A stretch of 40,725 bases of DNA from contig JAPPFE010000031.1 in the NCBI GenBank assembly GCA_028823955.1, positions 1-40,725 on the forward strand, given 5' to 3'. This DNA is from Candidatus Dadabacteria bacterium (GTDB taxonomy: Bacteria > Desulfobacterota_D > UBA1144 > Nemesobacterales > Nemesobacteraceae). The notes beneath the pieces were generated by a model. It did no database searches and was not told the DNA's origin. It saw only the letters and a program-made list of their open reading frames with translations. Positions 1 to 40,725 of the stretch are shown here, piece after piece. Numbering within the stretch: position 1 is the first letter of the stretch; every line of letters starts with the position of its first letter. The translations under genes and the position numbers were made by a program.

Positions 1-35
1 TGGTGTCGAGAGACACTCGGTTCTTGATGAGTAAG

Positions 36-78
36 AAAGAGGAGGGAGACCTTAACGGTTATCCTTCCTCTTTTTTTT
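36..78 (+). terminator. Rho-independent terminator of an upstream gene
   Basis: A 12-bp stem (arms 36-47 and 62-73, one G-T wobble) with a 14-base loop runs directly into eight T residues. This is a textbook intrinsic terminator for a plus-strand transcript that enters from the left. It separates that transcript from the gene starting at 133. Confidence 0.85.
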
Positions 79-132
79 GCCTGAATTATGTATCGCCCGT
101 TGCCCATAAGATAAGCGACAGGAGGCTTGATT

Positions 133-753
133 GTGAGCAGGAAAAAGAAAAGGATTGCGCCGATAACAGTACCCAACAAGTTAGTTGAAGATCCTCTTCT
201 AAACCTGTTTCTGGAACGGGAGACACTTATGCTTACCATAAACGGTGCCCTTAATACTCGCAATCGCAATTATCCAATATATTGCAACACTGATAAGAAG
301 AAGAGAGATGAATTCCGTGAGTCGCTACGTGGCCAACTCAATTTAAAGCTGGAAGAATATCTGGCAGGTGAAGTCCAAGATGACCGGCATATTGCCAATA
401 TCAAAAATTTATCATATACCCTGAGTAGACATCATCACGAAATATTATTTAAGGGCAAGTTTCGTATTGGCACCGCTCAGAAGGCGTTGAATCTTTATCT
501 CAAATACGGTTGGGCTCGTGGGATCATTCCAGAACCGCCCCACTGCCCTATTGATTCGATTGTGCTTAAGGAGATTAATAAATACCCGAGCGACGCACGG
601 TGCGAGATTTGTCGAAAGACCTGGACGGAGATAGATACCATTGAAGAGTATCTACATTTTATCGATAAGGCGAGGATAGAGGCCAACAAAAAAGGACAAA
701 CTCTCGCACGTTGGGAGTTGGGGATATGGCAAACTGCCACGTTCAAGAGTTGA
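133..753 (+). CDS. Hypothetical accessory protein, about 206 aa
   Basis: No function is recognised. The GTG start at 133 is chosen because GGAGG (121-125) lies 7 bases upstream; the TTG at 127 is only one base from that site. The protein starts with a basic patch (SRKKKR), is largely helical in character, and contains the segment GTAQKALNLYLKYGW, then PPHCPID and a C-x2-C pair (CEIC) followed by TWTEIDTIEEY near the C-terminus. From memory, the GTAQKALNLYLKY...PPHCP...W..IEEY pattern recurs in uncharacterised proteins of bacterial accessory regions. No signal peptide or membrane segment is visible. It stands alone between a terminator and the convergent DUF1015 gene, and its codons look more AT-rich than the genes to its right, consistent with acquisition. 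The call as a real gene is good; any function would be a guess. Confidence 0.7.
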   Translation: MSRKKKRIAPITVPNKLVEDPLLNLFLERETLMLTINGALNTRNRNYPIYCNTDKKKRDEFRESLRGQLNLKLEEYLAGEVQDDRHIANIKNLSYTLSRHHHEILFKGKFRIGTAQKALNLYLKYGWARGIIPEPPHCPIDSIVLKEINKYPSDARCEICRKTWTEIDTIEEYLHFIDKARIEANKKGQTLARWELGIWQTATFKS

Positions 754-846
754 AGAAGTCAGTTACCTAAACCAGAGATACTGAAATGGCAGACAGCGAT
801 GGAATGGGGTCGGAGCAATTAGCAGGAGTGAATTCCCCTTTTTTTC

Positions 847-2058
847 TTAACGCCAGAGAGGGTTGAATATTAATCCGGAGAGAATTTTCGGATAGAAGTA
901 GGTGGTCTTGTGAGGCATCTTGGTTCCGTCGAGAACCACTTTGAATATGTCCTCCGATTTTAGCTTGGGAAGAAGAAATCCGGCCTCAAATTCCCCGTTG
1001 TGCACGTTCTCGAATACTTCTTCTGGGAACTTGGAGTATCGTACACCCGCCTTGTCTTCTTCTATCAGTGCTCCGAACACTTGGCTGTGAAGAATTATCA
1101 CGGCGAGGTTCTCATAGTCTTTTTCACGCGCCGTCTTGGGAGTAAGCCTGAAGGTTCTCTCGGGGTCCTTGGTTACAACGGATATCTGGTCCGGGCCGAG
1201 ATCAAGCGAGCGCTCAAGCGCAATTCTCTCGACTTCGAAATCTTCCCGCAGATTGTCAATCAGGTTATCTCCGACTTTTCTTGCTATCCTGTGAGTGGGG
1301 TTAATTATAAGTCCCTGGCCTTCTCCGCGCGAGAGATAGGTCATTACGTAGTCCCAGGGCATCTGTCCTGAGTTTTCCCCCGTTTCTCTTCTCTTCAGGT
1401 CTCTGAAGTTTATCGAGGTTTCATAACGGTGGTGACCGTCTGCGATCAGGATGGATTTGTCCGCGAGGCGGCTTTTTACGCGTTCTATGATTTTCGGGTC
1501 GGATATCTTCCAGAGAGTATTTCTTATTCCTTCCTCAAAGATGACGTCCACAAGCGGCTCTCCGATATTTTTATCTACATCTTCCTCGACCTCTCCCGAG
1601 GCGTCGGGATAGACGCAGAAGATCTGGCTCAGGTTGGAGTTGCATGCGACTGTGAGCGCCAGCCGGTCTTCCTTGTGTTTTCTGAAAGTCTGTTCATGTG
1701 GCAGAACGATTTTCTTGTCGAAATCTTCAACCTTTAGGTTCGCTATGAACCCTTTTCTTGTGTAGCGTTGCCCTTCGAACTCGAAATCCTGGTAGTAAGG
1801 GTAAATTGAAGGCTCGTCATCCCTTATGAGCACCTTGTCGCGAAGCCACTTCGAATAGATTTCATTCGCATTTTGATAACGCTGCTTGCCTTCTCCTTCG
1901 GGCAGTTCAATTCTCACGGCGTTAAAAAGACTTTTGGCGAAGAGTTCCTCGCGTTGCTGCGGGCTTATTACGTCATAGGGAGGAGCGATGACTTTCGCGA
2001 AGTCCTCGACCGCTTCCTTGCTGTATCTTATACCTCTGAAAGGTTGTATTTCAGCCAT
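847..2058 (-). CDS. DUF1015 family protein
   Basis: Full-length DUF1015 protein (403 aa), an uncharacterised cytosolic family widespread in bacteria. Conserved landmarks are visible: the N-terminal IQPFRG and APPYDV (residues 26-30), HEQT around 121, and ADGHHRYET (about 206-214), the family's most conserved stretch, which looks like a catalytic or metal/nucleotide site. The ATG start overlaps the end of the upstream tsaC gene by 8 bases, so the two are probably cotranscribed and translationally coupled. No membrane segment or signal peptide is seen. The family assignment is confident; the biochemical role is not established and should not be inferred from the neighbour alone. Confidence 0.9.
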   Translation of the reverse strand: MAEIQPFRGIRYSKEAVEDFAKVIAPPYDVISPQQREELFAKSLFNAVRIELPEGEGKQRYQNANEIYSKWLRDKVLIRDDEPSIYPYYQDFEFEGQRYTRKGFIANLKVEDFDKKIVLPHEQTFRKHKEDRLALTVACNSNLSQIFCVYPDASGEVEEDVDKNIGEPLVDVIFEEGIRNTLWKISDPKIIERVKSRLADKSILIADGHHRYETSINFRDLKRRETGENSGQMPWDYVMTYLSRGEGQGLIINPTHRIARKVGDNLIDNLREDFEVERIALERSLDLGPDQISVVTKDPERTFRLTPKTAREKDYENLAVIILHSQVFGALIEEDKAGVRYSKFPEEVFENVHNGEFEAGFLLPKLKSEDIFKVVLDGTKMPHKTTYFYPKILSGLIFNPLWR

Positions 2059-2668
2059 GAAGAATCTTCTCTATTTCGGTTACGGAAAGATCGCCCTCTC
2101 TGATAATCTCGGGTGACGTGGTCGTCAGGTTCACTATCGCTGAACCCATTGAGGGTGGAAGGTTACCAGAATCAACGATAACATCAATCCCGCTCGGAAA
2201 ATCCCTGCGGATATCAGCAAACCGGTTTGAGTTGCCCCTGCCGCTTATGTTCGCGCTCGTAGAGGTTATGGGTTCTCCCACGCGACGAAGGATCTCTTTT
2301 GCGAAAAGGGAAGTGGAGATTCTTGCCGCGACCGAGTCTCTTCCTCCCGACACCTCTTGCGGGAAAACGGATTTCGGATGCAGTATGAGCGTTAAGGGTT
2401 TTTGGCTCCGGGAGTATCTTTCGAGCAGGTCGCCGGGAACATGGAAGTGGCGATCAAGCATCTCCTCATCACTTACGAGGACTATAAGGCCCTTGCCTCC
2501 GGATCTTTGTTTTATCCTTACTATTTTCCGGCAGGCCTCCCGATCAAACGCAAGACAGCCGATCCCGTAGAGAGTTTCGGTCGGGTATACGATCACCCCT
2601 CCGCCCGTAAGGCATTCGGATAGCTTGTCAAATACGAGCGGATCGGTTTCTTTGAAGGTTTCAGTCAA
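2051..2668 (-). CDS. tsaC: Threonylcarbamoyl-AMP synthase (YrdC/Sua5 family)
   Basis: A 205-aa single-domain YrdC protein. The family makes threonylcarbamoyl-AMP from threonine, bicarbonate and ATP, the first step of the universal t6A37 modification of ANN-decoding tRNAs. Family motifs are visible: GGVIVYPTETLYGIGC near residue 24, the basic KQRSGGKGLIVLVS segment (about 53-66), and STSANISGRGN near 138. It lacks the C-terminal Sua5 domain, as in bacterial TsaC. The start is TTG with only a weak upstream GGGGAA. It is the first gene of a two-gene minus-strand unit with the DUF1015 gene and diverges from glcD across 42 bases. Confidence 0.92.
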   Translation of the reverse strand: MTETFKETDPLVFDKLSECLTGGGVIVYPTETLYGIGCLAFDREACRKIVRIKQRSGGKGLIVLVSDEEMLDRHFHVPGDLLERYSRSQKPLTLILHPKSVFPQEVSGGRDSVAARISTSLFAKEILRRVGEPITSTSANISGRGNSNRFADIRRDFPSGIDVIVDSGNLPPSMGSAIVNLTTTSPEIIREGDLSVTEIEKILHG

Positions 2669-2692
2669 TTTTTCGCGTTCCCCGGGTTCCGA

Positions 2693-2698
2693 TATACT
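2693..2698 (+). promoter_or_regulatory. -10-like box (TATACT) close to the glcD start
   Basis: TATACT ends 12 bases before the glcD ATG. No Shine-Dalgarno sequence precedes that ATG, and the -35 region is weak. If this box is used, transcription would start only about 5 bases before the ATG, giving a nearly leaderless mRNA. Confidence 0.4.
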
Positions 2699-2710
2699 AT
2701 AAGTTTAACG

Positions 2711-4198
2711 ATGGACTCGCAAGCTGTAAAAAGAACCGACAGATGGAAATCCCGTATCGCCTCGGAACTTGTGGGAATCCTGGGCGCCGGGGCGGTTATA
2801 TCAGCCGAGGATGAGCTGATCGCTTATGAAAGCGACGGGCTTACGGGATACAGGGTAACACCTCTTTTCGTTGTTCTTCCCTCAAGTGCGGAGGAAGTCT
2901 CCCTGGTTGTGAAACTCTGCAATCGCGAGAAAATTCCTTTTGTTCCGAGAGGGGCGGGAACCGGTCTCTCTGGCGGCGCTCTTCCCAGTCGCGAGGGAAT
3001 AGTGATATCACTTTCAAGAATGAACAGGATTCTTGACGTGGATATCCCGAACCGCGTTGTCGTGGTCGAGCCCGGAGTGGTAAATATTTCCGTAACCGAT
3101 GCCGTGAGTGCCGAGGGATTTTACTACGCCCCCGATCCTTCAAGCCAGATCGTGTGCACAATAGGGGGCAATGTCGCAGAGAATTCTGGTGGAGTTCATT
3201 GTCTTAAGTATGGAGTCACGACCAACCATGTGCTCGGAGTGGAGATGGTTCTGCCCGACGGAGCAGTGGTCACGCTCGGAGGTCCTACCCCGGAGAGTCT
3301 CGGATATGATCTTCTTTCGCTTGTGGTCGGAAGCGAGGGGCTTTTGGGCATAGTGACCAAGGTCTTTTTGAGAATAATAAAAAAACCTCAGATGGTTAAA
3401 ACTCTTTTTGCTTCGTTTGAGAGAATCGAGGATGCCGGGGCGTCGGTCTCCGCGATCATTTCTTCCGGGGTTATTCCCGCGGGAATGGAAATCATGGACA
3501 ATCTCAGCATAAACGCTGTGGAAACCACGGTAGGTGCCGGATATCCCAGGGACGCGGGAGCCATTCTTCTCGTGGAGCTTGACGGACCTGGGGCAGAGGT
3601 TAGCGCACAGGTTCCTGCCGTGACCGGGATACTTCGGGAAAACGGTGCGATTGAAATAAAGCTGGCGGCGGATGAAAGCGAGAGACAGCTTTTCTGGAAG
3701 GGGCGTAAAAGCGCGTTTGCCGCCATGGGGAAAATAAGTCCCGGATACTATGTCCAGGACGGCGTAATTCCCAGGAGCAGCTTGGCCAGGGTGCTTGGAG
3801 AGATAGGGGAGCTCGGCAGACGGTACGGCCTTCGAGTTGCCAATGTCTTTCACGCGGGAGACGGAAATCTTCATCCGCTGGTGCTTTATGATCCCGAAGT
3901 TGAGGGGGAATCCGAGAAAGCCGAGGAACTTTCCGGCGAAATTCTCAGGGTATGCGTTGATGTCGGCGGCAGCATTACGGGAGAACACGGTGTGGGTTTT
4001 GATAAGAAGAGGTTTCTTCCGCTTATGTTCAGTGAACAGGAAATAGATACGATGAATCTTGTGCGGTGCGCTTTTGACGAAGAAGGGCTCTGCAATCCCG
4101 GCAAGGTGTTCCCGACTCCTAGAACGTGCGTTGAGCCCGGGATGCAAAAACGAGGTTCCGAAACTGCTCCCGCGAAGGAAATGGGGGAGCTTTTCTAG
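2711..4198 (+). CDS. glcD: Glycolate oxidase FAD-binding subunit GlcD
   Basis: 495-aa FAD-linked oxidase of the GlcD/D-lactate dehydrogenase family. It oxidises glycolate (or a related 2-hydroxy acid) to glyoxylate and passes electrons to GlcE/GlcF and the membrane quinone pool. The PCMH-type FAD domain shows PRGAGTGLSGGALP (about residues 80-93) and GSEGLLGIVTKVFLRI. The C-terminal FAD-oxidase domain ends with the signature GEHGVGFDKKRFLPLMF and CNPGKVFP. The length is typical. It is followed after 51 bases by glcE and then a DUF3891 gene and glcF, so it opens a four-gene operon. No Shine-Dalgarno site is seen. Substrate choice between glycolate and D-lactate cannot be settled from sequence alone; the presence of GlcE and GlcF favours glycolate. 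Confidence 0.9.
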   Translation: MDSQAVKRTDRWKSRIASELVGILGAGAVISAEDELIAYESDGLTGYRVTPLFVVLPSSAEEVSLVVKLCNREKIPFVPRGAGTGLSGGALPSREGIVISLSRMNRILDVDIPNRVVVVEPGVVNISVTDAVSAEGFYYAPDPSSQIVCTIGGNVAENSGGVHCLKYGVTTNHVLGVEMVLPDGAVVTLGGPTPESLGYDLLSLVVGSEGLLGIVTKVFLRIIKKPQMVKTLFASFERIEDAGASVSAIISSGVIPAGMEIMDNLSINAVETTVGAGYPRDAGAILLVELDGPGAEVSAQVPAVTGILRENGAIEIKLAADESERQLFWKGRKSAFAAMGKISPGYYVQDGVIPRSSLARVLGEIGELGRRYGLRVANVFHAGDGNLHPLVLYDPEVEGESEKAEELSGEILRVCVDVGGSITGEHGVGFDKKRFLPLMFSEQEIDTMNLVRCAFDEEGLCNPGKVFPTPRTCVEPGMQKRGSETAPAKEMGELF

Positions 4199-4249
4199 TA
4201 GAGCGGGGCCCGTGTTCAAGGTTTAACGGTCCGTTGGTTTGAAAAAAGG

Positions 4250-5560
4250 ATGTCTCACGTAACAGAATTCTGCAAGATGGTTTCAGCTTCCCATGTTCCC
4301 GTTTCCGGGGATACGGGTTCAGACGTTCCAGAATTCGGCTTCTCTCCCGAAGTAATTCTCTATCCCGAAAACATCGAGGAGATATCCCGGGTCCTCGGGT
4401 TTGCCTCGCAGAAGGGCATTCGTGTTTTTCCCTTTGCGGGGGGCACCAAGCTTTTTCTCGGCAACCCGGTCGGCGCGGTCGGCGCGGCGCTTTCACTCAA
4501 GCGTCTTGGCAGGGTTCTGTTCCACGAGCCCTCTGACATGGTTTCCACGGTCGAATGCGGGATGGAGGTAAGGGAGTTTCAGAATGCCGTTGGGCGCGAA
4601 AACCAGCTTTTTCCCGTGGATCCGCCCGGTCTTAACTCCGGAGCCACCGTGGGGGGGCTTTTGTCGACGAATCTTTGCGGTCCAATGAGCACCAGATACG
4701 GCACGTGCAGAGAGCTTATTCTGGGAGTCAGGGCCGTGAGGGCTGACGGTGAGATCATAAACTTGGGAGGGAAAGTAGTTAAAAACGTGGCGGGTTATGA
4801 TATTCCTAAGCTTATGGCGGGTTCGCTTGGCACCCTGTGTGTATTGGTGGAAGCGACTTTCAGGTTATACCCCCGCCAGCCCTTCTCAAGAACCCTAGTT
4901 CTGGGTTTTGACAGCCATGTTTCCTGTTCCCGGGCAGCCAGAGCGATACTTGCTGCGGATGTTGTTCCCACATGCTTTGAAATACTTGACGAGAGACTCT
5001 CTTTGGAATTTGCGGCGGCACCGGGGGCCAAAAGAAGTGTTCTGCTTAAATTCGACAGCTTCGAAGAGGCAGTGATCGAGCAGATAAAACAGGTGAGAGA
5101 GATAACCTCTGGTGACTCTGTCTCCTTCATCGAGATGGGCGATCAGGATTCACGGGAGTTATGGGATTCGGCAAGGGAATTCCCGCTTCCATCCGGGGCA
5201 AGTTTTTCCTCGAAGCTCACCCTCCCCGTAACTGCCTCAATCGAGATTTTCTCCGATATCGAGAGCAATCCGGCACTCTCGGGGGTCACAGTGCGTTGCC
5301 TTTCGAGACCCGCCAGAGGGGTTGCGCTTATTTCGGTAAGCGGTGGGGGTGAAGAGGCGGTCAGAGCGGCACATTCTCTTGAGAATCTTGCCGATTCGCT
5401 TGGGGGCCGTATCATGTTCTCGGGGGTCCGCGACGAACTCAGGGAGAGGATAAAAGCGTGGGGAGATTTCGGAGAGGCGCTTTTTCTTATGAAGAACATA
5501 AAACGGCGTTTTGATCCGGGAAACATTCTGCCCGGCGAAAAAATATTCGATGCAGACTGA
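4250..5560 (+). CDS. glcE: Glycolate oxidase FAD-binding subunit GlcE
   Basis: 436-aa second FAD-binding subunit of glycolate oxidase. It shares the PCMH FAD fold with GlcD but is shorter in the C-terminal part, as is usual for GlcE. Visible motifs are FAGGTKLFLGNP (about residue 62), DPPGLNSGATVGGLLSTNLCGP, VVKNVAGYDIPKLMAGSLGTL, and the C-terminal RRFDPGNILPGE. In the family this subunit is needed for activity together with GlcD and the iron-sulfur subunit GlcF. It lies 51 bases after glcD and 11 bases before the DUF3891 gene, in one operon. The start ATG follows a purine-rich AAAAAAGG with very short spacing, so initiation may rely partly on coupling. Confidence 0.9.
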   Translation: MSHVTEFCKMVSASHVPVSGDTGSDVPEFGFSPEVILYPENIEEISRVLGFASQKGIRVFPFAGGTKLFLGNPVGAVGAALSLKRLGRVLFHEPSDMVSTVECGMEVREFQNAVGRENQLFPVDPPGLNSGATVGGLLSTNLCGPMSTRYGTCRELILGVRAVRADGEIINLGGKVVKNVAGYDIPKLMAGSLGTLCVLVEATFRLYPRQPFSRTLVLGFDSHVSCSRAARAILAADVVPTCFEILDERLSLEFAAAPGAKRSVLLKFDSFEEAVIEQIKQVREITSGDSVSFIEMGDQDSRELWDSAREFPLPSGASFSSKLTLPVTASIEIFSDIESNPALSGVTVRCLSRPARGVALISVSGGGEEAVRAAHSLENLADSLGGRIMFSGVRDELRERIKAWGDFGEALFLMKNIKRRFDPGNILPGEKIFDAD

Positions 5561-5571
5561 GGATACGGATT

Positions 5572-6366
5572 ATGATAAGAAGGGAATCCGATGAGGGGTG
5601 GACGCTCATAACGCAGCCAAGCCACGCTTTTCTTTCTTCAAGAATAATGGATTTCTGGGGCAATGAGGATTTCGAGACTATCGTTCCCAGAGACGAAGTG
5701 ATGCTTGCGATAAGGGAACATGACTGCGGGTGGGAGGAAACGGATTCCGTGGCTGATCTTAACCCGAAAAACGGCTATCCGAGAAGTTTCATGGAAATGC
5801 GGCCCGAGAGCCAGCTTGAGATATGGTCTGAGTGTTTCGAAAAACATGCCGGCGAGTATCCATACGCCTGCGCGCTCATAGCGCTTCACTTCTCCGAACT
5901 TAACGAAAGGACCATATCCAGAAACCCAAACAACAAGGCGGCCGTTTCGCTTAGAGAGAAAATCAGGGAATTTCTGCGGCTAAGCCTTGAGATCAGGATC
6001 GGGGATGAGAGCCTGAACGGATACCTGCCTGCCGATATCCAGACCAATCTCAGGTTTCTTCAGGTGGGTGACATAATATCGCTTGGCCTCTGCCACGGAT
6101 CAAGATCAGTCACTATTCCGGACGTTCCGATTAATTACCTCGGAGACACGGTGGAAATAGCGCTGTCATCAGAGGACGGGCTTAACTATACGATCTGCCC
6201 AAATCCTTTTTCTCAAGACTCTCTTCACTTTGATATATCCGGCAGAAAACTTGGGAAAAAATCGTTTGGCGCCCAAGAGGAACTCAAAGAGGCTTTCCAT
6301 AGCGCGGGTCTCGAGACTTTCGGTTTTTCGATTTCTTCGGGAGCGGAGGGACGCAATGTCGCTTGA
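5572..6366 (+). CDS. DUF3891 family protein inside the glycolate oxidase operon
   Basis: 264-aa protein of the DUF3891 family, function unknown. The conserved N-terminal pattern is present: QPSHAFLSSRIMDFWG (His18), AIREHDCGW (His50-Asp51) and ALIALHFSEL (His106). The spaced H...HD...H arrangement resembles HD-type metal-dependent hydrolases, but this is an inference. The C-terminal third is rich in beta-like segments. It is wedged between glcE (11 bases upstream) and glcF, whose start it overlaps by 11 bases, so it is cotranscribed and probably coupled with the oxidase. That location suggests a role tied to glycolate or phosphoglycolate handling, but nothing in the sequence proves it. No signal peptide or membrane segment. 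Confidence 0.85.
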   Translation: MIRRESDEGWTLITQPSHAFLSSRIMDFWGNEDFETIVPRDEVMLAIREHDCGWEETDSVADLNPKNGYPRSFMEMRPESQLEIWSECFEKHAGEYPYACALIALHFSELNERTISRNPNNKAAVSLREKIREFLRLSLEIRIGDESLNGYLPADIQTNLRFLQVGDIISLGLCHGSRSVTIPDVPINYLGDTVEIALSSEDGLNYTICPNPFSQDSLHFDISGRKLGKKSFGAQEELKEAFHSAGLETFGFSISSGAEGRNVA

Positions 6367-7651
6367 GACTGCTTTTGACCATACGGACCGCCCGAGCAAG
6401 AAGATAATACAGGACTGCGTTCACTGCGGGTTCTGTCTTTCATCTTGTCCCACCTATCTTGAGACCGGGAACGAACTCGATTCTCCCAGGGGAAGAATAC
6501 ATCTGATAAAGGCCGCAGAGGAGGGAAGAATTCCGATGGGCGAGTCACTTGTAAAGCACCTTGATCTGTGTCTGGGATGTCTCGCCTGTGAGACTGCGTG
6601 TCCCTCTGGAGTCAAGTATGGAAGTCTGATAGAGATGTCGAGGGGACAGATTGAAAGGAGGTTCAAGAGGGGCCTGGGGGAGAAAATTCTCAAGGCTTTT
6701 ATCTTCAAAATCTTTCCCTATCCCCAAAGGTTGAAGGTTCTTCTGCCGTTTGTCTACCTGGTAAAAACCCTTGGCCTGAAGAGGGTTTTCCCGCCGTGGC
6801 TTCTTGACAGAATAAGTCTCTCGGCTTCTTCCATGTTTCATATGCTGCCCGAGGTCAACTCCGCTTTCGGGGAAACTCTTTCGGCCTTTTACCCGGCAAT
6901 TGGAGAGAGAAAAAAGAAAGTTGCCCTTCTGAGCGGGTGCGTTCAGGGGGTTTTCTTCCCGGAAATAAACAGGGCAACGATCGAAGTGCTTCGCGCAAGT
7001 GGCTGCGAAGTTTTTGTTCCCAAGAATCAGGGATGTTGCGGGGCCCTTTCTGTTCATTCGGGAAGGCTTGAGGAAGGAAGGGAGTTCGCAAGAAAACTGG
7101 TGGCGCTTTTCGCCACCTTAAATGTAGATGCCGTAGTCGTTAATTCTGCCGGATGCGGTTCCACTATGAAGGAATACGCCGAGATCCTGCATGGGGATCC
7201 GGTCTACTCCGAAGCCGCAGCGCAGCTCTCAGCGAAAACCGTGGATGTCATGGAATTTCTTTCAGATGTGGAAATAGGGGCGTCGCTGCGCCCTCTTGAT
7301 ATAAAGATTACTTATCAGGACGCATGCCATATTGTTCACGGACAGGGGATACGGTCTGCTCCAAGAGAACTTCTGAGAAGCATCCCAGGACTGGAACTCG
7401 TCGAAATGCAACGGTCGGATCACTGCTGCGGAAGCGCCGGGATATATAATATCGTGCAACCGGAGATGTCCGCCAAACTTCTCTCAGGGAAAATAAACGA
7501 GATAGAAAAAACCGGTGCGGATTACCTGGCCGTCGGGAATCCCGGGTGCATGATACAGATCCGCAAGGGACTGCTCGGTTTAGATTCCAAGACCAAGATT
7601 GTGCATCCAGTAGAAATTCTCAACTGGTCGCTGAGAGGCAGTATCAACTAG
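6356..7651 (+). CDS. glcF: Glycolate oxidase iron-sulfur subunit GlcF
   Basis: 431-aa iron-sulfur subunit. Start chosen at the ATG preceded by GGAGGG with 5-base spacing; upstream in-frame codons lie within the DUF3891 gene. Two 4Fe-4S ferredoxin motifs sit at the N-terminus (CVHCGFCLSSCP and CLGCLACETACP), followed by a hydrophobic, amphipathic stretch and two CCG (cysteine-rich) domains marked by NQGCCGALSVHSG and SDHCCGSAGIYN. In the family, GlcF carries electrons from the flavin subunits GlcD/GlcE to the respiratory quinones. The first 11 bases overlap the DUF3891 gene, and it closes the operon. The gene converges on hupB-like HU with a short inverted repeat between the two. Confidence 0.93.
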   Translation: MSLETAFDHTDRPSKKIIQDCVHCGFCLSSCPTYLETGNELDSPRGRIHLIKAAEEGRIPMGESLVKHLDLCLGCLACETACPSGVKYGSLIEMSRGQIERRFKRGLGEKILKAFIFKIFPYPQRLKVLLPFVYLVKTLGLKRVFPPWLLDRISLSASSMFHMLPEVNSAFGETLSAFYPAIGERKKKVALLSGCVQGVFFPEINRATIEVLRASGCEVFVPKNQGCCGALSVHSGRLEEGREFARKLVALFATLNVDAVVVNSAGCGSTMKEYAEILHGDPVYSEAAAQLSAKTVDVMEFLSDVEIGASLRPLDIKITYQDACHIVHGQGIRSAPRELLRSIPGLELVEMQRSDHCCGSAGIYNIVQPEMSAKLLSGKINEIEKTGADYLAVGNPGCMIQIRKGLLGLDSKTKIVHPVEILNWSLRGSIN

Positions 7652-7679
7652 GTAAAGCGTGGAGACAGTTTTAACCTAG
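7648..7679. repeat. Inverted repeat between convergent glcF and HU genes
   Basis: CTAGGT (7648-7653) and ACCTAG (7674-7679) flank an A-rich/T-rich inner pair (AAA...TTTTA), giving an imperfect stem that covers both stop codons. It could act as a bidirectional transcription end, but there is no real T tract, so this is tentative. Confidence 0.35.
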
Positions 7680-7961
7680 CACGGAATCCTTGCAGGCTTT
7701 CGCCACGCGGAACTTCAGGACCTTTCTTGCAGGTATGCTGATTACTTCACCGGTGGCGGGGTTTCTCCCCATTCTGGCACTACGATTGCTGATAACCAGT
7801 TTGCCGATTCCAGGAATCGTGAATTCTCCTTTTTCCTTTACCTCTTCACATGCAATTGACGCCATAGCATCAATAACGGTTTTGGCTGTCGCCTTGGTTA
7901 TTCCCGCCTTCTCTGCCAAGCTGTTTGAAAGCTGGGATTTTGTTAAAGGTTTTCCGTTCAC
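7671..7961 (-). CDS. HU-family DNA-binding protein
   Basis: 96-aa HU/IHF-family nucleoid protein. It binds and bends DNA as a dimer. The family profile is clear: helical N-terminus (LTKSQLSNSLAEKAGI), the turn GEFTIPGIGKLVI, then the beta-arm RSARMGRNPATGEVISIPARKVLKFRVAK with the conserved GRNPxTG and proline at the arm tip. The GTG start is preferred: AGGAGG sits 6 bases upstream, whereas the in-frame ATG two codons earlier directly abuts that site with no spacing. It is monocistronic and convergent with glcF, with a good promoter at 7989-8017. Whether it is HU or IHF subunit cannot be decided, but the sequence fits HU better. Confidence 0.93.
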   Translation of the reverse strand: MNGKPLTKSQLSNSLAEKAGITKATAKTVIDAMASIACEEVKEKGEFTIPGIGKLVISNRSARMGRNPATGEVISIPARKVLKFRVAKACKDSVLG

Positions 7962-7988
7962 TAACATCCTCCTTAAAATCTCTTAATA

Positions 7989-8017
7989 ATTATCGGGGTA
8001 TTCTGGCCAAAAGTCAA
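7989..8017 (-). promoter_or_regulatory. Sigma-70-type promoter of the HU gene
   Basis: On the minus strand TTGACT (8017-8012), a 17-base spacer and GATAAT (7994-7989) form a canonical promoter about 28 bases upstream of the HU start. The tandem CCGG repeats at 8027-8080 lie immediately upstream of the -35 box. Confidence 0.65.
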
Positions 8018-8026
8018 TCTGTTTTA

Positions 8027-8080
8027 CCGGTTATTCCTAATTTTGCCGGTTGTTGCTAAATCGCCGGATTCTCAATATTG
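8027..8080. repeat. Three tandem imperfect 17-19-bp repeats beginning CCGG
   Basis: Units start at 8027, 8046 and 8064. The first two share CCGGTTnTTnCTAAnT; the third (CCGGATT...) is more diverged. They sit in the divergent gap between HU and the RND adaptor gene, just upstream of the HU -35 box, a suitable position for a regulator binding array. Confidence 0.5.
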
Positions 8081-8125
8081 TTATGAATGTCTTTTTTTAT
8101 TGAAGCTTTTGTGGGTGGAGAATAG

Positions 8126-9265
8126 ATGAGATCTTGGTTCAGGGAAAGAAAAATGAAGAACTGGGTGACTCTGGTTTTAATATCTCTTGGTTTCCTCCTG
8201 GTTCTTTCTCTCCTGTACGCGAGGTTTCTTCAAGAAAGGGAATCGAGTGCACAGGGTCACTCTGAAGATAACGTCCACAGGCCCATAAAAGTGATGACAC
8301 CTGTTGCATCCCCGGGTTCAGTTTACACCGAAGTTCTCGGAAGAGTCCGTGGCAAGCAGACCGTTCTGGTCCGAACGACCGTCTCGGGATGGGTAAAGCG
8401 GATAGATTCCGGTCGAGGTCAGGAAATCGAGAAGGATGGAATTATCCTCGAACTCTACGATTACCGTGTGGAAACACGGCTTGACGAGGCCAAGTACAAT
8501 CTTGAGTCCGCCAAGGGGAAGCTTGCCGAGGCTGAAAGGGTATATCGCAGGAACGCGGCTCTTTTTGAGAAGGGAATAGTCTCTGAGGACGAGACCGAGG
8601 CGTCACAAAACCTGCTTGAAACCGCCTCGGCCGGCGTGAAGGCCCTTGAAGCTTCTTACAAAAGGGCCAAGTGGAATTACGAAAACCTCAAGATCCGCTC
8701 CCCTATCCAAGGCCAGGTTATTGAAATCGTTCCCGACATCGGGCAGGAGACAAGAAACGGGGATGTGGTAGCCAAAGTCGTTAATCTAAGCGGCAGGAAA
8801 GTCATAGCCGGTGTGGACGTGTCTGTTGCCAGAAGCGTCAACAGGGGAGATGTTCTCGAGGTATCACTTACAAGAGACGGCACGGTGGAAACCGTCGCGG
8901 GCGAGGTTGACGGCGTGAGTCCGGGTTCTGATGATTTCTCGGGCACCTACGATATCGAGATTGCCATATCCGACCCCTCGGTAAAATGGTGGCCCGGGGA
9001 AATGGTTTCCGTAAAAATACCGGTGCAGACGCTTGATAATGTCGTCAGAATTCCCAAGACGGCTGTCTTGTCCGACAATAAAGAAAATTCCTTTTTTGTG
9101 CTGGTTGAGAAAAACGGAGAAGTTCTCAAGGCTAAAGTGGCGCCCACGTGGATAGACGACAACTCGGCCTACATATCCTTTGATTCCCTTCCTCCAGATT
9201 CCAGAATCATAACCGAGGGGAACTTCGGCCTTCTTCCCGGTCAGCCGGTAAGGGTTGTCGACTGA
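8126..9265 (+). CDS. RND efflux periplasmic adaptor (HlyD/MFP family)
   Basis: 379-aa membrane fusion protein that links an inner-membrane RND pump to an outer-membrane channel. An N-terminal signal-anchor spans about residues 13-29 (VTLVLISLGFLLVLSLL). Then come the lipoyl half-motif (VSGWVKRIDSGRGQEIEKDG), a coiled-coil hairpin rich in Ala/Glu/Lys (about 115-190), the second lipoyl half (IRSPIQGQVIEIVPDIGQE), a beta-barrel and a membrane-proximal domain. The ATG at 8126 follows GGTGGAG with good spacing. There is no lipobox cysteine, so it is probably anchored by its N-terminal helix. No pump gene is adjacent; the only RND pump in the window is 11.6 kb away, and no outer-membrane factor gene is present. 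Confidence 0.88.
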   Translation: MRSWFRERKMKNWVTLVLISLGFLLVLSLLYARFLQERESSAQGHSEDNVHRPIKVMTPVASPGSVYTEVLGRVRGKQTVLVRTTVSGWVKRIDSGRGQEIEKDGIILELYDYRVETRLDEAKYNLESAKGKLAEAERVYRRNAALFEKGIVSEDETEASQNLLETASAGVKALEASYKRAKWNYENLKIRSPIQGQVIEIVPDIGQETRNGDVVAKVVNLSGRKVIAGVDVSVARSVNRGDVLEVSLTRDGTVETVAGEVDGVSPGSDDFSGTYDIEIAISDPSVKWWPGEMVSVKIPVQTLDNVVRIPKTAVLSDNKENSFFVLVEKNGEVLKAKVAPTWIDDNSAYISFDSLPPDSRIITEGNFGLLPGQPVRVVD

Positions 9266-9292
9266 TTTTCCGGTTCCCCGGGGTGCCCGGGT

Positions 9293-10456
9293 TCAGCAGG
9301 GCTGACTGCTGAGAAATTCGCACTTTTCCCGGATTATCTCTGCCGCTCTTTCTATCTCCTCGAAGGTGTTTTCCGGGCAGAAGCTGAATCTTATGCTTGA
9401 ATACGCATGCTGTTCATCCAGCCCCATGGCGGTCAGAACGTAGGATGGCGTAATGTCGAAATTCGTGCACGCGGAACTCTGGGAACACCTTATTCCCGCC
9501 TCGTCAAGAAGGGAGACCAGTTTTCTTCCGTCAGTTCCGCCGAAATGGATATTGGTGGTGTTGCATATTCTTTCCCCGCCGCCCCCGTTAACCGAGGTGT
9601 CCGGGATAGACTCGATTATTATTCTCTCGAACCGGTCGCGAAGATCTTTCATCTTTCCTATGGCCTGCTCAAGCCTTTTGTGCCTTATCTCGCAGGCGGT
9701 CCCAAAGCCTGTTATGCCCGGAAGGTTCTCAGTCCCGGGACGAAACCCTTCCTCCTGGAATCCTCCGAAAAGAAAAGGATTCACAAGCAGCCTGTCTTTT
9801 GCGTAGAGAACCGCGGCGCCTTGGGGACCGCTGATTTTATGAGCGGTGAAAGAGAGAAAATCCACGTGAAGCTTCGCAAGGTCAACCTCGAGCTTGCCTA
9901 CAGCCTGGGCCGCGTCGGTGTGGAGAAGCACTCCGTTTTTCCTGCAGACCTCGGAAATGCTCGCGATATCCTGTATAACTCCGGTCTCGTTGTTAACCCA
10001 CTGCACGGAAACTAGATCGGTTTTCTCGGAGATCGCGTTTTCGAGTCCTCGGATGTCAAGAATCCCATGTCTGTCCACCTCGAGCATTTCGATGTGGACG
10101 TCGTTTAGTTCGAGGAAATTGCACATCTTCATTATCGAGGAGTGCTCTACTTGGGTTGTGACAATGTGCGGCTTCTCTTTTTTCCTGGTGCAGGAATAAA
10201 AAACCATGTTGTTTGATTCCGTGCCGGAACTTGTGAATATGAGGTCTTCGGGGGAGCATCCCACAAGATCGGAGGTCCGTTTTCGGGCAAGGTCCATGCG
10301 GTGCCTCGCCCGCTCTCCAGCCGAATGGGCGCTTGAAGGATTGCCGAACCCCTCGCCCATGGCTTCGTGCATGGCCTCCGTTACTTCGGGAAGTGGTCTT
10401 GTAGTTGCGTTGTTGTCAAGGTAGATTTCGCCGGAAATTTCCTCTGTACACCCCAT
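9293..10456 (-). CDS. Cysteine desulfurase (NifS/IscS-like), copy 1
   Basis: 387-aa class V PLP aminotransferase fold. It takes sulfur from cysteine to form a persulfide for Fe-S clusters, thiolated tRNA or cofactors. Motifs: YLDNNATT at the N-terminus, TSSGTESNN (about 75-83), HTDAAQAVGK, the PLP lysine K207 in SFTAHKISGPQG, RPGTEN, and the catalytic Cys330 in QSSACTNFDITPSYVL. The downstream active-site loop is of the longer group I (IscS/NifS) kind. It lies 29 bases after the DUF6573 gene on the same strand. The ATG has no Shine-Dalgarno site; TATTAT ends 10 bases upstream. No scaffold gene (iscU/nifU) is nearby. A second, clearly different paralogue is at 12603. Confidence 0.9.
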   Translation of the reverse strand: MGCTEEISGEIYLDNNATTRPLPEVTEAMHEAMGEGFGNPSSAHSAGERARHRMDLARKRTSDLVGCSPEDLIFTSSGTESNNMVFYSCTRKKEKPHIVTTQVEHSSIMKMCNFLELNDVHIEMLEVDRHGILDIRGLENAISEKTDLVSVQWVNNETGVIQDIASISEVCRKNGVLLHTDAAQAVGKLEVDLAKLHVDFLSFTAHKISGPQGAAVLYAKDRLLVNPFLFGGFQEEGFRPGTENLPGITGFGTACEIRHKRLEQAIGKMKDLRDRFERIIIESIPDTSVNGGGGERICNTTNIHFGGTDGRKLVSLLDEAGIRCSQSSACTNFDITPSYVLTAMGLDEQHAYSSIRFSFCPENTFEEIERAAEIIREKCEFLSSQPC

Positions 10457-10485
10457 TATAAAGCTAATAATACACGATTTTGTGG

Positions 10486-10878
10486 CTAAGGTGTTTCTTC
10501 CGGCAGGTCTTCGGGCAGGAGAAGGGTTATGCAGGGTTCCTCGGAGTCTTTCGTTACCGGACCCAGGTAGGAAATAACCTGAAATTCCCGGGCTTTTCCG
10601 TCTTTGGTAACCGAAGCGGTGAAATTGATCACGTTGGTTCTCTTCGTTTTTCTGGTCGCCCTTATGGACGACACGAGAGGGGAAAGTATTTCCTTTAGCC
10701 TGGTGTTTTCATCCTCTCCGCGGGCCGAGGCCTCGGAATCGGGCTCCATCATTTCCTTTTTAAGCGAGGAGGTTGCGAATATGCGGATCATGAGACCTGA
10801 TTCCCTTGCCACGTCGGATACCTCGAACTGCTTTTCAAGTTCTAGGTCAGTCTCTCTTTCCAGATAGAATCTCTCCAT
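10486..10878 (-). CDS. DUF6573-like hypothetical protein
   Basis: 130-aa acidic cytosolic protein. The pattern matches, from memory, the DUF6573 family: an N-terminal FEVSDVARESGL, a central RLKEILSPLV segment, a beta region with FTASVTKDGKAREFQVISYLGP, and a closing acidic CITLLLPEDLPEE, which corresponds to the family's GPxDxxEPxITIMLPxED ending. The function of that family is unknown; members are often seen on plasmids, phages and other accessory DNA. GGGGGAG precedes the ATG by 4 bases. It is followed by a cysteine desulfurase on the same strand and diverges from cofE. The family call is moderate, the gene call is strong. Confidence 0.65.
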   Translation of the reverse strand: MERFYLERETDLELEKQFEVSDVARESGLMIRIFATSSLKKEMMEPDSEASARGEDENTRLKEILSPLVSSIRATRKTKRTNVINFTASVTKDGKAREFQVISYLGPVTKDSEEPCITLLLPEDLPEETP

Positions 10879-10970
10879 TTCTCTCCCCCTTGATATCGGT
10901 AATATATACTAGATGGTTTAGTGGGTATATACAAAACGCCGCGCCGGTGCGGCATCGGGAGAATTTCCGC

Positions 10971-11747
10971 ATGGAGAAGACTGGAGAAATAAGATTTGTT
11001 CCCTTGAGGGGAATTCCGGAAGTGGAGGAGGGGGACAGCCTCGGGGAGATGATTCTGCACGCCGCCGGCCGTGAGGGATTTTCGTTTCTCGACGGGGATA
11101 TAGTTGTAATTGCGCAGAAGGTGGTTTCAAAGGCCGAAGGCAGGGTCGTTAGTCTCTCCCAGGTGGAACCTTCAGGTTTCGCGGTTACGGTCTCCGAGGA
11201 GGTTTCAAAGGATCCGAGGTTGGTGGAGGTGATTCTCGGGGAAACCAGGAGAATCGTAAAAATGGACGAGAGAGAAAGCGGCAAGGGAAGACTTATAGTT
11301 GAAACGATCGGAGGGCTTGTGCTGGCAAACGCCGGCGTTGATGCGTCAAATGTTTCCGGGGGCGAGGATGTCACGCTTCTTCCGCTTGATTCCGATCGCT
11401 CCGCCGGGGTTATAAGAAAACATATAGAACAGGAAACCGGAAAGTACGTGGCCGTCATAATAAGCGATACCGTGGGACGTCCTTGGCGGGAAGGGCTCAC
11501 CGACATCGCCATTGGCTGTAGCGGCATGAGGCCACTTTCTGACCGCAGGGGAGAGACCGATACCAAAGGTCTTCTGCTTACGGCAACCGAGATGGCGACC
11601 GCGGACCAGGTGGCGTGTGCCGCGGGCCTGCTGATGGAGAAAACCGCGGCTCTGCCCGTTGTGGTAGCGCGCGGGGTCGAGTACATCCGGGGAGAGGGAA
11701 GTTCGGATGAACTGATCAGAGACCCGGCCCATGACCTGTTCAGGTAA
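10971..11747 (+). CDS. cofE: Coenzyme F420-0:L-glutamate ligase (CofE domain)
   Basis: 258-aa stand-alone CofE. The family adds gamma-linked glutamates to F420-0 with GTP hydrolysis, the last stage of F420 synthesis. Motifs: LRGIPEVEEGDSL near the N-terminus, DIVVIAQKVVSKAEGR, LVLANAGVDASNV, ISDTVGRPWREGLTDIAIGCSG and EMATADQVACAAGLLMEK. The ATG at 10971 matches the domain start and has GGGAGA upstream; codons further upstream are in frame but outside the domain. It lacks the C-terminal nitroreductase-like domain of actinobacterial FbiB, so it has the archaeal single-domain form. The F420 link is supported by the LLM oxidoreductase at 27618. It is followed after 14 bases by a glycerophosphodiesterase. 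Confidence 0.88.
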   Translation: MEKTGEIRFVPLRGIPEVEEGDSLGEMILHAAGREGFSFLDGDIVVIAQKVVSKAEGRVVSLSQVEPSGFAVTVSEEVSKDPRLVEVILGETRRIVKMDERESGKGRLIVETIGGLVLANAGVDASNVSGGEDVTLLPLDSDRSAGVIRKHIEQETGKYVAVIISDTVGRPWREGLTDIAIGCSGMRPLSDRRGETDTKGLLLTATEMATADQVACAAGLLMEKTAALPVVVARGVEYIRGEGSSDELIRDPAHDLFR

Positions 11748-11761
11748 TTCCCCCAAATTCC

Positions 11762-12445
11762 ATGAAAGGTTTTTTCGAAAAAGATTTCCTGCTTATCTCT
11801 CACCGCGGCGCGAGTCATTACGAACCGGAAAATACTCTTCGCTCTTTCCGCAGGGCCCTGGACATGGGGTCTGCGGTGATAGAGTTTGACGTGAGGAGGA
11901 GTCTTGACGGCCGCTTGGTCGTCATTCACGACCGGACGGTGGACAGGACCACGGATGGTAAGGGAGCCGTTTCGGGGAAGACGTTTTCTGAACTCAGATC
12001 TCTTGACGCCGGTTTCGGGGAGCGGATACCGACTCTTGAGGAAGTCTTTGAGAATTTCGGGGGGCGCTGCGGACTTGTGGTCGAACTTAAGGAAAAAGGT
12101 ACGGAAGAAGAAACGGTCTCGCTTATAAGAGCTCATGGTCTTATAAAAGATGCAGCGGTGGTTTCTTTCCGCGAGGACTGTCTTCGTGCCGTGAGGGAAC
12201 TTGATCCTTCCATTACTACGGGACTTATTACGGTCTTCGGCTTCGGGTGCGTGAAGAAGGCTCTTTCTCTGGGCTGTCGGGTAGTTGCTACAAATCACCG
12301 TTTTATGACGGGACGCCTCGCTTCGGAAGCCCGAAGAAGAGGTCTTTTCGTGTGCTGCTGGACGGTTAACGATCCGAAACGAGGCGAAAAGCTGGCCAGT
12401 ATCGGGATTAACGGGATTATCACCGACACGCCTGACCTGATCTGA
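11762..12445 (+). CDS. Glycerophosphodiester phosphodiesterase
   Basis: 227-aa cytosolic GDPD (UgpQ-type). It hydrolyses glycerophosphodiesters from phospholipid turnover to glycerol-3-phosphate and an alcohol. The TIM-barrel catalytic residues are visible: SHRGAS (His14), PENT, EFDVRRSLDG (Glu41, Asp43), VIHDRTVDRTTDG (His56), then VVELK (metal-binding Glu) and a C-terminal CCWTVND. No signal peptide. It begins 14 bases after cofE, so it is probably cotranscribed; no strong Shine-Dalgarno site is seen. Whether the link to cofE is functional is unclear. Confidence 0.9.
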   Translation: MKGFFEKDFLLISHRGASHYEPENTLRSFRRALDMGSAVIEFDVRRSLDGRLVVIHDRTVDRTTDGKGAVSGKTFSELRSLDAGFGERIPTLEEVFENFGGRCGLVVELKEKGTEEETVSLIRAHGLIKDAAVVSFREDCLRAVRELDPSITTGLITVFGFGCVKKALSLGCRVVATNHRFMTGRLASEARRRGLFVCCWTVNDPKRGEKLASIGINGIITDTPDLI

Positions 12446-12602
12446 AGCTGGCTTGCCGGTGCGCCTGATCTTGCCCCCAAGACGTTAACCCGCTGAAATA
12501 ACTCGAATCCGGAGTACTCCCGCTGTCCTGTGTCACAGTGATTTACGCGGTCGATCGGTTATTATTCGCTGTTATGCAAGCTGTTTAAGCGATGGTGAGA
12601 AA

Positions 12603-13769
12603 ATGTCGCCTGATAACGGACATTCCATATATCTTGACTATAACGCGACTACGCCTCTTGACCCGCGCGTTTTGGAAGAGATGATCCCATATCTTGCCGG
12701 AAATTATGGGAATCCTTCCAGCATTCATTCTCTTGGAAGCGTCGCGCGCGCGGCGGTTGATTGCGCCCGCGAGAGGGTATCAGGTTATCTCGGGGCGAGG
12801 CCGGGAGAAATAGTTTTTACCTCCGGGGGCAGTGAAAGCAACAATTTCGCCATAAAAGGCTTGGCCTACGCTCTTTCTGACAGGGGAAACCACTTGGTTA
12901 CGACCACGGTCGAGCACGCCTCGTGTCTTGAAGCGTTCAGGTTTCTTGAACGCAGGGGTTTCGAAGTCACCTATCTTCCCGTGGATTCCTTCGGACGGGT
13001 CTTCCCCGAGCAGTTCCGGGAAGCGATTACCGAGCGCACGATTCTTGTTTCCTGCATGTACGTGAATAACGAGACCGGAGTTGTAAGTCCGATTCGCGAT
13101 ATAGGGGAAATTGCCCGAGAAAGGGGGGTGGTTTTCCACACAGATGCGGTTCAGGCTCTGGGAAAGATGGAGATCGATCTTGGGGGTCTGCCGGTGGACA
13201 TGGCGTCTTTTTCCGCCCACAAGATATGCGGTCCCAAGGGGGCGGGAGCTCTTTACTTGAAAAAAGGGGTTGCCCTTGAGCCTTTCGTGCACGGCGGGGG
13301 GCAGGAGAGGGGAAAGAGATCGGGAACGGAGAACGTAGCGGCCGTCTGCGGATTCGGTTATGCGTGCGAGCTTCTGCGCGGGGAGCTTGAGACGGAAAAC
13401 GAAAGACTGGGGAAGCTGCGCGACCGTCTTTTCGAGGAGCTTTCCCGGAGAGTAGAGGATGTTTACCTGAACGGACATCCCGCCACCAGAGTCTCCAACA
13501 CCCTTAACGTTGGTTTTCCGGGAACTCCGGGTGATTCGGTGGTAATGAATCTCGATACCGCCGGAGTGGCGGTTTCAACTGGTTCTGCATGCTCTGAGGG
13601 AAACGTTGACCCTTCCCACGTGTTGGTTGCCATGGGGATCGAAGAACAGGAAGCGCTCTGCTCGGTCAGGTTCAGCTTCGGCCGTTTTACCCGTTCGGAG
13701 GAAATCGACAGGGTGATCGAGCTTCTTCCCGCGATAGTGGAGAGAATAAGGACGCTTCAGGATTTCTGA
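12603..13769 (+). CDS. Cysteine desulfurase (NifS/IscS-like), copy 2
   Basis: 388-aa PLP enzyme of the same family as the gene at 9293 but clearly diverged. Motifs: YLDYNATTPLDPRV, TSGGSESNNFAIKG, VNNETGV, HTDAVQALGK, PLP lysine K207 in SFSAHKICGPKG, RSGTEN, and catalytic Cys330 in STGSACSEGNVDPSHVL. This copy matches the typical NifS/IscS consensus better than copy 1. The ATG follows GGTGAG with short spacing, and about 155 bases separate it from the glycerophosphodiesterase, so it likely has its own promoter. No iscU/nifU scaffold gene is next to it. It marks the left border of the AT-richer accessory region. Confidence 0.92.
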   Translation: MSPDNGHSIYLDYNATTPLDPRVLEEMIPYLAGNYGNPSSIHSLGSVARAAVDCARERVSGYLGARPGEIVFTSGGSESNNFAIKGLAYALSDRGNHLVTTTVEHASCLEAFRFLERRGFEVTYLPVDSFGRVFPEQFREAITERTILVSCMYVNNETGVVSPIRDIGEIARERGVVFHTDAVQALGKMEIDLGGLPVDMASFSAHKICGPKGAGALYLKKGVALEPFVHGGGQERGKRSGTENVAAVCGFGYACELLRGELETENERLGKLRDRLFEELSRRVEDVYLNGHPATRVSNTLNVGFPGTPGDSVVMNLDTAGVAVSTGSACSEGNVDPSHVLVAMGIEEQEALCSVRFSFGRFTRSEEIDRVIELLPAIVERIRTLQDF

Positions 13770-13862
13770 CGGGATGTTTAGGAACCGCTTGCCGAGTTCT
13801 GTATGTCGATGGACAAATGCATGTGTCGCCTAATTTAGGGGCCGTGGATAATATAGTCTCTC

Positions 13863-14408
13863 CTAATTATTTTTTTCGCCAGATTTCTTCTTAAGCTCTT
13901 CCCTTCTCTTTTCATGTGCTTTAGGATCATAATTATCTACTCCAGTAAGCCTGTGATGGATTTCTTCGTTAATATCCCAAGCGTTCATGTATATCATGAA
14001 CCTTGCTTGGCTAAAAGTTGAGTTTCTGGTTGCTATATCTATATCAAAGTCTTTGTTCTTGCTTATAGGAGCTCTCATTAACAGGTCTCTCCCTTCCTTT
14101 ATTCTTTCTTTCGAAATTGAATTAGTAGCGGTATAAACTATCCCGTTATCACAGAACATCCCCCAAGGTCTATAAGTTTTTAAACCAAGAGATAGTTTAT
14201 GGGCTTCCATAGCGTTTTTTCCTAGTTCTGACATTTCATCGCCCTCGATGATCCAACAAGTGGTTTTAGTGTTTTTGCTTTTATCCGAACAGGTAAGTTC
14301 ACCCTTCAGGAACGAAGGATGCCTTTGTAAAAGCGAGTTTTCTTCTTTCGCTCTTGCTGGAACAGCAAGCAAGACAAATAGCAGGCTAAGAATCAGTATC
14401 TTGTGCAT
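13863..14408 (-). CDS. Hypothetical secreted/periplasmic protein
   Basis: 181-aa protein of unknown function. A clear signal peptide is present (MHKILILSLLFVLLAVPARA, cleavage likely after ARA at about residue 20). The mature part has three cysteines (positions near 40, 51 and 85), a central WGMFCDNGIVYTATNS segment and a charged, Lys/Glu-rich tail ending in EKRREELKKKSGEKNN. AAGGAG lies 7 bases before the ATG, so translation is well supported. Base composition is visibly more AT-rich than the flanking cysteine desulfurase. It diverges from the small ORFs at 14491. I recognise no family. Confidence 0.75.
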   Translation of the reverse strand: MHKILILSLLFVLLAVPARAKEENSLLQRHPSFLKGELTCSDKSKNTKTTCWIIEGDEMSELGKNAMEAHKLSLGLKTYRPWGMFCDNGIVYTATNSISKERIKEGRDLLMRAPISKNKDFDIDIATRNSTFSQARFMIYMNAWDINEEIHHRLTGVDNYDPKAHEKRREELKKKSGEKNN

Positions 14409-14490
14409 TTTTCATCTCCTTTTCTCTTTCCTCAAGATGTTTTCTGATTTCTAAAAGCAGAGTAACATATATTACTGATTAGGAGATTCT

Positions 14491-14634
14491 ATGCCAGACG
14501 AGAAAGAAACCGAACAACAAATCCCCGATATGTCGTAGATAGAAGATGTTGACGACGTGATAAGAGTTCTTTTCGGAGTTCCCCCCGAAGGGGAGGAAAT
14601 TACCATCTACGAAGATGAAGAGGAAAGTGATTAA
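14491..14634 (+). pseudogene. Small acidic ORF interrupted by an in-frame TAG
   Basis: An ATG with a good AGGAG site (5-base spacing) opens a frame that reads MPDEKETEQQIPDMS, then TAG at 14536-14538, then continues in the same frame for 31 codons (IEDVDDVIRVLFGVPPEGE...) to TAA two bases before the next gene. The whole would be a 47-residue acidic protein. The simplest reading is a nonsense mutation; a GTG restart at 14557 or amber readthrough are alternatives. Its position directly in front of the zinc-ribbon gene suggests the two were one unit. Confidence 0.45.
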
Positions 14635-14636
14635 TT

Positions 14637-14825
14637 ATGCCTCAATCAGAACAAGGAATTATGAAGTGTCCAGTGTGTAAAGAAGGTTCTTTGGTTCCGG
14701 CGAATTGTGTTCTTCTTGCTAGAGAAGGTGGCAAGGAAAGGAAGCTCCCAGTACTGGCTTGCGAGTCTTGTGGAAAATCGGTTGCTATTGATAACGATAC
14801 AGCTTTCATACTTCCTGCAATCTAG
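14637..14825 (+). CDS. Small zinc-ribbon protein
   Basis: 62-aa protein with two knuckles, CPVC near residue 11 and CESC near residue 44, forming a probable four-cysteine zinc ribbon; no family is recognised. An alternative start is the Met at residue 9. It begins two bases after the stop of the preceding small acidic frame, so it is likely translated by coupling. It ends in TAG, which shows that TAG acts as a normal stop in this island. Its role is unknown; small zinc ribbons often mediate DNA, RNA or protein contacts. Confidence 0.65.
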   Translation: MPQSEQGIMKCPVCKEGSLVPANCVLLAREGGKERKLPVLACESCGKSVAIDNDTAFILPAI

Positions 14826-14902
14826 TCCGTCAAGTTAAATACATAATTCCCTAGATTTAACCCATAACCGCCATTTTTGAGGGAGTTGGTTTGAGCTTCG
14901 GG

Positions 14903-14908
14903 TATGAT
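14903..14908 (+). promoter_or_regulatory. -10-like box (TATGAT) close to the sbcB start
   Basis: TATGAT ends 11 bases before the sbcB ATG, which has no Shine-Dalgarno site. The -35 region is poor. The spacing matches the other candidate leaderless starts in this window. Confidence 0.35.
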
Positions 14909-14919
14909 ATGTGCGATTG

Positions 14920-16344
14920 ATGGCCACTACTCTTTATTGGCACGACTATGAGACCTTCGGTCTTGATACCAAGCGCGACCGCCCTGCTAAGTTTGCCGGA
15001 TTGCGTACGGACGAGAATCTAAATCCATTGGATGACCCTTTGGTTGTCCACTGTAAACCAGTACGTGATGTGTTACCTAGCCCTGATGCCTGTCTGATCA
15101 ACGGTATTACTCCGCAAATGATGGATGCACTGGGTGTGCCGGAACCGGAGTTTATAGCCCGTATTCATGTCAAGTTAGAGCAGCCTAGTACCTGTGGCGT
15201 GGGCTATAACAGTCTGAGATTTGATGATGAAATAACTCGCCATGCCTTGTATCGAAATTTCTATGATCCTTATGCTCGTGAATGGAAAAACGGCAATTCG
15301 CGTTGGGATATTATCGATTTAGTGCGCATGACCTATGCTTTACGGCCGGAAGGGATTCAGTGGCCAATGCGGGAAGACGGCAGGCCTAGTTTTCGCCTTA
15401 AGGATGTTGCAGCGGCCAATGGTATTTTCCACGATCCCCATGACGCGCTGTCCGATGTACGTGCCACAATTGCTATTGCCCGCCTGATTCGTGAGCGGCA
15501 GCGGGATATCTATGATTGGCTTTTCCAGCTTCGCGACAGAAAAATAGCGAAAAAACAATTGAACTTGGATAATCATGATCCCGTTTTGCATACTTCGTCG
15601 CTGTATCCGTTGGAAACCGGTTGCACAACCCTCGTGATGCCGTTGGTTTGTGAGCCCGACAACAAAAACGGCATTTTGGTTTATGATTTACGTCAGGATC
15701 CGAAACCTTTCATGAGCTTGGACGAAGAGAGCCTCCGTGATTGTCTGTTCATCTCTGCTGAGGAATTGCCAGAAGGGAAACAAAAACTTCCGGTTAAGTC
15801 CGTGAGGATCAACAAATGTCCTGCCCTTGCGCCCAAGAGTGTTCTAGGAGTGTTAGATGCCGAGCGCATAGCTATTAATCTAGATGCCTGCGATCGACAT
15901 TGGAAGATTTTGAGTACTAATGAGGAGTTTATGCGTAGAGTTGGGAAAGCTTACAGTAACAGGGAATTTAGTTCCTCCGGAGATGTAGACCTTGCGCTAT
16001 ATGAAGGTTTTTTCCATCCTGAGGATATTTCTTTATTTGCCGATATTCGTGCTGCCTCTCCGCAGGAGTTGTCCCATGCTTGTTATGATTTCCGTGATGA
16101 AAGGTTGCCCGAACTGCTGTTTCGTTATAGAGCGCGAAACTGGCCGGAGACTTTGTCAGTTGAGGAAACGCAACGCTGGGAAGAATTTTGTTACCATCGT
16201 ATCCATAATGGAGATGAAAGAGGCAGTATTACCTTGGATCATTATTACGAGCGGATAGCACTCTTGCGTGATGAGCATAGAGGAGACGCAGATGTGCAAC
16301 GTGTACTTAATGCTTTAGATGAATGGGGCCGAAAGATTGCATGA
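14920..16344 (+). CDS. sbcB: Exonuclease I (3'-5' single-strand DNA exonuclease)
   Basis: 474-aa exonuclease I of the DEDDh superfamily. It degrades single-stranded DNA 3' to 5' and acts in recombination and mismatch repair. The DxE motif is WHDYETFG (Asp9, Glu11), the second acidic motif is GYNSLRFDDE, and the third is HDPHDALSDVRA with the H-x4-D pair. The following SH3-like and C-terminal helical domains (FFHPEDISLFADIRA, LPELLFRYRARNWPETLSVEE, W..FC..R) match E. coli ExoI along the length, which is nearly the same. This family is most typical of Gammaproteobacteria, and the gene is more AT-rich in codon use than flanking core genes, so transfer is likely. No Shine-Dalgarno site. Its stop overlaps a small downstream ORF. 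Confidence 0.92.
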   Translation: MATTLYWHDYETFGLDTKRDRPAKFAGLRTDENLNPLDDPLVVHCKPVRDVLPSPDACLINGITPQMMDALGVPEPEFIARIHVKLEQPSTCGVGYNSLRFDDEITRHALYRNFYDPYAREWKNGNSRWDIIDLVRMTYALRPEGIQWPMREDGRPSFRLKDVAAANGIFHDPHDALSDVRATIAIARLIRERQRDIYDWLFQLRDRKIAKKQLNLDNHDPVLHTSSLYPLETGCTTLVMPLVCEPDNKNGILVYDLRQDPKPFMSLDEESLRDCLFISAEELPEGKQKLPVKSVRINKCPALAPKSVLGVLDAERIAINLDACDRHWKILSTNEEFMRRVGKAYSNREFSSSGDVDLALYEGFFHPEDISLFADIRAASPQELSHACYDFRDERLPELLFRYRARNWPETLSVEETQRWEEFCYHRIHNGDERGSITLDHYYERIALLRDEHRGDADVQRVLNALDEWGRKIA

Positions 16345-16529
16345 ATTCACTGAAATACAAAGATAATTCTCCTGTTTTAGATAGTATTAGCCGGGGAGTA
16401 AAGCAGTCTCTGGGCTCTTTCAACCCCATTTTGGTTCTCAGCGTTCCGCTGGATAATGGCAAAACCACAGAATATCTTCACAGTCTCAACCCACGTACTA
16501 TAAAAGCGGACAATTCTACTTGCTATTAA
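16341..16529 (+). CDS. Possible small ORF overlapping the end of sbcB
   Basis: A 62-codon frame begins with an ATG that overlaps the sbcB stop in ATGA, the arrangement expected for translational coupling. The product (including GSFNPILVLSVPLDNGKT) has no recognised family, signal peptide or membrane segment. It may be a real small gene, or the decayed start of a longer one. Support comes only from the overlap and continued AT-rich composition. Between its end and the next gene I see no other feature. Confidence 0.3.
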   Translation: MNSLKYKDNSPVLDSISRGVKQSLGSFNPILVLSVPLDNGKTTEYLHSLNPRTIKADNSTCY

Positions 16530-16576
16530 CAGACTCTGACACTTGATGAATTTGATTTATCAAACCGGAGAATCTT

Positions 16577-18085
16577 TCAGATGTTTTTACCGCAGACTCC
16601 AGTGATCGGGCACTCTTTGCAATTAGGATTGTTTTTGAAGCAATACTCCTTTCCAATTACCCAAGCCGGTTCATCCAGTATTGCCGGAAAATCCGGATTC
16701 AATTCCCTTGCCACTTCCACTACAGTCTGCTTGCCTTCAGTTAGGCCAGTGCGTCGAAATACTTTCTTTGTGTGAACATTCTCTTTGGGAACTAAAAAGG
16801 GAAACGATTTTTTTCCTTCAAGCTCCTTGTAATCGCGAACTAGAATCATGACGGCCATGCTGGCAAGCTGCTCTCCTATGCCGTGGAATTCTTTAAATCT
16901 TTTTTTAATTTCTTCAATGTTGTTTTTTCCCACTTGCCATATCTTTCTCGGGTCGCCGTCATACTTCTCAAGCATAAGTCCGGCTGCACGCTTAAGATTG
17001 TCCGTCATTTCCCCGTGATAAAAGTGCAGGGCTTTTCCCCCGTCTCCCGATTTCATGAATTCATATAGTTCGTCACGGTTTGTTACATCGATTATTTTCC
17101 AGAAATCCGTTTCCCCGCTACCATATTCTCTCACTATAAGTTTGCCGGAGTTCCAAGCCACGGATGCTTTGACCATGCGGTCAAGCATGACGCCGACGAA
17201 AAAATGGTTTGCCTCTTTTCTTGTAGATACTTTCTTCGGCATCTCGAAATCTTCTGAATGATCCAGACCTTTTGCGAACTCTATCAGGGCCTCGGAAATT
17301 TCGCGCTTACTGATCGTCCGTGCATCCTTGAGTCCGCCGATGTCTATGTTCCCCCTCGCAAGTTCTCTCGCGCATTCGTAATGCCAGTTTGTCCGGGTCT
17401 TCGTGGAAAAGCGACGAAGCCTGCACCCGGGTGCGTCCGGAAGAGTCTTTGAGTTGTAAAAGACTATCCGCTCAGACTTTGTACCTCTTGTAAGAGAGCA
17501 AAACAGCGGGATGTAATTCTTTCCGCCCAGAAAAACGACCGGCTTTTCAATATCTTTAGGAAGTATTAGATCCTTATAAAGATCCTGACGACGTCTGCGC
17601 TTGTAGGTATCGGCTTCGGCGGAAAACGTGATGTCGTAGTTTGGCGTGAGGAAATCAGCGGATATTAGGCCCCAGCCCGCTGATAGGATGAAGATGTTTT
17701 GAATACCAAAGACTTTAACAAGCTCTCGATAGATGTCCTAGTGGGGTGGGCGGGGTTTGTAGAGTTCGCAAGCTGGAAGCAGTCCTAGTGGGTTCCCCGA
17801 AACGGTATCTTTGTATTTTCTGTTGTACTTAATCAGCAGGTCTCTCCACGAGAGTTCAGAAAGGGCGGAGTCGTCTGGGTGTCTATAGATGGTTGATCCG
17901 TCCGGCGGTGCGTTCTGCGGGTCGGCGCCGAACGTGACTTTTCTTCTGTTCTCTGTGAGCATATGTCCCGCGGACTGATCTTTCCCTGCGGCGCACTGGA
18001 TCACGACAATCATGTCTTTCACGCTTCCGGGCGATTTTATCTCTCCGGCCTGCTGGGCGATCAGTTTCGAAGCCTTGGTAATCAT
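16577..18085 (-). pseudogene. YaaA/DUF6884-like domain fused to endonuclease-III-like domain, split by one TAG
   Basis: One minus-strand frame of 502 codons runs without interruption except for TAG at 17740-17738. Before the amber (about 115 residues) is MIVVIQCAAGKD, then KYNRKYKDT and LLPACELYKPRP; after it comes DIYRELVKVFGIQNIFILSAGWGLISAD and PNYDITFS. Together these look like a YaaA/DUF6884-type domain. The C-terminal about 220 residues are an HhH-GPD fold: FHGIGEQLASMAV and a [4Fe-4S] loop CFKNNPNCKECPITGVC with exact C-x6-C-x2-C-x5-C spacing as in endonuclease III. The usual catalytic Lys of the hairpin (GxGxKxA) appears to be Gln, and the catalytic Asp region reads NVHTKKVFRR. Alternatives to a pseudogene are two separate proteins (restart at the in-frame ATG at 17242), readthrough, or a sequencing error. 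An upstream 29-codon ORF overlaps the start in ATGA. Confidence 0.65.
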
Positions 18086-18171
18086 GCCATGACCCACTTT
18101 TCAAAGCGATCAGTTTCCAAGTCATTGCACATTTTTTCGTAAGTAGCAATTTCCTCTTTCAGGTTGGCCAT
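18082..18171 (-). CDS. 29-aa ORF coupled to the DUF6884-HhH gene
   Basis: ATG with AGGAG 8 bases upstream opens a 29-residue frame (MANLKEEIATYEK... ending FEKWVMA) whose stop overlaps the next gene's ATG in ATGA. The peptide resembles, from memory, the first third of small DUF5678-like proteins (EEIxxYExxxxDLE...KWV), so it may be a truncated relative rather than a dedicated leader peptide. The Shine-Dalgarno site and overlap support translation. Confidence 0.4.
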   Translation of the reverse strand: MANLKEEIATYEKMCNDLETDRFEKWVMA

Positions 18172-18191
18172 GTCTCTCTCTCCTGATCAAT

Positions 18192-18221
18192 ACTATATGA
18201 ATAGTGTTTGAACAAAACCAA
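18192..18221 (-). promoter_or_regulatory. Promoter of the DUF6884-HhH unit with overlapping inverted repeat
   Basis: On the minus strand TTGGTT (18221-18216), an 18-base spacer and TATAGT (18197-18192) precede the Shine-Dalgarno site of the 29-aa ORF. A small perfect inverted repeat ACTAT-ATGA-ATAGT (18192-18205) overlaps the -10 box and could be an operator. Confidence 0.45.
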
Positions 18222-18276
18222 AGAAAAGTATCCAAAAGCAGGTTTTATGGATTTCAGTATATTTTTCCAAGCAAAG

Positions 18277-19338
18277 TTAGGGATAAAGCGGGACGGACTC
18301 AAGTCCCAGGCTCTCGGGAAGGTCGAGCATGATGTTCATGCTCTGTATCGCTTGGCCGGAGGCTCCCTTTACCAGATTATCTATGGCGCAGACAATTACC
18401 GCGGTTTTTTTCCCTGGGTTTGTCCTTACTCCTATGTCGCAGAAGTTTGAACCCCTGACGCAGGAAGTGTTCGGAAAAGTTCCCTCGGGAAGAATCCTCA
18501 CGAAGGGCGAGTTCTCGTAGAATTGTCCCAGGGCATCCAGCAGTTCCCGGGTCGCATGGCTTCCAGAGAGGTTTACGTATATTGTCGAGAGTATTCCCCT
18601 GTTTATCGGTACGAGATGCGGGGTGAAGGTGACTTCCACCTTGCTGCCTAGAAAATCCGAGAGTCCCTGCTCTATTTCAGGGGCATGACGGTGTTCGCCT
18701 ACCTTGTAGGCTTTCATTGCTTCGGAGACCTCGCAGAAATGAAGATCAAGCGAAGGGTTCCTTCCTGCTCCCGAAGCTCCGGATTTGGAATCAATTATGA
18801 TTCCCTCCGTCTCCACCATGCCGTTTTCAAGAAGCGGCGCGAGCGGAAGGATCGAAGAGGTGGGATAGCATCCGGGGTTTGCCACCAGTTTTGTCTCCGA
18901 TATCCGTTCCGCATGCAGTTCGGGGATTCCGTAGACGGCGTTTTCGAGAACATGGGCGCACGGATGATCCCCGTACCAGTCCCTGTAGGTCCCTTCCCTG
19001 AGGCGGAAATCCGCCCCGAGATCAATTATCCTTACGTCCCTTCCGTAAATTTCTTCTATGAGTTCGGCCGATGCTCCGTGCGGAAGCGCGGCGAATACCA
19101 CGTCGGTATCGTCCGGAATGAGCGAGGGGTCCGAACTGCTGAGCTCGAGATCGGCTATTTCTCCAAGGTGCGGAAAGACCTCGGCCAGAGCACGACCTGC
19201 GTGCCTCGACGCTGTTAAATGCGAAATACTGGCCCGGGGATGTCCCTTAAGGAGCCTTATGAGCTCCGCTCCGGTGTAGCCGCTTGCTCCCAGAATACAT
19301 ACGTTAAGATTTTGGGAATTATCTACTTGACTAACCAT
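18277..19338 (-). CDS. argC: N-acetyl-gamma-glutamyl-phosphate reductase
   Basis: 353-aa ArgC. It reduces N-acetylglutamyl phosphate to the semialdehyde with NADPH, step three of arginine synthesis. The Rossmann motif NVCILGASGYTGAELIRLL is at residues 12-30, the catalytic Cys157 lies in LVANPGCYPTSS, and the C-terminal signature TSCVRGSNFCDIG and NLVKGASGQAIQSMN is present. The chosen ATG has GAGG 7 bases upstream; a GTG eight codons earlier is possible. The extra N-terminal residues MVSQVDNSQN are encoded by one arm of the 25-bp inverted repeat that bounds the tnpB element, and the start codon overlaps the tnpB stop. The element therefore abuts or supplies the translation start. No other arg gene is in the window. 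Confidence 0.93.
   Translation of the reverse strand: MVSQVDNSQNLNVCILGASGYTGAELIRLLKGHPRASISHLTASRHAGRALAEVFPHLGEIADLELSSSDPSLIPDDTDVVFAALPHGASAELIEEIYGRDVRIIDLGADFRLREGTYRDWYGDHPCAHVLENAVYGIPELHAERISETKLVANPGCYPTSSILPLAPLLENGMVETEGIIIDSKSGASGAGRNPSLDLHFCEVSEAMKAYKVGEHRHAPEIEQGLSDFLGSKVEVTFTPHLVPINRGILSTIYVNLSGSHATRELLDALGQFYENSPFVRILPEGTFPNTSCVRGSNFCDIGVRTNPGKKTAVIVCAIDNLVKGASGQAIQSMNIMLDLPESLGLESVPLYP
19312..19336 (-). repeat. Inverted repeat arm at the 3' end of the tnpB element
   Basis: Read on the minus strand this arm is GGTTAGTCAAGTA followed by GATAATTCCCAA. It matches the arm at 20576-20600 at 23 of 25 positions, in opposite orientation. It contains the tnpB stop and the first codons of argC. 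The TCAA inside it resembles the right-end cleavage tetranucleotide of IS608-type elements. Confidence 0.7.
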
Positions 19339-20566
19339 CTGGCTGCCTCGCATCAATTTCACGGGTCGTCGGAGTCCTTTTAAGGACGGAACGCTCCTCG
19401 CCGTGCAGCTGCGCCATTCCCAGACGCCTTATGTTAATCGCGGCGTTCGTGTCCGCGTTGGACACAAACCCGCAACTCACACACTGGAACCACGCTTGGG
19501 TTTTGCGGTTCTCTTTTTCTGCGTATCCGCAATGCGAACACGTCTGAGATGTATACGCGGGATTCACTTTTATCAGTCTCCCGCACTTGTACTCAAGATT
19601 TCTTCTTATCTCCCCCATGGCGGTATCAAGAATCGCCCTGTTAATCCCTGATTTCTGCTTCACGTTCCTCCCCGGATTCTCTATCGTTCCCTTTGCGGAA
19701 GCAGTCATGTCTTTTACCCTGAGGTCTTCTGTAACTATAGTTCCGCACTTCTCCGAAATCTCCTCTGTTGTCTTGTGAACCCAGTCCTTCCGTGTATTGG
19801 CTATTTCCCTGCTTACCTTCCTGAGTTTCTTCTTTGTGTCTTTCTGTCTGTTAGACCCCTTTACCTGCCTTGCCATCCTCCGCTGATAGCGCTTCTGTTT
19901 TGCTTCTTTTTTCTTTAAATCGGGAAGGAAGTAGAAATGTCCATCAGAAGTGGCGACCTGGCGCGCGTTCATGTCAACTCCCAGAACCTCGCCGTCATCC
20001 GCTCTTTTCTCCATTTCAACCTCGTAGGAAACAAAGGCACGCCACCTGTGCCCGTCATGGCGAAGCACCACCTGTTTCGGTGCACCGCTCTTCCATGGAT
20101 TGCCTCCCCTGCGGGTCATCTTTACCCAGCCGACCCTGGGGATAAGAAGCAGGGAGTATTTCCTATCGATATTCTTTATCCTGAAGTTCTCTTTGCCTGG
20201 AAGCGTAAAACCAGGGGCAGTCCTCTTTCTGCTTCTGGGCTTCGGAAAACCCTTCTTGCCAGCTATCGCTTCTTTCAGTGCGTCAGCAAAATATTTGAGA
20301 GTATATTTTATGGGATTGGCGGGAAGCTCCCTGAGCCAGTCCGTCTCGTGTCTTAGCCTTGTGAACTCAACGCCGAGGGAGAAATAACTGATATGGGGTC
20401 TCTGCCCCTTGCCGTTTTTGAATGCCTGGTAGTCAGCAAGATTCTTCTCCCTGAAGTAATTCCAGACGAATCTGCAAGCTCCCGCTATCTGGAACATTTT
20501 CCTTGCCTTCATCTTAGTGATTGGCAAAACGACAAACTCTACTGTACGTATTTCTTTAGCAGTCAT
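19331..20566 (-). CDS. tnpB: RNA-guided endonuclease TnpB family protein
   Basis: 411-aa TnpB. The family uses an RNA made from the element's 3' end to guide DNA cleavage, and is the ancestor of Cas12. The N-terminal wedge/REC part includes RFVWNYFRE. The RuvC triad is intact: Asp198 in GVDMNARQ, Glu280 in IVTEDLRVKDM and Asp372 in NADTNAAINI. The zinc ribbon has C343-x2-C346 and C362-x2-C365. Length is usual and no frameshift is seen, so the nuclease is probably active. A hairpin near the end of the gene (19374-19387) lies where the guide RNA scaffold would be. TATACT on the minus strand ends 18 bases before the ATG; no Shine-Dalgarno site. Solo, without tnpA. Confidence 0.92.
   Translation of the reverse strand: MTAKEIRTVEFVVLPITKMKARKMFQIAGACRFVWNYFREKNLADYQAFKNGKGQRPHISYFSLGVEFTRLRHETDWLRELPANPIKYTLKYFADALKEAIAGKKGFPKPRSRKRTAPGFTLPGKENFRIKNIDRKYSLLLIPRVGWVKMTRRGGNPWKSGAPKQVVLRHDGHRWRAFVSYEVEMEKRADDGEVLGVDMNARQVATSDGHFYFLPDLKKKEAKQKRYQRRMARQVKGSNRQKDTKKKLRKVSREIANTRKDWVHKTTEEISEKCGTIVTEDLRVKDMTASAKGTIENPGRNVKQKSGINRAILDTAMGEIRRNLEYKCGRLIKVNPAYTSQTCSHCGYAEKENRKTQAWFQCVSCGFVSNADTNAAINIRRLGMAQLHGEERSVLKRTPTTREIDARQPDG
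19374..19387 (-). ncRNA. Hairpin in the putative tnpB guide RNA (omega RNA) scaffold
   Basis: A 14-base perfect palindrome (GTCCTT/AAGGAC arms) sits in the last codons of tnpB, about 40 bases before the element end. TnpB guide RNAs derive from this part of the element, with the guide taken from flanking DNA. Here the flank would be the start of argC. The RNA itself is inferred from position only. Confidence 0.35.
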
Positions 20567-20575
20567 GATAATGCG

Positions 20576-20600
20576 GGTTAGTCAAGTATATAGTTCCCAA
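20576..20600 (+). repeat. Inverted repeat arm upstream of tnpB
   Basis: GGTTAGTCAAGTA followed by TATAGTTCCCAA. It pairs with the arm at 19312-19336 (23 of 25 identical, inverted). On the minus strand it supplies a TATACT box upstream of the tnpB start. Confidence 0.7.
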
Positions 20601-20919
20601 GTTTTTCATCACCCTCAAACGATACTACGGGAATCAGGAAAATCAATCCGTATTCCTCAACAAAGACATGCTCCCGGGAAGCGGCCGGGGAGACTTTTCG
20701 TTTTCGGGAATTCTCTGGGTTCTGGTACAATTACAAGAGGTGTTTTGAGGCTGCGGTTTACCGCAGACCGGGTGGAAACTCCGTTTAGCAAGGCAAGATA
20801 AGGTTTCAAATCCGCGGGAGGAAAGCCTGCCGGTACCGAAAAGATATGCCGCTTGATCAAGTTCCCGTACGCTCGGGATCATAATTGGGCGCACACCAGG
20901 AATTGTCGACCGATTCTCT
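20601..20919. other. Non-coding gap between the tnpB element and the RND pump
   Basis: No convincing gene on either strand. It holds one copy of a hairpin-containing repeat (20725-20795), and further downstream a short GGAGGAAAGCCTGCCGG segment and a weak CATAAT -10-like box. No clear Shine-Dalgarno site precedes the pump gene. Confidence 0.6.
20725..20795 (+). repeat. Hairpin-containing repeat, copy A
   Basis: Begins GTACAATTACAA, then a GTTTTGAGG stretch, a perfect 6-bp hairpin CTGCGG-TTTA-CCGCAG (20751-20766) and ACCGGGTGGAAA. Copy B after the pump gene shares the first 12 bases exactly and the overall order, but its hairpin has different paired bases, as expected of a structured RNA. TACAAT could also be a -10 box. 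Confidence 0.5.
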
Positions 20920-23900
20920 ATGCACATCGCCGATTTTTCAGTAAGAAACTCCTTTTTCGTGAACCTGCTGATGGGAGCCATATTACTTATAGGGCTTCTG
21001 TTTTCATTTTTCCTTCCCCTTGAACTGTTCCCGTCGGTAAAACTCGAAATGGTTACGGTAACCACGTCTTTTCCGGGTTCTTCTGCTGAAGACGTTGAGA
21101 ATCTTGTAAGCGTTCCAATTGAGCAGCAGATAAAGAACGTCTCCGGCGTCAAGATCGTAAAATCCGTTTCTTCCGAAGGGTCCTCGCGGGTTACGGCTGA
21201 GGTTTACCCAGGTGAAGACACCAGAAGGATCGCCTGGGAGATTGATTCCAAGATCAACCTGATAGCAGACGATCTTCCCGAGGACACGGAAGAACCCGTG
21301 ACAGAAGAGCAGAAGGCGAGTTTTCCGCTGGTGAGCGTTTCGGTCTCGGGGGATATACCAAGAGATATTCTCTATAGCAGCGCCAGAAGACTGCGGGATG
21401 AACTTGCGCTTTTAGACGGCATTGACAACGTGACTTCCGTCGGACTGCCTGACCCGGCAATATGGGTGTATCTGGATTACCCGAAGATGGTGCAGTTTGA
21501 ACTGGGGATTAAGGAGATTTCAGATGCCGTCAATGCGAGAAATCTGGATATCCCCGGGGCGAATTTTACTGGGAACAGTACTGATTTTCTGCTTAGGACC
21601 GAGGGAAAGATAAGATCTGTGGAGGATCTTCTAGATATTCCGGTTGCTAGGAGCGTTGAGGGTAAACATGTTCTGCTCCGCGATGTGGCGACGGTCGCTC
21701 TCGGAGAACAGCGAGAGAACCTGAGATCGAGGATAAACGGCCGTCCTGCGATCACTTTCTGGGTGGAGAAGCAGAAAGACGTTGATATCCTCGATACCGT
21801 CGACCGCATAAGGGAGCTTACCGGAAAGTACGAAAGCGAGCTCCCCGAAGAGGTGGAGATAACCCTGGCGTTTGACAGGTCACACTGGGTGAAAAGCCGT
21901 CTTCGGACCATGCTTAAAAGCGGGGGTCTGGGATTCGTTCTGGTAGTAATCCTTCTCACTCTTTTTCTTGATCGCAAGGCGGCCTTTATAGCCGCTCTGG
22001 GGATTCCCGTTTCTTTTCTGGGGGCCGCGATATTAATGAAGATGACCGGTACAACGCTCAATGTCCTTTCCATGTTCGGTCTTATAATGATGCTGGGTAT
22101 GGTGGTGGATGACGCCATAATCGTTGTTGAGAACGTCCAGAGGTATATATCAAGGGGAATGGAGCCGCTGAGGGCGGCGGTGGTGGGGACAAAAGAGGTT
22201 GCCTGGCCAGTGGTCGCGACTGTGCTTACCAATATTGCAGCGTTTACCCCCCTTCTTCTTGCCACGGGGTTAATCGGACAGTTCCTTTCCGTAATTCCCA
22301 AAGTTGCGATCTTCGCTCTTTGCTTCTCACTTTTCGAAGCCTTGGTGATCATGCCGTCTCACTGCGCCGACTGGCTTCCGGCAAACGGCACAACGAGATC
22401 TCCTCGCGGAAACGCGCCGCTTCTGCGCGTAAGAGGTCTGTATTTGCGGGGACTTTTGTTTGCGCTTAGAAACCGCTATGCGGTAATAGGATGTTTCACG
22501 GTTATCTTCGCCGTTTCGGTCTTTATGTTTGTCCGGATTCCCAACGTGATGTTCTACCTTCATGATACTGAGGAAATAATGGTAAGAGTTGAGAATCCCC
22601 CCTCGTCCAGCCTGGAGCATACAGCCGCTTCCGTAGCCCAGATTGAAGAAGCCATGCGCCACAGCATCCCTGCTCATGTTCTTAAGAACACGTTGTCCAT
22701 GGTTGGACTCGATATGTCGGACCCTGACAACATGTTTTCTACGGGAGACCACGTGGCCACGGTTCTGGTTGAATACGAGGATTACTCCGCCAGAAAAGAA
22801 AACGCGCTCGAACTCTCTGAGATTGCGGAGAGCAGGGTAGGGGAAACGGTGACGGGAGCCAAACAGGTTGATTTCGTAACTACGACGGGTCCCCCTACCG
22901 GGAAACCGGTGGACGTCAAAATAAGCGGGGATGACATACCGGTGCTGATGGAAATAGCTTCCCGGGTCCGGGAGTATCTGAGTAGTCAGCCGGGGGTGAG
23001 TGCCGCGACCAGCAATCTTGTTTACGGAAAGCCCGAGGCGAGAGTTGAGATAGACGAGAGAAAAGCCGGGGTGTTCGGCATTGACAAGTGGAACGTGTCG
23101 CGGGAAATCAAGGCTCTCGGAGACGGTCTCACAGTTGCGAAGACCAGAGTGGGTGAGGAAGAGGCTGAGATAAATCTGCGATACGGAAGAGGCGAGTCCA
23201 GTGTTTTCTCGGTGAAATCGCATCAGGTCCCTACTCCTCTCGGAAGGCGGGTTCCTATCGGCACCGTGGCGGAGATAACGGAGTCCAAGACGCCGCTTGA
23301 GATAAGGAGGGAGAAGCTTCGAAGAACGGTAACCGTAACGGCCGAAGTGGACAACCAGACGACTACCTCAAGGGAGGTAAACGCGAATCTTTCGCGTCAC
23401 CTCGACGGTCTTCTGGAGAACTATCCGGGCTACTCGTTTCGGTTCGCAGGGGAGGAGGAGCAGTATACTCAGGCTATAAGCGACATAAAAAAGGCGTCGC
23501 TTTTGGCTTTACTTCTCATTTATCTCATTCTCGCAAGCATTCTGCGTTCCACCTTTCAGCCCCTTATAATAATGAGTGTGCTGCCTTTTTGCGTTACGGG
23601 AGTGATCATAGCGATTCTGCTGCGCGGCGAACCCATGACGCTCCCCGCCATAATAGGAATGGTTGCACTTCTGGGAATAGTGGTCAACGACAGCTTGCTG
23701 CTGCTGAATTTCATCAACCGAAGGGCGAAAAAGATGCCGAGCAAGGTGGTGGCGATAGTATTTTCCGCTAGGTATCGTTTCCGCCCTATCGTTCTCACCA
23801 CGCTTACGACTTTCTCGGGGCTTTTCTCCCTGATGTTCGCCTACAAGGGCCAGGCGGGCATTCTCGCTCCGATGGCGGCTTCCTTGGGATTCGGACTTGT

Positions 23901-24036
23901 TTTTTCGACTTTCGTCATACTTTACCTTGTGCCCTGTCTTTATCTGGTTCTTGACGATATTGGCAAGCGGTTGCGGTATTTCACCCGTCTGAGGACATTG
24001 GGGACGGGTGGAAGAGATTTCCTGCAAATTAGTTAA
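20920..24036 (+). CDS. RND-family efflux pump, inner-membrane transporter (AcrB-like)
   Basis: 1038-aa resistance-nodulation-division transporter that exports substrates by proton antiport. Visible are TM1 (about residues 12-31), the porter domain with FPGSSAEDVENLVSVPIEQQI, the TM2-TM6 block including the proton-relay pair in GMVVDDAIIVVENVQRY, a second porter repeat, and the TM8-TM12 block with GIVVNDSLLLLNFINRRAKK. The length and duplicated architecture are complete. Many members of this subgroup with LFPSVKLEMVTVTT at the N-terminus export lipids, dyes or drugs; substrate is not predictable here. No adaptor or outer-membrane factor is adjacent; the only adaptor in the window is at 8126. 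It is monocistronic and flanked by two copies of a hairpin repeat. Confidence 0.93.
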   Translation: MHIADFSVRNSFFVNLLMGAILLIGLLFSFFLPLELFPSVKLEMVTVTTSFPGSSAEDVENLVSVPIEQQIKNVSGVKIVKSVSSEGSSRVTAEVYPGEDTRRIAWEIDSKINLIADDLPEDTEEPVTEEQKASFPLVSVSVSGDIPRDILYSSARRLRDELALLDGIDNVTSVGLPDPAIWVYLDYPKMVQFELGIKEISDAVNARNLDIPGANFTGNSTDFLLRTEGKIRSVEDLLDIPVARSVEGKHVLLRDVATVALGEQRENLRSRINGRPAITFWVEKQKDVDILDTVDRIRELTGKYESELPEEVEITLAFDRSHWVKSRLRTMLKSGGLGFVLVVILLTLFLDRKAAFIAALGIPVSFLGAAILMKMTGTTLNVLSMFGLIMMLGMVVDDAIIVVENVQRYISRGMEPLRAAVVGTKEVAWPVVATVLTNIAAFTPLLLATGLIGQFLSVIPKVAIFALCFSLFEALVIMPSHCADWLPANGTTRSPRGNAPLLRVRGLYLRGLLFALRNRYAVIGCFTVIFAVSVFMFVRIPNVMFYLHDTEEIMVRVENPPSSSLEHTAASVAQIEEAMRHSIPAHVLKNTLSMVGLDMSDPDNMFSTGDHVATVLVEYEDYSARKENALELSEIAESRVGETVTGAKQVDFVTTTGPPTGKPVDVKISGDDIPVLMEIASRVREYLSSQPGVSAATSNLVYGKPEARVEIDERKAGVFGIDKWNVSREIKALGDGLTVAKTRVGEEEAEINLRYGRGESSVFSVKSHQVPTPLGRRVPIGTVAEITESKTPLEIRREKLRRTVTVTAEVDNQTTTSREVNANLSRHLDGLLENYPGYSFRFAGEEEQYTQAISDIKKASLLALLLIYLILASILRSTFQPLIIMSVLPFCVTGVIIAILLRGEPMTLPAIIGMVALLGIVVNDSLLLLNFINRRAKKMPSKVVAIVFSARYRFRPIVLTTLTTFSGLFSLMFAYKGQAGILAPMAASLGFGLVFSTFVILYLVPCLYLVLDDIGKRLRYFTRLRTLGTGGRDFLQIS

Positions 24037-24050
24037 TGACTAGGTACCCT

Positions 24051-24121
24051 GTACAATTACAAAAGTGCTTTTTGGGGGCTCAGCGACTGAAGATCGGGCG
24101 GAAAATATCGATTAAGAACCG
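24051..24121 (+). repeat. Hairpin-containing repeat, copy B
   Basis: Starts 14 bases after the pump stop. GTACAATTACAA is identical to copy A, followed by a T/G-rich segment, a short hairpin TCAG-CGA-CTGA, then ATCGGGCGGAAA, parallel to ACCGGGTGGAAA in copy A. It is in the same orientation. Confidence 0.5.
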
Positions 24122-24204
24122 TTATGCTCGGTGTTCGTGTATCCGTTAGGGTGATTCGGCCACGCGGCGAAATGCGGTATTTCTTTTCAAATTGATTTCT
24201 CTAT

Positions 24205-24231
24205 TTGACTAACAGCAGGCAAGTGTATAGT
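24205..24231 (+). promoter_or_regulatory. Promoter of the gap-pgk-fba operon
   Basis: TTGACT (24205-24210), a 15-base spacer and TATAGT (24226-24231) lie 38 bases before the gap start. The hexamers are good; the spacer is two bases shorter than the usual 17. The same hexamers and spacer occur in front of the polyprenyl synthase gene. Confidence 0.55.
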
Positions 24232-24269
24232 TTTTGCGAAGTTCAAAGTCAAGTTTCGGAGGTTTTGTG

Positions 24270-25277
24270 ATGTCCATCAGGGTTGGAATAAACGGGTTTG
24301 GAAGAATAGGAAGGCATGTGCTCAGAATCGGTCTAGGCAGAGAAGACCTTGAGTTCGTGGGCATAAACGATATTACGGACACCGAAACCCTGGCCCATCT
24401 TTTCAAGTACGATTCGGTGTTCGGCCGCTACCCGGGAGAGGTCGAGTGCAACGGCGAGGGAATAACCGTAGATGGAAAGTTCATAAAGGTGTTTTCGGAG
24501 AGAAACCCTGCGAATATTCCCTGGGCCGAAACGGGAGCACAGGTCATAGCGGAGGCAAGCGGCATTTTCAGAACCCGCGAGGCCGCCGCGGCGCACATGG
24601 GTGAGACCGTGAAAAAGGTGATAATTACCGCGCCGGCAAGCGGCAAGGTGGATTTCACCACTGTAATGGGAATAAATGATGATGACTACGAGCCCGAAGG
24701 TCACGATGTGATTTCAAATGCGTCCTGCACGACCAACTGCTTCGGCCTGCTGGTCAAAGTTCTCCACGAAAATTTCTCGATCAGGCGTGGAGAGATGACC
24801 ACGATACATTCCTATACGAACGATCAGAGGATACTCGACACTCCGCATAAGGACAAAAGAAGGGCAAGAGCGGCTGCACTTTCCATTATTCCTACCAGCA
24901 CGGGGGCCGCAAACGCCATACAGCTTGTCTTTCCGGAGCTTAAGGGGAAACTCTCCGCGGTCGCCGTACGGGTGCCCACGCCCAACGTGTCGCTTGTGGA
25001 TTTTACCTGCGAAGTGGAAAAAGGAACTTCCGCAGATGATGTGAATTCCAAATTCAAGGAAGCGGCCGAAGGAACGCTTAGCGGTTACCTTGCTTACGTC
25101 GAGGACGAAATCGTTTCTTCCGATCTTGTGGGAGATACCCATTCCTGCTCTTTTGACTCAATGCTGACTTCAGTGGTGGAGGGCAATCTGGTCAAGGTTG
25201 TCGCCTGGTACGACAACGAGTACGGATACACTTCCAGAGTAGTTGATCTTATAGAACTCGTGGGGGAAACGCTTTGA
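24270..25277 (+). CDS. gapA: Glyceraldehyde-3-phosphate dehydrogenase
   Basis: 335-aa type I GAPDH, which interconverts glyceraldehyde-3-phosphate and 1,3-bisphosphoglycerate. The start is set at the ATG preceded by GGAGG with 7-base spacing; an earlier in-frame codon would add 12 residues before the conserved SIRVGINGFGRIGR. The Rossmann motif, Asp34 in GINDITD (favouring NAD), catalytic Cys153 in SNASCTTNCFG, and the C-terminal WYDNEYGYTSRVVDL are all present. Its stop overlaps the pgk start in TTGA, so both are translationally coupled. Confidence 0.95.
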   Translation: MSIRVGINGFGRIGRHVLRIGLGREDLEFVGINDITDTETLAHLFKYDSVFGRYPGEVECNGEGITVDGKFIKVFSERNPANIPWAETGAQVIAEASGIFRTREAAAAHMGETVKKVIITAPASGKVDFTTVMGINDDDYEPEGHDVISNASCTTNCFGLLVKVLHENFSIRRGEMTTIHSYTNDQRILDTPHKDKRRARAAALSIIPTSTGAANAIQLVFPELKGKLSAVAVRVPTPNVSLVDFTCEVEKGTSADDVNSKFKEAAEGTLSGYLAYVEDEIVSSDLVGDTHSCSFDSMLTSVVEGNLVKVVAWYDNEYGYTSRVVDLIELVGETL

Positions 25278-26473
25278 AGAAAAAGCTTCTTGTGACCGAC
25301 CTTCCCTGCTCGGAGTACGAGGGGAAAAGAGTTTTTGTAAGGGTTGATTTCAACGTTCCCGTAAACGGCGGAAAGATAACTGAAGATTACAGGATAAGAC
25401 GTACTATCCCCACGATCGATTACCTTACAAGATGCGGGGCCAGGGTAATACTTGCTTCCCACATGGGGAGACCGAAAGGACGCAGGATAGAAAATCTTTC
25501 AATGGCTCCGGTGGCGGAAAGGCTTAACGAGTTTCTGGGGATCAAGGTCCGTTTTCCGGGCGCGGTTGTCGGCAGGAAGGTTGAGAACGCCTCCAAGAAA
25601 CTCAAAAACGGCGAGGTAATGCTCCTTGAGAATCTCAGGTATCACAATGAAGAAGCGGAAAACGACGCGGATTTCTCGCGGAAACTGGCCTCTTTGGCCG
25701 ATATTTACGTGAACGAAGCTTTCGGCACCTCGCACAGGGCCCACGCCTCCACCTACGGAATGACCGCTCACTTCGAGAAAAAGCTCGCAGGTCTTATGGT
25801 GGGAAACGAAATAAAGTTTCTGAGCCGTCTGATAAGGAGACCCAAAAAACCCTACTTAGTCATTGTCGGGGGCATGAAGATAAAGGACAAGATAGGGGCA
25901 CTCAAGAACATAATCAAGAAAGCGGACAGGGTTCTCGTGGGCGGGGGAGTTGCCTATACCTTTCTTGCGGCACGCGGGGTTAGCGTCGGGAAATGTTCCG
26001 TGGAGAAAGAGATGATTTGCTGGGCCCGGGAAGCCCTTGAAACCTACAAGGAAAAAATCATCCTGCCCGTTGATCACGTGATGGCCGAGGCCGGCGGCGG
26101 CAGAAAGATGCGTGTGGTGGTTACAGGTGCGGGGATTCCCGACGACATGACGGCTTTTGACATAGGGCCGAAGACGGTGGAGAAATTCACCTCATATATA
26201 AAGGGGGAAGGCACGGTTTTCTGGAACGGTCCCATGGGATTTTTCGAGGTGGACGATTTTTCAAACGGCACAAGCGCCATCGCCAGGTCGTTTGCGCTTG
26301 CCACATGGAGGGGGGCCACCACGGTTCTCGGAGGAGGGGACAGCGTGGCGTCACTTAAAAAGTCCGGGGTCAAGTTCTCCGAAGCGACCCACATGTCGAC
26401 CGGGGGCGGGGCCTGTTTTGAATTCCTAGGCGGGGTAGACCTTCCGGGAATATCAATTCTCAGTGACAGCTAG
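25274..26473 (+). CDS. pgk: Phosphoglycerate kinase
   Basis: 399-aa Pgk, which transfers phosphate between 1,3-bisphosphoglycerate and ADP. Visible are RVFVRVDFNVPV near the N-terminus, SHMGRPKG, the basic-patch segment NEAFGTSHRAHAS, the hinge region KKPYLVIVGGMKIKDKIG, and the nucleotide-binding VFWNGPMGFFEVDDF and GGGDSVASLKKSG. Starts with TTG overlapping the gap stop by 3 bases; GGGGGA lies 8 bases upstream. It is the middle gene of gap-pgk-fba. Confidence 0.95.
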   Translation: MKKKLLVTDLPCSEYEGKRVFVRVDFNVPVNGGKITEDYRIRRTIPTIDYLTRCGARVILASHMGRPKGRRIENLSMAPVAERLNEFLGIKVRFPGAVVGRKVENASKKLKNGEVMLLENLRYHNEEAENDADFSRKLASLADIYVNEAFGTSHRAHASTYGMTAHFEKKLAGLMVGNEIKFLSRLIRRPKKPYLVIVGGMKIKDKIGALKNIIKKADRVLVGGGVAYTFLAARGVSVGKCSVEKEMICWAREALETYKEKIILPVDHVMAEAGGGRKMRVVVTGAGIPDDMTAFDIGPKTVEKFTSYIKGEGTVFWNGPMGFFEVDDFSNGTSAIARSFALATWRGATTVLGGGDSVASLKKSGVKFSEATHMSTGGGACFEFLGGVDLPGISILSDS

Positions 26474-26529
26474 GGCTCGATCAGGTATTTATTTCAGTAG
26501 GATCTTAAGATTTTTTCAAGGGAGAACCC

Positions 26530-27603
26530 ATGGCCATAAAGGAACTCAAGAAAATCAAGGATATAGAGGCGGTGCTGGGAGGGGACTCGGAGTACCTGCT
26601 CGGTCACAAGTGCACGACGATAAGCAAAAAAGACCTTTACCTGCCCGGCCCGGGCTACGTGGACGAGGTGTTCGTGCAGAACGACCGGTCGCCCGCCGTG
26701 ATAAGGAACCTGCAGACCATTTTTGACCACGGTCGCCTAGGGGGAACGGGATACGTATCAATCCTGCCGGTGGACCAGGGAGTCGAGCACTCCGCGGGGG
26801 CATCTTTTGCGGTGAATCCCATGTATTTCGATCCGGAGAACATAGTGAAGCTTGCCATGGAGGGGGGATGTAACGGCGTTACCTCGACCGTGGGAGCACT
26901 GGCTTCGGTCTCAAGAAAATACGCGCACAAGATTCCTTTTATAGCCAAGATCAACCACAATGAGCTTCTGAGCTATCCTAATACTTTTGACCAGATTCTT
27001 TTCGGAAATGTGGATCAGGCCTTTCAGATGGGGGCAGTGGCAGTTGGTGCGACTGTATATTTCGGTTCCGAGGAAAGTTCCCGTCAGATCCAGGAAATAT
27101 CGGAGGTTTTCAGCCACGCCCATTCCCTGGGACTTGCGACCATACTCTGGGCTTACCTGAGAAACCCGGCTTTCAAGCAGGACGAGGCCGATTACCATGT
27201 TTCGGCTGATCTTACGGGGCAGGCGAATCACCTCTCAGTGACCATAGGGGCGGATATAGTCAAGCAGAAGCTCCCGGAGAACAACGGAGGCTTTACGGCT
27301 CTTTCCTTCGGAAAAACCCACGATAGGGTTTATTCAGATCTTACCTCTGACCACCCCATAGACCTTACCCGCTACCAGGTCGCAAACTGCTACATGGGGA
27401 GACTGGGGCTGATAAATTCGGGAGGCGCCTCGGGTTCGGACGATCTTGCGGACGCGGTAAGAACCGCCATTGTAAATAAAAGGGCCGGAGGGATGGGGCT
27501 GATAAGCGGAAGAAAGTCTTTCCAGAAACCCTTTAAGGAAGGGGTAGCGCTTCTAAAGAGTGTTCAGAACGTCTACCTGGAGCGGGAAATCACGATCGCC
27601 TGA
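26530..27603 (+). CDS. fbaB: Fructose-bisphosphate aldolase, class I (DhnA/FbaB type)
   Basis: 357-aa class I aldolase of the DhnA family, which uses a Schiff-base lysine and no metal. It interconverts fructose-1,6-bisphosphate with dihydroxyacetone phosphate and glyceraldehyde-3-phosphate. Landmarks: [20 protein letters not shown] (about 75-93), [16 protein letters not shown], and [10 protein letters not shown], whose Lys245 is the probable Schiff-base residue; the phosphate-binding glycine-rich [10 protein letters not shown] follows. AAGGGAG lies 6 bases before the ATG, 56 bases after pgk. It converges on the LLM gene with a 14-base gap. Confidence 0.93.
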
Positions 27604-27617
27604 GCAGTCTCGGGTTC

Positions 27618-28661
27618 CTACCTGAAGTGACCTATTACTTCTCCCGCAAGGGCATTGAAGGAGTATTCCAGGTCAGGGCTGAAATCCCTGATTATGAAGT
27701 GGGTGACTCCGGCTGCTATATATTCTTCGAACCTTTTTATCGCGTCGCCGGCCATTCCGTATATAACGAAGTCGGACAGTATATCCCTCGTATAGTATTT
27801 TTCTCCCATCTGCCTGAATCTTGCTAGCATATCCTGATCGTTGGGCATTATGCTCGTATAGGAAAGTCCCTTGTACTGTGGTTCTATTTCGAGGTCGTAC
27901 CCGGCTTCCTCTATCACGTCGGGCCAGATTATAGCGTGCTTTATTCTGTCAAGGGTTTCGTAGGCGGTGTCCTTATCCTTGGCGACGGACACGAAAATAT
28001 ATATGCACTTCTCAAAGTTCTCTGCGACGGCGTTCTCTCCCATGGCTTTTTCCACTTCGGCGAGTTTGCTCGAAAAAACCCATGTGGGCATTGCGTTTGT
28101 TACCCATCCGTTTCCGAGCGCGCCTGCGACCCCGAGAGCCTTCGGTCCGGTCGCGGCTATGTATACGGGAACATCCTTTCCGTTAACGGGGCTTACCCTT
28201 ACTTCGGCTTCGCTGAGAGAGAAGAATTTCCCCTCGAAGGTTACCGTCTCCCCGGCCCAAAGCCGCCTCATGAGCGGCACGGATTCCCTGAGACGCGCAA
28301 GAGGCCTGTTCCAGCTTATGCCGTAGTAGTCAAGATTCATTTTTTCCCCGTACCCAAGGCAGCTGAACGCTCTTCCCCCGGAGAGGTTGTCTATGGTCGC
28401 GAGTCTGTGGGCGAACATCGCGGGATGGGACCTGTGAGGATCTCCTATGGCTCCAAGGCGGATTCTGTCCGTCTTTACCGCCGCGGCCGTGATTACCGAC
28501 CATACTTCGGGAGTCAGTTTTTTCGCCATAAACAGTATGTGGTCTGGATACCACACGGCGTCGAAACCGGCCTCCTCGCAGCGGACGGCGAAGTCCACAA
28601 GTTCCGTAACCGGTTTTCCCGGAAGGGGGGCGGTAAGCCCGAAGCTTATTTTTTCACCCAT
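27618..28661 (-). CDS. LLM-class F420-dependent oxidoreductase
   Basis: 347-aa luciferase-like monooxygenase fold enzyme of the F420-using subgroup related to Mer and F420-dependent glucose-6-phosphate dehydrogenase. Typical features: FGLTAPLPGKPVTELVDFAVRCEEAGFDAVWYPDH at the N-terminus, IRLGAIGDPHRSHPAM, LSGGRAFSCLGYGEKMN, and VPVYIAATGPKAL GVAGALGNGW in the C-terminal half. The ATG follows immediately on the fbp stop, with GAGGAG overlapping that stop, so translation is coupled to fructose-1,6-bisphosphatase. The substrate is unknown. CofE at 10971 supports that the organism makes F420. FMN use cannot be excluded from sequence. Confidence 0.87.
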   Translation of the reverse strand: MGEKISFGLTAPLPGKPVTELVDFAVRCEEAGFDAVWYPDHILFMAKKLTPEVWSVITAAAVKTDRIRLGAIGDPHRSHPAMFAHRLATIDNLSGGRAFSCLGYGEKMNLDYYGISWNRPLARLRESVPLMRRLWAGETVTFEGKFFSLSEAEVRVSPVNGKDVPVYIAATGPKALGVAGALGNGWVTNAMPTWVFSSKLAEVEKAMGENAVAENFEKCIYIFVSVAKDKDTAYETLDRIKHAIIWPDVIEEAGYDLEIEPQYKGLSYTSIMPNDQDMLARFRQMGEKYYTRDILSDFVIYGMAGDAIKRFEEYIAAGVTHFIIRDFSPDLEYSFNALAGEVIGHFR

Positions 28662-29681
28662 TTACTCCTCCTCAGGTTCTTTGGTTTCCTTCAAGAAGTT
28701 GAGGAACTTACTTACCATGTTGTAGGAACCTATATATATGGGGGTTCTCTGGTGAAGTTCCGTCGGCTGAATGTCAAGAGTCCTTTCCCTTCCGCTTGAC
28801 GACGCCCCTCCGGCCTGTTCCACGATGAAGGCCATCGGGTTGCACTCGTAGAGAAGCCTGAGTTTTCCGTTGGGAGAATCCGAGGTTTTCGGATAAAGAA
28901 ATATTCCTCCCTTGAGCAGGTTCCTGTGTATATCTGCTACCATGGACCCGACGTACCTCAGGGAAAGTCTGGAATTGCCGTCTCCGTCTCTGCAGTGATC
29001 GAGATACTTCTTTACCCTGTCGGGGAATTTCGAGTAGTTATAGTAGTTGACCGAGAAGATATTGCCGTGGCTCGGGATCTTTATGTTCGGGTGGGAAAGG
29101 CAGAACTCTCCTATCGAGGGGTCAAGGGTAAACCCGTTTACTCCGTGGCCGGTAGTGTACACCAGCATGGTCGAAGAACCGTATATTATGTATCCGGCGG
29201 CCGTCTGGGCCTTGCCCGGCTGCAGAAAATCCTCCTTGAGACATGGGGAGAACATCTTTGACGTTCTTCTGTATACGGAGAATATGGTTCCAACCGATAC
29301 GTTCACATCTATGTTGGAGGATCCGTCGAGAGGGTCAATGGCTATGACGTATTTTGAGTTTCTCGAGTTCTCGTCGGAAAATGCTATGAAATCCTCGTTT
29401 TCCTCAGACGCCACCCCGGCGCATTCTCCGCCATGTTCAAGCGCGGTCAGAAACTTTTCGTTCGCGTAGGAATCAAGCTTTCTTACCTCTTCTCCCTGGA
29501 TGTTTATCTGGCCCGTTTTGCCCAGAATATCCGCTACTAGGCCGGCTTTGTTTACTTCCCTGTGGACTATCTTCGCTGCGAACCCTATATCCCGAAGCAG
29601 TCTGGAGAGCTCCCCTGTGGAATAGGGAAATTCATACTGATTTCTTATGATGAATTCGTCAAGAGTAGTTATCGAAACCAT
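28662..29681 (-). CDS. fbp: Fructose-1,6-bisphosphatase, class I
   Basis: 339-aa class I FBPase, the committed gluconeogenic step removing the C1 phosphate from fructose-1,6-bisphosphate, metal dependent. Motifs: ASEENED (metal-binding glutamates, near residue 91), [25 protein letters not shown] (the family signature), [25 protein letters not shown] and [19 protein letters not shown]. Length is typical. It is the first gene of an fbp-LLM pair, divergent from the AAA-PIN unit. No Shine-Dalgarno site is seen upstream of the ATG. Confidence 0.95.
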
Positions 29682-29815
29682 GTCGCGAGTTGTTCTAGAG
29701 AAAGGCCATGGAGAAAAGGCTCTTCAAATAAGAGTTTAACTGAATCAGCACGGTTAATTAAGAGCGGGATAACAACTTGGGCAGTTTATTACGAATTGGA
29801 ATTAACAATTCTCGC

Positions 29816-29842
29816 TTTACAACTATTTTGGTAGCATATAAC
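29816..29842 (+). promoter_or_regulatory. Promoter of the AAA-PIN unit
   Basis: TTTACA (29816-29821), a 15-base spacer and TATAAC (29837-29842) precede the ATPase start by 62 bases. A weak CTCTT-AAGAG hairpin with a short T run lies further left at 29720-29737. The rest of the 223-base gap is AT-rich without further features. Confidence 0.5.
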
Positions 29843-29904
29843 ATTTGCTCCGTGAGGATCCAAAAGCCTTTCGAGGTTCCTAGTCTGAGAAAAGGCAGAA
29901 TGTC

Positions 29905-31254
29905 ATGAGGAGTATTACGCTTAAAAATTTCCGATGTTTCCGCGAAGAGCAGACAGCTAAGTTGGCTCCACTGACTCTGCTAGTAGGTGAGAACAGTACC
30001 GGTAAGACGTCTTTTATGGCAATGATTCGGGCTCTTTGGGATGTTGCCTATCGGTATCAGATACCGGATTTCAAGGAACCTCCATATGATCTTGGCAGTT
30101 TTGACGAGATTGCGTATAACAGAGGTACTAGGGGCGGTCAGGTAGATACGTTTGAGGCGGGGTTTGATCCTAACAATCTTATTGTGTTTAAAAATGATGC
30201 GACTGATAAGGTTCGTCCCTATCATTTAAATATTACTTTTGCAAAAGATGGAACTGTTCCAGTTCCAGTGCGGAGACGGATGACTTGTGAGGATTTGTGG
30301 ATCGAAGAATTCTTGGAACCGAAAAACCGCGATTTCCGATTTCGCGTCGGTACCGAAAAGGGGTCGTGGGAGTTTAAGGCCAGTTTGGACTTGGGTAGTC
30401 CTTCGGATTTTGCCCATTACGCAGTAGACCCTTTCTTTTATACACTTCCAGAGGAAGTAGAAGGGCTTAGTCCACTGGAAGGTTCCGAAAAGATTACTAA
30501 GAAAGATCTGGAAAGACTCCGTGAATTTTGGGGTTTTTGCTTCACGGGCTTGTTCAGAAAGGCTGATCGTCCATACGCAAGTGCACCGGTTCGTTCCGAA
30601 CCAAAGCGCACTTACGATCCGGCTCGTCTCTCGTCAGACCCCGAGGGCGATTATGTTCCAATGTATTTGGCCAACGCATATGCCCGCCAGAGGAGGGTGT
30701 GGAACTATCTTAAAAACGAGCTTGAGAGATTTGGACAAGCTTCGGGACTTTTTGACGAAATCACTGTTAAGCATCTTGGAAAAACTTTAGGCTCACCTTT
30801 TCAGTTACAGGTGAGAAAATTTGCGGGCAGGAGGAAAGGGCCGTGGAAAAACTTGGTTGATGTGGGTTATGGTATAAGCCAGGTTTTACCTGTGGTGACA
30901 GAATTGTTTCGCCAAGATGCAGCGCCGTTGGTACTGTTACAGCAGCCGGAAGTGCACCTTCACCCCAGTGCTCAGGCTGCTCTGGGAACCTTATTCTGCC
31001 AAATTGCCGTACGAAGTTCTCAGCTAGTTGTTGAGACGCACAGTGACTACATAGTTGACCGTGTACGCATGGAGGTTCGCGACAACAATATTCCGTTGAA
31101 GCCGGAGGATGTTTCAATTCTGTTTTTTGAGCGTAAGGAGTTAGATGTTCATATTCACTCTCTTCGGCTGGATGAAGAGGGAAATATCTTAGACGTTCCA
31201 CCGAACTACAGAAATTTTTTCATGGAAGAGAGCCGGAGACTTTGGGGTCTATAA
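29905..31254 (+). CDS. AAA-family ATPase (ABC/OLD-like), paired with a PIN protein
   Basis: 449-aa single-chain ATPase of the AAA15/DUF3696-like group found in phage-defence and DNA-repair modules. It starts with ITLKNFRCFREEQ, typical of RecF/SMC-like ATPases. Walker A is GENSTGKTS (Lys34), the ABC signature is VGYGISQVLP (near 320-329), the Walker B/QPE-HLHP motif is VLLQQPEVHLHP (343-354) and the switch His379 sits in ETHSDYIVD. The Walker B acidic position, usually Glu in this family, is Gln346, which may weaken hydrolysis. AAGG lies 9 bases before the ATG. Composition and lack of relation to the flanking metabolic genes suggest an insertion. Three bases separate it from the PIN gene. Confidence 0.85.
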   Translation: MRSITLKNFRCFREEQTAKLAPLTLLVGENSTGKTSFMAMIRALWDVAYRYQIPDFKEPPYDLGSFDEIAYNRGTRGGQVDTFEAGFDPNNLIVFKNDATDKVRPYHLNITFAKDGTVPVPVRRRMTCEDLWIEEFLEPKNRDFRFRVGTEKGSWEFKASLDLGSPSDFAHYAVDPFFYTLPEEVEGLSPLEGSEKITKKDLERLREFWGFCFTGLFRKADRPYASAPVRSEPKRTYDPARLSSDPEGDYVPMYLANAYARQRRVWNYLKNELERFGQASGLFDEITVKHLGKTLGSPFQLQVRKFAGRRKGPWKNLVDVGYGISQVLPVVTELFRQDAAPLVLLQQPEVHLHPSAQAALGTLFCQIAVRSSQLVVETHSDYIVDRVRMEVRDNNIPLKPEDVSILFFERKELDVHIHSLRLDEEGNILDVPPNYRNFFMEESRRLWGL

Positions 31255-31257
31255 GAA

Positions 31258-31740
31258 ATGGGTGCGATTTTGGATGCAAACGTTGCCCATGAGGTGTTCG
31301 GTGGTTGCAATCGTCCCGAGGCAGGCAGACGATTCTTTAATCAGATCAACAGGGGGGAAGGTATTCTGGTGGCTGGAGGCAAGTTGCTTAAGGAACTCTT
31401 AAGTACATCAGTCAGGAGAAATATAGATGAAGCATTTCGTTCGGGGAAAATTAAGAGGATAAATGATCGGAAAATTGATGCATTGACGAAGAAGCTTCAA
31501 GATCAAGGAGGATTCAAATCGAATGACCCCCATGTTCTTGTTTTGGCTCAAGTCAGCGGAGCCCGACTTCTCTATTCAAACGATAGTGATCTGCAGAAAG
31601 ATTTCGGGAATAAGGAGTTGGTTGATCGACCTCGGGGTAAAGTATATTCCACAAAACACGGTGGCGGGAAATTCCAAAGAAGTCATAAGATACTTCTCCT
31701 AGAACTTAAGAACGGGGACCTGTGCGGATCTCCTCAGTAA
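31258..31740 (+). CDS. PIN-domain nuclease, partner of the AAA ATPase
   Basis: 160-aa PIN-fold protein with the expected acidic residues: Asp6 in ILDANVA, Glu46 in LLKELLS, Asp90 in KSNDPHVLVLAQ and Asp109/Asp111 in YSNDSDL. PIN nucleases usually cut single-stranded RNA. It starts 3 bases after the ATPase stop with no Shine-Dalgarno site of its own, so expression depends on coupling. The arrangement ATPase then nuclease recalls Septu and PARIS-type defence pairs, but no small antitoxin gene is seen. The C-terminal basic tail (STKHGGGKFQRSHK) might bind nucleic acid. Defence is an inference. Confidence 0.8.
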   Translation: MGAILDANVAHEVFGGCNRPEAGRRFFNQINRGEGILVAGGKLLKELLSTSVRRNIDEAFRSGKIKRINDRKIDALTKKLQDQGGFKSNDPHVLVLAQVSGARLLYSNDSDLQKDFGNKELVDRPRGKVYSTKHGGGKFQRSHKILLLELKNGDLCGSPQ

Positions 31741-31779
31741 TTGTACCTTTCGTGCTGTCTGGCTACTTGATCGGATAGT

Positions 31780-31804
31780 CTGAATTTCTTAAGAATATAT
31801 TCAG
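31780..31804. repeat. Inverted repeat after the AAA-PIN unit
   Basis: CTGAAT (31780-31785) and ATTCAG (31799-31804) flank an inner TTCTTAAGAA palindrome. It may mark a transcript end or the border of the insertion; no T tract follows. Confidence 0.3.
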
Positions 31805-31864
31805 AGTTGCCGTGAAGGTTTCTCAATCTCTAATTGGTGGAATAAAGTCGCTATTCATCCTCGC

Positions 31865-32401
31865 TCACTCGAAGTCTGACCCCTGTTTTCCTTCCCGCAG
31901 TTCCCGGAGTTTTTCCAGGCTCTCGTCAAGATCATCCGGCACCTGCTCCCTGATAATTTGATATCCGCTGATGACTTTGGGAGCCAGAACGGAATTCTTG
32001 ATGAAAGGAGCATCCTCATCCACAAACTGCTTTACCCCGGTTACCAGGAGGTAGCAGAGCAGTAGACCGACTATAAAGCCCATCGCCCCGCCGAGGAGAT
32101 GGTTAATCCATCCCATCTTGACTTTTTCCAGCAGGTCCGTCAGGAAATGGGAAAGATGATGTATGAGCAGGTACGCAAGGCAGGCTACGATCAGAAATCC
32201 CAGAATGTCGGCGATTCTCGGTTCGGCGATAATGTTTTTTTCAAGCAGAAGAGTCCCCAGCGGCTCATAGAAGAAAAAGCCCAGCGCCACTCCCCCTATT
32301 ATGGCGGCCAGTGAAAAAAACTGCTTTATAAGGCCTGACCTGAGCCCCCCCCCGAAACAGGCCAAGATCATGAATAAGAGTAAGATATCGAACAGGTTCA
32401 A
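31865..32401 (-). CDS. CvpA-family membrane protein
   Basis: 178-aa integral membrane protein of the CvpA family. Four hydrophobic segments are visible: residues about 3-18 (LFDILLLFMILACFGG), 26-44 (IKQFFSLAAIIGGVALGFF), 62-80 and 100-125 (LLGGAMGFIVGLLLCYLLV). CvpA proteins are linked to colicin V production and envelope stress tolerance in E. coli; the molecular role is unclear. The start is TTG with no strong Shine-Dalgarno site; a Met at residue 11 would lose part of TM1, so TTG is kept. The acidic C-terminal tail is cytoplasmic or periplasmic, unknown. Divergent from the polyprenyl synthase. Confidence 0.85.
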   Translation of the reverse strand: MNLFDILLLFMILACFGGGLRSGLIKQFFSLAAIIGGVALGFFFYEPLGTLLLEKNIIAEPRIADILGFLIVACLAYLLIHHLSHFLTDLLEKVKMGWINHLLGGAMGFIVGLLLCYLLVTGVKQFVDEDAPFIKNSVLAPKVISGYQIIREQVPDDLDESLEKLRELREGKQGSDFE

Positions 32402-32493
32402 ATCGGTTTACCGTTACGCTCTTGCGGACTGTTTTACGAAAAATTCCCTTTAAAAAAGGAAACTTACATCAGGTTAACGGTGGTGTCCAGTCT

Positions 32494-32520
32494 TTGACTT
32501 GTCAGGTTCGTTCGTATAGT
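32494..32520 (+). promoter_or_regulatory. Promoter of the polyprenyl synthase gene
   Basis: TTGACT (32494-32499), a 15-base spacer and TATAGT (32515-32520), identical hexamers and spacer to the gap promoter. The -10 box ends only 11 bases before the ATG and there is no Shine-Dalgarno site, so the mRNA may be nearly leaderless. Confidence 0.55.
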
Positions 32521-32531
32521 CTAAGCGTCCG

Positions 32532-33515
32532 ATGGAGTTCTCAGACATAATTGAGATAATTCACCCGAGCCTCGCGGAAACAGAGAGGAAAATCGATGAA
32601 TTCATAAAATCCGACGTTCCTCTGGTCTACGAAATAGCCAAGTATCTGCTTGGCGGAGGAGGAAAGAGAATCAGGCCTTCTCTGGTTCTTCTCTCAAGCG
32701 CCGCCTGCGGGCTTACCGATGGGGAAAATCGGATTGCGGCAGCTGCCGGGATTGAACTTTTCCACGCCGGCACCCTTTTTCACGACGATGTAGTCGATCA
32801 GGCGGAGTTCAGAAGGGGAAACGCTTCTTCAAATATAGTTTGGGGGAACAAGCCCACCGTGCTGGTGGGGGATTTTATGCTGGCCCGGGGCCTTGAGCTT
32901 ATATACAGCTGCGGCAGTCTTGAACTCCTGAGAGTGGTCTCCAGAGCCTCGTCTCGTCTTGCCGAGGGCCATGTGCTCGAGATTATGAGCGAAAGAAAGA
33001 TGATCGAAATCTCGGAGGACTTCTGTTTTTCCGTGATTGACCACAAAACGGCCGCGCTCATTGAGTGCTCGACCGAGACCGGAGCGCTTCTGGCGAATAC
33101 TTCAAACGGAGCGGTCAGGGCTCTTTCACACTACGGACACAACATAGGAATAGCGTTTCAGCTTATAGACGATGCGCTTGACTACTGTTCTGAAGAGAAC
33201 AAGTTCGGGAAAAAAACCGGACAGGATCTGGCTGAACGGAAGATGACACTCCCGCTTTACTACTCAATTGAAAACGCCCCGGAAGGCGTGAAACGCAAAG
33301 TGATCGAAACGCTTGACAAGGAAGATGATCTCGATAGTTCCGAGATAGCGGAGATATCGCAACTAGTAGCCCACTACCGCGGGGTCGATTTGACCAGAAA
33401 GCGGGCAAAGGAGTTCGTGGTTGAAGCGAAAAAATCTCTGGACGAGATACCGCAGAACGATTATAAGGAATCCCTCGGTCGCCTCGCCGATTACGTGGCT
33501 GAGAGAAACTTCTGA
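32532..33515 (+). CDS. Polyprenyl (octaprenyl/heptaprenyl-type) diphosphate synthase
   Basis: 327-aa trans-isoprenyl diphosphate synthase that adds isopentenyl units to an allylic primer, most likely for the side chain of respiratory quinones. The first aspartate-rich motif is LFHDDVVDQAEFRRG (about 82-96) and the second FQLIDDALDYCSEENKFGKKTGQDLAERKMTLPL. GGGKRIRPSL near residue 41 binds IPP. The length and the FHAGTLFHDDVVD pattern place it with long-chain synthases (IspB type) and not with farnesyl synthases. No Shine-Dalgarno site. The last 25 bases overlap the convergent rimI gene. Confidence 0.92.
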   Translation: MEFSDIIEIIHPSLAETERKIDEFIKSDVPLVYEIAKYLLGGGGKRIRPSLVLLSSAACGLTDGENRIAAAAGIELFHAGTLFHDDVVDQAEFRRGNASSNIVWGNKPTVLVGDFMLARGLELIYSCGSLELLRVVSRASSRLAEGHVLEIMSERKMIEISEDFCFSVIDHKTAALIECSTETGALLANTSNGAVRALSHYGHNIGIAFQLIDDALDYCSEENKFGKKTGQDLAERKMTLPLYYSIENAPEGVKRKVIETLDKEDDLDSSEIAEISQLVAHYRGVDLTRKRAKEFVVEAKKSLDEIPQNDYKESLGRLADYVAERNF

Positions 33516-33964
33516 TAGTAGCTGTCAAGCGCAAGACCCATCACGTAGGCGTCCCCTCTCCCCCCGCCATAGTAGTTCTTGCGTGTTCTAAGAATCTCAA
33601 ACCCGAGCTTTTCGTAAAGCGTGATCGCCGGCGTGTTTGTCGTTCTTACCTCGAGAATAACCGAGAGAGCTCCCATTTTTTCATAAAAATTAAAGGTGTC
33701 TGAGAGCAGTTCAATCGCTACTCCCTTTCTCCTGTGGCAGGATGCAACGGCAATCTTGAATACGTGAATTTCGTCGTAGACAAGGGTAGATATTGAGTAG
33801 CCCGCAACGTCTTCGTCGCTTCCGTTTATGGCTATATTGCAGAAGAACCCGGATTTTTTGATGTAATCCGCGAGCACCTGTTTCGGCCACGGGGAGATGA
33901 AGGACTCGTTTTCGATTTTCACGATCTCGTTTATGTATTTCGGTGAGAGGGCCTTTATAATCAT
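33491..33964 (-). CDS. rimI: Ribosomal-protein-alanine N-acetyltransferase RimI-like
   Basis: 157-aa GNAT acetyltransferase. In the family RimI acetylates the N-terminal alanine of ribosomal protein S18. Features are IENESFISPWP near residue 17, the acetyl-CoA loop VASCHRRKGVAIELL (about 74-88), LEVRTTNTPAITLYEKLGFE and RKNYY. It is the last of four minus-strand genes and overlaps meaB by 4 bases (ATGA), so it is coupled to the methylmalonyl-CoA mutase operon. Its 3' end overlaps the polyprenyl synthase. The RimI name is the best fit; other N-alpha acetyltransferases cannot be excluded. Confidence 0.85.
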   Translation of the reverse strand: MIIKALSPKYINEIVKIENESFISPWPKQVLADYIKKSGFFCNIAINGSDEDVAGYSISTLVYDEIHVFKIAVASCHRRKGVAIELLSDTFNFYEKMGALSVILEVRTTNTPAITLYEKLGFEILRTRKNYYGGGRGDAYVMGLALDSYYQKFLSAT

Positions 33965-34986
33965 TTTTCTTGCGGCGACCGAGGTGGGCGGAACTCTTCA
34001 AAATAAAGATCGAGCAGATTCGCGGCTCCCGTGTAGGGATCTGTTTTTCCTTCCATTACTTCTTTTTCCACTTTGCCGAGCGTTTCTTTGATGAGAGAGT
34101 TTTCATAAAAGCTGTCCTCAAGATTCTGGATGAGCGCTTCATGCAGGCGGTATTTAGCCTGTTTTCTTCTTTTTTCCGTAAAGTATCCGTTTTCTCTGCA
34201 GAAATCTTCATAGTCCATGACGCACTGCCAGATTTCACTTATTCCGTAACCCGTAACGGAGGAGCAGGCGTAAGCCTTGGGAACCCACCCGGATTCGGGA
34301 GGTCTGTGGAATCCAAGCGATTCTTCCATTTCCTGTTTCATAAGCTCCGCTTTTTTCTTGTTTCTCCCGTCCGCCTTGGTTATCAATACGGCGTCGGCGC
34401 GCTCGATTATTCCCTTTTTTATTCCCTGAATGTCATCTCCCGCCCCGGTAATCATGAGCAGCATGAAAAAATCGACCATGGAGTGGCAGGTAATTTCAGA
34501 CTGCCCGACTCCCACTGTTTCTATAAAGATCGTGTCGAATCCTGCCGCCTCACAGAGAATCACGGCGTCGCTTGTCTTTTTTGCGACTCCTCCCAGAGAA
34601 CCGGCCGACGGAGAGGGCCTTATATAGACGTTTTCGTGCCGGGAAAGCTCCTCCATTCTGAATTTGTCGCCCAAAACGCTTCCCCCGGTCTGGCTGCTCG
34701 TGGGATCGATTGCGAGCACCGCTATCTTTTTTCCGCACTCGCGGGCCAGATAGATACCCAGAGATTCTATGAAGCTGCTCTTTCCGACTCCGGGTATACC
34801 CGTAATTCCCACCCTTATGGATTTTCCGGACCGCGGCAGACACCACGTGATTATTTCCCGCGCAAGCTTTTTATGCTCGGGCAGGGTGCTCTCCGCAAGG
34901 GTTATCGCCCTGCTAAGAGCGGGTATTTCTCCCTTGGCTATGCCTTGGCGGTAAGTTTCCGCTTCCGTTTTTTTGTGCGGGGTCAT
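33961..34986 (-). CDS. meaB: Methylmalonyl-CoA mutase GTPase chaperone MeaB
   Basis: 341-aa G3E-family GTPase (MeaB/ArgK), which loads intact B12 into the mutase and protects it. P-loop [13 protein letters not shown] (about 60-72), the switch region [29 protein letters not shown] (Walker B/switch II) and ITKADGRN (the NKxD-like motif as TKAD) are present. The length is typical. It overlaps mutB and rimI by 4 bases each. Earlier literature called it ArgK; context settles MeaB. Confidence 0.95.
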
Positions 34987-37121
34987 GTTCGGGTTTCTGT
35001 CAGGGGCAGGAGTATGGCTTCGGCCGCTTCGGACAGCACGGTCCCCGGACCGAATATCTGCGAGACTCCGGCGTTCCTGAGATAGTCGTAATCGCGTTTG
35101 GGTATAACCCCTCCTGCGACCACCATTATGTCGTCGCCTCCCATCTCGTCGAGCTTTTTTATAAGTTCGGGGATGAGTGTCTTGTGGCCGGCGGCCAGGC
35201 TGGATATTCCGATTATGTGGACATCGTTTTCAACTGCCTGCCTTGCCGCTTCTTCGGGGGTCTGAAAGAGCGGGCCTATGTCCACATCGAAACCGAGGTC
35301 GGCAAAACCCGTCGCTATTATCTTCGCCCCGCGGTCATGGCCGTCCTGGCCCATCTTTGCGACCAGTATTCTGGGTCTTCTCCCTTCCAGGGTGGCGAAG
35401 CGGTCAGCAAGCTCCCTTGCCTTGGCAAATCCGGCGTCCTTCGAAATTTCCGATGAATATACTCCCGAGATCGTGCGCCATCCGGGCCTGTATCTCCCCC
35501 ATGCCTCCTCGCACGCGTCCGATATTTCTCCGAGGGTGGCGTTTTCCCTTGCGGCCTCAACCGCCAGGGAGAGAAGGTTGCCCTGCTCCGTTTCTGCACA
35601 TTCAGTGATTTTCCGAAGCGCGCGCTCAACCGCCTCGGAGTCTCTTTTTTCTTTCAGTTCCTCTAGTCTTTTAATCTGGTTCTCTCTCACCTTGCGGTTA
35701 TCCACTTCCAGTATATCGAATTCTTCCTGCGCGTCCGAATTATAACTGTTGACTCCTACTATCACGTCTTTTCCCGAGTCTATCCTCGCCTGTTTTCGTG
35801 CCGCCGCTTCCTCTATCCTCATCTTCGGCAAACCGGTCTCTATGGCTTTGGACATTCCTCCCAGCTCTTCTATTTCCATTATGAGTTCCCAGGCCCTTCT
35901 CGCCAGATTATGGGTAAGGTACTCGACATAGTAGGATCCCGCCCAGGGATCGATCAACCTGCATACATCCGTTTCTTTCTGAAGATAAAGCTGGGTGTTT
36001 CTCGCTATCCTGGCGGAAAAGTCGGTGGGAAGGGCGATTGCTTCATCCAGGGCGTTTGTGTGGAGTGACTGGGTGCCGCCGAGCACCGCGCTTAGGGCTT
36101 CAACGCATGTCCTCGTCACGTTGTTAAACGGATCCTGCTCCGTGAGGCTCCATCCCGAAGTCTGGCAGTGGGTTCTGAGCATGAGCGAAGCCGGTTTTTT
36201 GGGCTCAAAGGTCTTGACGATCTTGGCCCAGAGCATCCTCGCCGCCCTCATTTTTGCGATTTCCATGAAATGGTCCATGCCTATTCCCCAGAAAAAGGAG
36301 ATTCTGGGAGCGAAATCGTCAATGTTGAGTCCCGCCTCGACTCCCGCCCTTAAATACTCAAGGCCGTCGGCGAGCGTGTAGGCAAGCTCTATGTCCGACG
36401 TGGCGCCCGCTTCTTCCATGTGGTAGCCGCTTACGCTTATCGAATTGAACTTCGGCATGTTTTTCGATGTATATTCGAAAATGTCCGAGACTATCTTCAT
36501 CGAGAATTCAGGCGGGTAAATGTAGGTGTTCCTTACCATGAACTCCTTGAGTATGTCGTTCTGGATCGTTCCGCTGAGTTTTTCCGGTCCCACTCCCTGC
36601 CGCTCCGCGACGACTATGTAGAAAGCCATGATCGGCAGAACCGCGCCGTTCATGGTCATGGAAACCGAGATCTGATCAAGGGGTATTCGATCGAGAAGAA
36701 TCTCCATGTCGAGTACCGAATCTATTGCTACGCCTGCCTTTCCAACGTCTCCCGAAACTCTGGGATGGTCTGAGTCATATCCCCTGTGAGTGGGAAGATC
36801 AAAGGCTATTGAAAGCCCCTTCTGCCCCGCGGCCAGATTTCTTCTGTAGAAAGCGTTTGATTCCTCCGCGGTGGAGAATCCCGCGTACTGTCTGATGGTC
36901 CAGGGTCTCGTGATGTACATGGTCGGGTAGGGTCCGCGGAGGTAGGGCGGAATTCCGGAGACAAATCCCAGGTGTTCGGAATCGCTGAGGTCGTTTGGGA
37001 CATAAAACTCCTTTATGTCTATTTTCTCCGGTGATTCCCTTGCGATATTTCCGCTCGCACGTGCGTCGCTGCTGCCGTTTGAACCGAAGCCGAGGTTTAT
37101 TTTCGAAAAATCAGGTCTCAT
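34983..37121 (-). CDS. mutB: Methylmalonyl-CoA mutase, large (catalytic) subunit
   Basis: 712-aa B12-dependent mutase large subunit, which converts methylmalonyl-CoA to succinyl-CoA. The N-terminal TIM barrel includes [18 protein letters not shown] and [19 protein letters not shown]. The C-terminal cobalamin domain has the His-on motif [11 protein letters not shown] and [16 protein letters not shown] followed by [15 protein letters not shown]. All key elements for the active subunit are intact. It is translated from an ATG overlapping the mutA stop (ATGA) and overlaps meaB in the same way. Confidence 0.96.
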
Positions 37122-39025
37122 GGTCCTACCTCGTCTGAGAAAAGCAGCTGCTGGTATCTTTCAAGCGTATCGCGGACATCCGAATCCGCATTGATAAAAT
37201 CATCCACACCTGCTTCGGCGAGCCTTTCCCCTTCGCCTTGTCCGCCGCCCGGAACGACAATTTTTATTTCCGCTTCCTTGTCCCTGAGTTTCATTGCGGC
37301 CTCCTCTGCAAACTGCTCGTAATCTTTGTCGGAACCGCAAATCGCTACCGCAAGCGGATTCTCGCGCAAGGCTGCCGCAATTCCCTCGTCAATGCCCGGA
37401 TTGTCTGCTCCGTCGACTATTGAGAACCCTCCGCACCCGAAGAAATTCATCGAAAAAACCGATCTTGCGACTGTCTGCGGCGAATCGCTCAGGTGAAGCA
37501 GAAAAACTTTTGGCGCCTCGCCCGTCCTCTCCGCGTATTCTTCGCTTAGAAGCCTTATTTTCTCAAAAACTTGAGCTGCCCTTGATTCCATAAGAGGCGC
37601 TACCGTCGGAGCCGAACCGTTTTTCTCCTTTTCCGCGGGCAGGGTTTTCCGGATATCTCCCGCCATTTTTTCCAGCAGGTTGGGAAACTCGTTTGTTCCG
37701 ACAAGCGTTTTTTTCCTCCGGGAGATGTCGCTCAGGGCTTTTTTTCTGCTGTCTTCGACCGCGTTCTGTATGAAGCCGCTTTTAAGGCACTCAAGGTAGC
37801 CGCCTTTTCTTTCTATTTCTTGGAACAGCTCGAGGGATTTCTGCGAAATCGACTGTGTCAGTTTCTCTATGTGGTAGGAGCCGCCTCCGGGATCGGTCAC
37901 CGCGTCGAGGTGGGATTCGTTTCTTGCCAGAAGCTGAATGTTCCTCGCCACTCTCCTTGATAACCCGTCGGGTTCTCTGTAGTGGGCGTCAAAGGGCTCC
38001 ACGGTCAGGGAATCCGTCCCCCCGATTACAGACGCCATGGCTTCAAGCGCCGTCCGCAATATGTTTGTGTGCGGGTCGTAAATGGTTTTGTTGAAGCCCG
38101 TGGTGCGGCAGTGGATCCTCATTCTCGTGGATTCGGCGGAGGCGGGGCAAAACTGCTGGGCGACGTTTGCCCAGAGCGCCCTTGCGGCGCGAAGCTTGGC
38201 GATTTCCGCAAAGTAGCTTGAGCCCGTGGAGAAGGAAAAAACGAGGTGGCGACAGGCGCTGTCTGAATCAACGCCTTTTTGGCGGAGCATAACCAGATAC
38301 TCGACCGCCGCGGCGATTGTGAAGGCGAGTTCCTGGCTTATAGTCGCGCCTGAGTTTTTAAATGTCGAGCTTTTCACCGAAAACGCTGCGTAGCCGGGCG
38401 CAGTGTCTGAGAGATATCCGATGGCTTTTGCGATTTTATCCACATCCTCATCAAGCGACATTGCAGGGGATTCGTATCCAAGCAGATGCGATAGAGGGTC
38501 GAAGAACACCGCCCCGCTGAGTTCCTGCGTGTCGATTTCTTTCTTGACGCAGGAGGAAATGAAAAGGGCGCAGGCCTTTTCCGGATCTTCTCTTAAGGCG
38601 AAGTTTATGCCGATGCGCAGGGGGTCTATGTCTTTTAGGAGAGTCTCGATGGTCTTGCGTTTCATTTCCGCCTGCGGGAGGAAAGTAAGAGAATCCGCTC
38701 CGCCCTCTATTGCCGCAAGCGCCGCGACTCTGGTCTCTTTCGGTGTGGAGAGTTTTATCTCTTCTGTAAGGAGCCAGCTGTTATCTTTTTCGCTGGTCCC
38801 CCGGACGAACGGAAATTCTCCCGGAAGCGGGGTTTCTCCCAAGAAAAGGTCCCTGGCTTCTTCTTCGGTGTAGAAAGGTTCAACCTCTATGCCGTCTTCG
38901 GTATGCCATATGAGATCTTTATAGGAAACCCTCTTTTCGGCTTCTTTTTTCCAGCTTTCTTTAGAGATGCTTGGAAAATCATCGAAAAGAAGGACCTGTT
39001 CATGTTCTTTTTCTGTTTTGCTCAT
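37118..39025 (-). CDS. mutA: Methylmalonyl-CoA mutase, small (non-catalytic) subunit
   Basis: 635-aa paralogue of MutB that forms the heterodimer but does not bind cobalamin. The barrel part has [16 protein letters not shown] (in place of the large subunit's substrate segment), FDPLSHLLG and [14 protein letters not shown]. In the C-terminal domain the DxHxxG motif is absent: the corresponding region reads [16 protein letters not shown]. This is usual for small subunits. AAGG lies 7 bases before the ATG. It opens the mutA-mutB-meaB-rimI operon and has a good promoter at 39062-39090. Methylmalonyl-CoA epimerase is not in the window. Confidence 0.93.
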
Positions 39026-39061
39026 GAAAGCGCCTTTGCTCCCCTAGTTCTCGGGTGAATA

Positions 39062-39090
39062 AGTATATAATTTCGATTTATTTCTGCCAA
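39062..39090 (-). promoter_or_regulatory. Promoter of the mutA-mutB-meaB-rimI operon
   Basis: On the minus strand TTGGCA (39090-39085), a 17-base spacer and TATACT (39067-39062). The spacing is canonical; the predicted leader is about 30 bases and contains the AAGG ribosome site. Confidence 0.6.
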
Positions 39091-39156
39091 CATGCTGAAA
39101 CCATTTAATTTACCGTTTTCTCTGCCCGTTGTTCGGAACGGGTCCGGTCGGAGAAA

Positions 39157-39867
39157 TTGTCATTTGTTTTTTTCGACTTTAATATTAAGGGAGTGTCTGG
39201 AAAAGCGGTTGTTATGGTCTCTGGGGGCGTGGACAGTTCTACTCTCTGCTACAAGGCGGTTCGGGAAGGGTACGAAATCTTCCCTCTTACCTTTATCTAC
39301 GGACAGAAACACGAAAGGGAGGTCCGCTCCTCAGAAAATGTATGCCGGCATCTGGGGCTTTCTCCCAACATAATTGATATTTCTTCCGCAAGGACTCTTT
39401 TCGGCGCCTCTGCGCTTACCGACCGGGACGTCGAGATTCCCAGGGTTTCCGCGACGGCGCGCAATTACGAGACCCTATCGGCAACAGTCGTTCCGAACCG
39501 AAATGCCATCTTTCTCTCCCTTTCGGTTGCCTATTCACAGGGTATCGGCTGCGACACTGTGTTCTACGGCGCGCATCATTCCGACAGGGGTGTGTATCCC
39601 GACTGCCGAGCGGAGTTCGTTTCGGCTTTCGAGAAAGCGGAGAGACTCGCGACTGATAACGAACGCCTCACCATAATTGCCCCGTTTATAGATATGGACA
39701 AGTCGGGGATAGTCAGACTCGGTGCGCGTCTCGGGGTTCCTTTCGAAGATACGTGGTCGTGCTACGTGGGTTCCCGTATGCACTGCGGCACCTGCAGTTC
39801 GTGCAGGGAGAGAAAAAGGGCCTTTATCGAAGCGGATGTGGATGATCCGACGGAATATGAGGCGTAA
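39157..39867 (+). CDS. queC: 7-cyano-7-deazaguanine synthase QueC
   Basis: About 224-236-aa ATP-dependent enzyme turning 7-carboxy-7-deazaguanine into preQ0, for queuosine tRNA or deazaguanine DNA modification. The PP-loop SGGVDSSTLCYKA follows the start, then YGQKHEREV, VVPNRNAIFLSLSV, YGAHHSD, TWSCYVGSRMHCGTCSSCRERKRAF with the four zinc cysteines. The start is uncertain: TTG at 39157 has GGAG only 3 bases upstream, GTG at 39193 fits the usual family start better but abuts GGGA. It lies 5 bases before queE. No queD or queF is in the window. Confidence 0.92.
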   Translation: MSFVFFDFNIKGVSGKAVVMVSGGVDSSTLCYKAVREGYEIFPLTFIYGQKHEREVRSSENVCRHLGLSPNIIDISSARTLFGASALTDRDVEIPRVSATARNYETLSATVVPNRNAIFLSLSVAYSQGIGCDTVFYGAHHSDRGVYPDCRAEFVSAFEKAERLATDNERLTIIAPFIDMDKSGIVRLGARLGVPFEDTWSCYVGSRMHCGTCSSCRERKRAFIEADVDDPTEYEA

Positions 39868-39872
39868 CTGCG

Positions 39873-40514
39873 ATGAAGGTAAGTGAAATTTTCTTTTCAA
39901 TACAGGGTGAAGGAATCCATATTGGGCTGCCGACGGTCTTTCTCAGGCTTTTTGCCTGTGATCTCAGATGCAGTTGGTGCGACACCATGTACGCCGTGGA
40001 GGGGGATGACTTCCGGGAGATGGAAACAAGCGAGGTCCTGAGCAAGGTTCTTGAATACGGATGCTCCCGCGTCTGCATAACTGGCGGGGAGCCGCTTATT
40101 CAGCGGGATGCCGTGGAGGAGGTAACGGAATTTCTGCTCGAGAGGGATTTTGTGGTAGTGCTTGAAACAAGCGGACACAAGAAACCTCCTGGGATTTTCT
40201 CCCATCCCAATTCGGTCGTGAGCATGGACTGCAAGTGTCCCGGTTCGGGCATGGACTCCAGGATGGATTTTTCCCTCTACGACGCCTTGGGGGAGAAGGA
40301 CCAGCTCAAGTTCGTAATAGCCGATGACGCTGACTACGAGTACGCGAGGAGTGTTATGGCGGAGCGTCCCATAAAGGCTTCAATCATATTTCAGCCCGTT
40401 TACGGTACAAAAGCGGACTGGATAGCCGAGAGAGTCCTGCGCGACGGCATGGAGAACGTAAGAGTGCTTCCGCAGCTTCACAAAATATTCTGGGGAGAAA
40501 AAAGGGGAGTTTAG
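39873..40514 (+). CDS. queE: 7-carboxy-7-deazaguanine synthase QueE
   Basis: 213-aa radical SAM enzyme converting 6-carboxy-tetrahydropterin to 7-carboxy-7-deazaguanine. The substrate loop FFSIQGEGIHIGLPTVFLRL is at the N-terminus, followed by the cluster motif CDLRCSWCDT (C-x3-C-x2-C), VCITGGEPLIQ (SAM-binding GGE), and a C-terminal RVLPQLHKIFWGEKRGV. QueC's stop is 5 bases upstream, so the pair forms one unit. The length is within the usual range for QueE. Confidence 0.94.
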   Translation: MKVSEIFFSIQGEGIHIGLPTVFLRLFACDLRCSWCDTMYAVEGDDFREMETSEVLSKVLEYGCSRVCITGGEPLIQRDAVEEVTEFLLERDFVVVLETSGHKKPPGIFSHPNSVVSMDCKCPGSGMDSRMDFSLYDALGEKDQLKFVIADDADYEYARSVMAERPIKASIIFQPVYGTKADWIAERVLRDGMENVRVLPQLHKIFWGEKRGV

Positions 40515-40602
40515 CTTATTGCATTGTTTTAAAACTTTTCACTCCCGTTATTAGTCAAATAAAATTCTCCGGGACTTATATACGATTCTACACAGGTTTC
40601 CT

Positions 40603-40616
40603 CCCACCCGAGTGGG
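40603..40616 (+). other. Short perfect hairpin in the right-end gap
   Basis: CCCAC-CCGA-GTGGG without a following T tract, 87 bases after queE. It could be part of a regulatory leader or a weak terminator with the T-poor context. The gap also holds a GTTTTAAAAC palindrome close to queE. Confidence 0.3.
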
Positions 40617-40660
40617 GTAGGTAGTGGCTTGCTAGGACCGAACGTTCCTCCGCATTTACC

Positions 40661-40690
40661 TTGACAAATAGTGTAGAGAGTAAGTTAAAT
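40661..40690 (+). promoter_or_regulatory. Promoter reading out of the window
   Basis: TTGACA (40661-40666), an 18-base spacer and TTAAAT (40685-40690). The perfect -35 box and following direct repeats suggest a regulated promoter for a gene beyond the right edge. Confidence 0.5.
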
Positions 40691-40723
40691 GACCGGTTTC
40701 TAAACACGTGAGTTGACCGGTTT
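40690..40723. repeat. Direct repeats TGACCGGTTT, 24 bases apart
   Basis: Two identical 10-base copies (40690-40699 and 40714-40723) lie just downstream of the promoter, a typical operator position, roughly two helical turns apart. The regulated gene and any binding protein are outside the window. Confidence 0.5.
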
Positions 40724-40725
40724 GA

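Follow-up and report, generated by a model that had tools for sequence, protein, structure and literature searches.

On the minus strand of the window, as we call the whole 40,725-nucleotide stretch of Candidatus Dadabacteria DNA analysed here, a DUF6884/YaaA-like domain is joined to an HhH-GPD, endonuclease III-like domain in a gene that is probably a newly interrupted, defence-related fusion. The explanation that we favour, with a probability of roughly 0.55, is that two complete accessory proteins were fused, arrived on an insertion of about 4.4 kb and were recently interrupted by an amber codon, the gene now being most likely a young pseudogene or reduced remnant. The preliminary description of this DNA had suggested an undescribed enzyme that repairs damaged or modified bases.

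Codon-by-codon translation from 18085 to 16577 bears out the earlier reading of a frame open but for one TAG (Table 1). This is the single internal stop, whereas the remaining five frames have 12-28 stops each. The 386 codons that follow the TAG are open, which would happen by chance with a probability of about 8e-10, given the base composition. The TAG had been placed inside a domain, and uninterrupted homologues do align on either side of it, with about 40-60% identity. Immediately 5' of the TAG lie five additional, C-rich codons (PRPPH), which the alignment shows to be missing in all uninterrupted homologues. Between the TAG and 17242 there is no ATG, GTG or TTG, which leaves the latter half of the YaaA-like domain without a normal start from which it could be made separately. 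Just ahead of the fusion gene, a 29-codon ORF may be a gene remnant, perhaps the start of a truncated gene.

Table 1. Features of the interrupted fusion gene and its surroundings, in window coordinates.
Feature	Position	Strand	Details
Accessory insertion, about 4.4 kb	13842..18276	.	181-aa ORF, exonuclease I (SbcB-like) gene, fusion gene
29-codon ORF	18082..18171	-	Purine-rich leader; stop overlaps fusion-gene ATG (ATGA)
Interrupted fusion gene	16577..18085	-	ATG 18085, amber 17740-17738, TGA 16579-16577; 502 codons
DUF6884/YaaA-like domain	17336..18016	-	Residues 24-250; homologous to M57A-like partner of PADLOC PDC-M57B
CxxxK motif (C31..K35), upstream of TAG	17981..17995	-	Translation; motif from PMC11701544
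15 extra C-rich nucleotides (PRPPH)	17741..17755	-	Homologue alignment
Internal TAG, splits YaaA-like domain	17738..17740	-	Translation and alignment
LSAxxG motif (L134..G139), downstream of TAG	17669..17686	-	Translation; motif from PMC11701544
HhH-GPD domain	16580..17320	-	Residues 256-502; stand-alone relatives L074 (242 aa), L080 (241 aa)
Sole long ATG/GTG/TTG ORF after TAG, 221 aa	16577..17242	-	HhH-GPD domain minus first ~25 residues
Helix-hairpin-helix motif HGIGEQLASMA	16853..16885	-	Residues 401-411; without Lys at lyase position
Asn436 (AAT) at catalytic-Asp position of HhH-GPD glycosylases	16778..16780	-	Alignment
Four-cysteine [4Fe-4S] loop	16592..16642	-	C482-x6-C489-x2-C492-x5-C498; endonuclease III spacing

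An M57A homologue from an Acidobacteriaceae genome (L012:3687-4364) is likewise split by a TAG, in a column that is Tyr in other members; judging from the alignment, this is treated as an event independent of the window TAG. Programmed or suppressor amber readthrough, giving a regulated full-length protein, would account for a frame that continues past the TAG with the domain conserved on either side, and the Acidobacteriaceae gene has its TAG in the same part. That TAG, however, stands in another column, PylS is absent, and on the contig TAG is an ordinary stop that terminates 7 of the 31 window genes; we regard readthrough as very improbable. Pyrrolysine recoding was rejected because PylS was not found in the genome, where the PylS N-terminal model gave no match and the C-terminal model only a match below its cut-off, as in most control genomes.

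The description of the N-terminal half as DUF6884/YaaA-like was right. Pfam DUF6884 (PF21818) matched with E=1.4e-5 and 25.7 bits, below its 30-bit gathering cut-off, and the first-domain homologues have DUF6884 scores similar to that of the window. The published DUF6884 motifs, CxxxK and LSAxxG (PMC11701544), are both present, one on either side of the TAG, which by these motifs parts the two halves of a putative YaaA-type active site. A weak match to PADLOC PDLC04712 (M57A-like; E=1.6e-5) is to the same family as the genes that lie beside strong M57B matches. Pfam YaaA (PF03883) did not match the window and matched one homologue (L030) weakly (E=0.013), and a Foldseek search gave no significant match. 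An AlphaFold2 model with the TAG read as Gln reached a pLDDT of about 90 over residues 21-250. Most first-domain homologues are uninterrupted proteins of about 220 aa; the preliminary description had considered that homologues might always be split in two at this codon, and in fact they run through the TAG position, although they do end before the HhH part. The YaaA-like domain retains 51 of its 52 strongly conserved positions, as intact homologues do, which indicates that the break is recent, or else an assembly or strain difference.

At 20 of the 24 homologue loci with a checkable flank, the immediate neighbour of the first-domain gene, or its fusion partner, is M57B. The M57B models match the partner genes at E ~1e-80, and none of these loci has an HhH-GPD gene. 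This adjacency indicates that the homologues form the predicted anti-phage pair PDC-M57, in which PDC stands for a predicted phage defence candidate (the term is explained in PMC11514479); we found no published experimental test of the pair. A functional link is supported by a Kiritimatiellales locus (L021:3843-5816), where M57B and M57A are a single 658-aa protein. The pair was also found on a phage contig (L035) and solitary first-domain homologues on Roseomonas plasmids, and ten neighbours were tested, of which three look like defence genes (GmrSD, SIR2 and a DUF4011/Hhe-like protein). YaaA had earlier been brought in for its link to oxidative damage; these homologues connect the first domain instead with a candidate phage-defence pair carried by mobile DNA.

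The whole genome of the window was searched for M57B, and no match was obtained. Within the same genus, one genome (G008) has an intact M57 pair including M57B, and in another (G009) the first domain is present only as a 130-codon fragment. M57B itself has a GIY-YIG-like motif order (GVYFF, VRVGT, Arg, His, Glu) with a matching order of strands and helices, and may at motif level be a GIY-YIG nuclease. Its structure model (pLDDT 88) gave no significant Foldseek match against PDB and viral models, nor did M57B match Pfam or PDB sequence profiles.

The C-terminal half was correctly recognised as endonuclease III-like. NCBIfam TIGR03252, 'HhH-GPD-type base excision DNA repair protein', matched with E=5e-13, under the family's own cut-off, a profile of three sequences (the window and two relatives) matched endonuclease III in the PDB with E=7.5e-5, and the four cysteines are spaced as in endonuclease III. 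For both domains, the profile matches agree with one another, although their strength is weak to moderate. In the AlphaFold model of the fusion the HhH part is poor (pLDDT ~45), so its fold is assigned from sequence. The Lys of bifunctional glycosylase/lyases is absent, the HhH reading GIGEQLA, and in the catalytic-Asp column (DVH), which is Asp in five of the six other aligned members and Gly in one, the window has Asn. That one relative of the HhH part, L081, also lacks the catalytic Asp is a point against the favoured explanation.

Relatives of the HhH part are scarce: nothing beyond weak endonuclease III-like matches was found in 58 genomes of the phylum, the 369 genomes from the class to which genome G081 belongs yielded one relative, and 6 of 64 genomes in the phylum of genome G093 have one. 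Most stand alone (241-242 aa) and the others have a different N-terminal extension, which indicates that the window joins two complete proteins; one directly follows the other, with hardly any linker. Uninterrupted homologues with the same two-domain order were searched for, as the preliminary description had proposed, and not found, both parts being mostly separate proteins. Among the collections searched, the fusion occurs in the window only, with no further copy in the 58 genomes of the phylum, in 26 genomes holding first-domain homologues, in the 369 and 64 genomes just mentioned, or on the viral contigs, plasmids and phages searched. A larger genome contig collection was covered by one scan with patterns taken from all along the 386 residues downstream of the TAG; the loci that it yielded match the YaaA part, not the HhH part.

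If the HhH-GPD half alone were expressed from the ATG at 17242, giving a DNA-binding [4Fe-4S] protein of 221 aa with the YaaA-like half as a dead leader, this would agree with the mostly stand-alone or differently extended relatives, and also with the position of this ATG, which is the earliest start downstream of the TAG and lies near where the two domains meet. The product would, however, be without the first ~25 residues of the family and with Asn for the catalytic Asp, and no strong ribosome-binding site is visible, so that we find this quite unlikely.

An assembly error or a strain polymorphism at the TAG is possible. The population would then have an intact, working fusion that binds modified or damaged DNA, and the TAG would be a mistake or a minority variant of the draft. 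In line with this explanation, the YaaA-like domain has its conserved positions intact, the frame stays open before and after the TAG, and the HhH part retains all four cysteines and the HhH motif; but the five extra codons by the TAG mean that more than a single base sets this region apart, the catalytic Asp is still Asn, and the same genus has a decayed copy in G009. We therefore give it a minor share of the probability, well behind the young pseudogene or remnant, which follows from the loss of the second YaaA-like half to the TAG together with the Asn at the catalytic position. Against decay stand the 51 of 52 conserved positions and the 386 open codons, and decay is thus at most very recent. 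As for the repair enzyme proposed earlier, its domains and the position of the TAG stand, but a working function is not well supported: the fusion is unique in our searches, the TAG is an ordinary stop, the active-site halves are separated and the catalytic Asp has become Asn.

The gene lies in DNA that is accessory in this genus. In seven genomes of the genus, the sequence corresponding to ~13795-13841 runs directly into 18277-18279, and this uninterrupted site indicates that ~13842-18276 is an insertion in this genome. The ends of the insertion share about 6 bp, TTAGGG, and it includes an AT-rich ORF.

The domains, the fusion boundary, the TAG, the insertion site, the lack of M57B and the Asp-to-Asn change are observed; what the protein did before the interruption, and that this function was lost, we infer as follows. 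Its first part is a YaaA/DUF6884-like domain of a type whose usual partner is M57B, in the predicted PDC-M57, and its second part is an HhH-GPD protein with a [4Fe-4S] loop. The YaaA-like cleft would bind DNA and read a flipped or modified base, and the HhH-GPD module would replace the M57B nuclease as the partner that attacks or anchors to DNA. Foreign DNA, from a phage or plasmid, is a likelier ancestral target than housekeeping repair. A one-protein variant of PDC-M57 may even be at work today, with the HhH-GPD [4Fe-4S] module in the place of M57B, the YaaA-like and glycosylase-like domains attacking modified phage DNA, and the full-length protein coming from a sense codon in the population or from amber readthrough; we hold this to be unlikely.

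The gene shares with PDC-M57 an M57A-like first domain and the character of accessory, horizontally spread genes, and differs in that its genome is without M57B, an HhH-GPD domain is fused instead and a TAG interrupts it. With DUF6884 proteins such as B. subtilis YfjM, through which DUF6884 has been linked to DNA lesions (PMC11701544), and with E. coli YaaA it has in common the CxxxK and LSAxxG motifs and an expected YaaA-type fold, but it falls below the Pfam cut-off, its motifs are split by the TAG and it has a C-terminal fusion. Weak local similarity to models of DpdC, of the Dpd 7-deazaguanine DNA modification system, was also seen (E ~1e-4), although over a short stretch only, and no dpd genes were seen among the annotated window genes. 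The HhH motif and four-cysteine loop are those of endonuclease III and TIGR03252 glycosylases, from which the Asn, the missing lyase Lys and the score under the TIGR03252 cut-off set it apart. Brig1 is a precedent for a DNA glycosylase directed at phage DNA (PMC11078745), as an analogy only, since it is another glycosylase, compared in that paper with uracil DNA glycosylase.

The window copy is most likely non-functional, and is valuable for directing attention to the M57 family. With M57B as partner in many lineages and a glycosylase-type domain fused here, DUF6884 sits beside DNA-attacking partners. From this follows the testable proposal that the YaaA-like domains of such loci recognise unusual bases on behalf of a nuclease or glycosylase.

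Two neighbouring elements were also observed. The exonuclease I (SbcB-like) gene (14911-16344), which was not found in 14 relatives searched, matches PADLOC RTasSbcB (DRT-associated) with E=2.5e-54, and no reverse transcriptase was noticed beside it. A second insertion (19314-20720), not in same-genus genomes and just upstream of a semialdehyde dehydrogenase gene, carries a gene of the IS605 OrfB/TnpB type (19331-20566).
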